Positions 1-64,000 of a DNA stretch of 64,000 bases are shown one piece after another. Positions within the stretch are counted from its first letter, which is position 1. Each line of letters begins with the position of its first letter. Under the pieces are notes generated by a model. It saw nothing but the letters and a program-made list of their open reading frames with translations, made no database searches and was not told the origin of the DNA. This stretch comes from Owenia fusiformis. Its lineage: Eukaryota > Annelida > Polychaeta > Sabellida > Oweniidae. The DNA is taken from positions 6,345,815 to 6,409,814 of the forward strand of contig CAIIXF020000003.1 of the NCBI GenBank assembly GCA_903813345.2. The letters run 5' to 3'. Position numbers and translations under genes: made by a program.

Positions 1-293
1 TGGAATTTGACTAAAATATACGTTGGTGCTCTAATCTTGGCTCAACTAATCACATGTATCGACAAAAGGGGTTTTGACCGGTAGAATGACAAATACGTTT
101 TTGAATTTTGATAACTATACTGCTTCGTATAGCTCTTCCTAATTGCTTCAAACGTCAACAGCCAGCCACGTACAACATGAATATCACTCCCATCGAATGG
201 TATACTCGAAATATGTAACTCATACCTCTTATTCCCATTATTGGGGAAATCGTCAGACGGCTCATCATTCCCGCCAGCCAGTTTTCCTACTCC

Positions 294-355
294 GGAGCGT
301 TTCTTTGTTTACTTTTAGTAATGAAACGCTCCGTCGTGTATGTAGGAGCGTTTGG
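294..355. repeat. Short inverted repeat GGAGCGTTTC
   Basis: GGAGCGTTTC (294-303) faces GAAACGCTCC (323-332), and a third GGAGCGTTT lies at about 346. It could form a 10-bp stem with a 19-base loop. No function is evident. The rest of 1-690 shows no convincing gene on either strand. Confidence 0.5.
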
Positions 356-690
356 GTTATACACCTTGATTTAGGAATCTGAAACAATGAGATGTGAGTT
401 TTCCTTCAAAGTGTATTGATCTTTACATTCTGTTATTCCAACAACATTATCATCGAAAGAGAAATGTAAAAACGTGAAAGAGCGGAACTAGAAAATCTAA
501 CTACACCATTGGCTAGGATACCACTAACCTAAATGAAGGCTCTGATATGCACCCTTTAAGCAAGGTTGTTAATACTATATACGAGTATCTATTAATCTAT
601 TTACCACTTTCAATCATTGAATGATTCGGCAAAGAAACAAGAAAGCATAAGCTCACGTGATGTAGTCTTTGTAAATTGATTTTGCCTTAC

Positions 691-893
691 CATGTCTTCG
701 AACCATCAGGTTGGTCATGTTTGGAGATCCCCTTGAAATGGACTTCTCTCCTATATCTAGCAACCGAAGGATAGTACACGAGTGTTTTCTCGTCAATGAG
801 ATAACTCATCTGAAGCCTCCTTGCATCCCCATAGTGATTAATACAAACAAACAGCAAAATGATCGTGAAATATCGTAGATGCCCAAAATCCAT
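691..893 (-). CDS. Possible first coding exon of a secreted peptide precursor
   Basis: Read on the minus strand from the ATG at 893, the frame begins MDFGHLRYFTIILLFVCINH, a short N-region followed by a hydrophobic core, which looks like a signal peptide. Two dibasic RR sites follow, at about residues 25-26 and 48-49, as in neuropeptide or hormone precursors. The frame runs into a good splice donor (ACATG/GTAAGG, exon edge 691). The best acceptor downstream on this strand lies near 380 (TTGTTTCAG/ATTCC), but joining there makes a stop at once, giving a product of about 66 residues. I recognise no family. It may be a genuine first exon continuing outside the window, or chance. Confidence 0.3.
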
Positions 894-2742
894 AGTTTCA
901 ATGTCATTTCTTTAGCATGCACTGTTGTTAACTGATAATATGATTATAAGGAGTCTACTCCATTAGAAGGTAATTAATAAAAACAACAAATCCCTCAGTC
1001 ACAGGCTAGCGCAAGTTAAAACCAAACACAAAACACGATCAAATAACAAGGTAATGAATAGAGAATCTGCTTAATTTGAACTTGATTATTTGGGACATTG
1101 CGCAAAACTGATCAGCTGAAGGGCATTCTGACATTAACCTAAAGTACTCGTCTTAATAGTATAAAGGTAAACACTTGAATATCACGTTTTCTCAAAATGT
1201 ATTTTTTTATTTCAAAATTGGACACCCGTGCGGTTTTGAGTAGCCTAGTTATGGTGCACCCACGTAAATAACTTTGAAACTTCAAATGATTAAAAATGCA
1301 ATTTATAGATTATTCATCTGAACAAGCATCATCACCCCGACTATTCGACCGTCGTCGGCTATCCATTGAGCCGCCTCGGAAAGATGGGAAATGAGATCGA
1401 GAGAGTTTGGCATTTTGGGTGTCAGTTTGAACATATTTCACTTGACGTTCGTATATTGATAGAAACGTAACTTGACTTTATTTCCAATGCCTCCAAATTT
1501 TCTCAATTTTTTCCCTCAATTACAATATAATAGGTCGAAAATTGATGATAAATTTGATGAATTTTTGAAAATCGTCTTTCATGTAGGGAAATGGAAGGTT
1601 CGGGGCAAATCAGAAATCAGGATATCTTTTCAGTAAAAGATTCAGCAAAAAATATTTTCATAAAGGCTACAAAATTTAATTGTCTAACTTTTTTGTACAC
1701 TAAGTATTTGATGAATATTAAAGTTACAGCGCTTCAAAGTCATTTTTGAAAATGACTTCGTCCCCTGTGTTATTTCAATGGGAGAGGTTTTTTGAAAAAC
1801 AATTTTGACTTTACAGCCCTATAACTTTGTTGAACCTGAAGAAACATTCATATCAATTTTTTTTAAATAAAGTTAGCAAAAGGTACCCGTTTTTTCTACA
1901 AACCCTCCCTAAAAAGTAAAAATAAGATTTTCTCTTGATTTTCTTGGAATGTTTACATTCTTCAATTTTGAAAACCCAAAATGCAATGCTTATGAGTATG
2001 AAATATGGAAAGTCCTTCCAGTTGAAAGCGTAGCCCATAGTAAATTAAACATAATATTATATATCAATAATATAATAATTTTTGCCTTTGTCTCAGCGCC
2101 GTGACTAAAAAATTTAAAATTAAATTAGCTCCGAGACTAGATCTACAAGTTTGAGTCGCGCCATTTTTGTTTTGAAGTTTTTGCAAAATGAGCTCTAAAG
2201 ATCGCCTTTTACTATTTGCAGAGTCTCCAACGTTGACAAAACTATGGAAACTGACAGTGTGTTTACCCAAAGACTTTGTTTGCACCGGTGTTATTTATAA
2301 ATGCTCACCACAAATAATAAAATGCAGGTAATAGATCTAGTCTACTTAGAATTCAATTTTATGAAATGAAAACGACAGACTGACCCTGCCCTGTCAACTT
2401 AACCCTCACGCATTAGGCGTGATTGTCAGGCATTTGCTGGATCAATTTTGCATCAATTTAGCTTGTATGATCAAATATCACGCAAATCACGCATTTTGTT
2501 GATATTTTTAAAAATCGTCTTTTGTGAAATGCCGACACGGTAAAAAAACGAACGGCGAACGCATTCCGTTCGGTCTTTGCACACGATTGCCATTTATGTC
2601 AAGCATTTGGTACAAAATATGTGTATATATCACCAGGCCCATAGCCAGGGGGGGGGGCTCTGATATCCCCTTGATATCACCAAAAAAATGTGGACCTACC
2701 TTTTTGCTTCCTTGAAGAAAAACTTGCTCTTCCCCACATTCA
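894..2742. other. Gene-free AT-rich stretch
   Basis: I see no exon with splice sites, no RNA gene and no clear repeat here. Open frames are short and low-complexity. A G run at 2648-2657 is followed by degenerate sequence that looks like transposon debris. Confidence 0.5.
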
Positions 2743-2751
2743 CTGGGCAAT

Positions 2752-3300
2752 TTATCGCATCCTACGACCCCTTTAGATTGTGGTCGTAGCAGGCCCGTTT
2801 CATTCGTAAGCCTGTCTTTCTACAATGTCGGAGAATGAACTACGCATTGCGCTATTAAATGACCTACCTCGATACATTCCAGAGTATTTTAAAATTCTTT
2901 TTATGTTGTTAGATCGCCAATTGTATGGGTTTATCGTCAGAACGAAGAGATTTTAGTTTTTACATCGGAAATATCTCAGCAATTTTCAAAATGTCGGAAG
3001 GGGAATTCCCCAGGGATTTCCCTTATGACTGGTGCATGCCGGGAACTGAATGGAGGAATTTGACGGTTGAACCTACACGCAAATATTGCTATCAAAAACG
3101 AAAATATCTTCGTTCTGCCGATAAACCCATACAATTTGCGATTCAACTATATGAAAAGAATTCTAAAATACTCAGGAATGTATCGAGGTAGGTCATTTAT
3201 GTGTGCAATGCATAGTTCATTCTCCTACATTGTAGAAACACAGGCTTACTAATGAATCGGGCCTACGACCACAATCTAAAGGGGTCGTAGGATGCGATAA
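2752..3300. mobile_element. Mutator-type miniature inverted-repeat element with 9-bp target duplication
   Basis: The element starts TTATCGCATCCTACGACC and ends with the reverse complement. The two arms mirror each other for roughly 230 bases with mismatches, for example around CTTTAGATTGTGGTCGTAG and the AATTGTATGGGTTTATCG block. The 9-mer CTGGGCAAT flanks it on both sides (2743-2751 and 3301-3309). A 9-bp duplication with long terminal inverted repeats is the hallmark of the Mutator (MULE) superfamily. No transposase is present, so it is a non-autonomous copy. The short open frames inside it are by-products. Confidence 0.85.
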
Positions 3301-3329
3301 CTGGGCAATAAGATTAAAATACTGGCATA

Positions 3330-4500
3330 CTGTGCATTGTTTTTCGAATTTGGGCATTATTTTTAAAAAAGTGTAGGGCCTCTTTAATAGTGGGCCTTTT
3401 TGGGCATAATGTGACCTTTTCAGGCCTTATTGTTTTCAATTTCAGTCTTCATTTTAAAAAAAACGGCTGCAATAAATTTTCAAAATTTTGGCCCGAATTT
3501 TGGTTTTAGGGCCCTAAAAATTTTATGCGTGGCCCTAGGATGGGCCCAGAAAAAAAATGTTGGGGCAAAAAAATTTTAGGGCCTCTTTAATTGGCCTTTA
3601 GTTGACCTTTTTACTTGACCTTTTTGGGCCTCATTTTTCAATTCAAGACTAAATTTTCAAAAAATGGGCCAAAAATCTTCAAAATTTAGGCCCAAATTTT
3701 GGTTCTAGTGCCCTTAAAGGTTTTCTGCGCGGCCATAGGATGGGCCCAGAAAAAATGTTGGCCCCAAAATTTTGTAGGGCCTCTTTAGTGGGCCTCTTTG
3801 GGCATTAATTGACCTTTTTGGGCTTTATTTGTTTTAATTTAAGGCCAAATTTTCAAAAAACGGGCCATAAATTTTCACCCGAATTTTGGTTTTAGGGCCC
3901 TAAAAATTTTACGTGCGGCCCTAGGATGGGCCTTCCGCCTAGAAAAAAAATGTTGAGCCAAAAATATTGTAGGGTCTCTTTAGTTGGCCTTGGCCTTTAC
4001 TTGACCTTTTTACTTGACCTTTTTGGGCCTTATATTTTCAATTTTAGGCCAAATTTAAAAAAACGAGCCATAAATTTTCAAGATTTTGGTTCTAGGGCCC
4101 CAAAAGGTTTTCCGGGCTGCCATAGGATGGGCCCAGAAAAAATTTTGGCCCAAAAATATTGTAGGGCCTCTTTTGTTGGCCTTTTTGGGCATTACTTGAA
4201 ATTTTTGGGCCTTATTTTTTCAATTTTAGGCCAAATTTTCAAAGAACGGGCCATCAATTTTCAGAATTGTTGCCCAAATTTTGGTTTAAGGGCCCTAAAA
4301 AAATTTCTGTGCTGCCCTAGGATGGTCCCAGAAAAAAATGTTGACCCAAAAATATTGTAGGGCCTCTTTAGTGGGGCTTTTTGGGCATTACTTGACCTTT
4401 TTGGGACTTATTTTTTCAAAGTTAGGCCAAATTACAAAAAATGTGCCATAGATTTTCTAAATTTTGGTTTAAGGGCCTTAAAAAGATTTTCCGCGTGGAT
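3330..4500. repeat. Tandem repeat of ~195-bp units rich in GGCC/GGGCC
   Basis: Five to six diverged units each carry the same blocks in order: GGGCCTCTTTAGTGGGCC, TTGACCTTTTTGGGC, AGGCCAAATTTTCAAAAAA, TTTTGGTTTTAGGGCCC and CCTAGGATGGGCC. The last block recurs near 3537, 3737, 3924, 4125 and 4319, giving periods of about 187-201. The open frame 3926-4360 lies inside it and is not a gene. Confidence 0.85.
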
Positions 4501-5051
4501 ATTTTATCCTGACTTGAAGTGCTCCCCTCCCCCCTTGTTAGCTTCCAATACACCAATACAAAGGAGCTTGGTTTAGCATGGGGAATTTTTTTGTGGGGGG
4601 GGGGGGTCGCGGGGGGATTTTTGAGCCCCCCCTTACAAAAAGCTGGCTACGTAGGTGTTCAAAATCTGCCAGTGTTCACTGAAGCTGTCCAAAGTTTGAA
4701 GGAAGGTGTTCAACATTTTGAAGTCACTCATGTTAGATGGTCCCAAGTTGACAGCCCTGCTGACCTCACTCATCTTCCGAAACTTACCACATAATTTTAC
4801 CAGGATTTTGCACTGTTCATGTACTGATTTTTAGATTTAATTAAGATTTGACCTTCACTGACCCTCTCAAGGTGAAAAGGTCAAAAAGTATTTTTTCAAT
4901 TTGCTCCAAATTGACCAACTTTTTTTCAAATCTGATTTTGTGAATAGGCTAAGATTGAACATCTATCTGTCTTTAAATAGGTGGTGACATTTTGTCATGT
5001 TAATGCCATCTTTTAGATTACTGTAGGCTACTTTCTTGCTATTTCTTCCAG
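4501..5051. other. Intron or upstream sequence of the C18orf63 homologue
   Basis: The stretch lies between the tandem repeat and the first recognised exon. An open frame at 4519-4794 has G-tract low complexity in its first half and shows no similarity I recognise to the missing N-terminus. Frequent GACC/TGACC words (4845-4920) suggest repeat debris. Confidence 0.35.
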
Positions 5052-5187
5052 AGAGCTGATATTTACAGAACCAGATATCATAGCCACTCCTGACCTAAAC
5101 TATGAGAAAAAACTGCTCATTATTCTAACCCAAACTATGTACAAGTCTGGAAAACTCCAAGCAAGACTCAACAAGATGGGATTCAAG
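5052..5187 (+). CDS. C18orf63: C18orf63 homologue, first recognised exon
   Basis: The acceptor is TATTTCTTCCAG/AGAG and the donor TTCAAG/GTAATC. The first base completes a codon from the unseen upstream exon. It encodes 45 residues starting ELIFTEPDIIATPDL and containing YKSGKLQARLNKMGFK, matching the family's YKAGKL block. Confidence 0.85.
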
Positions 5188-8100
5188 GTAATCACTTGTC
5201 TTGCTCCAGGTCTCTGAACCTCCCTTGTCTACTTCACCACTTCATAAGGGTTAACCCAACTAATTGTTATAACATGCGTATTCCCATACAAACGATCTGT
5301 CTTCAAGAGAAAACTAAGATTTGTGGACATGTTTTGCTATCATTGCATCATACCCCAGTATGTCCTCTGTCAGTCAAAAAAGTTTGAATCAAAACTCCCC
5401 ACGAAAATCAAAAGATCTCACCTGTTGAAGACGCCATCTATAGAAAATGTCAAAAAATGTCATTCTGATTTTGACAGATGGAGGCAGGTCAAAAAGGTCA
5501 AATTTTTTAAAGAAAATGCACCTTGATCACATCAAATCATGTCTCAGAGTTGGTCCACACATACACTTTTTCATTCATGTACTTACCAAAATCCAACCAC
5601 TGGTGATGCTAATGTAATTACAATAATTGGACTATATTTTTGTTTTTATAATGCCATCTATTCGTCTTCCCACTCGGCGGTAGGATCTAATGGTTGTGTG
5701 TCTCCTAAGGAGGTTGTTATAGAGGGTTGTGGCTGGCCTAGGTACTTTGTTAATGTGTCTCATTTTTATCTTGAATTATAATTGGTGATATTTATTGAAA
5801 AATACAATACCTGCTCATTCAGTGACATGTTCAGTTTTACAGAAACTGCTTATTGAATACATTTTTCAAAATTGCCCTTTGTTTCAGGTTGAGAAGCCAT
5901 GCCCTGTGAGCCCAGCAGATTATCAAAGCTGTCTGAATTACACCATGCTGGCTAAACTGGCACCTAACTGGAATAAAGTTGGTGAAACACTCATAAATGG
6001 TACATTTTATGCTTGTTTTTTTTCAGGTTTTATAATTCAAATACTGAATTATAAACAAAATTTCAATGTTTGCAATGGGTGTATTTCCATAGTTTCTATA
6101 TGGAAAGCATACTTTTGCATCTAGTGTTTATTAAATTAGAAATGAATTGTAGGCAGTCCAAAGTTGTTGAATAACAGGGAATTTGGAAAATCAAAAGGGT
6201 GACAATACAACAATACTTTCCTGCATGGGCATTTGGCAGGTATGGACATTGTTTCAAACCATATCTGTAAAGATCTACCTTACTGTTTCATTTTTTAGGT
6301 CGTAATTTTCTTTGCAATTCTGATAAGATGAATGCAATCCACCTGGAGCTGACATTACAACACAAAGAGCTGTTTGTGGCTATTACAGCAAAGACTGTCA
6401 AACTCTTCCCAGCAAAGGTTAGTCAGTGGTGAAGTACATCTCCATTTTAACATTTCATTTGAATTATAATGATTTATGATCGCCACCTCCTCTCATTTGT
6501 GTTTTTACAACATTGGGAAAGTCAAAATATGAAAATTCAAAGTACAGTGGAGCCTGTCTTATCTGAATGTCATTGGGATGTTCAAGTGTTTAGGTTAGTT
6601 TGTGTTCACATGTTGAGGTTTTTTTAACATGATATTCTATGGCACATTTAAATGTTGAACCAAAAATTCTCTATCTTGAGAGGTGTTTAGATTTTAGAGA
6701 TGTTCAGAAATAAAGTTTTACCATATATTTAAATAGAGTATATATATATAAGAAGGTGTAATAGACTCTCCCAGTTTTGAAAGTTTATTGACTTGAGTTT
6801 TGGGCTGATGTTTTTTTGTTTGTTATTTACAGTAAAACCTGTATATCTGAACACCTGGCTAATCCGAACACCTTCCAATTTGAACACTTTTTTTCGGTCC
6901 CATTTTTTCCTCCCATTGACTCCCATGTTAAAAAAACCTTGAAATCTGAACACCTCCTAATTTGAACAGTGAACAACCAGATTTGAAAAAGTGACCTGTC
7001 TAATCTGAACATTTTTATCAGAAATCAAATGTCTGGACAATTCAATTATAGCCAAAGATTGAGTCAATGTTATAGTTGTTATTTATCTTTACATATACAA
7101 TGTAATCAAAGAACCAATATTGTCCTAACTAACTTATTCAGTCTCAGTGACATCCCTAATTTGTGGAAAACAACAGGATGTTTTGGAAAGGTGTGAATAC
7201 AGGAGTTAATTGGTTTATCCTTATTGTAAATTAACTGGATGTTTTTGATTTGGATTATGAACATGTCTTGACTGTTTTGTATCCCATGGGTCTGTTATGA
7301 TAGCTAAGATTCAATCAGCAAATGTTTTATAATCACAAGGACAACATAGACAACATTTGCAGACAAGATTTAGAAAAGAACTGAATGTTTTTGATTTGGA
7401 TTAAGAGAAAGGTGAGAATCTGGGAGATAATTGGTTTATCCTTATTGTTAATTAACTGGATGTTTTTGATTTGGATTATGAACAGGTCTTAACTGTTTTA
7501 TATCCCATGGGTCTGTTATGATAGCTAAGATTCAATCAGCAAATGTTTTATAATCACAAGGACAACACAGACGACATTTGCAGACAAGATTATATCACAA
7601 GAGAAAAATATTCAACTTTGTAATATCCTATCACTAAAATGTCTCCTAAAAGGCATACATCTGACATCCTGAATGCCCTTGATATTTTGAAGGATTATAC
7701 ATCATCTCGAATGAACACCCATGAAAAATTCTTTTTACTTGAAGAGGATATCTACTCAAATATTGCTAATGCTAAAAGTGCCAAGAAACAAACAACAATG
7801 AAGGACCTTTTCAAGCAAAAGTAAAGCAGTGCTATATTACCATAATATGGGATAAGTCATTTGAGAAGCATAAGATTTCATACGAGACTATCATATACTT
7901 TTACAGTGTATTATTATTATCTATTGTAGAATTAACTCATCAACAACATTTATTGTTTTCTGAGTTAGTATTAAGTGTTCAATATAGTGGACTGAACAAT
8001 GAAAATCCCCCCCCCCCACCGACCAACAAAATCCTCGAAATTTGAACACCTGCCAATTTGAACGCTTTTGGCTGGTCCCCTGGGTGTTCGGATTAGACAG

Positions 8101-11100
8101 GTTTTACTGTATTGGCTTTTTGTCAGAGGAATGCGTTATGATATTGCTATGCATGATATTGCCTCATTTAATGATTTTGCCTCAATTCATGATATCGCCT
8201 CATTTCATGATTTTGCCTCAATTTATGATTTTGCCTCATTTTTTCTCATTTTAGCTGGAAGACCTCGATATAGCAATAGATGTGAGGAGAGAGTTCACGA
8301 TGAATAAAGAGGCAATCATAACAGAGGATAACATACACAACTGCTGGTGCTATGTTCTACCAAGGTACAATGTAGTAGTGACATCTATTAATAAATGTAA
8401 TGATCAAACATTTAAAGTGTTAACCACTTAAAAATTTTGACAGAAAATTCAAGATTTTAGGGAGTTTAAGTTTGCAATGTTTTTCACAACCTAAAAGTGA
8501 ATGGAAAATATTTAAGCAATGCATTTGTATGGGCGATTGGTCATACTTATAGGTTGGCGTTTTGATTTTATTGCAAGCTTAAACTCCCTATTAGCTATAC
8601 AATTACCAATGTGTGCTTAAAATCATGGAACACAAACACACTTATATTCATCTCTAGTATTTGTCTTCAGCATGAAACGTGGCAGAGTGTCAAGAATACT
8701 GCACCAGCTTCCAACTGATGGACCTTTCAGAACATACAAGGACCTCAAGAGGCACTGGAAAAATAATGTGAGTCTGGCTTAACATACACCTCCCTCCATA
8801 AAGGTAACTGGAAGTCTCCTTTTGGGTCACTTAATTATCAAAACCTGTTAAACATTCATAATTGGTGATTTGAAAGTACTCATCAAAGCCATTTTCCAAA
8901 CTTAATGTAATTAACGTATACATAAAAATATTGGGTGAGACTTGAGATAATGTATGCGGCGCCAGTCAAAATTGAAACTTCTGATTGGGTTCGAAGCCGA
9001 GATGCCCGGATATGACCCAGCAAAAGTCGGAATTCATGTGATTTTTCACGAAGAAGGGGCGGAGTTTAAGCGAGATTCATCGAGACTTCTCCATTTAAGG
9101 AAAGTGTCAGTCCGCTTATAACTCAACCTTTTTGCCCTTAATTGGAGAATGCCATTTTCGAAGGGGTCCTTTTTAGGGGAGATTTTCATCGTTTTTTCCT
9201 AGATCTTGAAAGTTTATGGAGTTATTTCAACCATTCTTTGTCAGTGTACATCTCTCGCCAGTATTCATCTTAATAACCTATTGCCGAGTAATTTATTTTT
9301 TTGATTTGACAAAAATTCGATCGGAAACTATATTACGAAAAACTCCAGTGCAGTGATAGATTTAGCTAGGCTTGTATTGGAGCAAAATTAAGATGCTTTG
9401 ATATGCTATTCTACAATGAAGACTTCCAAATGATCATCTTATTCTTGACTTTCTTATTTCAAACTTGAAAGTAACATGTTAATTATTCATTTAATATTCT
9501 AGACTGATTCCACTTATTTACTGTATAACCTTAATCCGAACACCTCTGAGACAAGCCAAAAGTGTTCAGATTAGCAGATTTCAAGATTTTATAAACACCT
9601 GAGTTAATGGAAGATAACTTTTGGACCAAGAAAAAGAGTTCACATTGAGAGGTGTTCAGATAAGAGAGGTGTTTTGATATACAGGTTTCACTTTATTGAA
9701 CGTCCATTTTATATTGGTGATATTGGTATTGTTACAGTATGGCTACAGACTGCCTGACAGTGATGAGGGGATGCTGTATTTCCAAATCTTCTTTGGCTTC
9801 AACGGAGGGTCATACTTAACATATCCTTTACAAAGATGAGCACATCTCCAATTGAACAGAATAGATTAAAGACCTTTTAAACAATTGATGGAATTACACC
9901 AGAAAAATCGCTAAAAGGGCTAAGTGGAAAGTGCTTTACAAAATCGCCATCCTGATTACACCAACAATTTGCGCCTTGGGAATTTTATTTTAGTGACTAG
10001 GGTTCTAGGAGTTTTGGAAAAGAGCTTTTGTAAAACCGCAATCGTGATTACACCTATTTTTCAAACTGGGTTAAAACCTTAGGCGCCTTTCTAAAACGCA
10101 TGGTGTAATTCCAGCTACTATGTAGCATTTTGGTAACATTGTTTAGAATGAGGGATTTTTGTTCAAGTTTGTCACTAATATTAGATAATACAGGGTTTAT
10201 AAAGTCTCTACAATTACAATACAAAGTATGTGTGAAGTATAAAGAGACTTTAAAGACACCCTGTATTTCTATTTTTAGCTGTATCAAACTCACATATCAA
10301 TTTCCAGTGTTGTATGATTCTCTTTCAAGGTTATAAGGAGGGAGTAATATGATTATTTTATAATACACATTTCTTTAACTCTCCTCACATATCCAGGCTG
10401 TTGTATTAGAACTCGGAATATGTTGACATTTCCGAGAACAAATCCTCAACCAATCATTGCTGACTTCCTGTCTGATCTAAGATCGAAGCTACCAAGTGTA
10501 TGCGGAGAGAAGCTACTATTCAATCCCAAACCCCAATATCCCCAGGCTACCCTCCTTGAGGCTTCTGTAAGTCAACTCCAAGAAGAGGTTAAATATTGTC
10601 ATGGTTACCACTTTTTGTAAACACCATTCAGCATATGTCTGTTTGGTTTCTGTAACAAATTGTCACACTTTTGTAACCATCTCCAATAACTTGCCATGGT
10701 AACATTTTGTCAGATGCCTTGTTTACTTTGTTGGACATATCTGAGTATATAAATGAGTACTAGAATATAAATAGATATTTAAAAGATAGTTATATGTTAT
10801 TGTTATTCTGCACCTGTAAATATTCCTCTGCTCTTTTACAATATGCATGTATATACATTGCATGTAGTACTATTAAACCGGCCTGGTCTATTGAAAATTC
10901 CATATCCGTGTACTGTCTGAAAAAATGAATTTATTAACTGTATGTATGTTCTTTCTGAATGTAGGATGCTGAATCATGCAAGAAGACCCTGCTTACTGAA
11001 CTACCACCCCATGGGACTGCCATTGGTTACAGACCTACCACTACTACACCTATGGCGCCAGTCTTCAAAGCTAAACCCCCACTGGGGGCACAATCATTAC

Positions 11101-14100
11101 CCCCAGGGAATGTGTCAACCATGTCCCATTCTATCAATACCCAAAGGCCTAACCATGGTAACACACCCATGGAAACCAGTCCCAACATCCCTGTGGGTGA
11201 AAACAGACCCATAGACTCAACTCATCACTCTTTTAATGGAAGTAAAACTAAAATCACAGGAGGTATTCCAAGACCATCAAATTTTGATCAACAAGAAAGC
11301 AACCCAGGGATCACTAATCAAGAGACTCCTAGCTCATCATTCGGCCAATCTAAAACTGGTAATGTTGGGTATCAACCTTCACAAAACAGACTTGATGTTA
11401 CTCAAAGTGAGCAGATCAAAAAAGAACTAAGTGCTTCACATAGTGCTGCACAAAACATTCAGCGAAGATTGAGTTTTGGACAGACTCATTCTCAACAGTC
11501 TTTCAACCAAAAAGCCCAGGTACTGAATAAGATAATTCCTGTGTTTAAGAACAAGAAGAAGATTGCTGCCCCTGTCTTTAAAGCAAAGGAATCTACTAGT
11601 CAAGATACTACTAAAAGACCAGTCTTCCTGAGTAAGAACAAGCCAGGTAGCTCTACATTACCACCATCGCATTCATCTGGAGGTAACACTAAAATACCTG
11701 CTAGTATGCAACTAGATTATTTTCAAACTGACAATGGGAGACATATCCCTCCCAAGAATAGTGTACATGCAAAAGTAGATGCTTCTGATAAAACGACCCC
11801 AAAAGTATACACTCAAGGAACACAGGTGGCTAAAGCACGAGTGACATTTTCATCCCAACACATGCCACAATCGCACCAGTTTAAGACACAATCACAGTCC
11901 TCCAAGGTTCAGCTTAAGTCCCATTGTCCAAGTGGCCCATCAAAAGGCTTTAATACCCACCACACTCCACTACCAGGAGGCCCACTAACAGATCCTGATT
12001 TAAATGATTTTGAGGGGTTTAGTACTCCTGGTCTCACAACAAACCCAGGCACACCATCCCACAGTTACACTCATAGTTTCCATGGTAGTTGTACACCCAA
12101 GCTGATGTCCTTCAGTCAACAGAGGCTGCATCAACAAGGGGGAACAACACCTTCTCAGGTAAGCCACTTGCAATCTTAAGGACTTTGTGCCTATTTATAA
12201 CATGTATTTTGTTTACAAGCTACATTTATCATTTGCTTATTGATTTTCTTAAAAATCAGTATTTTTATTTATTATTTATTTTTAAAGCAGTATTTGATAC
12301 CACGCGGTACAAAATTCGACCGTTAATTAAAATTTTTGACCTACCAGGTGTTTGAAAATCAAGGATTGCGAGTCTCATACTGCACCATTTTTCTTCAAAC
12401 TTGTTTGATTCAAAGCATAACAAAAATGCCTTTCTGTTGGTACATTATTCTGCTATACAGAGTCCCTACTTTCAGCGGCATTTTGGTCCCCAGTTGTGAG
12501 AAGGGCTTCTCACAACTGGGGACCAAAACGCTGCTAAAACGAGCGACTCTTTTCAATAAAGCAATGTACCAACAGAAAGGCAATTTTGTTTTGCTTTGAA
12601 TGAAACAAGTTTGAAGAAAAATGGTGCAGTATGAGACTCGCAATCCTTGATTTTCAAACACCTGGTAGGTCAAAAATTTTAATTAACGATCGAAGTTTGT
12701 ACCGCGTGGATACAGTACTTGATCTCTGATCCCTCATATCATAATTAGGTCATAGGAATCAAGACAGGAATTAGGCCCACACTGTTGCTTTGGCAGAATC
12801 TTATAGGTATACTTTTTCTAAGGGTACCTTTTCATGTTTTGCCTTAAATTCTATTACAAATAGGTTTGGTTGGAAATTGCTTCATTTTTAATATCTTTTG
12901 AAAACAAAAAGTGCATCCAACTCCATTTCTGTTTCATTAACATGAATATATAGATGAGTAGCCAGATCTCATAAAGTCTTCAAATAAAGAAGTTTAAACC
13001 TCCAAAAGGTTACCGGCTAATCTTGGTACCGTTGGAAAGCTAAACACCTGCACTAACATGTTTGAAGACTATAAAAATTCAGAACAGGTGGAAAAGTTCT
13101 TAAAAATGCTGGTTTCCATGGTAACTGCAATGTTGTCAGTATTAAGGACAAATTATATACTTTTGAACATATGTAGAGAACGCTTTGACCATACATCATG
13201 ATAAAAGTACCACTGTAAAGGTAATTTAAAAAACCTTTTGAAAAAACATATTTTTAGGATTTTCGGGCCTATTGTGATGTCATAGAACTAAAAACGCTTG
13301 ATTTTTCGGTGATTTTGACAGAATTTAGACACGTGTCGTATGCTAATGTAAGCTACATTATCTAATAAAACTATTTTGTGTTTAAAAGTGACTTAACTCA
13401 ACACTTATATGTATATTATCGGGCAAACAGTATCATTATGATTGTGATGTCATAATACAAAGAGATAGAGGCCTAATTCAAATATCTAATATCGAGATTT
13501 TTGACAAATCAAGATATATTTGAGGCATTTATACATTTTCAATGATAATTTAAAAAATCCTCAACAATATAATGTTATGTTTAATATATCAATGAAAAGG
13601 TTACTGGCAAATCATGGTACTGTTGGAAAGCTTAGCATCTGTGTTAACATGCCTAATGATTAAAATAAATCAAAACAGGTGAGAACATTTCTAAAAATGA
13701 TGGTTTCCATGGTAACTGCAATGATGTCACTATTAAGTCCAGGAATATACTTTTGAAGATATCTAGAGAACGGTTTGACCATATATCATATTAAAACTAT
13801 CATTGTAAAGCTAATTTAACAAACTTGTTAAAAATACACATTTCTCAAGGTTTCAGGATCATTGTGATGTCATAGAAATAGAAACGCTCGATTTTTGGTG
13901 ATTTTACAAAATACAAACAAATATCATGTGCTTTTGTAGCCTAATAGTATTGAAGATAAACTATTTTGTGTTTATACGTGACTGAACACAACACTTACAT
14001 GTATTTATATATCAGGCAAACAATATCATTATGATTTTGATGTCATTATGCAAAAAGATAGAGGCCTAAATCAAACACATGTATCTAGTATCGAGAATTT

Positions 14101-17100
14101 TAACAAATCCAGATATTGAATGAGAAAGGTAGAAGGTATTTTTGGGCTTTGATACTGATCAAAAGCTTGCATATTGAGCTTTACGGATGCACTGGTGTTG
14201 TTTAAGATTTTTAGGCAAAAAAATATTTTAATCGTTCGTTTCCATAGTAACAGTTTATATTAATCATTATGAGATCATAATGACATTGGTACCATATGAA
14301 AGCAAAAATAATTTCTGGTATTTCTAGAAAAAATATGCAAACTATTCATTATGATTAATTTTGACCTTAAGTTTACATATTTACAATGAAATAATTATAC
14401 AGCATGGTGTTATATATATCGGGTGTCCCAAAAATGAGACACTTTTTGACAAGTATTTTCTCGGCAACCACATTCACTGAAAATTTGTACAAAGTAGCCC
14501 AAGAGTATCATTAGCAACGTATAACACTATGAAAAAGATCAAGTAAATGTGAGTACTAATTAATTCAACGTAGAATGTCAAAAGATCCCATACCGGAGCA
14601 ACGCACTGAGAACTTTATATCGTTTGCACCAAAAAAAACGGGAAATAATTTGACGAGTAAATTCTCAGGAATAGATGAACCAAATTCTTCTTCTGCTAGC
14701 ACTATGAATATGTAAGAAATTGCTCATATATTATGTGTGTATTTGTAAATTAAACACAGTATGTCAAAATATCCAATATCAGTGTAAAAGTTACTTATTA
14801 ACCCATTTCCAAGCAAAAATACATTTCCGTATTTTTTCTAACAATATCATCTCCAATGAATTTTGAGAATAAATGGATTTTGGATATTTTGGAAGAATGA
14901 AACAAATTAATTAGTCATGACACACAGACAAGCTATTTTGACTGATCACAGAATATTTGTTTGATCTTTTTTAGATTTTTACAACTTGCAAATGATACTC
15001 TTAGGCTACTTTGTGCAAATTTTTAGTGAATTTGGTTCATCAGTTGCCCAGAAAATACTTGTCAAAAAGTGTCTCATTTTCTGGGACACCAGATATATAT
15101 TTTTTACTATGAAGTGATGCATTATGTTAGATCTAGGTACATTTATTTACTGTTGAAATCAAAATTAAATATGATACATGTTGCACCAAAACTAAAATTG
15201 CATTTCATGCCATAGCATAGTTTTGCCCGATGCAAGATTTATCAAGACTTACAGACTGTGTAATAGGTCAGCAGCAAGGCCAAAATTAGAGAAATATTGT
15301 GTGACCTAGGTCACTCTAAGTTGGTCCTGGCCCTAGAAAAAGAAATTGAAAAGAGAAATTGGGCCTAAAGGTGACGCCCTCTACTTGACCTCATATTTAA
15401 AATAATGGTTAATATATATTTCTAACACATAAGAACATCACAAAAACTATCTAGTAGCTTAAATTGACCAGAGTTAGATTAATTTGTGTATTTAAAGAAG
15501 TATTTATTGGTGAAAATTATAACTCGAGGAAATATTGTTGATTAACCCCCTAAAACGTAACCTATTTTAAAGGGGGGGGGGGTTAACATTATCTTCTAAA
15601 CCTTTTGTTTCATTTAAGATTTGACTGTCAAAATAATTTTCATCATTGAAACACAATGCTAACATTGACATTTTTAAAGGCCCCATATTAACTTTAAACT
15701 TCTTTGGCTTATATTGTAGTCTTACCGCTAACATTAACATTTTTAAAGGCCCCATATTAACTTTAAACTTCTTTGGCTTATATTGTAGTCTTACCCAATG
15801 TTATCAAAGTGTGATATGTGAAACCTCTTTTTTAAATTTCAAAAAGTGTCTTTTGAACTTTCAGAGGTCACGAGTATCTTTAAATAAGAGATCATTCACA
15901 CCAATGCATAGCAATCATCCGCACATGTTTTTAAAAAAAATTGGCTCGTAAATAACATTTGATATTTATTCTTGAACTAGTGTGTCCTTTGTCCAATCTT
16001 TGCATTGGTATTTCTTTTTCAAAAAATAACAAACTTTTAAAGCTTTATCTCAGCCAAATTCATCATACAATTCAACTCACCCTGTCATACATTGTTCATG
16101 TGAGGTCAAATGCTTTTTTTATTTAATAAGATTAATTTGGGACACTTACTAAAGCACCACAAGACTTAGATAATCATTAGAGGCTTTTAAAGCACCACTA
16201 GGGTATGCAAGGAAATCATTAAGGGCTACCAATGAAGGCTATTAAAGCACCACCAAGTCATACTAGGGAATCAGCATACTAGGGAATCACTAAGAGCTAT
16301 AAGAAACCAATTAGGGCTATTTGAGCACAACCAAAGCATACTAGAAATCACGAAGGGGTATTAAGAACCAATCTAGAGCATTACAAGGGAAACATTAAGG
16401 GCCATTAAGAAACCAATGAGGGATATTTAAGCACAACCTGAGCATATAAGGAAATCACCAAAGGCTATTAAGAAACCAATTTTGGCTATTTAAGCACAAG
16501 CGGATCATAGTAGAGAATCACTAAGGGCTATATTAAAGCACAACCCGAGCATACTAGGGAATCAATTAGGGCTATTAAAAAAATAATATGGGCTATTTAA
16601 GCAATACCCGAGCATATGAGGGAATCACTAAGGGCTATTAAGAAACTAATTGGGGTTATTAAAGCACAACCCGAGCATACTAGGGAATCAATTAGGGCTA
16701 TTAAGAAACTAATTTGGGCTATTTAAGCAATACCCGAGCATATGAGGGAATCACTAAGGGCTAATAAGAAACTAACTGGGGCTATTTACGCACAACTCAG
16801 CCATACTAGGGAATCACTAAGGGCTATTAAGAAACTAATTGGGGCTATTTACGCACAACCCGGCCACACTAGGGAATCACTAAGGGCTATTAAGAAACTA
16901 ATTGAGGCTATTTAAGCACAACCTGAGCATATAAGGTAATCACTAAGGGGTATTAAGAGACCGATCGGGGCTATTTAAGCACAACCCGAGCATATAAGGG
17001 AATCACTAAGGGCTATCAAGAAACTAATTGGGGCTATTTAAGCACAACCCGAGCATATAAGGGAATCACTAAGGGGTATTAAGAGACCGATTGGGGCTAT

Positions 17101-20100
17101 TTAAGCACAACCCAAGCATACTAGGGAATCACTAAGGGCTATCAAGAAACTAATTGGGGCTATTTAAGCACAACCCGAGCATATAAGGGAATCACTAAGG
17201 GCTATCAAGAAACTAATTGGGGCTATTTAGGCACAACCAGAGCATACTAGGGAATCACTAGGGGGTATGAAGAGACCGATTGGGGCTATTTAAGCACAAC
17301 CTGAGCATACTAGGGAATCACTAAGGGCTATCAAGAAACTAATTCGGGCTATTAAGGCACAACCCGAGCATAAAAGGGAATCACTAAGGGCTATTAAGAA
17401 ACTAATCAGGGCTATTTAAGCACAATCAGAGCATACTAAGGAATCACTAAGGGCTATTAAGAAATCAATTGGACATTTTAAGCACAACCTGGGCATACTA
17501 GGGAATCACTATTAAGAGCCAATCTAGATGATACAAGGGAATCACTAAGGGCTATTGAGAAACCAATCTGGGATATTTAAGCAAAACCCAAGCATATAAG
17601 GGAATTGCTAAGGGCTATTAAGAATCAATTTTGACTATTTAAGCACAACCCGTTCATACTAGGGAATCACTAAAGGCTATTAATGAGCCAATATTGACTG
17701 TTAAAGCACTAATTATCACCATTTCTGTAGGGTAGGGTCGCCATTTTTACTGAAATCTGGTATGTTCCTAGGAAATGTAAACAAAGTCAGGCCACGGCTG
17801 TGATCATTTGATAGTGGTGTTAATATATCAAAATTACGGGTCATGATGCCATTATTAATATGAAAATTAGCTTATTTGAATATTGTTTTCATAAAACATC
17901 AGAAATATTTTTTGGCTTTCATAGGGTACCAATATTAATTCAATCAACAACTTTGTAGCATGAATAATGAACCATAAACTAATAGTCTTCAAATATGTCA
18001 TTTGAAGAATGTAATCCTATTTTCTTTATTTTATTGCTATTTTTACTGTTAATGAAAATTGTATGTTGTATGTTGTAAATTGTATGTTTAGCCCTAAAAG
18101 GGCATCAGTACTAATAAATCCTAAAACTCAATTGTACAAGAACAACTGAGATATGCCCACTCCGTACTATGCTGTTATCTCTGAATATATAGAAAATATT
18201 AAATGGTTACTATGGAACCGAGCGCTTTAAGTAAATCTCACCCTAAAGTCTCAACTAAATATCTAAACTTTTCTTGCCTGACATACTGATACACGTACAT
18301 GTTGTTTTTATAAGCTTTTTATCATAATTTTACATATAAGCACCATATGCCTCCAGAAACACTTGACACATATTATAACATTTGGTAGAAATCACTAAAA
18401 AAAACTTAGATATGTGTTTATGATGGGGTAGTGGAATTATCTTTTCGACGATGTATCGAACGTGACATATTGTTGAAGCTTTTCAAATTATCTTAAGATT
18501 TCTACAAATTTATCTGAATATGTCAAAAATCTCGATATATTTGAAATATACCTTTATCTAAAAGTTTTGAATTATAACATCACAAGTACGATGATATTAC
18601 TTGTCTGATATACTAATACATATAAGTGTTGTACAACATGTCCTAAATCATGTATTTACACAAAATAGTTTATTCTGTAACTACTATCGGCTACAAAAGC
18701 GCATGATATGTACTTGTGTGAATTATGTCAAAATCACCAAAAATCAAGCGTTTCTATTTATATGACATCACAATGAGCCCAAAACCCCAGAAAATATGTA
18801 TTTTCAACAAGTTTGTTAAATTACCTTTACAATGAAACTTTAAACATGATATATGGTCAAAGCGTTCCCTAGATATCTTCAAAAGTATATTTATGGACTT
18901 TAATAGTGACAACATTGCAGTTACCATGGAAACCATCATTTTTAAAAATGTTCTCACCTGTTTTGATTTATTTTAGGGATGAGGCATGTTAACACAGATG
19001 CTAAGCTTTCCAACGGTACCATGATTAGCCAGTAACCTTTTCATCGACATATCTAACATGCATGACATTATATTGTTGAGGATTTTTTAAATTATCATTG
19101 AAAATATATAAAATGTATAAATGCCTCAAATATATCTTGATTTGTCAAAAATCTCGATATTAGATATTTGAACTTGGCCTCTATCTCTTTGCATTATGAC
19201 ATCACAATCATAGTGATATTGATTGTTCGATATATTAATACTATGTGTTGCGTTAAGTCACTTAAAGACAAAACATAGTTTACTTTAAGTATTGTAGCTT
19301 ACAGAAGCATATGATACATGTCTCAACTCTGTCAAAATCACTGAAAAATCAGCCGTTTCTAGTTCTATGACATCACAATGATCCCAATAATCCAAAAATA
19401 CCTTTTTTCAACAAGTTTGTTAAATTACCTTTACAGTGATACTTTTATCAAGACATATGGTCAAAGTGTTCTCTAGATATGTTCAAAAGTATATTCATGG
19501 GCCTTACTGGTGACAACATTGCAGTTACCATGGAAACCAGCATTTTAAAGAATTTTCTCACCTGTTCTGAATTGTTTTAGTCGTCAAACATATTAGTGCA
19601 GATGCTAAGCTTTCCAACGGTACCATGATTTGCCAGTAACCTTTTCATTGATATATTAAACATAACATTATATTGTTGAGGATTTTTTAAATTATCATTG
19701 AAAATGTATAAATGTATAAATGCCTCAAATATATCTTGATTTGTCAAAAATCTCGATATTAGATATTTGAATTAGGCCTCTATCTCTTTGTATTATGACA
19801 TCACAATCATAATGATATTGTTTGCCCGATAATATACATATAAGTGTTGTGTTAAGTCACTTTTAAACACAAAATAGTTTTATTAGATAATGTAGCTTAC
19901 ATTAGCATACGACACGTGTCTAAATTCTGTCAAAATCACCGAAAAATCAGCCGTTTCTAGTTCTATGACATCACAATGAGTCCAATAATCCAAAAAATAC
20001 ATTTTTTCAAAAACTGTGTCAAATTATCTTTACAGTGATACTTTTATCAAGACATATGGTCAAAGCGTTATCTAGATATGTTCAAAAGTATATTCATGGG

Positions 20101-23100
20101 CCTTAAAAGTGACAACATTGCAGTTACCATGGAAACCAGCATTTTAAGAACTTTTCCACCTGTTCTGAATGTTTTTAGTCATCAAGCATGTTAGTGCAGA
20201 AGTTAAGCTTTCCAACGGTACCAAGATTAGCCAGTAACCTTTCGGAGGTTTAATCTCTTCAAATATTGCCGGCTGCTACTCGTCTAATATGGTTGGTCTA
20301 TTACTAAATATTATCTAAGAGTATTGATCATGTAAAAACATAGAGGTATTTTATGGGAGCGATGTACTAGAGTAGAAATAATCTTAATCATTAAAAATAA
20401 TCATTAAATATTCAAAATTCAGTCAAAGTGATGTCATATTTGAAATCTACATGTAAAAGTACATCTAGAAATATGGTATATCAACTTTTTAAAAATTTTT
20501 TGAAAATGTGACTTCTAGTTTGGGTTGATTCCCCACAGACCCCATCTTACAGAATCACAGAAAGTGAAATATCTTTTCTTGTATTGGACAGATAACATTT
20601 TCTTTTACTGCACATATTTTAATTTGCATAACTAGTAGATACAATCATAAGGGTTATATGAAAATTGAACCACTAAAACAGATGTAATTTAAGTTAAAGG
20701 GAACTTTCTAATATACTCGCCATGCTATCTGACCCGAACGAGCCACCTGGTGGTGAAACTGGTAACTATCTACTCGCATCTGCATTATTGAATATGGGTT
20801 TTATTTCGAGGGACAATATGATATTTCCTGAGGGCTTGGGATTGCCAGAAGAAAATATCATATTGTCCCAAGGATAAGAACAATTAGTTTCAGCCTATAA
20901 GAAGGCATAAATGATTTTTTGTAAGGGAACACTTCAATGCTCAATAGTTTTTTTTATAATGTAAATAGCTAAGGTCATGGTATCCTCTAAATCCTCTATA
21001 GGGCTACTATATGCAGTACTATTTGCACAATCAGAAGTTGACATACTGGCTACAGTGAAAGAATGGAGAGTAGTGATTGTGTAAAGAATACAGTTCTTAT
21101 CATTTCAACATGCATAAAAAACAACTCAATATAACATCATGCGATATTAATCAAAATGGCGACAGCAATAGATGAACATGTTAAAGAGACATTAAAATGT
21201 ACGCTGTGTTATGAAACATTAACAGACCCAAGGACACTGCCTTGTATGCACACATATTGTTGTAAATGTCTGGATGAATTAGAAAAGATCACGGAAGGAG
21301 TGAAATACTGTCTAAGCTGCCCAGAATGTAGACAAGTTCATACAATACCTGAAGGCGGAGTGGCTAAATTTAAGGTCAACTTCACTACAAGTTCATTAGT
21401 GGATCTATTCAAAGCCTTGGATGTTGGGGACAATCCTTACTGTACATTATGTAAGAATGACCAAATAGACATTGATGCAATAACAAAATGTGTACAATGT
21501 AATGAGCAGCTGTGTAAAGACTGTGACAGATATCACACAAAGTTTCATAAAGGTCACACAGTACTTGATCTTACAGGTGACAAAGCACAAGATACAACCA
21601 CCCCACTAAAGATCATAAAACAGCGTGTGGTGTTTTGCGAAACACATAAGATGACTCCACTTGAGATATACTGTAAGGTGGACCAATGTGCTGTATGTGC
21701 GACATGTTATGTAATCAACCATTCTGGGCACGAATGTGTCGATATCCATAAGGCTGTTGAGGATAACATAACCCTGATTGATGAACTCATAGAGAAAGGT
21801 GAGCAGCTTGTTGAAACGTATGAAAAAGCAATACAAAGTACTCATACCAAGAAGGATAAAATGGAACAAGAAGCAGATGATGTCACACATGAACTGAACA
21901 ATGATATGAACGTGGCTATTCAAGCCATTCGTGATAAATACACCAAAGACATCAACTATGTGGCTGAAAAAAGAGCCACATGTGCCAAGCAAGCAGTGGC
22001 ACATCTGGGACATCTACACATGCAAAAGGCCACCACTGAGAGCACAATGATACAACTGCATACATTAAAACAACATGGACACGATTCACAGCTAGCGAAC
22101 ATAGCCAAAGACATCACATCAAAATTAAAAGAATGGTCCAATCCAAAATCCTCTGAATTTGATGAGAACATTACATTCAACATCAACAGGGGTGAGGTGT
22201 TTGAGGATAGAATAATGTTTGGAAACGTGAACATTAACACCCTTAAAAATACAATAGAAATACTTGAAAAGTCAATAGTATTAAAGAAGGTGGAATCAAA
22301 TAGAAATGTCAGCGTTTTATTTAGTGTTACCAAAAAGTGGGTCCAATGGACCCCACGGTAAAAAAAAATGGAGTCCAAACCAAAAAAAGTGGGTCCGAAA
22401 AATTAAAGGCCTGAAACTAATTAAAAATGAAAAAATTGGATAAAGCAAATTCAAGTACTCGTTTTTTTCTAAAGTAACACAAATGTAAGGCATTTTTGTC
22501 TTTTTTACCATGTAGTCTTATGGAGTGATTTTATATTTACTAAACTTACAACTACATAAACATATTTATTGTAACATTTCATAATGTTCATTATCATCAT
22601 TGTCAATACATGAAGGATGTAATGATAATTCAATTTTTCCTCTTTTTATCTAAATCTGTTCAAATAATACACATACATGTACTGTAGGTACATACTAGCT
22701 CAGACAATTTTGTAATTTAGACCCTCTCTGGTGCATTCTGGCATATCTCGGCAAAAAATTTCCAATAATAATATTTATAATACATAATTGATTGTAATTA
22801 ATTTTTTTCTTAATTACTTTGTTTTTCAATGTTGCCCCTTGTTCCTCCTCACTCTGATGTAAATTAATAAACTCAATATTCCTTTCTGACACATTATCAA
22901 TCTCAATGAAATATAAAGATCAACATTCAATAGTTTGATATGTATTTTTGACTTGTAATATTTTATTTGTTTTCAAATGTTGCCCTTTGTGCTTTCTCAC
23001 TATGATGTAAGATAATGCCAAAAAGATCAACTGTATTAATTAAACAGTTTGTTGTCAAGTTTATGTGTAGGCTAATTGTTAATAATAGTATCCATTGAAA

Positions 23101-26100
23101 GATGGCAGGACAGTGATAAAGGTTTTTTGCTACTGAACCATTAATCTCAAAGCAATGATGTTTTGGTTTTAGAGGTCAATCAAAATGGTGGCCGAATTAC
23201 AGTAAGATAATTATTTCAGTGTTTCTCTGAAACACTGCTGATTATCTGCCTATTATACTTAGATTTTGTCTTCACAAGGTAGGCCAATTTATATTCTTTC
23301 ATTTGTACTACTGTTTGAGTGTTCTAAGAGGTAAGGTTTTTGGAAATTGCTGTAAAAATAAAGTGCGTCCAAGGGACTCTGGAGTTTTTTATTTTTCCGT
23401 CCAACATTATTTTTTGGGGTCCATCTAATGTAAGGACGGCGTTAAATAAAACGTAGAATGTTCATGATTTAGCTGTGACGAGTAACAATGAAACTATCGC
23501 AAATGGGCGAAATACATCAGCTATAGTCTTTGACAAGGACTTTACTTTGAAGACGACATTTGGTAAAGGATTTTACCATGCTACTACAAAAGGCAAAGAG
23601 ATATATTTTACCAGTGGAACTGATGAAGTCCACATATACAACCAGGATGGTACACACAGCAGAGATATGAAGATACCCCTCCTAGGAGAATGTAGGGGTA
23701 TTGCTGTTAACTCAGGAGGAGAATTTGTTATATGTGACAAAAGAACTAAGACAGTATACCATGTAGATAGTGCTACTGATAAAATACTGACCAAGGCTGC
23801 ACAAGGTACCTTCAGAATGCCACTCAATGTAGCCACCAATAGCAACGATGAAGTGATAGTATCTGATTATCTAGCACACTGTATAGTGGGCATGACCAGA
23901 GATGGCAATGAGCTGTTAAGGTATGGCACTGAAGGTAGTGGACAGAACCAACTGAATAATCCCAGGGGTCTATGTACAGACATGGCTGACAATATCATCG
24001 TGGCTGACACCAACAACCACAGAGTACACTTGTTAGGACCAGATGGCGAGTTTATCAAATATCTCCTGACATCATCAGATGGATTGCAGTACCCTCAAGC
24101 TGTAGCAGTGGACAATGAGGGACAACTGTTAGTAGGAGAATTCAGAAGGAATATCTGGGTAGTGAAATACAGAGAGTAAATATGTGTTAGTATGTTTACA
24201 GAAATGATCACAAAATAACAGCTCCTACATGAAAACTGACATACCGTATTGATGACCATACACTCAAATGTGCTTAATGGAATAAACTGTTACATAACAT
24301 TAGCATAGCCAGGATCCAAAATACAAAGGCAAAATTAATAATATATGCACCAATTGTGACTAATGCGACTAGTATATGACAATACCCAAAAGTAGCAACA
24401 TTTTGAATTTGTGCAGGACTTTTCTTTGGAAATGATTGAAAATACTTGTAGTAGGCTTGTCAGATGGATTCATGAAAATATATACCCTTTTTAGAAACCC
24501 TACCACATTTACCACTTGCTACATCAAGGAAGCTATAAAGACATATTGGCTAGACTGATGGTTACATAGGTTGCTCCAGATAAAATTGGATTAACTTATT
24601 CCTATATTTGGAAAACTTGAATATTGATTGTACTCAACATACAGTATCTACAACCTATGAAATCATCAATCTGATCAAGATTTTTTTATATAGCAAAAGG
24701 TGGCAGGGTTTATTGGAAAGGTCTGTTGAAGCGGTATTCTTGAAATATGAGCAAATATAAATTTTAAAAACAAAATTGGTGCTTTTTGAATTTGAGTGAA
24801 ATTTGGAACCACTAATAATGTTCCCAAATAAGTACATGTAACAGTTACACAGATGTCTAACAATGAGCCACTTATCATTGAATTGGGTAGTTTATTCAAC
24901 TTTTCCAGAATCTGAGAATAGAATTATGAAAAAGTAATGACCACCATAACTGTGATATTTCACTAGTAACTCTTTACACAAAGCAGAGCATGGGGATTCT
25001 TTGATGTATTTCTATTTTGACAAAATTGTAATGTGTGGACAACTGGACATGTGCCTCGTGATATACATGTAGGGTTAATTTGAAAAACAGGATCAAAGCA
25101 TAATGCTAAGGGTTGATGTGAAAAGGTCACACCACCTTGGTGGGAATTGAACCCACAACCTCCTCATTACATGTTGTTGTAATGTGTGGACATGTGCCTC
25201 CTATTATGGTGGAACTCCCTTTTTAATGATGTGTTAATGAGATTCAAGAAGAATTAAATTAACTAGGGTAGAACACAATATAAGACATTTGTGATTAAGC
25301 TTTGTCAGCCTCTTTTTTACTAAAAATGCTGATCAGTCTGGTGTTTGTCAAAACATATTCTTTACAAGTCTGTTGCAGTAATAAAGTAGAATGACAGTGC
25401 TTAAAGTTCCCTGTCTTAAGTTTGAAAATATTTTTTTATCATTCATTTACTATTTGTCATGACTTAAAAAGTCATTTTAGAGATTTTTGAAAAAAAAAAT
25501 TATTTTGAAAAAAAAGTTGTGAGCATTTCAGTTCTCAAATATTCAAATTTCCTCCATTTTTCAAAAAAAGTTGAACTTTTTTAATCATCAAATATTTCTT
25601 AATTGCATATCAAAAAAGATTATCTTTTTAACACCAATGCAAAGATTGAACAAAGGACACTCTATTTCAATAATAAAATGCCATATTTAATGGGCCACTT
25701 CAATGTTTTCGCATATCAAAAATATTTTGCAACATTAGTGATGTCACTAAGGTAGCAAAAACTTTCAAATTTTTTTTTCGATGTCAATCTTTTCTAAATT
25801 GCTAGATTTCAATAATAAACCAATGTTAATTGTCTAACCAGGTTAAAATGAAGAATATATTATGTTTTAGATATCACTGTACCATTGGTTTCTATGAGAA
25901 CTAAAATTTTGAAACGCATTTCCAGGTGAACCGTTTGGTAGATCAATTTGAAATTTTCAGGGATGATTCTTAGTATGAAAATCTAGAACTGATTAGTTTT
26001 TTGGCATTCTGGATAAATGTCAAGGCAGCCATATTGGATTTTCCGTCTTAAAATCTTGCCTGTAAAGTCTTGTCTACGCATTTTTAGGTGAACCGTTTGA

Positions 26101-27920
26101 TAGATCAATTTCAAACTTTCAGGGATGATTCTTAGTATGAAAATCTAGATCTGATTAGTTTTTTTGGCATTTTGGATAAATGTCAAGGTAGCCATTTTGG
26201 ATTTTCTGTCCTCAAATCTTGTCTGTAAAGTCTTGTTTACATGTTTTCTGGTTAACTGTGTGACGGATCAATTTCAAATTTTCAGGGATGGTTCTTAGTA
26301 TGAAAATCTAGAACTGACTAATTCTATGGCAATCTAGGTAAATTTTAAGGTGGCCATTTTAGATTTTCCGTCCTCAAATTGTGTCGGTAAAGTCTTGTCT
26401 ACTCATTTTCAGGATAACCATTTGACGGGATCACCAATAGGTGGGGACATTTTGTACACATTTGTGTTCTTGTTTAATTTTTTCGGCAAAAAACATGCGA
26501 GGATGAATGCTATGCATTGGTGTGAATTGTGGCTAATCAAAATACATGTGTGACCTCTAAAAGTTAGTTTTAAATAAATTCACAAATTTTGGAACAAAAA
26601 GTCTATCAAAAACCATATTTTGAAATTTGAAAAAAAAGTTTCACATATCACACTTTGATAACATTGGGTAAGACTACAATATTAGCCAAAGTGGTTTAAA
26701 CTTTATATGGGGACTTTAAGAATTTAAATGTTTTTGCATCAATTACAGCATTTTTCAAAAGATACTCCAGTATAGGTGCTTCTTCTGAATTGTAAACAAG
26801 AACTCGAAAAAAATCAAGTAATTCTCTTCAATTGCAAACTTGAAAAATGTCTTGCATCCTTAGAATGCATCTGAGAGAAGTGAATTTTCCAAAATTATCC
26901 ATGATGGGCATGCCTTCAGACACCCTCTCTAGGGACTCACTCCATGAAATGTGCTTTCCACACAAACTCTGACCTCTTCTCTGAGCTTCAGGCTCAAATG
27001 GAATCCCAGTGAGCACCCTGAATGGAGTACATGTAAAATGTAGCGCAAAACTGAGACAACCCTACATACATGTATTTCCAGCAGATGAAGAGACCCCAGG
27101 CACCATCCATAGATGAGAAGGGTGTCAAGAAAGCACGGCCCAAGCCTCAGATTCAAGAGAACATGGACATTGAAGGACTTGCCAGGAATAACCAGGTCAG
27201 TGCCATTTTGAATACCATCACTTAGCATGTATGCAATGTGCCATGAGGGTTGAATACCATACCTGTCACAACAAAACACATCATAAGCAGCAAAAACAAT
27301 GAACAAACAAACAAAATTTAAAAGTGTCTAGTAACCCTCCAAACCTTTCAGAAACTGTTGTCAAAATTTAAATCAGCAAGATCATGTTACATATCTCTCA
27401 AAGTATAATTGTAATAAAAAAAAAGTAAAAAAAGTAGGTAATTAAAATTGAATTTTAATATGATTTAAATGTACAAAATTGTTTTTATGTGGTCATTGCC
27501 ATTTTATATTTCTCCAGAGAGTTCTAAATTTTGAACATTCTTTTAAGACCTTTGCCATTCAATCTTTATTTCAGTTGTCTTAAGTGAACAATATTACATT
27601 CTGTTTTGAAAATACTTTGTACCCAACACTCTGTATGATGTACATATTAAATTCAATTTATGTTACTATCTTTTCTGTTTTGAAAATACTATTATACTAA
27701 ATACTGCCACGTCTAAAGTCTGTATTAGTATATGATATATTATATATATATTTCTAAATATTCAATTAAATTTCTATTTCAGTTGTCCAAAGTGAACACC
27801 GTAACCCTGCTTTCCTGGTTGAAAGGGAAAGGTGTTCCATGTAGGGCTAAGGACAAGAAAGGGGAACTTGTACAGAAAGCAATGACTTATATGGGACTGG
27901 GAGAAAATGATATGAACTGA
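5052..27920 (+). CDS. C18orf63: C18orf63 homologue (DUF4708 protein), ten exons, N-terminal exon missing
   Basis: The spliced product of about 760 residues comes from exons 5052-5187, 5888-5999, 6299-6417, 8255-8364, 8671-8767, 9738-9820, 10389-10566, 10965-12158, 27082-27195 and 27783-27920. All junctions are in phase. Blocks match what I recall of vertebrate C18orf63: YKSGKLQARLNK, YTMLAKLAPNWN, NCWCYVLPSMKRG, QLPTDGPFRTYKD, LTYPGCCIRTRN and FLSDLRSKLPSVCG. The DUF4708 region is followed by a long Ser/Thr/Pro/Gln-rich region, probably disordered, and a C-terminal SAP-like module. The human protein is about 685 residues. Roughly the first 55 residues (one or more exons ending in phase 2) are not visible in 1-5051. 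The molecular function of the family is not established. The gene hosts a TRIM-NHL gene in its largest intron. Confidence 0.9.
5888..5999 (+). CDS. C18orf63: C18orf63 homologue, exon with LAKLAPNWN motif
   Basis: The acceptor is CCCTTTGTTTCAG/GTTGAG and the donor AAATG/GTACAT, phase 0 to phase 1. It carries the family signature YTMLAKLAPNWNKVGETLI. Confidence 0.9.
6299..6417 (+). CDS. C18orf63: C18orf63 homologue, exon GRNFLCNSDKMN
   Basis: The acceptor is TTTCATTTTTTAG/GTCGT and the donor GCAAAG/GTTAGT, phase 1 to phase 0. It encodes GRNFLCNSDKMNAIHLEL followed by AKTVKLFPAK, aligning to the beta-strand-rich middle of DUF4708. Confidence 0.9.
6542..6722. mobile_element. Degenerate Tigger-like inverted-repeat copy
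   Basis: ACAGTGGAGCCTGTCTTATCTGAA resembles the terminal repeat of the element at 6830-8109 (CAGTAAAACCTGTATATCTGAA). The other end is decayed (GTTCAGAAATAAAGTTTTAC). It is probably an old related insertion in the intron. Confidence 0.45.
7190..7591. repeat. Direct duplication (~221-bp period) inside the Tigger-like element
   Basis: TGGTTTATCCTTATTGT begins at 7211 and again at 7432. The block through ATCCCATGGGTCTGTTATGA and CACAAGGACAACA is nearly identical in both copies, apart from small changes and some sequence between them. Confidence 0.85.
7639..7824 (+). pseudogene. Transposase C-terminal fragment (Tigger/pogo type)
   Basis: The 61-residue frame has ILNALDILKDY and ends KKQTTMKDLFKQK, the sort of tail (an acidic/helical stretch, then KQTT.x.FFKKK) seen at the end of Tigger and jerky transposases. 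It sits inside the inverted repeats and lacks any upstream catalytic core. It is not an independent gene. Confidence 0.55.
8255..8364 (+). CDS. C18orf63: C18orf63 homologue, exon with NCWCYVLP motif
   Basis: The acceptor is TTCTCATTTTAG/CTGG and the donor CCAAG/GTACAA, phase 0 to phase 2. It encodes LEDLDIAIDVRREFTMNKEA, then HNCWCYVLP, the most recognisable block of the family. Confidence 0.92.
8671..8767 (+). CDS. C18orf63: C18orf63 homologue, exon MKRGRVSRILHQLP
   Basis: The acceptor is TTTGTCTTCAG/CATGAA and the donor AATAAT/GTGAGT, phase 2 to phase 0. It encodes SMKRGRVSRILHQLPTDGPF, then RTYKDLKRHWKNN. Confidence 0.9.
9518..9697. mobile_element. Short Tigger-like miniature element
   Basis: ACTGTATAACCTTAATCCGAACACCTC at the left and the inverse of GATATACAGGTTTCACTTTA at the right resemble the ends of the 6830-8109 element. 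Between them GTTCAGATTAGCAG and GAGGTGTTCAGATAAGAGAG repeat its subterminal words. Confidence 0.5.
9738..9820 (+). CDS. C18orf63: C18orf63 homologue, exon ending at a U12 AT-AC donor
   Basis: The acceptor is GGTATTGTTACAG/TATGG. It encodes YGYRLPDSDEGMLYFQIFF and ends GGSYLT. There is no GT at the point where homology requires the exon to stop. The intron begins ATATCCTTT. Confidence 0.9.
9821..10388 (+). other. U12-type AT-AC intron
   Basis: The 5' site is AC/ATATCCTTTA, a perfect match to the minor-spliceosome AT-AC donor. The branch-site-like TTCTTTAAC (10371-10379) ends about 9 bases before the terminal CAC (AC at 10387-10388), inside the usual U12 window. Splicing gives LTYPGCCIRTRN, matching the vertebrate TYPLSCIRSQ block with no frame break. 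A ~223-bp element flanked by inverted GGAATTACACCA lies inside. Confidence 0.9.
9890..10112. mobile_element. Miniature element with GGAATTACACCA inverted ends
   Basis: GGAATTACACCA (9890-9901) is mirrored exactly by TGGTGTAATTCC (10101-10112). Inside, the words CTGATTACACC and GTGATTACACC recur. No clear target duplication was seen. Confidence 0.5.
10389..10566 (+). CDS. C18orf63: C18orf63 homologue, exon with FLSDLRSKLP motif
   Basis: It begins just after the AT-AC intron and ends GCTTCT/GTAAGT in phase 0. It encodes YPGCCIRTRNMLTFPRTN and IIADFLSDLRSKLPSVCGEK, the C-terminal end of DUF4708. Confidence 0.9.
10965..12158 (+). CDS. C18orf63: C18orf63 homologue, large low-complexity exon
   Basis: The acceptor is TCTGAATGTAG/GATGCT and the donor TCTCAG/GTAAGC, 398 codons in phase 0. 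The product is rich in Ser, Thr, Pro, Gln and Asn and is likely disordered. The short motif PVFKxK recurs (APVFKAK, IPVFKNKKK, APVFKAKES, with a variant RPVFLSK), which suggests a repeated binding or nuclear-targeting motif. The large exon corresponds to the variable C-terminal half of C18orf63 proteins. Confidence 0.88.
12300..12709. mobile_element. Near-perfect 410-bp palindromic element
   Basis: The left end CCACGCGGTAC is mirrored by GTACCGCGTGG at the right. The two ~200-base arms are almost identical in inverse, with the centre near 12505 (CCCAGTTGTGAGAAGGGC / CTTCTCACAACTGGGG). The triplet ATA flanks both sides, a possible 3-bp target duplication. Mirror-image open frames (12336-12599 plus, 12410-12673 minus) are a consequence. 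Transcribed within the C18orf63 intron, it would form a long hairpin. Confidence 0.85.
12950..14400. repeat. Left arm of a giant foldback structure (two ~595-bp tandem units)
   Basis: Unit one begins AAAGGTTACCGGCTAATCTT (about 13003) and unit two AAAGGTTACTGGCAAATCAT (about 13597). Each contains GTTTCCATGGTAACTGCAAT, GTGATGTCATAGAA and CTATTTTGTGTTTA in order. The same units occur reversed at 18.48-20.25 kb. The 14130-14400 tail also has inverse counterparts near 17.8-18.06 kb. Confidence 0.85.
14420..15092. mobile_element. Mariner-like miniature element with ~130-bp inverted repeats
   Basis: The left end CGGGTGTCCCAAAAATGAGA continues ACACTTTTTGACAAGTATTT. The right end, reversed, reads CTGGTGTCCCAGAAAATGAG with the same continuation. 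Arm similarity extends through the AAAGTAGCCCAAGAGTATCA block. AT-dinucleotide runs flank it, consistent with TA insertion. It has no transposase. Confidence 0.75.
15560..16130 (-). mobile_element. Inverted partial copy of the 25.4-kb repeat family, with a 70-bp duplication
   Basis: Reversed, this contains the same blocks as 25.4-26.7 kb: the GTGTCC...CCAATCTTTGCATTGGT segment, CAATGTTATCAAAGTGTGAT, and a GGCCCCATATTAA end. The block from GCTAACATT to GTAGTCTTACC is duplicated in tandem (about 15658 and 15728). The open frame 15646-15951 is a by-product. Confidence 0.65.
16150..17700. repeat. 63-bp minisatellite at the centre of the foldback
   Basis: About 25 units follow GGGAATCACTAAGGGCTAT, then AAGAAACTAATTGGGGCTAT, then TTAAGCACAACCCGAGCATA. 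Units are exactly 63 bases in the homogeneous core (16.8-17.4 kb) and diverge toward both edges, the expected pattern of unequal exchange. Confidence 0.92.
17730..20290. repeat. Right arm of the giant foldback structure (three ~600-bp units)
   Basis: Reversed copies of the left-arm unit start at about 20242, 19646 and 19041, each read backward from the AAAGGTTACTGGC block through ATTGCAGTTACCATGGAAAC on the plus strand. The outer edge (GGTTTAATCTCTTCAAATAT...CTACTCGTC) mirrors the left edge near 12960-13000. The right arm has one unit more than the left. Confidence 0.85.
20291..21155. other. Upstream region of the TRIM-NHL gene with a hairpin
   Basis: GGGACAATATGATATTT (20810-20826) is mirrored by AAATATCATATTGTCCC (20853-20869), giving a 17-bp stem with a 26-base loop, probably a repeat remnant. 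GCATAAAAAAC lies about 45 bases before the TRIM ATG and is only a weak TATA candidate. I see no other gene. Confidence 0.5.
21156..22307 (+). CDS. TRIM-NHL protein, N-terminal part (RING, two B-boxes, coiled coil)
   Basis: The ATG has a good context (ATCAAAATGG). Residues ~16-60 form a RING finger (CTLCYETLTDPRTLPCMHTY, later CPECR). Residues ~97-140 are B-box 1 (CTLCKN...CVQCNEQLCKDCDRYH) and ~168-205 B-box 2 (CETHKM...CKVDQCAVCATCYVINH). A helical coiled-coil region follows to ~300. The RING predicts ubiquitin E3 ligase activity. At residue 384 the frame enters a 1147-bp inserted element. The NHL half resumes at 23457 in the same frame if bases 22308-23456 are removed. It lies on the same strand inside a C18orf63 intron and resembles TRIM2/3/56/71-type proteins, but no orthologue is assigned. 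Confidence 0.9.
22310..23456. mobile_element. DNA transposon-like insertion splitting the TRIM-NHL gene
   Basis: The ends are inverted: CAGCGTTTTATTTA at the left and, reversed, CTACGTTTTATTTA at the right, with an inner ATGGACCCCA also mirrored. AATGT flanks both sides (22305-22309 and 23457-23461), a 5-bp target duplication. Removing the element plus one AATGT restores one open frame from RING to NHL. It contains no transposase. Reading into it, the frame meets TAA at about 22360. The superfamily is not assigned. Confidence 0.8.
23457..24179 (+). CDS. TRIM-NHL protein, C-terminal NHL-repeat part
   Basis: The 240 codons beginning NVHDLAVTSNNET form a six-bladed NHL-type propeller. Repeats are visible at GECRGIAVNSGGEFVICD, RMPLNVATNSNDEVIVSD, LNNPRGLCTDMADNIIVADT plus NNHRVHLLGPDGEF, and YPQAVAVDNEGQLLVGEF. 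NHL propellers bind substrate proteins or RNA in TRIM proteins. The segment lacks its own good start and continues the 21156 frame, so the two are one gene of about 624 residues if the insertion is spliced as an intron. AATAAA at 24281 is a fitting polyadenylation signal. Confidence 0.88.
   Translation, partial: NVHDLAVTSNNETIANGRNTSAIVFDKDFTLKTTFGKGFYHATTKGKEIYFTSGTDEVHIYNQDGTHSRDMKIPLLGECRGIAVNSGGEFVICDKRTKTVYHVDSATDKILTKAAQGTFRMPLNVATNSNDEVIVSDYLAHCIVGMTRDGNELLRYGTEGSGQNQLNNPRGLCTDMADNIIVADTNNHRVHLLGPDGEFIKYLLTSSDGLQYPQAVAVDNEGQLLVGEFRRNIWVVKYRE
24281..24286 (+). terminator. Polyadenylation signal of the TRIM-NHL gene
   Basis: AATAAA lies 102 bases after the stop codon on the same strand. 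Confidence 0.5.
24300..25020. other. Intronic sequence with no recognised feature
   Basis: Within the large C18orf63 intron, between the TRIM signal and the next repeats. Short minus-strand open frames here have no splice sites or similarity that I can support. Confidence 0.4.
25029..25205 (-). mobile_element. tRNA-derived SINE fragment
   Basis: Reversed, the sequence contains GAGGTTGTGGGTTCAATTCC, with CACC following: a tRNA T-arm and pol III B box. A clear A box was not found. AATGTGTGGAC followed by ATGTGCCTC occurs on both sides (25029 and 25178), a possible long target duplication or repeat. Confidence 0.5.
25399..26725. mobile_element. Inverted-repeat element with internal ~162-bp tandem units
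   Basis: The left end TTAAAGTTCCCTGTCTTAAG is mirrored loosely by the right end (reversed CTTAAAGTCCCCATATAAAG). Inside, a unit containing GTGAACCGTTTG, TCAGGGATGATTCTTAGTAT and AATGTCAAGG repeats at ~162-bp spacing (25.9-26.44 kb, about 3.5 copies). Sister copies lie at 63.67-64.0 kb and, inverted, 15.6-16.1 kb. Confidence 0.75.
27082..27195 (+). CDS. C18orf63: C18orf63 homologue, penultimate exon (NAGNAG acceptor)
   Basis: The acceptor is GTATTTCCAGCAG, where either AG could be used, adding or dropping one Gln. The donor is AACCAG/GTCAGT. It encodes a basic MKRPQAP... segment and ends with NMDIEGLARNNQ. Phase 0 on both sides. Confidence 0.85.
27783..27920 (+). CDS. C18orf63: C18orf63 homologue, last exon, SAP-like module
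   Basis: The acceptor is TTCTATTTCAG/TTGTCC. It encodes 45 residues ending ENDMN before TGA. LSKVNTVTLLSWLKGKGV followed by AKDKKGELVQKAMTYM has the helix-turn-helix spacing of a SAP domain (Leu-rich helix, Gly turn, K-K-x-x-L-V). The domain call is inference. Confidence 0.85.
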   Translation: MSKVNTVTLLSWLKGKGVPCRAKDKKGELVQKAMTYMGLGENDMN

Positions 27921-27924
27921 ATGT

Positions 27925-28805
27925 GGTTCAAAGTACTACCATTGGTGCCATATTTGGTCATGGAGAGTGAACATTATAAACTGAACTGAGTGGTTCAAAC
28001 TACTGCCATTGGTACCATATTTGGTCATGGAGAGTGAACATTATAAGCTGAACTATGTGGTTCAAACTACTGCCATTGGTGCCATATTTGGTCATGGAAA
28101 GTGAACATTATAAACTGAACTGTGTGGCTCAAACTACTGCCATTTGTGCCATATTTGGTCATGGAGAGTGAACATTATAAACTGAACTGAGTGGTTCAAA
28201 CTACTGCCATTGGTGCCATATTTGGTCATGGAGAGTGAACATTATAAACTGAACTGTGTGGCTCAAACTACTGCCATTTGTGCCATATTTGGTCATGGAG
28301 AGTGAACATTATAAACTGAACTGTGTGGTTCAAACTACTGCCATTGGTACCATATTTGGTCATGGAGAGTGAACATTATAAGCTGAACTATGTGGTTCAA
28401 ACTACTGCCATTGGTGCCATATTTGGTCATGGAAAGTGAACATTATAAACTGAACTGTGTGGTTCAAACTACTGCCATTGGTGTCATATTTGGTCATGGA
28501 GTGAACATTATAAACTGAACCGAATGTGGTTCAAAGTACTGCCATTGATGCCATATTTGGTCATGGAGAGTGAACGTTATAAACTGAACTAAATGTGGTT
28601 CAAACTACTGCCATTGGTACCATATTTGGTCATGGAGAGTGAACATTATAAAGTGAACTGAACGTGGTTCAAACTACTGCCATTGGTACCATATTTGGTC
28701 ATGGAGAGTGAACATTATAAAGTGAACTGAACGTGGTTCAAACTACTGCCATTAGTGCCATATATTTGGTCATGGAGAACATTATGAACATTATAAACTG
28801 AACTC
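27925..28805. repeat. 67-bp minisatellite directly after the C18orf63 stop
   Basis: About 13 units read GTGGTTCAAACTACTGCCAT, then TGGTGCCATATTTGGTCATG, then GAGTGAACATTATAAACTGAACT. The first unit abuts the TGA, and its GAACTGA edge overlaps the final codon and stop. It would lie in the 3' untranslated region. Confidence 0.92.
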
Positions 28806-28859
28806 TCAAGTAATAACATGGACATGGTAGAGTCCATTTCTTAGTATGCAGTCAATTAA

Positions 28860-30425
28860 CTTAAAGTATGGAAAATAATTGTCAGCTAGTTGTTGTCTGT
28901 TGCTCTGTTCTGTCATCCTTGCAAACATATATTGTCTGTTGCTTTGTTTAATCATCAATGCAGCAATATACATGTATAGTCCGCTGCTTTGTTCAGTCAT
29001 GCATTCAAAAATATAGCCTGTTACTTTGTTCGGTCATGCATGCAAAAATATAGTCTGTTGCTTTGTTCAGTCAATTATGCAAAATATACATGTATAATCT
29101 GTTGCTTTGTTTGGTCAACTATTCAAAAACATATATATAGTCTGTTGCTTTGTTCAGTCAACTATGCAAAATATATAATCTGTTGCTTTGTTTGGTCAAC
29201 TATTCAAAAACATATATATAGTCTGTTGCTTTGTTCAGTCAACTATTCAAAAATATATAGTCTGTTGCTTTGTTCAGTCAACTATTCAAAATATATAATC
29301 TGTTGCTTTGTTTGGTCAACTATTCAAAATATATAATCTGTTGCTTTGTTCAGTCAACTATGCAAAAAATAGTCTGTTGCTTTGTTCAGTCAATTATGCA
29401 AAATATATAATCTGTTGCTTTGTTTGGTCAACTATTCAAAAACATATATATAGTCTGTTGCTTTGTTCAGTCAACTATGCAAAATATATAATCTGTTGCT
29501 TTGTTTGGTCAACTATTCAAAAACATATATATAGTCTGTTGCTTTGTTCAGTCAACTATTCAAAAATATATAGTCTGTTGCTTTGTTCGGTCAACTATTC
29601 AAAATATATAATCTGTTGCTTTGTTTGGTCAACTAATCAAAAACATATATATAGTCTGTTGCTTTGTTCAGTCAACTATGCAAAATATATAATCTGTTGC
29701 TTTGTTTGGTCAACTATTCAAAAACATATATATAGTCTGTTGCTTTGTTCAGTCAACTATTCAAAAATATATAATCTGTTGCTTTGTTCGGTCAACTATT
29801 CAAAATATATAATCTGTTGCTTTGTTCGGTCAACTATGCAAAATATATAATCTGTTGCTTTGTTCTGTCAACTATGCAAAATATATAACCTGTTGCTTTG
29901 TTTGGTCAACTATTCAAAAACATATATATAGTCTGTTGCTTTGTTCAGTCAACTATTCAAAAATATATAGTCTGTTGCTTTGTTCGGTCAACTATTCAAA
30001 ATATATAATCTGTTGCTTTGTTTGGTCAACTATTCAAAAACATATATATAGTCTGTTGCTTTGTTCAGTCAACTATGCAAAATATATAATCTGTTGCTTT
30101 GTTTGGTGAACTATTCAAAAACATATATATAGTCTGTTGCTTTGTTCAGTCAACTTTTCAAAAATATATAATCTGTTGCTTTGTTCGGTCAACTATTCAA
30201 AAATATATAGTCTGTTGCTTTGTTTAGTCAACTATTCAAAAATATATAGTCTGTTGCTTTGTTCAGTCAACTATTCAAAAATATATAGTCTGTTGCTTTG
30301 TTCAGTCAACTATGCAAAAATATATAATCTGTTGCTTTGTTTGGTCAACTATTCAAAGACATATATATAGTCTTTTGTTTTGTTCAGTCAACTATTCAAA
30401 AATATATAGTCTGTTGCTCCGTTCA
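28860..30425. repeat. ~40-bp minisatellite (CTGTTGCTTTGTTCAGTCAA)
   Basis: Nearly forty units alternate between a short form (CAACTATGCAAAATATATAAT) and a longer one with AAAAACATATATATAG, giving a higher-order pattern. Because most units avoid stops in one frame, long artificial open frames appear (28989-29336, 29308-29850, 29822-30109). They are not genes. Confidence 0.93.
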
Positions 30426-33400
30426 ATCAAAAACTGGGCGCTTATCAGTCTTGTATGGGAAAACAAAATTAAGTTTCTATATTCATTGGGGGCTGGGTCA
30501 AAAAATCAATCTCATAAAGGTAAGGGAATGGCCAAACATTATTTTAAAAAATGATTCAAGATTAGCATGTTTAGCCTGTCATTGCAGAGCTTGGGAAAGT
30601 GGAGGAAAATGGTCTAAAATGTTGTTGAACAACTAATACACAAAAACGTGATGGACCCTGCCTTTATATTGCTGTTATTTACACCACTGTATTTAAAACA
30701 TGTTCCTTTCTTTCAAATAATAAACAAAATATTTATTCAGGTTAGTCAATTATTTCTTCCTTTATTTCTCCATTATAACCATTACTGCAGTTCTGTGTAA
30801 TGTGCAGTTATTTTGACTTGAATATGTACAACAATAATAACAGATCTATTCTACCAGCACCTCAACATCACATCAAAACCCTCGCATTATGATGAGCATG
30901 GTTTATTCACTCAAATTCTCTCAAAAATCAAAAAATAATGAAAATAATGTTCCACACTTTTATATGTTATAATGTTTTACAATGTCATATGCTCTTCTTT
31001 ACTTTTGCTTAATGTTGAATTTTCACACCAAGAACGTTAGCTTTCACTTCATGTAAATTGCATATACATGTACATAGATGTATATCCATATAATATACAT
31101 GTAATATCCATCATATACAGTACATATTCAGTATGTCCCTTGTGTATTTGAATGAAATATCCTGAAAATTTGAACTATAAATAAATAAATGATAAAATAA
31201 TCAAATTACAAGAAAATAAGGTTTTGAGAAAAATGAGTGAATAACATGTCCACCAGTGCCACCTTTTGGTTTGAACTGACATCATATACACAACTGAAAT
31301 AATATAAACACATTTATGTACAAGAATCATGTAACATAATATTAACATCCAAAGAAATTAGTAATTGAAATTAATATCATTTTTTTTACCATATAATTAT
31401 ATACATTTTATTTTCTATTATACATAAATATACAACATAACCGAATATGACCAGTTTCACGAAATTAAGAATATGATTCTACAGCATCATTTCTAACAAA
31501 CTCCATTTTTATCAAGATTCAGATCAATAAATCCTAATAATAATGATCCTATTGTCCATATATGGAAATAAAATATAGCAAATATACTGGGTGGCCAAAA
31601 AGTAGATTTACAGCAATTTAACAAAATCTATTAACTGTAAACCTACTTTTGGGCACCCTGTATTTGCAATACATTTACCTTCAACATGTTCTTTTAATGC
31701 AATCTGCTTGAAAATACACCACTGTTCATAATTATAAAATGTAAATACACAAAATTATTTCTAAATAAACACGAGCAGTAGTGTGGTTCATTCTACTTCT
31801 AAAACTCTACTTTTACTCAAATGATATTATTAGGTAAGTGAAAGACAATTGAGTAGACTAGCTATGTACTCAGATGATAATGCAAAGTATACAATGACTT
31901 AGTATACAATAAATATACAATAAACCAGGTTTCACAATAAAATGGGACTACATATTGTCTTTATCTCAATAGTAACTGAAATCTCTGTTTATAATGTCAT
32001 ACTTAGACTCATACGATACACTTAAGATGAGATTACCATATTAGGTTACATAAATAATGGTTTGAAAATGCATATAAATAAATAAATATGGGCAAACTAT
32101 GCTGCATATTGAGATTTCTTTCAAATCAGGAATAAGAGGATTATTTGTCTATGTTTAGATAACACATAAGGTAGGTACATAAAGGAAAACTCAAATCATA
32201 ACTTATCATTTTATGTTATACCATAATTGATAATACACAATTATAGTACATTGTATGTTTACAACTATTTCTTTTGTTTTCCTGGTTCAGAGTTTATCAG
32301 TTTTATCACATACATACATACAGGCAAGAGTTAATTTAAAGCCCTCCTCTTCAACAAAGTTTGACTGTACAATAATAGTACAGAGTAAAGGCTCTGCCAT
32401 ATTCAAAACTACAGAATATTATATACAAAGTATTTCATATAGAAATCTAGCAAAATCATATTTTACAAATAAATCTCACGGTATTCTGATTTAAACTAAT
32501 AGCTAATTAAACTAACTATAAACTAAACTATTAATATATATAAACTAATATATAAATATCTAATCAATTAATTGATTAATTAATTAATTAGTATTAATCA
32601 CTTTATATTGCATATGCGTCCTTCACCTGCCTTGTAGATGTAACAACTTAAAACAAATATTTACGAAAATTATCACCAAAACATAAAATTTGCATCTAAT
32701 TAGACACGAATGGCCAAGGTGTCTGTTACCAAGTATACAGAAAAAATCTATATTTGCAAATTAATTTCACTGGTTTAATTATCGCTATATTTGCCATCAA
32801 ATTGTGTACAGTTTCTATCAAGGAATTTTGCACGCTGCCACGGTTTGTTATTGCCTCTAGTTTATTATCATGTAATAATATAATTCTTAACAAGTCATAA
32901 AAAGTTCAGAACAGTTGATGTTTTCATTTGGGAAAAAGGAAATATCGAGCTCCAAAACCAATCTTGGATTTTCGGTTAAAAGTTGAAGTTTTAGCCAAAT
33001 CTCATTAAATGTTTTAAAGGTAGCATATGCCATAGGAAACTGGGAATTCATATTTTCTGTTCGTTTTAATATTTAAATATGGAAATGTTTCATAATACCT
33101 TTTTAAATGGGAGGAGATAACTAAGATTTAAATTGAAATTACATTTTTTATGAATCACAGATTTCAAAATTGCCACAACATTAAAAATATTATTCTCTGT
33201 GACTGATTCCCCCTTTAAAGTGGCTTTGTTTCAAAGACTGAATGATTTAACACTCTCTGCACTGAACGTTTTACAACAAAGAAAATCAGATTTACTGATA
33301 AACAGTAAGTAGATACGATTGCACCAGTAAATATTACACAGTCCAATATATAAACCTAATATAACAAAAATGTTAACCTAATGTCTAATAACTATATTAG

Positions 33401-34546
33401 CTACAAATATGATATAATATGTATACATGAAATAAAAGAATATGAAATAAAATATATATCCTATATTACACAAAGAAAGCACTCCTGGCAAGAGAGAATA
33501 ATTGCTAAGTGGATAATTTCAAAATCTACATAATAAAAATCATGGCATTCTACACCGTTCCCTTTCAGAAAGGGGATTCCCCTGATGTTATATAAATGTG
33601 CCCAAGTTGCCATGACAACTATGCAGTTTTTGTAACATCCACAACAACATTGCAAAATGGTTTCAAAATAAACCAAAAATTGAAGTTTGATTACGTCTGT
33701 ATATGATATAAATTCATAGATTCACATTTGGGTCTTTTCAACCTTTATACACAAAATATTTACAATCTATAATTACAATGCAGCTGTGAAACATCTGTAG
33801 ACAAATACAGCTGCCAAATGAATAATCTACCTTATTTCTAATCCATAATATATTATTGCATCATCTTTAATTTATAATTTAATCATCATTGATTTACATC
33901 TTAATTTTAATTGCTGTAGAACCTGTAAACGCATTTACTTATCAATGATATTGCTTTTTATGTGATATTGCATTATGAATGTGATATTGCAGCATGAATA
34001 TGGTATTGCAATATATACATATTATTGTGTCATTATTCAGTTAAAGCAAAGCAATAATTACTAACTAAGCAAAATACAATAACTACAATATTCAAGATTT
34101 AACATATCTTCAACACGAGGCCTAAACAGTTGGCCATCAGGAAAAGCAAGTGCTGAATATAACAAAAAAAAAACATGGAATGGTATAGGTGTAAATAAAT
34201 TTAAAAGATCACAACCTCGTCATGTTAGTATCAGATGTAAGTCACCTTAATGTCAAATAGACAACATTTTGTATGTGACTTATTCACTATATTGTCATGT
34301 TTAACATACTTTTAGATTCGTAACAGGATATAGAGAGAAAGCAGCATTGTATTAGTTTTACATGTAACTCAGTAATTACTATGTTCACATCAGAAAATTC
34401 TCAGCTCACCATCTATCTACAATCTGAACACATATTATATAAAATGTGTTTCTATCTAAAGTCATGTTTTTGCTAATAAATGCATCTAATTTAATGTTAA
34501 GTAAGTCTTTCAGTGGACATGTTTTAAATCAATATAAATACATAAG
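30426..34546. other. AT-rich convergent intergenic or 3' untranslated sequence
   Basis: AATAAA at 30719 (plus) could end the C18orf63 transcript past the minisatellites. On the minus strand the zinc-finger 3' untranslated region probably runs into this stretch. TTTATT words (for example near 31417 and 32866) are candidate signals. No coding exon was seen. Confidence 0.4.
31587..31660. mobile_element. 74-bp mariner-type micro-MITE
   Basis: CTGGGTGGCCAAAAAGTAG with ATTTACAG at the left mirrors the right end, reversed CAGGGTGCCCAAAAGTAG with GTTTACAG. TA dinucleotides flank both ends (31585-31586 and 31661-31662). The inverted arms are about 27 bases and almost nothing lies between them. Confidence 0.8.
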
Positions 34547-36125
34547 TTAGTATCCAATGATATGACGCTGGCACTCGTGTGCTTCTATATTATCAAGGTT
34601 CTGGTTACAATGTTGGCAGGTAGTGGTTTTATTGTAGGCCTTGCATTTCAAATCAGACACCTTATTGTCTGTTATATTATTTTCCTCATCAACGTTTCCT
34701 CCCATTGTTAAATCAGCGGGAGAGTCATTATTTGCAACGAGCAGCTCAATTGATTTTGCTTCTAATTCAGCCTCTGGAAAATGCAGTCTCATATGCATTC
34801 CAATCTGGTCCATCCGTGCACTGCTGTAGTCGCAATACGGACATGTGAATTTACTCTGGGCTCGATGCTGAGCAAGATGTGATATGAAGTTACTCTTGTT
34901 GGTGGTTTTATACGGGCATTTTGAACATAAGTGTTGTTTTAGAGGCTTGCCACGTATTGGGGTAAGTTTAACACCAGATGTAGAGGTAAGATCATCATCA
35001 TGGGTCTCGTAATCATCAGTATCAGACATATAGTCCTCAGGGGCATCAGGCTCATTTTCACCTCCATTAAGCTTGGGTTTGTCATGATTAACATGTGGTT
35101 TGTCATGATCAGAATGTCCATTCTCGGGGGCCTTCAGACTAAAGTTCAACAACTGATTTTCACGTACTTCTTTATAATGTTTTAACGAATGTACAGGCAG
35201 ATCTGAGTCACTGACATTGAATTTAGATGAATGCAGTTTATTATGTTGCTCCAAAGATGCCAACCTCTCCACTGCATAGTCACAAAAGTTGCATTTGAAT
35301 TGACAATTACTGCCATGGCAACCAACATGGAACTGGAGAATGTCTCGATTTTTTGTAATAAAGGGGCATTTTCGGCACTGGTAATGATTGGCGAAGGTGG
35401 AACCACTCAAATGAAGTTTCATATGCTGGTATAACAGATTTAGTTTATCAATGCTGAAATTGCATTTATCGCATTTGTGACGTCCTGCATTGACGTGGAA
35501 CCTCATGTGGCCACCAAGAGCACTTTTGCTGCTACATTCAAATGGGCATTGGTCGCATTTATACATCATTTTACTGTTCACATCTGAATTATCAACTGAT
35601 TCATTTTCACTACATGAACTGGTGTCTTTGTTTTTAAGTTCATCTTCAGACGGGTGGGGATCATAGTTGGAAGAGCGTATATGAACAAGGTTCCTATGTG
35701 CATACACATCTTCTAATACATCATTCGACCAATCACAATAATCGCACACATATTTTTTATTGGCACCGTGCTGCTGCGTGTGACTCATGTGCTCCCCTTC
35801 CGTCAAAAACACAAACCCGCAGAATGCACATTCATAATCTGATTGGTCGCTTTTCAGTGATGCGGACTTCGAGTTATCATCAGATTTTACACTCATGGGA
35901 CTTGGATTGGGCGATTCATAATTCACTTTGGGTGACTCATAGTTTATATTCATATTCACTCCGATACTAGAGTCTTCCATTTTAAAGTACTCAATCTCGT
36001 GAAAGTTTCTGTTGAGTATGTTCTCAAGTGGTGGGTTCTCTATAAAGGAGGAATCGTGACAATGCTGGCGACGATGACCATGTAGAGAGTTGATATGGTT
36101 AGTGATGAAGTCACAATAGTCACAC
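34547..36125 (-). CDS. Zinc-finger gene, last coding exon
   Basis: The acceptor is TTCTTTTTTGCAG/GTGTGAC, phase 2. It completes a finger split by the intron (R/CDYCDFITNHINSLHGHRRQ), then carries about nine more, including CAFCGF..., CDYCDWS..., CDQCPF... with CDKCNFSIDKLNLLYQHMKLH's helix, and CSKCPY with CPYCDYSSARMD. The last, CQHCNQNLDNIEAHECQRH, is irregular. The stop TAA is at 34547-34549. Confidence 0.92.
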
Positions 36126-39100
36126 CTGCAAAAAAGAAAGTGAATTTGTCAGGAGTTTGTTGAAAACATTAACAAAATAAACATGGAAACATTAAAGAAG
36201 CATTTGATTCATTTGTTCTGATTTAAGTCAATATTCTCTAGTAATGAAGTTAAAATATGATTTAATATATCGTAGTAATGAAGTTAAAATATGATTTAAT
36301 AATTTGATATTTTAAATTATTGCGCAATACCTGTATCTCTGGCCTGATTCGTGACACTCCACATGTGTGGAGAACTCAACATCAGAATTTGTTTCAAATC
36401 CACAGAGTCGACATTTGATGTCCTTTGCCTTCTTCGCAACAGCAGCAGAGCTTTTCAAACGTGCCAAAGCCTCCAGTTTGTCTGGATCTTGCTTGTAGGT
36501 GCCAGATGGTACTTTACTGCGTTCGATTTCAACAACGCTATCATCTTCTTCAGGGTCAAGGAATATGTCTTGGAATATGGAACGTTGAGTGGTGGGATCA
36601 TCTTCGGAGTCGTGAAACTTCATATGCTGTTGAAGAAGAAACCAACGAGTGGCGCTGTAAGTGCAGAGTTCGCATCTGTATTTACTCTTAATAAGATGCT
36701 GCTTCTTGTGCTTAAAAATGTTCTGCTTACAGAATGTAGCATACGGACATCTGGTGCACTTGTAGCGGATCTTTACCCTTGAGCTAGTCCCTCCAGATTC
36801 AGTTGCCCTTGATCGTTTTGGTTTTGGCTCTAGTTCCATGTAATGTGATCGACTCAGATTCATGGGGACCATGCTGTTACTATTCATCAACTTCGAGTTT
36901 GATTTCTCATGTAGGTGCATGTGGTGGTACAGCAGGTTAACTCTGTCAAGGCTATAGTTGCAATGCTCGCATGTGTATTTCCCCTTGTACCCATGTCTCC
37001 CTCTATGACGCTCCATGGATTCAACTACCATGCTCTTGAAGGGGCACTCGGGACATTTCATTATGTGACCTTCTCTGTACTCAAGGCCCCCTTGGGGGTG
37101 AGAGTGGGAGAGCTCAGGTTCTGTTTCCTCAGGGAGTCTCTCCAGGTTCTCCTGTTGCCTAAGGCTCTGTAAGTGGACTGTGACCATGTGTTGGTACACT
37201 CCATTCATGTTCTCCATACTGAAGTCGCAGAAGTCACACGTGAATTGGCTATTGCTCCCATGTCTCATAGCATGACTGTTACAAATGCTTATGTTTTGAG
37301 TTGTAAAATCGCAAGCCCCACATTTGTAGAGTTTTGGTCCAAGTGTGATCACCTTCTCATTGATGTATTCACGTGTTGCACCATCAATATCCTCATCAGA
37401 TCTTGCCTCCTCATCTAGAATAGGATCTTTACCATCCATTTGGTCACCGTGGACACCACGTATATGTTGATACAGCAAGTTGAGTCTATCTACGCTATAG
37501 TCGCAGCGATCACAGACATGTCTCCCTGGCTTGTTATGCTGATCCAGATGGCGCTGGAGGTTGTATAAATTATCTGTATAGTACCCGCATTTGTTGCAAT
37601 AGTTTTTCTTACGTCCTGCTGAGCTTTGACTCATAGACTTAAGGGAGGTATTAGAGTTGAAATCTATCCCTGGAGTTGGGGATTGTGATGAATCGCCATC
37701 TTGCTTTGGACTGCCATTCTGCTGAGTATAACTGGGTGATGTGCGTCCTTGTTTGCGTTTCAACCCATATATCTCGTCCTTATCTTGCTGGAATGTATCA
37801 AGCTGCTCTGGGTGGATGAGCTTAACGTGACGCCAGAGAAGGTTCAGCCTATCAGCGCTCCAGTCACACCATTCACACACAAACTTGCTGCGAATTGTGT
37901 GCATGCGGATATGCTTCTCAAAGTTGATCTTGTGACCAGTCACATATGGGCATTTTGGGCATCTATGGGCAACTGGGCTACCATTATTCTTTGTAGGGGA
38001 ACCTTGCATTGAGTATGTTAACATAGGGGAGAAAATCTGCTCAGTTGGGGATAACTTCTTTGGAGACTTCTGGGATTCCATGATTGCAGCTCCAGCAGGT
38101 GTTGTCAATCCAACTGCTTGGAGGACAGGTGGGATGTTTTCTCCATCGTCTGCTGACCCGGAGAGGTCCACTGCTGCCCCCTCGTGGTCATATCGTGAAT
38201 CTTTTGATTTTGGAAAGATCCGCTGTTTTGATGAGCCAACTTTGGGCTCCATGTTGTATTCAAGCTGATAGTCTTCTTCACTGTCTTCATTTTCATACTG
38301 CTGAGTGAACTCAGGGTGGAGACGCATATGCTGAGTCAGAAGATTGCGGCTGTAGACATTGTAGTCGCAGTAATCACACTTGAATGTGTCTGTTCCTCTA
38401 GGTTCATGCATCGATTCATGCTGCTCTAGGCCTGATTTCTTAAAGCATACATATGGACATTTGTGACATCTAAATTGCTTGACGGGCTTACGGCGATGTT
38501 TGCGGTCCCCCTGGATCTCAGATAAGAGATCGGTGCCATCATCTGTTTGTTGGGCAGAGTGGGTGAGTTTATGTTGCAGGAATGTGGGTAGGTCTTCAGC
38601 TTCAAATTCGCACTGTTTACATGTCAGCCTGTTGCTTGGTTTTTTCCCTGGTTGCGTGTGGATCCTCTGGTGGGCTTCTAGCATGTGTTTCTTAGTAGTT
38701 GTGTACTTACACTGGGGGCAGTTGTACACCTGTGAGGATCTGTCATCCTCTGGGTCTTGTCCTGGGAGCTGAATGGGAAGCATCATAGAGTGCTGGGTCC
38801 CCTGGACTAGCATGGGGGTGGGGAACACAGGCGCTGAAAGGACAGTCTCATTGGACTTTTGCTTCTCCATCTCAGGAAGTGGTTCATCTGGTTTATCATC
38901 TGTTGAAGCCTGACTGTTTGCCATTGCCGCAGCAAGTTCAGGGTCAAGAGCTTCGTGGTTGTATGTCCTTAGATGTTTCTTTAGGTCACATTTCCACTTG
39001 GAGCCGTATCCACAGGATTTACACACATACGGCTTGGAATCGGAATGCAGAACAGAATGGCGCTTAAGCTCCGCTGGGCTATTGCCGATGAATGGACATT

Positions 39101-42100
39101 GTAGGCAGATATACTGACCCTGATTAATCATGTTGTTAAAATTTGGGTCAGAGATGTTTTGACTCGTCTCCTGGGGTCCCTTGGAGGAAAGGATGTTTCC
39201 TCCCAGGGGGCTTGAGTTCTGCTGCTGGGGTGGCGTGGGAACCACTTTGTAGTTCTGGTTCAGGGGGAGAGGTGAGTAAATGTATGCTGAAATAGAAGAA
39301 TAAGAACCTATATTAGCTAAATGAATCAGTTTAAACTACGAATTATACACATGGTTTCAAATGAGAATGCCATTATTAAGACTATCAGGAAACACTGTGA
39401 ACCCAAACCAATGCGAATCAAGATATTATTTATTGCCTTGTGTCCCTAAGAAGACCTATTAGTCCAGGCTAGTAGTCAGTACCCCTGGTGAGTGAAGTTG
39501 TCAAAAAGTGAACCCCTGGCAAAATCTGGCTATGGGCCTGACATGACACAAAATCATATCTCTAATACACTCACCAGGCTGTGCAGGGGTTGCTGTATTA
39601 GACCCTCCTGATGACATCACAGTTACATTCGGTGGGGCAAACTTAGGTCTGCTACGATCCTTCTGTTTTGTGGTGTCTATGACATCTTTAATAGTTCCCC
39701 CTGTAAGAACAACAGGCTCATTTAGAACAGGGTTTCAAATATACTAGCCAAATAAACTGGTACTACGAAAATAGTACGAACTTAGTACTAACAAGGTATT
39801 AACATGAATGTTATTAACATTACATTAACATGCTGCCACTGAATAAAGGGGTATGTAAAAAGGAGTGTAAATCTTTCTCACCTCCGCATCTCTTGAGATG
39901 CTTCACAACGTCCCACTTCCATTTGGACTTGTATGTACAGCGTGGGCAATGGTACGGCTTCTCATCTGAATGGTTCTTCATGTGCTGTGTTATCTCGCTA
40001 GGCCATCTTGCTCTGCAAATATTATGTATTACAGTAAAACCTGTTCTTGTGGAACACAAGTATAGATAGAACATCTTTCACAGTCCCATTAACTCAATGT
40101 TAATTTTTCATTTTGCTTATTTTAAAGTCAAAAGTCGTTAAACATAATTCAAATTCAACAAAACTATTTATAATGTAATGAACAACAACTGGCAACCCTC
40201 TTTGACAAAACACACAAGGAAAAACATTGAGATCTGAGGAAACTAATTTTAATTTCAAGAATATCTAAATTCTATACCTGTATTCACAGACTGTACACTT
40301 GTAAGGTAGCAGCATCTCGGCACTAGCCCCTGGGCCTGGTTGCCTCACTTGCTTCGACCTCCCCCCTGACCCCCCTGGGGTTGACACTTTAGTGTAGCCA
40401 GATTTAGAGACATTGTTGGGTGTCACAGGAAGTTGCTTCATCTACAATGTATAAATTCATTCTCAAGAACACAAAGGGTTATATACTGTACTTAATAGAA
40501 CTTCATTTCTTTTCTATTATCCTATAATACTGAATAGAGATGCTGTTATTTATGGGCCCTATTATGACCATACTTTCTTAACTAACACCACTTGATATGA
40601 CCCATATAATATGTCTAAAAATATGACTGAACTATTAAAATGAATCAAAATTATAATAATCAAATTATGTAAATTATTTTGACATGACAGTTAAACACTT
40701 ACCTGATTGGCCAATGAGTCAATGCCAGAGAACTGAGGGATTGAGAGCGTAGGAGACGGGGACGTCATAGTGGACGATGCAGGGCTCGGGGAACCTGAGT
40801 CCATATTTGGAGGCAAGATGTGATGATAGTGTCGTCTATGCACAGCTAGGCCACCTTTGTAGTTGGAGCTGAACTGGCAGAGGTCACACTTGAAGGGTCT
40901 GTTAAAGGGAGGTCCCTCCAGGAGTTGGGTATCTATGTATTTAGGGGAGACTTCAGAATGGATAGGGGTGTATTCGGGAATATTCAATCTGGGGCGCTTC
41001 AACTCTGGTTGTTCATCAAGTATGATAACATCGCCATCCCTCGAGTCATCATTTGAGCCAGATGGAGTCATTAGGGATGGAGGATCACCTGGACTATTGT
41101 CTCGCTTCTTGTATGGATTGGTTAACATTGTGTGGCTCTTATCGAAATGTTTCACCAGATCCCATTTCCATTTGTAGCTTGACCCGCAGACCATGCAGAC
41201 AAATGGTCGATCTGTAGAGTGTGTAATTGCGTGCTTCTGGAGCTCTGTAGGCCATCTAGCCATGTAGTCACACTTGGTGCACTTCAGTGTTTTCCCATCT
41301 TGTAAAGGCAAGGCATCCATTGGGAAGCATGAATCAGCTGGGTGAAGTTTATAGCTCATGTTACGGCGCTCATCATTGATGACATCCTTATGGGCATCTG
41401 CAAAGTGAGCATTCAATTCTTCGATGGTAACGAAGGATTTCTGACATTCCACACAGGTCTGTGTGCGTTTTCGCATGTGAAGCTCAATATGGCGGTCGTA
41501 ATCATATCGGAACTGGGCTACATAGGGACATTTTGGACACTTCAGGTTATCTGATAAAGGAGTGGGGAATTCTGAAGACTCCTCGCCAAGATCTGTGTCC
41601 ACTTTGAGACTAAGATCATACCCAATATCAGACTGAGGCTCCTTCTTTATGAGGTGCTTGCTGGAGAAATCGATTGGTTCTTCCTGTGGAATCGCAAATA
41701 CGCTACGCTGGACATCATTCAACAGATGTGTGGGTTTAGGGATCACAAGTTCAGGTGGACTCATCCTTGGGCGCACCTGGATAGATGGCTCTGCTTTCTT
41801 TGTGAGATCCAGTGGGGCTTCATCTTGAGGTGACGCCACTGGTATTGGGAAGCCGTACATTCCCGGGAAATGGTTAGGAGAGAATGGGGAATCCCTCTGA
41901 CCTCCCTGTGAAATGAAAGAATAAAACACATGTATTTATCATAATCAACACATACTCTGTATATTACATAATAGTGATAATGTTTGCAATCAATGAGCTC
42001 ATGCAGTTTCAAAATGCATTTAGATCCCTATAGTAACATCCTCTAACTAATGAATTAGTACAATACTACATGTATGCTTTAAAATGACTCCATGTAATTA

Positions 42101-45100
42101 CATTAGATGCTTGTATATACTGAACTAGATTAGAAGTACACTATAAGCAAGTCCTTTATTTAATATTATTCCAAAGTTATTCTAGCAAGATGCATTTATA
42201 GTTTAATTGATGCATTTCTAGTTTTATTGATGCAGTTTTTAGCGCAGTCAACTGAGAAGATGCATAGTGGAGCAATTCATTTGTCATTTATGAAAATATA
42301 TTGTATCTAGTTCTATTGTTAAAATTATTTTCACAACAACAGCAATGACATATGGCAAAAATTAAAATTGCTTTAAAAACTTAAATGTTGAAATGTAGCA
42401 TTCTTAATACAAAATAATACAAGTGAAGTGAGATGAAAACAAAATACATGTGTCAGAAATGAGATCATTTGTGGATCTTGATCAAATGAAAACTGAAAGA
42501 TTAATAATGACTTTATTGTTAATGAGTTGATTAAAGTGTAATAATATGTCTCTAAAATACCAGTTGCATCAGACACATCACAATAAGGTGAATTATGGAT
42601 TAAAAATATCACAAATGCAAAGAATTTTGGACTAAAAACCGATAGATTGGCCTAAAATCAGATACAATATGTATATCAATTTTGTTGATTTTTTGTTGAT
42701 TATTCTATAATATCAAAAAGTCATGCACTACGATGTTTACATCATCAAATGATTATAATTCATACATAACAGAAATATCATCATTATGAAGACTGAATAC
42801 TACATAAAGGATATTACAAAATACAATTCACTACATTTATACAAGGAAGGCACAACAGGGGAGAGTATATAACTCCCTAATACTAATAAAGACGAATATA
42901 CAAGAAAACATCATAATGCTATCAAATATGCTAAAATACATGCTAAATGCTATAAAACATCTATGAATGGGTGCCAATTATTAATGGCAGCTTACACATG
43001 TATGTGAAGGTCTATTAAAGTAGCGTTAGTGTACGCTCCATCACCCTGCAAGGAATATCAACAAACGTGTGAGAATCAAATCATCGGAAGTCAAACCTTA
43101 AGGCACTGTCTGCGAAAAGACATATTACAGCCCGCAATGTTTGTGTGAGGTATGACATGTACCTGGGAAATATTGTCTAAAGTTGGCTGATTGAGATGTT
43201 TGTTGTTCATGTCAAAACTTTCCAAAAAATATTCTTCCGCAGACAATGCTTCAGTACAAGTCATGATAACCAAAAAGAGAATTATGAATCTGCAAATATT
43301 TTCAAATGTGTGGGTGGTTGTTTTCCTCACACTGAACAGCTGACCATTAATTAATACTTTGTGGCATATCATGACACCCTGATTGACAAGGGACATCTTT
43401 ACACAAAACATTTGCAAATGTGTGGAAAAATAGTGGATCCTAGAGTTTCTATCATATCTTTATCATGTTTTATTAATTCTATTGTGTAAAGATATGAACA
43501 TTTCAGTGTGCAAGTAAAAAAGTTATTTCCTATACTCTTTCTGAATCTTACAAAAGGTTTCTTGCTACTCAAACAACAAGACTGCCATCTTTACTACTTT
43601 ACTGTTGAAAATCTTAAAGCAGATGGTGGTGCTGCCATCTATATATACAACCAAAGTTTAATTTTGAAAATAATTCAAAAAGAGCATAAATCCACCTCAA
43701 TCAATAAGCTTGAGTTGTGAGAGTTATTGCGAAACAGGTTTTTAGGTTTGAAAGCCTGCATGAAAAATGAATAACATGGTATTATATGGTAAACAGTTTG
43801 CAAAATTAATCCCAAAGCCTTAAGAACCTCATCCCCATCCATGGGGACTCTTCCCAGGCTTGATGCCATAACAGTCATGAGATTTCAAAGATCTACAGGT
43901 TTTAATTTTTCAAAATTTCAAAACAACTACATTTTGATGAAAAGGTATTCCTCCTTTTTCTCCTTTCCAAGAATTAGAAAGAAATCTCAATGACTGCCAT
44001 AACATCAAAACACCATTATGATAAGCATTGGTTAAAGTTCCATCCATCCACCATCACCTAGGTAAACATGAATTCAATCTCTAAATAGCCTTCACCAGTT
44101 ATGAAATTATATTTTCAATGTGTAGAACTACATGCTCTTCATCAAATAACATTATGTAATCATGTGTGAGGAATCATACCTGCATTTGCAGTGGTAGTTC
44201 TGGTGTTGTTACACGCCTATAGATGTCAGTAGGGGTACTTCTAGCAGACGGAGACTGAGAGGGAAGTCTGAAAATCAATGAACATTTTGAAATTACCATA
44301 GAACATTAAATTTTAATCAGTTATCACTGCCTAAAGATGTCAGGAGTGGTAAGTCTAGCATACAGGTAAACTGAGGGTAAAACCAAGCATTGTTTCTTAG
44401 GCTTCTTATTTGTTTTAGTATATATCACTGATTATAGATGTCAACATAGGTCTTTCTGGCAGAGGCAACATTTCAATCAAACCCCAATCAAACATATCAA
44501 CCAATATGAAACCAACCAATAATCAGAATCTACCTTTATGTAACAACAACCATAAAATTATATTTAAAAATCCCTAAACATTCCAACACAGAAAATAAAT
44601 AACTCAAAAAATAAACATCTCAGCCAGTATAGAATACAATGGTGAATCAAGAACCACCAAGTTCAAAGAAAAACACTGGAAATTTCAAAAAACATATTTG
44701 TATATTGCTCAGTACTAGATGGCACCTATAGATGGCACCTGACCTAAAGATGGCACTAATTGCAGAGACATTAAAACAACCTAGAGAAAAAAATCAATTT
44801 ATATTTTAAAAGCTCTACATGTCCATATTGTTCTGTAACAAAGCATTCACTAGATCGTTCTGTGTAAATATGTTTACACAGAGAATTCACCAGTAGGTGA
44901 TTACTGTATGTTCTATTGGCTGAGTTCTTTGATTTATGAAGCATTGCAATTGATACAACAAATATATTTTCAATCGGAGTTCAAACAATATGTCACATGA
45001 GACGTAGACATTATTTGTCATCATTAATTCCTGCATGACTTGTTGGAAGGAGATCGTGAAAATGTTGACATAATTTTTTCAATAAAGCCATTATTGTACA

Positions 45101-46970
45101 ATTGCATTTATGTAATTTCATGACAATTGTTGTGCTCAATTAAATTCTTTAGAAATAATACAATGGTTACCAGTAAAAGAGGATATAATTGACCATGTGT
45201 TTTAAAGATTTTTGCTACTGACCTTGGTGCAAATGATATCGGAGACTTCCTAGGTCTTTGCAAGGGGCCTACAGCACTGACGAGGCCTGATGGGATAAAC
45301 TTGGGCACCTTGAGGGGCACAGATGATGTAGGCGTCTCCCCATAATGCTTTTCCTTCCAATGCTTGTTTAGAGATTTTCTCCATTTGTAGACATTTCCGC
45401 AGTTAGAACATGAGTAGCGAATACCCTCTAGCGTATTAATCTGGGTGTATTTTGCCGGATCTACTTCTTGGCGGATGATTCTACTACGTGGTTTGACCAT
45501 TTCCAGGAATTTACCCTCATTGTAATGTTCATTGTGTGCCTGTTCTACTACATGGGGTGTTCTTGATGGGGTCACGAAGGGTCCTGAATCTTGCGTATTG
45601 TCTGAAACATTCTCAAATTCACAAATAGGTGGGCCTAAAGACTGTGGTGAAGGAACGGTTTCATCATCCTCTTCTTCATAAGCCCTCGCTTCAGATTCAG
45701 GGCGCTCCTGAGTTTCCTCAATAGCCTCTTTTTCATTTTCTTTCGCACAATCATGAGTGGCAAGAACGTTTCTGTCTTTAGTCGCAAAATCACAAAACTC
45801 ACATTCATATATTTCAAAGTCCTGATGCTCTTGCGTTTGGTGCTCCATATAATCAGTATAATGTACTGTGCTAAAATCACAACTCTGACAAGTATATTTG
45901 CGTGATTCAATCCCTGAGGTAGCGCCAGTTGAGGCGTGACTAGACTCTGCTACGTGCTCATCAATAACAAGAGCATCATCTTCAAAGGTGTCATCCAGTT
46001 TAGACTCATTGTTCCCTTCCTCCATCATGATGTCTTCTTCATTGGTTGGAGGCATTTTGCTGTCTGGAATATCAAGAACATTGTTATCCATTATTAACAG
46101 AACAATCCTTTAAATAATTCCGTGGTTACTGACGTCCTCCTGGACTAAAATCTCTAAACCTTAAAAATCTTTTTAGGTCTTTGATTAACTGTGTTTCGTT
46201 GTTCTAGCCTGCATTGTTACATCTCTGTATTAGATACTAAATAGATAATTACATGATGGCCTGACTACACACTCAATGGCAGTTCATTAGATTTTAATTT
46301 ATCAACATTTAATAATGATAAATGAATTCATTTTTGTATCAACCAATTGCAATCGTGATTTGCTATCCAGCCATTCAGGAACAGAGGAACAGTATGCCAT
46401 TGCTCTTAAATGAACCCTGAAGCAATATTGGCAAACTTGGACATGTAGCTGAATGTATTTGGAAACCAAATGGAAAACGTTAACATTTTCAGGGAATCTA
46501 GGGTTATCTCATGGGGATTTTAATATTTCAAATTCATCGCAATGAAAAGTAAGAATCAATGTAAGAAAACCATAAACAAAGAACTATAGAAAGTATAACA
46601 CAAAATCAATGCTAAAAAGCACAAATCAATCAAACATTTATATATTCAGTATTTGAGATTTTTTGTGAGGGTCAAACTTACCTTCTTCAGATCTTTGCAT
46701 CTCTCTGCCAACTCTCGATGAGATGCTACTTCTGCTGTTTCGAATATGTGACTTCCTGTGGCGGGCAAACTCAATATTAGACAATGTTAAAAAATCGCAA
46801 TCTTCACACTCGTACTGTGACGTCACAATCTCTTTATGGGCATTAAGCTGATGATGAGAGAACTCTTTACCGTCTGTGGTTGTGTACTTGCAGACGCGGC
46901 ACATACGTATCCGACCTCTATCACGGTGCTCTGACTCACTGATTGGTTCCAATGATCCAGAATCTCCCAT
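34547..46970 (-). CDS. Giant C2H2 zinc-finger protein (~2458 residues, ~39 fingers)
   Basis: Nine coding exons (46970-46682, 46063-45223, 44267-44180, 41905-40703, 40441-40278, 40012-39882, 39700-39575, 39286-36331, 36125-34547) join in phase to 7377 bases including the stop. The fingers mostly come in pairs: a CxxCPY-type finger, then a CDYS-type finger with RLNLLYQH in its helix. Linkers are not TGEKP. An N-terminal acidic/Ser region, PLDLTKK (a CtBP-binding motif, 41794-41815) and IKKEP (a SUMO consensus) suggest a repressor. Start: the acceptor exon has an in-frame TAA 30 bases upstream of this ATG, so upstream exons are untranslated. Invertebrate proteins like this are often labelled REST-like or ZNF462-like. 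The length is near ZNF462's, but I do not assign orthology. Confidence 0.92.
36240..36307. repeat. Short tandem duplication in an intron
   Basis: AGTAATGAAGTTAAAATATG with ATTTAAT follows itself within about 33 bases, between the last two zinc-finger coding exons. Confidence 0.7.
36331..39286 (-). CDS. Zinc-finger gene, main 2956-bp exon
   Basis: The acceptor is TTCTATTTCAG/CATAC and the donor GATACAG/GTATTG, phase 1 to phase 2. It encodes 17 fingers plus the first residues of one completed in the next exon. Most are organised as CPY/CDYS pairs; the second members repeat RLNLLYQH or a close variant. A Gln/Ser/Pro stretch opens the exon, and acidic linkers separate the pairs. Confidence 0.93.
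39575..39700 (-). CDS. Zinc-finger gene, linker exon
   Basis: The acceptor is TTGTTCTTACAG/GGGG and the donor CAGCCTG/GTGAGT, phase 1 on both sides. It encodes 42 residues without fingers (GGTIKDVIDTTKQKDRS, then a Pro/Ser/Thr tail). Because it is symmetric, it could be skipped without a frameshift. Confidence 0.8.
39882..40012 (-). CDS. Zinc-finger gene, exon with KWKWDVVKH finger
   Basis: The acceptor is ATATTTGCAG/AGCAAG and the donor GCGGAG/GTGAGA. It finishes one finger (RARWPSEITQHMKNH) and adds CPRCTYKSKWKWDVVKHLKR ending in Cys, a C2HC variant. The WPxE and KWKWD helices echo the pair in exon 40703-41905, showing an internal duplication of the pair. Confidence 0.85.
40278..40441 (-). 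CDS. Zinc-finger gene, exon with half a finger
   Basis: The acceptor is TATACATTGTAG/ATGAAG and the donor AATACAG/GTATAG, phase 0 to phase 2. A Gly/Ser/Pro segment leads to YKCTVCEYR, the Cys half of a finger whose His half is in the next exon. Confidence 0.82.
40703..41905 (-). CDS. Zinc-finger gene, 401-codon exon with PLDLT motif
   Basis: The acceptor is TTTCATTTCACAG/GGAGG and the donor AATCAG/GTAAGT, phase 0 on both sides. It contains PLDLTKK (CtBP-type), PIDFSSK and IKKEP near its start. Five fingers follow: CPKCPY, CVECQK, CTKCDYMARWPTELQKH, CMVCGSSYKWKWDLVKH and CDLCQF. The ATG at 41929 is intronic and not a start. Confidence 0.92.
42998..43045 (-). CDS. Candidate 48-bp cassette exon of the zinc-finger gene
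   Basis: The acceptor is GATATTCCTTGCAG/GGTG and the donor ACAT/GTGTAAG. The 16 codons GDGAYTNATLIDLHIH are open, and the exon is phase 0 on both sides, exactly what the flanking junction needs. The donor is not ideal; using the overlapping GTAAGC would add 2 bases and shift the frame. Confidence 0.35.
43163..43210 (-). CDS. Candidate alternative first coding exon of the zinc-finger gene
   Basis: ATG at 43210 opens MNNKHLNQPTLDNISQ, ending at TCCCAG/GTACATG in phase 0, so it joins in frame to 42998-43045 or 41905. No phase-0 acceptor precedes it, so an alternative start fits better than a cassette. It would give an isoform lacking the first five fingers. Confidence 0.35.
44180..44267 (-). 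CDS. Zinc-finger gene, 88-bp exon
   Basis: The acceptor is TTGATTTTCAG/ACTTCC and the donor AATGCAG/GTATGA, phase 2 to phase 0. It encodes a Ser/Thr/Pro linker (LPSQSPSARSTPTDIYRR). Confidence 0.82.
44859..44882. repeat. 24-base perfect palindrome
   Basis: TCTGTGTAAA and TTTACACAGA flank TATG within an intron. It could form a hairpin or bind a symmetric factor; no function is evident. Confidence 0.5.
45223..46063 (-). CDS. Zinc-finger gene, second coding exon
   Basis: The acceptor is GATATTCCAG/ACAGCAAAATG and the donor GCACCAAG/GTCAGT, phase 1 to phase 2. It has a long acidic region, fingers CQSCDFSTVHYTDYMEH and CEFCDF (degenerate), then CSNCGNVYKWRKSLNKHWKE. Reading upstream into the intron from 46063 only extends the frame by chance. 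Confidence 0.9.
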
Positions 46971-47015
46971 AATGCATCACCAGAATTATAGGGTTCTTTA
47001 AATGGTCATCATCCA
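46682..47015 (-). CDS. Zinc-finger gene, first coding exon
   Basis: The acceptor is TTTATGTTTTTCAG/TGGATG and the donor GAAGAAG/GTAAGT. Coding starts at the ATG at 46970 (MGDSGSLEPISESEHRD). It has two fingers: CRVCKYTTTDGKEFSHHQ and CEDCDFLTLSNIEFARH. The acceptor and in-frame TAA upstream show that earlier exons are untranslated. Confidence 0.88.
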
Positions 47016-49728
47016 CTGAAAAACATAAATATGACTTTTTAATAAAAGTTAATATTGTAAGTACAATGCATTTTAATAAAAGCCATTACTCAAAGAACAA
47101 AACATTTTTATTATTATAAAAGTGCAGTTTTATGTTGAAAACAAGATTAAATTTGCATTATGCAGAATTGAACAGGACTGACTTTAAAATAGAAACAATT
47201 TTAAAATCATACTCATAATATATGTAGATTGTAGAATTACTTTTGAATCTCAATGACAGAATAAACCCAGTAAATAATGAAAACTTCAAAGCTGGTTAAA
47301 AAAGGCGGACACCTTTTATAAACACACTTGAAACAATAGTGACAGAGAATGATGTATACTCGATAGAATTTCAAGTCACTTGTAACAGATTGTCGAGTCA
47401 ATCACAGACTGCGAGATTTGCATAAGTGCTTCCCTATTAACATAAATCTCGCAATTCAACTATTCAATAAAACATAAAATATTTCCTCACTCTTATAGTT
47501 CTTATCAAATTAATGTTTAGACGAAACAGAAAGTCGAAATAACTTTTTAACGATTCCAAAAATAACGTTTAATTTTTAGCTTAAATTGCTAATATGATTA
47601 CAAGATTATACTCTACCAAGTAATAGTTTTAATGCATTTGTTTCAAAATACTGTCAAAACATTTTAGGGAAAGATGGCACTCTGAATATTTAACCCATAA
47701 TGCAATGCAAGTTTCAGCAGACGGAACGATATGAGCTGAAAGTGAGCAAGTGTTACTGACTTGTAGAGTGATTTATCATGCAAATCAGATACAATGCCCT
47801 CACAAATTATAAAATCAATCATAGTTCCACCTAATTGGTAAAATGAAACAAACATAAAAATGCACACAAACTGCATACATACTCAAATCAAACATCACAC
47901 AAAGAACATAGTTATAAACATGTCAATTCTGTTATATGAAAAAATATTTCTGATCAAAGTATAGAATTATAGCTCTGATGATGGGAATGATTGTTGATCA
48001 GGCCACGATGATTGAATTAATTAAAACTTGGGGCAATATTGAGAGGAAAAGCTCCAGGCCTGCTTGACAATATTCCTCATTAAAATTATTAATTTGATAT
48101 TCCAAAGGAATGGTCATTTATCTAATTGTCCTATGTATTGTTATGTAATCAATTTGTAATTGCATTCAATAAGTGAAAGTTATGATCATGGTAACAGTTA
48201 AAACCTGATTGTTTGGAACACTTTCACTTGCATTCATTAAATTCCAAAGTTTAATTGCGACCTTTTGAGATGTCCCCCATATTCTTGTCAGGTAATTTAT
48301 CAGGTAGAATGAGGAAGATGTGAACATGAAGAGATAAACACTAGCACTACCAGACTAACCCTTCCTTAGTTTCCACTACGTTTCCCCAATATGCATCAGG
48401 TTATATTTGTTCTATGATACTTTAAGTGCCTCCGTTATAGCACATATCAAACAGTCCTGATAAGGAACAAAATATTCAAGTACTATCAACAAAAAATCAT
48501 TAAGAATTTCATATTCATTTACAAGTGGCTTTCAGGTATAAAAGAGGTCAACTATGTGTTTAAAACAAAAGGATGGTAATTAAAACGTCACATTTTCTCG
48601 TATAACTCTACCATTTGGTGAGACTGGAGTCGTTAACTACATTCCCCTCAACTTAGAGATTTCAAGTCATGTGTTGGAATTCAAGATTTTTTATATGAAT
48701 GACTGATTCCTTTTGATGCGTCTCACAGAAGATATTTTTTATTCTGAAATGTAAGAGTCTATCTGACAAATGTTCTATGTATTAAATGTCTCAAATGCCA
48801 CGCTAGAATTTATTCCCCGTTCTGGCCCAGTAGGGATACTGAAAGCATCAGAGAAGATCTGTCATCTACCCACAAAAAAGTACAATCTTCGTAAAACATT
48901 TAACCACGGATAAGTCCCTATCATGAAAAATTACACCGAAAAACAGTGAAAATTAGTCAGTGTGTAAAAGCAAATGAAAGCGAAAAGATTAAAGTTGCTT
49001 TTTTGAAATGCTACCATTCTCTGTTTTTTGTAGAGATACTACCTAAAGAACAGTCATTAATAGCATGACCTTATGCTGGGACTAGAGAGCCATAAAGGTT
49101 GATATATGAGAACTGTCCCATTGCTATAGAAGACCCTTAACACACATTTTTACTGACTACTCTCAAATTCAAAAATAAACTTATAAAAAATTCCTCCCAA
49201 CGATAAAAATGAATTATTATATTCCATTACAGTAAAATTCTGAAAACGCAAAATTAGTTTTACATTTCTTGTTATAGAACTGTAGGAATGGAACCTTATA
49301 CATATTTACCAATTACCTATTAATTATACGATTTTAGAATAATATCGTTTTGAAATTGATATTAAATATCACCTAAGGTTTAAAAGTAGTTGTGTGAGAT
49401 CAGCGATAATCTATGATTCACCATCCTACGGCACCAATAAAAGAATATGGTCGTCACCATAAATTACAAACCTACATTTTAGAAGTCTCGATTTTAATAA
49501 AATCAAGAATTTATAATGATGCCATCATAAGAAATAATTTATAACAGAAAATTTTAGGTACCACCTAAAATAAACTTAACCTTATCGTTGTTATCTCAGC
49601 TCTTTTAAAACAGCTGTGATTCTAACATTAACTAGTTTTTTCATTAATGTCTCTAAATGATTTTTTTTAATTTGAAGAAAGATAATATGTAATAAACTTA
49701 TTTTAATTGCCCATGTATCTTCACTCAC
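47016..49728. other. Intron in the 5' untranslated part of the zinc-finger gene
   Basis: No coding exon was seen. A POU-type octamer (ATTTGCATAA) lies near 47415, and AAATCTCGC at 47444 partly mirrors GCGAGATTT at 47410. Near 48.0 kb, CAATATTGAGAGG...GACAATATTCCTC is a weak inverted pair. Confidence 0.4.
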
Positions 49729-49815
49729 CCTTAGGAGCCATGTTCTAGGGGTCCCAACTCGATGATGTTCACGTATGTCCTCAGACTGAACTCTATTTAC
49801 CCCGAACTTGGCTAT
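49729..49815 (-). promoter_or_regulatory. Alternative TATA promoter and first exon of the zinc-finger gene
   Basis: TATAAAAG on the minus strand (49848-49841) is followed after about 30 bases by a leader and a strong donor CCTAAGG/GTGAGTG (exon edge 49729). An ATG in the leader (49754) opens a short upstream frame that does not continue into the main one. Confidence 0.5.
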
Positions 49816-49849
49816 TGACGATATTTAACTTTTGCCGTCTCTTTTATAC

Positions 49850-52085
49850 TGTTATACAGAACAAAAGATCTGATTAAAATTTGAAACACCATTTTTCAAA
49901 TCTCGTTAATTGAGACATTAAGTGAATCAACAGTCTAGGAGCTTTAATGTCTCTAATTGCTTGCTTCCTTTTTTCTATTTTAGTCAAAAAGTCTTCTAAA
50001 TCTTTAAGTCAACAATATTCAAGAGATATACCCCCTCATTAGTGGAACATATAAGTCAGGGCAAATCTTTCACAATATTTAAAGAGGAATCTAAATTCAG
50101 GTTTGGCAAAAATGATGATTTTTACAACTCGGGCTAAGATTCAAGTACACAAAAGAGGTAGATCCCTCCACCTGCTATATAAACAAACCCCTCGTGAAAA
50201 ACATCATATTTCTTTCACGAATTACACCAAAAAGAGAGGAATTACAGTGAAAATAAATGTACCATCTTAATGCTCATATTCTAAATTGTAAGAAAATCCA
50301 AGATTTTCAATCACTTCTTCCAATATTTTATGAGAAAATCGCAAAAAATGTGCGATAGGTAAAAAGCCATCTGCAAGAAAGTGGCTCTTACGTGTGATTG
50401 TAAGGACAAGAACTCTTTAAAAGCATTAAAGAACCTGGGGAGTGTGTAAGAAAAATGTAATGTTGCACGTTTAAGGAATTAAAACACAAAATCTTAGCAA
50501 TCAAAATTCACCATGAATCAAATGGAATAAAATGTCATATCTTGCTCAAAGGCTTTGAATAAATGCGCCTTGAACTTAAACTCAGCGACTTTTTTCTAAT
50601 ATTAGCTACCTTATCATTTGACGACCCTTTGTTCTTAAATGCTACAACTAACTTAAACATGAATTGTAATTTATGTCACTGGTCGATGCCATTAACAGTG
50701 CCGTTTCACTGAACACCGTTACAATGAGCTGATAATAAACGAGATGATTGGGAAAAATTGTTCACTGATAGCCGTTGTGTAAATACTGTAAACAAACAAA
50801 CATAATGACAATCCCATATTTCTCTGCGTTAGACTGGTATGCAACTGCTATTCTAGCAATCAAATTAAATGTCAGACTGTTGTACTTATTTCATGACTTT
50901 TTCTTACTAACCTGGAATTTCAATCGAATTTGGAATAATTCTCTTTTTACCATATTCCTTGCATATTCCCTTTACCTAGTTAATTACATTTTAAAAGGTG
51001 ATATGGTAGTTACGTTTAGAATTCATTTATACACTTGAATAGAAAGTGTTTACAGATTATTCATTTCAAAAAGTGTTCACCATAGCTCCACAAGTAAGTG
51101 TTCACCTGACAAATTACATATGAGGTAAGTGTTCGCTATAAATAATTGTTCATTATAGAACATATATTAGCATTCACTTATTTATTCTGGATATGAAATG
51201 CTAGCTAATTACCCTTAATTACCTTGTAAAAGTAGGTTAAATAAGTAGCCACAAAGGGCAACATCTGAGGACTCAAATACACATAAACCCCATTAAGTCT
51301 ACAAAAACCAACAAAAAGAATTGAAAAATCTGAAACAAATTCTGCAATTTGTTCAATGTTTTAATTTAGATTCCCTGTGTAGATCTAGTAGAAATCATCT
51401 CTATTGTTCATTTCTATTGTAGTTTTATACAAATTACAATAATGAGTACTTTGAAAATGTTCTTGCAAAGTACGTAGTTTCAGTGATTCTGCAAAAGTAA
51501 TCATGTATTATAACATCTGGTAGCCAAGGTTACGAGTCAGTAGAAAATTAGAGGACGATGGTTGTCGCTCAGGTGCCACATGAACATACTGTGTACAATA
51601 TTTCAATAAGATGCATTTAATGATACAAGAGCGATGGTGTCGTTAACTTATCATCAAAAATACATCCAAACTATCTAATAATAACCATGAGAAATGAATA
51701 TAACAAAAATCTTAGACAAAATATGTGAAACTAACATTTTTAAAATAGACTACCATTTTAAGAAGATCACAATTCCCCCTACTTGTCCCTTGTGTTCAGT
51801 CAAATGAAGAGCTAAATGTTTTAATATTGATAGCTATATAATTATCCGTTTTCTAGTTATCTTGCATATAAAGTCCAGACATTTTTTGGAAGATATTGTT
51901 TTTCTAATTAACCATATTGTATTAAATAAACAAAAGAATAAATGAATGCTGTATTCCTGAATAAGATCAACAAAAATTTTAAAAACAATGACTTTATTTT
52001 CAAAGAACAAATATTCTTTGAAGTGTTTTTTTTTCAAAAATGAAATTCTTCGAGCAAATAAAATGAAAAGTAATGAGCCACTCAC
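49850..52085. other. Gene-free stretch upstream of the zinc-finger gene
   Basis: AT-rich, with no coding exon that I can support. Around 51040-51130, GTGTTCACC/GTGTTCACCTGAC words recur two to three times. Confidence 0.4.
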
Positions 52086-52121
52086 CCGCTGGTACCTGGC
52101 GATCCTTTCTCAAGACTCATA
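52086..52121 (-). promoter_or_regulatory. Candidate alternative first exon (donor at 52086)
   Basis: ACCAGCGG/GTGAGTG is a strong donor preceded by an ATG-initiated leader (MSLEKGSPGTS). Joined to 47015 it stops at once, so it would be untranslated. The transcription start is unknown. Confidence 0.3.
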
Positions 52122-54226
52122 TTTTATTCTGAGTTCTTATCGTGTGTTTATTTTTTGAAGAGAATTCCAAACTTTGGACTTCAACTTAACTAGATTCTTA
52201 AAGCAGGGACATGTCTCCATAAAATTCTACTAAAATCTCAAGAGTCCAGATTGATTATTGATTCGAGCGTATAACGACTTGGCCTTTTTATTAGGTCTTT
52301 TATATCTTGGCACATGGCTTTTTAGCAATTATTCTCTGAGAAGTTGGGGTGTCACTATTGAAATAGGCATAAATTACGGCACTTGTGTCTAATTATTAAC
52401 TTTCACATGCTATTGCGGGTGTGAACTAATAAGCTCTTTTTAGCATGTATTTCTCTACATAAACCCAAGGGGTGGCATGAACAATTTGAACAATTAAAAG
52501 ACATGACATATTTTAGTTACTTGTTCACTTATTCCAAAAAAATCAATTCGAAGAAAAAAACATAAATAAGCTGCAAAGTCAATATTAAGATGTTATTGTT
52601 TTTCTCAAGTCTACAAGATATCTCAATGACGTTGGAATACTTAGTGAAAGTAAAATTCGAAGTAATTCTTCAACAAAACAAACAAACAAACAAACGTAAC
52701 CCCTAAGAGGGTGAATTTTGATCAACGCAACTCTCGTCAATGAAGAATATTTCAAGAAAATCTCCTTGTATGACCTGATATCTGTTTTTAAGGTAATAGG
52801 GTTGAATTCCTTGATTTTGCCTCTTTTCTCTTGTGTCCTCTCTTAACTATAATCGAGGTCAAGTGAGACATTGATAATAGTGTCTATAAGAATAGAAATT
52901 CTACTTATAGATATTGGCCTGCTTGATAAATATAAATCGCTAAAATATATGATTCTTTTGATTTTATTTATCATTTACAATAGATTATCTCTTATTTTAT
53001 CAATTGTATACACCTGGGATGGCATAAAGATATATTAATAAACTTTCTCAAGAAAATATTCTACCTGTTGCTGTTATAAGATAACGTTCAATAAGAAATA
53101 TCCTAGTATGGCAATCCTTACCAAATAAGGAAGTTGATCTTTAGAGAATACCAAGAAAGAACAATACAAAATATTAAAATATCACATTTCAGATAAAACA
53201 GACATTGACGAATTAGTTTCTGGTAATATAATGAAGTTCTCCTACCTTTTATTTTCACCTGTTACCATTGTGGTCAACATGTGGTTCTCCCCATTAACTG
53301 GTTAATGTCTATTGTCTCGTAATTAATTACAATTAAAAATGGATTTGTTCTGAATTGTTACTGAGCTCCGAATTCTGAATGAAAAATGGTTCCTTATTGT
53401 TTTCTGTAAAACTGGCATTCAGTGCATCAATAGAAATTAATATTTGATTCGATCATTGTGCCTTCAATTGATTTCATTCCTGCTAAGGATGCCTCTGGTT
53501 CAACAATGCCAATTCAGAATGATGCCAATTTTAGAGCAATGATGCAAATGTTATATTGATATGCCCATGTAAGAATGATGCCACGGTTGCAGAGTGGCCT
53601 CCTAGCAGTGCTCCATACATCACTGTCTGCAGCAGCAAGAATAATGGCTGCCACTTGTGTGTTCACCTGACATTTATGCATCAAACCCTTGCAGACGACA
53701 AAGCAGACGATATGTAATATTACTCCAATTTTGGTCATATCTTTTAAAAATTCGAAAGAACTGTGTTGTTTTCTTGCATTTTTGTTTGAATTAGCTCAAG
53801 AACTTGTCGCCCAAATATAAAATTCCTTGCTAATTCTTGGTATTTCATGTAATTCATGTAAAAAGAGGCCAAGAAAATTGACATTAATGATAATAAAGCT
53901 GATTGGCCTCTGAGACAAGCTAGCAGGTGTAATTGCTTTATACATGTAGCACATTCATAGTTTCATTTGCAAACCACTCTTGGATCTTGCTGCTTCGATA
54001 ATTAGAACAATTGTTCAATATTTTAAATATAGGGGAAGAATATTAGATAATTGAACAGGGAAGGTAATATGGCAATCCTAAATGCATCAACTCTGGTCAC
54101 CTAACAACTCCTTATTGGGGAGGGGGTGTTCTCTATGTCCCCTCCTTATATGTTCCCCTCATCCATCCATCTCATCCAAGATTTGGTGAGATTATGTTTT
54201 TGATAAATACAATGGAAGTGACTCAC

Positions 54227-54277
54227 CTGATTAACAATCACTGTACCATCATTTCCTAGTTTATAGTTTGAAATCAT
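54227..54277 (-). promoter_or_regulatory. Candidate alternative first exon (donor at 54227)
   Basis: AATCAG/GTGAGT follows an ATG frame, MISNYKLGNDGTVIVNQ. Joining to 47015 gives WMMTI and then a stop, so it would be an upstream frame in an untranslated exon. Confidence 0.3.
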
Positions 54278-55319
54278 GATCACATCTTCCAAGAAATAAC
54301 TCACAACAAAGAGGAATAGAATGAAAGAGAAGTTACTGAAACAATGCCTAGAACTACTGACTTATCTGATTAGATCTTTGATACCAATGAACACCACATC
54401 AAGAAAGTCGTAATTTCTAATCCAAATGATAAGATAAAGAAAGGGTTTGCAAAGAATTCCTAAAACATATATGAAGTTAATACACCAAGTCGTAGAGAAA
54501 TGCAAGAAAATCAGATGATTCATACAAATTTTTGTGAGAAAATGTCGAAAAATAATTTGCAGACGGACATCTTTTACACAAGAAGATATGGTATTAGACA
54601 GATAGTTGTATTGAGAACTGATATCTTCACAAAGACTTGTTATCTATATTATAGAATAATGCTTATCATACACACTTATAATTAAACTTTCTTTTGTTCT
54701 TCTTTATTACCAACCATTTCTCTCTAAAATTTGAATGAAGTGTCTAATTTTCTCACATTTCCATAGAATTCAAAATGTTGACTTCATGCCTGTTTTCTTC
54801 ATTCCTTGCTAAATTCACTGATTGTAACTCTATTTCGCATTTTAAAATGTGACCAAAATGATATTTATAGCTCAGGCAGTTATCAGAGACAGTCTGCTTC
54901 AACAAGTTTCTTTTCTCAGAGACCAATCTTAAGACCAGTATCAGTATTCTGCAACAGGTGGTTTAGAATACACCATCTTTCTCAGACGTAAAGACTCAAT
55001 TTTCATTCTTATTTCACAAATATCTCTCAAAAATTTGAATAAAATGCCTGATTTTTTGGAATTTATATATACTTTAGAGTGTCTATTTCATGCCTGGCTA
55101 TTCTATTTTTGATAATTCCACTCCATTTAAGGTGATTTTGAATTAAGGACAAGATCATTATGAATATTCATTTTTTGGTTTAGAAATGTAATATCAAACA
55201 CCTTCATGTTAATATCCTGTTGTTCACATATTTCATACCCTTTGCATTCGTTCGACTTCATTTCTTAAAAGAGAGCTCCGTCTTCACTCTTTCAAACTAA
55301 AATAAACCTGTGAACTCAC

Positions 55320-55387
55320 CGCGCCAATCAGTGCTCGTCGGCCAAATTTGACCGACGTTCTATATATGGTCATTCCTTCTGACGTCA
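55320..55387 (-). promoter_or_regulatory. CRE/TATA/CCAAT promoter with a strong donor
   Basis: On the minus strand a full CRE TGACGTCA (55387-55380) precedes CATATATA (55368-55361). A short exon ends GGCGCG/GTGAGT (edge 55320). Further CCAAT/ATTGG boxes (near 55325, 55409 and 55455) and raised CpG density through 55.56 kb mark a promoter region, the most GC-rich stretch of the 47-64 kb interval. It probably serves the zinc-finger gene; a divergent plus-strand transcript is possible. Confidence 0.6.
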
Positions 55388-55559
55388 TCGTTAAGCCCGG
55401 AATTGACCAATGAAAATTCACAATTTATTTTGGCGCGTGTTTCTTCAAGCTCGCTGATTGGTGGAAGAAAGGTCAGCGCGTAAGTCAGAAGTGATTTATT
55501 ACCCGAACTGTCATCGGCACCCGTCGTGGGGGCGGGGCTTCTAAACTGTAATATGGTTT

Positions 55560-57780
55560 CTACTAGGCAGAGTGTAGTTTAACTAGACTCTGCACGCAGG
55601 GTACATATTTCAAGACACCTTTATAAAAAGAAACTATTTTACAAAATATTTCCATTAGAAAATGTTCTGGTCAATTATTAATCTTTTAAGCAATCCCAGT
55701 TAAGACAGAATCAACAGAGAAAGTTTTAAAGATTCAAAGGACTTTTAATCACAATAACTCATCAAAATGAACCAGTATCTGGACAAGACTAAAATTTGAT
55801 AAAACAAAACAACAATATTGTACCTTTTTGGTACAATAAAAAACTTGGTCTTAATTCTGGAAAAATGATAAATTATGAAATTTTAACACACTAGTATGGT
55901 TCCTCAAATGTTAATAAGAAAATTACTTGGAACATTTCTGCCAGAGAATTGAACAAGTGATAAACGTTGCTTCTGGTGACATACAGAAAGTAGAAAACAA
56001 TTGATAGATTTTTCTTGTACATTGTTTCAGAAACTGTCATTTATGTTCTCAGAGCCTTGGGGAACGGTCCCTTCGATAAAATATATCTCGCTCATTTACT
56101 AAATAATCCACAAAGAGAAAAATTATGAGAAAAAATTAACAGCCGGAAAAAATACATACTCAAATTTGTACCAAATATGGGACAATTGTCGACTTTATTT
56201 GATATTTAACAAGAAATGCGAGAAATGCAAGGAGGGAGGAAATGGTAAGATGGGATGTGTCAGGTCGGCCAATCAGTCATGTTTATTTATCACATCATGT
56301 CTTTAACCTTTACTTCTCGCGGCAGTATTCTAGCACAGTGTATACCTAGCAAGAACTGGCTGTCTTTTCTCCTTATATTATTCAACTATTGTTTGAAAAA
56401 TACTTTCTTAACCATTGATAATTTAGACATACTAACATTGGATCACAAAAGAATTCAAATTCTTAGTTATTATCAAAGATATCCATCATATTCATTGCAA
56501 TATTTATTAATTATTTCATATTAGATTATTATGTAACTTATTGGGTATTAGTGCTACATATAAAAAATACCACTATCTGTCCTTTATATTTTCAATTAGT
56601 AAACAGCTAAATAAATAACATAAATAAAATCAATCAAATGTAATATCAAAATTCTCTAAAACTTACTTTTATGGTACCAGTTGACAAGAGTTTGCTGTTA
56701 TCCGTCTGAATAAAAGTCAATTTTATATCCAAAATGTCTTTCAATGTCTCTCAGTTGACTACTGGCTTATAATGACTGCTTCAATCTGATGACCAACTAC
56801 TTATATTTTAACTCAGCCTATTTTAGTCTAAGATGCTGTTTTTAGTTCCAAATCATTGGACACCCTTGCAGGAGCTAATTTCAAGTTAGTAGATTTTCTT
56901 TGATTGGACCCCGGGAAAATTTGTAAATTAATTCAATGTTTGTCTATAATTAAGAATTAAGTATTTCTAATTCACTGCAAAAATATATTCTTGATACTTA
57001 CAAGTTTTCTTAAAGATTCCATAAAAAGTTCACCAGATTTTTTGCTGTTTTTTGCAAGGGTCTGGCCCTGTATGATATGTGTGTCTACTTATAGAGTAAG
57101 TCACTCTCCATGCAGTGGTCATTATATCATGCTGATTCCATGCTAATTCCTCAGAATGTATTTTCCATTTGATGAAATCCTTACATACAGGAATAATGTC
57201 TCAAATAAACAAATATATTTATTCCTTCACAGTATTCATATCAAGCTCATATTTCATATTGCTACTTTTACAACTTAAATCTAATTTCAAATCAGAGAAA
57301 ATTAAATCTAGCTGTAAACAAAATTATATTTTATAGATACACATTCAGGATCCTAGGTTATAAAAACAAAATAAAAAGAATAAACAGAAATACTTTTTAT
57401 AAGTAACTACAAAAAATGACAGAATTTCACAAACAAATATATATAATGCAATAGATTTTAATTTCAGAGAAAAATGTGAAATATATGAGTGAAGTTCATC
57501 TGTAGGAGGTTTTAATGACCGAGATAAATCCTGGAAACCATTCAAGATAAAATATGACAGTTCATATGGTTTAGCCTATTCTGAAGGATCCAACGTATTT
57601 CTTTTAAATGAATGCATAATATCAGGTTGATAAATTGCAAATATATGTATATAGTGTATATAGTAATATGTGTTAACTTATAGCATCCTCTCAAACATGT
57701 AGTGCATCATTATTAATATAAAACAATCAATCCTGTTTTTCATTATTAAGGATGTTCTAAAATGTTAAACAGTAGATTGG
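55560..57780. other. Gene-free stretch with one possible small exon
   Basis: AT-rich. A candidate 39-bp minus-strand exon is at 56667-56705 (TTTATTCAG/ACGG...AAAA/GTAAGT). Nothing else stands out. Confidence 0.35.
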
Positions 57781-57789
57781 TACATAAGC

Positions 57790-58110
57790 AGGGCTGCTAT
57801 AGCTAGATTTCAGTTGCCGGTTCATTACAGTCAGAATACCTTGGTTCATTACAGACAGAGCTGGTACATTACAACCAGGGCTAGTATATCACAGCCAATG
57901 CTGGCATATTACAGTCCCTGGGTTACAGTCAAGGCTGGAACATAATACAGTCAGGGCTTTGCAGGACTGGTATAGGTATGAATTACGACTGGTGAATTCC
58001 AGTTATGGCTGGTAGATACCAATCAAAGCTGGTACATTACAAGTAGATGAGAATCATGGCTGGTAGATTACACTCAGAGCTGGTAGATAAGACTCAAATG
58101 AGATCATAGT
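57790..58110. repeat. Degenerate minisatellite (GCTGGTACATTACA...CAGGGCTGG)
   Basis: About ten irregular units of 28-45 bases carry GGGCTGGTA and ATTACAGTCA-type words. Confidence 0.75.
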
Positions 58111-58869
58111 CAGGGCTGTGAACAAGTTCATCCATGATAAGTACCATAGAGCACCTTGTCCAGGTTGATAACTGCTGCCCGGAGATGCCTTGGCAAAGAA
58201 TATCTCTAAACGGCCAATTATCTTACATTAAAAGACGTCATTTGGTATCCCATTGGGCTTGTTTTTTGATAATCAAAGCATATCTTAACTACAAGTTTTT
58301 ACTCAGTTGGGTCCTGAGTTAAATGCCATTCTTTCCGCTTGATTCTCTTCCATGGGGTTTTAAAAGGCTTGCAGTGGTTATGAAACCGTGATTAAGAAAT
58401 AGTTTCCAATCAGTGGGCAGCTGGGTGCGGGTTTAAGTAGAGGATGAGTTGGTGTTAAGTCATCAATGCTAGGAGATTAGGCTTCTTATACCTGTGAGTC
58501 TAATGCATGGGAAATACTGGTTGTTATAATCGTGTCATCTCGTTCATTGAGACAATGTGTTGAGGAATGTGCTTGAGCCATACACTTTTACAATAAAGAA
58601 TGTTAACAAGCTGATGATCTTTCCTCCTTTGACGAAAGAAGTAAATACTTCTTTGTATGTTAAGACTTAAATCAATACTGACAATTATTTTTGAAGATTC
58701 TGAATCACAAGATATGGTACTATACATGTATTGGCACAACCCTATTGACATACAGGAAAGTCCATTAATTGAAACACTGAGCTTTACTTCCTTGAAATAT
58801 GTCAAAATTAAGTAGATTTTCATTGATAATGAAACGATTACATCGACAGAGAATACGATCTGATATTAG

Positions 58870-59020
58870 AGCACAGATATGTGAAAATTAAAAAATTGCT
58901 TGTACAATTAATAGATTGAACAATGGGTAATTAATGATGCTTCTAATGAGCTCCCAGTGATTAATTACATTGTCTTTAGAAGGAAGCGCCTCATTAGACA
59001 GCGAGTCAAACTTGTATTTT
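58870..59020. promoter_or_regulatory. Possible enhancer: SOX and homeodomain site cluster
   Basis: GAACAATGGG (SOX-like) is next to TAATTAATGATG, TCTAATGAG, TGATTAATTACA and CCTCATTAGAC, several homeodomain cores within ~100 bases in non-repetitive sequence. The function is inferred. Confidence 0.3.
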
Positions 59021-59730
59021 CCAATCAATTATTTTGTAATATTTATAACACCTTCCACTCATAATGAGTCTTTAACCATATCTGTTAGATTAGTATGCTT
59101 CATTTGTTAGATTTATGTTATTTCTCGCATGTTTTTACACCCCCCATTGTGGCTTATTACCATTGTTTGTTTATTTGTTCGTTTGTTCTTTTGGAGTAAT
59201 TTGTTTCCATGGTGATGTAGCCACATGATATACTCATATCCCATTGGACAAGCCTGTGATTCTTGCCCTCTAGGAATCATCTTCAATCTAGTTTGCATCT
59301 TTGGACCTTCCCCCTCTAACCTCCCATGGTGAGACAGTCACATGACCTCCAAATCTCAATCCACATGAATTTCTTTTAATCTAGTCTGCATCAAGTCTTT
59401 GGTCCTCCCCATCTACCCCTCCCCCCCCCCCTTAATTCATTTCCTTAAGATGAGGTGGTAAGTCGTGGTTACAAGGACTTTTAGTAAGACAACTATTCAT
59501 AATATGTCATACAATTCATTTACCAAGATTAAGGCTACAATATCAAACTGCAGCATTAAATACCAAATATGATGACCATGACTTTTTAATATCTTCCCTG
59601 GGCTATTTATTCATTCAGGAAGTAGATGTGAATAAAACCACAATTAAATATGAATGGGATCGTTTTTGATACATTCTCTTCATGGCCAAATCTTTGCATT
59701 CCATCTTGTGGTTTCCCCACCTTCTCCCAA

Positions 59731-59820
59731 CAGGTCATATCAGCCTATTGCCACTGATTAATGGTCATATCAGCCTATTTCTACTGATTAATGGTCATAT
59801 CAGCCTATTTCTATTGGTTA
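59731..59820. repeat. 30-bp triplicate
   Basis: GGTCATATCAGCCTATT followed by CTACTGATTAAT occurs three times at an exact 30-base spacing. Confidence 0.9.
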
Positions 59821-62800
59821 CAATCAAAATATGGATGCATATCAGATAATATTTAGTGTGCATCAAGTCAAAGATCACCCTGTTTCAATGTTAACCCTTT
59901 TCAAGACTTTGATTTCATATCTTTAAAAGAGAGCTTCGACTGATTACTTTTAGCCTTGGACTTAAGGGAAATCAGGGTAATTAACAAGAACTTCCCAAAA
60001 TTGTATATTATATTCGGTATCTAATACTGCATTTTTATGTTAAATCCATCTTGAAGCCTTAATTGGTATGGAAGTGTGGGGGGGGGGTATACAGAGAATT
60101 GATGAAGGACATCCGTTTAGACATTGAGAGAGATAACAGCATTGTATTAGTTCCTTCTTGAATTATTTACTTGAAAACAAAAAGATGTGATGAGTATCAG
60201 ACATTAGATTGCAAATAATACATTAAAAGAATCTAGAACAGATTGAGATCATCAAGCATGATTATTCTTAATTTCAACATTTTCTGCTTCTCTTTACTTA
60301 ATGTTTTTGGATTACCTTTATCCTGATAAAATCATCTTCAGCAGTTGATCCTTTAACACAACAATTATTTTTCAATCTTAGGTAGAAAAACAATGTTTGA
60401 CCAAGTAAGAAAATACCCCCTTACAAAAGTCGACCAATTTCAAAGTGAGAAAAACCATGAAAAAGATGAGAATCACAGAGAAATTCCAAGACCATTCATA
60501 GTCACCATTGCATTCTAAAACAATGCTAGAATAGATTACAAAAACATGTAAGATAAGAAATCCTTATCATTTTTCTGATATCAAAATGCCATGCCACAAA
60601 ATTCTGCGTGATGACCAAGAAAATGTCTGACTGTCACTGATTGGTAGACAATATTTAAACGAGGAATTTTAATCTCCCAAATCCCAAATTGCAATCGGGA
60701 ATATCACATGCCATGCTCAAATAGAGAAAAACACCTAGTTTCACTTGAATACACAAGGAACCAGTTTAATTGTGGGAAAATAACTTTGAGAAAATTGTTC
60801 CAAATTATGACTCAAGTAATTAGCTATAATAGTTTCTATGATTTTAGCAGTTTGCAGATTTTTCTTAAATTCTTAGCATGCCCTTACAGACACAAATTTC
60901 ACATTCTTTTTTAACAGGTAATCTAGTTAATAAAATATACATCTGATCTGTCTAGAGTGAATTTAGACAAATGTACGTTTGATGCCTCCTACTAAAATTC
61001 CAATGCCTAATTAAAATGAAATCCATTCTACCAAAAATTGGTAGAATGAATCGGTAGAGTGGCTACCTAAAAACAACTTCAAGGTTCTAACACATTAAAT
61101 GTTTCCCAGACACGCACACCAGACTTTTAGCTCTAACATGCATTCAAGAATTCTTTTAACTTGATCCCAAAATCTAAACGCTTTGATGAGCTTTAGCTAA
61201 TTTCTTAATTCAAATAAAAAATATTGAGTTGGGATGTTTACTTACCGAGGTATTAGTATCACATCTAAGATTATTCCAAACATGTCAACTCCTGGGAAAA
61301 TCTTCATAGCAATGAATATTTTTTATATGACATTAAATTCTGATTTCCGCTGACCTGCGATTCATGAAGAGATGTTTTTAAGCCACATATCTTAGAATAC
61401 ATCTCCTACTCATAAACAGGGTGAGACAAGAATACTATTAACATTTTATTCATAAATTACACACTAAATTATCATTATAAATTCTATGATTAAGTTTTGT
61501 AATAAAAACACAAAGGAAATCAAACAATCTTATTCAAAGAACATACACATTCTTTAGGGGATTACGTAAAGTTTAACTTAAAAACTTCAATCTTATTTTT
61601 TGTCACTCCCTGTAGATTGATGACACCTAGGTTCCAATCTAGTGCTCCAGGCAGATATGCTAGTGAGATAGTTTTCTTAGCCCTTGACTAAAAAATACAA
61701 GTTCTCATCTTTCTAGACAAACAAGAAAAATACAAAAATAGTAAACATATACAACTAGCACTTACACACAGAGCCATTCAATGTAGATTCTTATCTTTTA
61801 TTGACAATGTTAAGTTTGGATTTAAAAAAATGTCAATTGTGATACCAAGGGAAATATCTCTTTAGAGCAAAGTATTTTTATTTGTTTTTTGAATGACTTC
61901 TACCTCTCCTGATGTTAAGGCAATGTAGGAAGGGATGGGCCCAAGAAAAGTTTGTAATTCTTTATACATTGTAGTATATCTAACTCAGTGGCATGCTTTG
62001 TTGTCCATAATTGCTAACTTATACAACATACATATGGGGCTGTTACATAACAAAAAACATTTTCCAGCTGTTTTCCTAAAAAAAGAAGAGCGCAAAGTGG
62101 TGACTTTTTTCTAGAGCAATCAAATCATCATGGAAAATTACTACATGTTCTGAGTTACTCTGGTTACATAACACACTTTGAAAACACAATCAAAATTATT
62201 TAACACAGCTAAAAAGCAGATGATTTTAGGTTACACTCAACATGATGATTTGGAAAATTGATCACCCTTCTCAAAAGTCACTTCATCTAATTTCTCAATT
62301 CTTCTTGCTTTAATTAGAGTACTTGTACCAAAGGTTTCATTCATACCATCATGGATTTATACGCATACGCATGTCAGTATTTGTTGCTAATTCTAAAGTT
62401 TCAATGAATATTTTAATAAAAAAAACAATTTTATAACTTTAATTTAAGAGTTGGGTAAAACATCTATGACATTAACTTTTTGCCAAAACCACACACCCTT
62501 CAGAGGATGGTACCTCCAATTTTAGAACAAAATATTGATAACCTTAATTTTGAATTGGCCTATTAATGGTGAATGCTTCACGGACTTATGATCTTGGTAT
62601 CTTTTCTCAAAGACCCAAAGCCAAACAAAAAACAACACCCAGGGGTCGTATAAAAATCTAAAACAACTACAAAGTAGTTTAATTCTAAATGTACAACAGA
62701 ATAAACCCTGTTATTGGCATCTTCATCTTGGGTCCTCATTATAAAAGATTTTTGTTTGGATTCTTTGATTAGATATAAAAATATTATGCGTACATGATAG

Positions 62801-63665
62801 TACATGTTACACCTATGAAGTGGAACATCTATATGTTGAACACTTTACAGTCATGTGACCCCTCTGACTTATTGTTAACCAAACCAGTGGAACACCTCTC
62901 AAGTAGAACACATCTAAGTAGAACCAATAGTGTTCTACTTTCACAGGCTTTACATTTATCATTAAGATTCATGTATTTATTGATCCTCATATGTTCAAAA
63001 CAACTCAATCCAAACCAAACACATCTTAAATCACTCAAGGTTCCGAATTCACATATTTTTAGATTCTTCCCGCTTTATCCAGCGAAAACCTGATTGACCA
63101 CTGAGGGCTTTGAAACCTCTGCTGACAACAACAGACCAATTGCCAAAAAAGCTATTTGTGTTCCAAATCACTGAGCAGCAACTTGCCTATTAGAATCTTC
63201 ACTAGTATTGACATTCATCCTTTGCCAAACAAGTTTTCAAACTACAATCATATCATCTCTTGAAATAAATTTCCAAATTAAGAAATAAAGAATCTGATAT
63301 TTTTATATTTGTTTACGTGTATTTTGGAGATAAATATTTCCCCACGTACACATTGTATATTTGGAGCATTTGAACAATTGCTTGAGATTTTTTCTTTTGG
63401 CAAGAAAATTAGTGTCCAGTCAATGAATTATTTTTAGCTCATTTGGATTGATTTAATTTTGATCTACAGAGCTGAGTGCTGGGATAACAACATACCAATA
63501 ACTCCATCAAGAAACTTATGAGATTTTTTTGTAACGTTTCCAGGATAGCTTTGGGGGTTCTCTGATGAAGTCCTTGGTGTTCTGAACTTCTATTTTTGTG
63601 TAATAGCATCGCATGTGTCCAAGGTGAAGACACCAAGAAGACATTATTTTGGCTCTGTGCTATTG
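59821..63665. other. Gene-free stretch with one possible distal first exon
   Basis: A minus-strand donor CCTCG/GTAAGT at 61246 follows an ATG frame (MFGIILDVILIP), a possible distal first exon. Around 62.81-62.94 kb, words such as GGAACACCTCTCAAGTAGAACA resemble the Tigger-like family. No coding exon is otherwise supported. Confidence 0.35.
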
Positions 63666-63669
63666 AAAC

Positions 63670-64000
63670 TTTCTTAAAGTCCCCGTCTAAAGTTTGAAAA
63701 TATTTTTTTATCATTCATTTACTATTTGTCAGGACTTAAAAAGTGATTTTAGAGATTTTTGAACAAAAAAAAATTTTTGAAAAAAAAGTTGTGAGCATTT
63801 CATTTCTCAGATATTCAAATTTCCCGCCATTTTTCAAAAAAAGTTGAAATTTCTTAATCATCAAATATTTCTTAATGCATTTCAAAAAAGATTATCTTTT
63901 TAACACCAATGCAAAGATTGAACAAAGCACACACTATTTCAATAATAAAATGCCATATTTAATGGGCCACTTCAATGTTTTAGCATATCAAAAATATTTT
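63670..64000. mobile_element. Second copy of the 25.4-kb repeat family, cut by the window end
   Basis: From CTTAAAGTCCCCGTCTAAAG onward the sequence matches 25.4-25.73 kb almost base for base (TTTGAAAATATTTTTTTATC, ATTCATTTACTATTTGTCA, CACCAATGCAAAGATTGAAC, AATGGGCCACTTCAATGTTT). Confidence 0.9.

Follow-up and report, generated by a model that had tools for sequence, protein, structure and literature searches.

A recent DNA transposon insertion as the probable cause of truncation in a TRIM-NHL gene

The window, which is the whole stretch of 64,000 nucleotides analysed here, contains a TRIM-NHL coding sequence that is interrupted by an element of 1147 bp. Very probably, a non-autonomous cut-and-paste DNA transposon was inserted here recently and truncated the gene, which belongs to a birth-and-death family. 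The preliminary description had put forward a newly born intron of the introner type and had named as the alternative an allele that a recent insertion had disrupted. The alternative is the better reading, and an introner is not supported by the evidence. The locus would then be unremarkable, one gene of a large family broken by a mobile element. Were the element spliced out, a DNA transposon would have given rise to an intron in an animal genome, and introners have rarely been reported from animals.

The interrupted coding sequence

The TRIM-NHL coding sequence is read on the plus strand from an ATG at 21156 to a stop codon at 24177-24179. Its 5' half (21156-22309), identified by Pfam and by its identity to paralogues, encodes the RING, the B-box and a middle region and is interrupted at its 3' end. 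Pfam recognised zf-B_box with 2.3e-9 and, weakly, zf-C3HC4 (RING) with 2.5e-4. The 3' half (23457-24179) is an open reading frame of 240 codons plus the stop and encodes the NHL repeats (Pfam NHL, 8.7e-22). When the flanks were joined with a single AATGT, as in an empty site, 623 codons free of stops were obtained, and removal of 22308-23456 gave 624 codons, also free of stops and with one additional Asn. The claim that both precise excision and splicing would keep the frame was therefore correct. Neither half contains a stop or a frameshift. This would also fit a gene that is still spliced; the same is expected after a very recent insertion.

Without splicing, translation would run for 17 codons past the AAT at 22305-22307 and terminate at the first in-frame stop in the element, a TAA at 22359-22361 (ORF 21135-22361, plus strand). 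The predicted product is a RING/B-box protein of 401 aa that begins at 21156 and lacks the NHL repeats. Alternatively, the message might finish early at an AATAAA of the element, where two such motifs on the plus strand, at 23357-23362 and 23445-23450, were read from the sequence as candidate polyadenylation signals.

The short protein might itself be retained with a function of its own, such as that of a dominant-negative or diversified TRIM protein that has lost its NHL repeats. The open entry of the 5' frame into the element, with its stop 17 codons further on, would allow this, and in a single-exon gene, as is generally known, decay of the message cannot be triggered by an exon junction further downstream. 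On the other side, a copy as young as this one (3 changes in 1147 positions, see below) leaves no time for a signal of conservation to build up, and we consider such a use improbable, though less so than the other departures from a simple truncation that are discussed below.

TRIM-NHL relatives

The genome that was searched comprises 498 Mb in 525 contigs, with the window on contig C3. Among the matches listed, at least 150 correspond to the 5' half and at least 108 to the 3' half. The 5' half is 56-75% identical in amino acid sequence, across most of its length, to paralogues that have a single long frame. Twelve paralogues were fetched and aligned, followed by four further relatives (L058, L059, L060 and L061). 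All 12 paralogues have one open frame through the insertion point and no insert, and their alignment places this point in a linker of variable length directly before the first NHL repeat. Among the four further relatives, L058 reads through the site, L060 has a frame break near it, and L059 and L061 are missing residues there; a large insert at the insertion point of the window was seen in none of the four. The frame break of L060 (G000:C5:26818400-26820600) is located at residue 388.

Sixteen other loci among the matches listed are at least 55% identical to the 5' half. Eight of them are single frames of 627-662 aa, seven are damaged by stops or frame breaks or are incomplete, and one (L058) has an intron-like insert. 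As judged from the sequences of these loci, the host gene is therefore a member of a single-exon, birth-and-death TRIM-NHL family. Since damaged members are common in the family, the loss of a member seems to be tolerated.

The damage in seven of these 16 relatives would also suit a locus that was non-functional already before the insertion. The absence of stops and frameshifts from both halves speaks against this, as does nonsynonymous change, which was well below synonymous change in both halves when compared with eight intact paralogues; an earlier loss of function is thus extremely improbable. Relaxed constraint on the NHL half was considered and rejected. The dN/dS of the NHL half exceeded that of the 5' half against all eight paralogues, yet the same was observed in two pairs of paralogues without the insert, so that the difference is uninformative. 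An allele with the empty site was not found in the assembly, where the matches listed for each half, apart from the gene itself, reach at most 71-75% identity.

The inserted element and its family

The element (22310-23456, plus strand) was delimited by its genome matches, the ORF list and a six-frame translation. It begins with CAGCGTTTTATTTA, which is the left terminal inverted repeat of 14 bp (22310-22323), and finishes with TAAATAAAACGTAG. The right terminal inverted repeat (23443-23456) reads CTACGTTTTATTTA on the minus strand, and 12 of the 14 positions match the left end. On both sides the element is flanked by a target duplication, AATGT, at 22305-22309 and 23457-23461 (both plus strand). 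No ORF of its own of 80 aa or more was present in the ORF list or in the six-frame translation. Internally, the element contains a direct repeat of 58 nt (22811-22868 and 22959-23016) whose copies are 79% alike.

At least 62 places in the genome match the element; this and the following copy counts are lower bounds that derive from the best 40 of 401 candidates scored. At least eight other copies have the form of the window copy. Five are near complete (L001-L005) and 98-99% identical to the window copy, with L005 lacking the first 11 bases, and three (L007, L026 and L027) are split by later inserts. The same ends were found on shorter and longer forms (L010-L013, L016-L019) and on the more diverged L021 and L031. 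The search with the left end returned 23 loci including the window (24 matches, one locus appearing twice), and the search with the right end returned 40 matches, 13 of which were short and of 81-82%. Adjoining a right-end copy, at L024 (G000:C8:32923500-32928238), frames resembling a LINE endonuclease and reverse transcriptase were noticed by eye.

The two-ended copies, 18 with the window included, were inspected for target duplications. L028 was left out of this set, as BLAST did not support its right end. An exact duplication was observed in 14 of the 18, with 5 bp in 12 copies and 6 bp in two, and was absent in L011 (4 of 5 positions matching), L016, L021 and L031. The coordinates of an insert of 1147 bp with inverted ends and a 5-bp AATGT duplication, as claimed before, were confirmed. 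The other copies of the same form and the exact duplications at identical element boundaries show that the pattern exceeds chance. The 14-bp inverted end alone was not enriched in the genome (59 places versus 67 for the control), and the case for a transposon therefore rests on the longer ends and the target duplications.

Compared with the majority sequence of eight near-complete or long copies, the window copy differs at 3 of 1147 positions and the other copies at 1 to 7, showing that the burst of transposition was young. The recent age that had been proposed for the insertion is supported by this result. In its interior, at about 392-996, the element matches 17 loci at 86-95%, for example L015 (G000:C13:442412-444620), where the searches with the two ends gave neither end of the element; the interior is therefore common to another repeat family.

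The class of the transposon

The family shows inverted repeats, duplications of constant length and dispersed copies that share their boundaries, as non-autonomous cut-and-paste elements do. It resembles MITE-like elements of this kind in its inverted repeats, its constant duplication of 5-6 bp and the lack of a transposase, and also in the several size forms with the same ends and the near-identical young copies. It differs in its length, since the 1147 bp of the window element are long for a MITE. We propose that a staggered cut of 5 bp, as the duplications suggest, opened the linker that precedes the first NHL repeat in the single-exon gene, so that 5 bp of the target were duplicated, and that the element would have been mobilised in trans by a separate transposase.

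A transposase between matching ends was not detected by the searches with the end sequences or in 11 fetched regions. Likewise, no autonomous partner was found in eight regions chosen for an exact 14-mer or a weak match to an end, and six of these eight have only the 14-mer in common with the element. The long copies L021 and L031 contain no transposase-like frame. One further region, L051 (G000:C3:29571098-29575598), has retroelement-like frames with a reverse transcriptase and a tyrosine recombinase, as recognised by eye, and is unrelated to the element.

The ends of hAT elements begin with CAG. Their usual target duplication is 8 bp long, and some members make duplications of 5 or 6 bp. The ends of the window element also start with CAG, but its duplications of 5-6 bp differ from the usual 8 bp of hAT, and no hAT gene was found between or near its matching ends. 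A search for hAT gave 138 C-terminal matches in the genome, and none of them was closer than about 20 kb to any listed element end, as checked by eye.

Comparison with introners

The preliminary description had seen in the insert the design of a DNA-transposon introner, in which the GT at 22308-22309 of the left duplication is the donor and the TAG at 23454-23456 is the acceptor. In PMC9860276, introners are defined by at least four similar introns whose similarity reaches both splice boundaries. The same paper describes introners that, in some cases, recruit the donor from the target duplication and carry the acceptor in the element, and some that add codons (Fig. 2B and 2F); introners are reported there from only two animal groups. 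With these DNA-transposon introners, as portrayed in PMC9860276, the window element shares a duplication that could give the GT, an end that gives the AG and a frame that is kept. It differs from them in that no set of similar introns accompanies it, its GT is not constant among the targets and its splice sites are weak.

It had been suggested to look for other copies that sit in coding exons. Other copies exist, but none was found in an evident coding exon. The flanks of the copies (700 bp, shorter for some) were joined and evaluated by their frames alone, a procedure that could miss short exons. Within this limit, no frame longer than 128 aa runs across any of the 17 other two-ended copies, compared with 466 aa for the window copy under the same 700-bp limit, and the spanning frames of eight of the 17 gave no Pfam match. 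Several similar introns in unrelated genes, as expected for introners, were therefore not observed, with 0 of 17 other copies interrupting a long frame, and the element does not act as an intron-maker.

A reliable supply of splice sites, also expected for introners, was not seen either. The TAG is constant at the end of the element, and the target contributes the donor GT. Only two of the 14 exact duplications (those of the window and L018) end in GT, which is about chance level, showing that the element neither brings a donor nor picks GT targets. With no other copy in a long frame, a target-specific GT and two weak splice sites, as detailed below, the introner was rejected as the leading reading.

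Splice sites

The proposed splice sites were scored with a model from 14 introns that had been inferred from six chaperonin loci with frame rules requiring GT-AG; one of the 14, with an acceptor of -11.3, was probably mis-inferred. The proposed donor AAT/GTCAGC scored 3.4 bits and the proposed acceptor 2.1 bits. In a leave-one-out comparison, donor and acceptor each exceeded one of the 14 reference introns and were below 13, and the single reference acceptor below the proposed one was that of the probably mis-inferred intron. In sample, the proposed donor was below all 14 references and the proposed acceptor above one. The sum of donor and acceptor was 5.5, compared with 9.4-24.1 in the 13 reference introns other than the probably mis-inferred one. 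Both splice sites are weak, as the preliminary description had already noted for the donor. Locally, the donor ranked 22nd among 88 GTs and the acceptor 26th among 75 AGs, and far stronger acceptors than the proposed TAG are present in the interior of the element.

When the in-frame GT-AG pairs around the insert were scored, the proposed pair was 19th of 221. Other in-frame splices were also considered. All 221 pairs keep the NHL stop, and the best of them (22217 to 23614) scored 10.8 and costs 83 codons. It exceeded only two of the 14 leave-one-out reference sums, and the other splices are therefore unconvincing.

Taken together, these results suggest that splicing of the insert from the TRIM-NHL transcript is unlikely. 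A new intron at 22308-23456 with an additional Asn, whether a DNA-transposon introner or a one-off gain, would be favoured by the presence of GT and AG, by the frame of 624 codons, by the rank of the pair and by published introners of the same design in PMC9860276. The low bit scores of both sites and of their sum, the chance-level frequency of terminal GT in the duplications and the 17 other copies outside long frames argue against it, and we regard such an intron as very improbable.

An intron-like insert in a related gene

Weak splice sites can be used. A newborn intron that has its GT by chance and is spliced weakly, in part of the transcripts and in frame with one additional Asn, is conceivable, and the paralogue L058 appears to have gained a well-formed intron; nevertheless, this variant would also have a slight probability compared with the truncation by a recent transposon insertion.

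The insert of L058 (G000:C6:25582700-25585200, minus strand) is located at C6:25583122-25583716, in the NHL part. It consists of 595 bp of unique sequence, bounded on each side by a copy of the 9-bp AGGTATGGC. When it was treated as a GT-AG intron of 604 nt (CAG/GTATGG ... TTTTAG/G), its removal resulted in an open frame of 532 aa. No other full-length copy of the insert was found among the best 40 of 719 candidates scored; being single-copy among these candidates, it does not form a repeat family. Judged by these features, L058 seems a much better candidate for intron gain than the window element, and within the same TRIM-NHL family a search for intron gain would hold more promise there.
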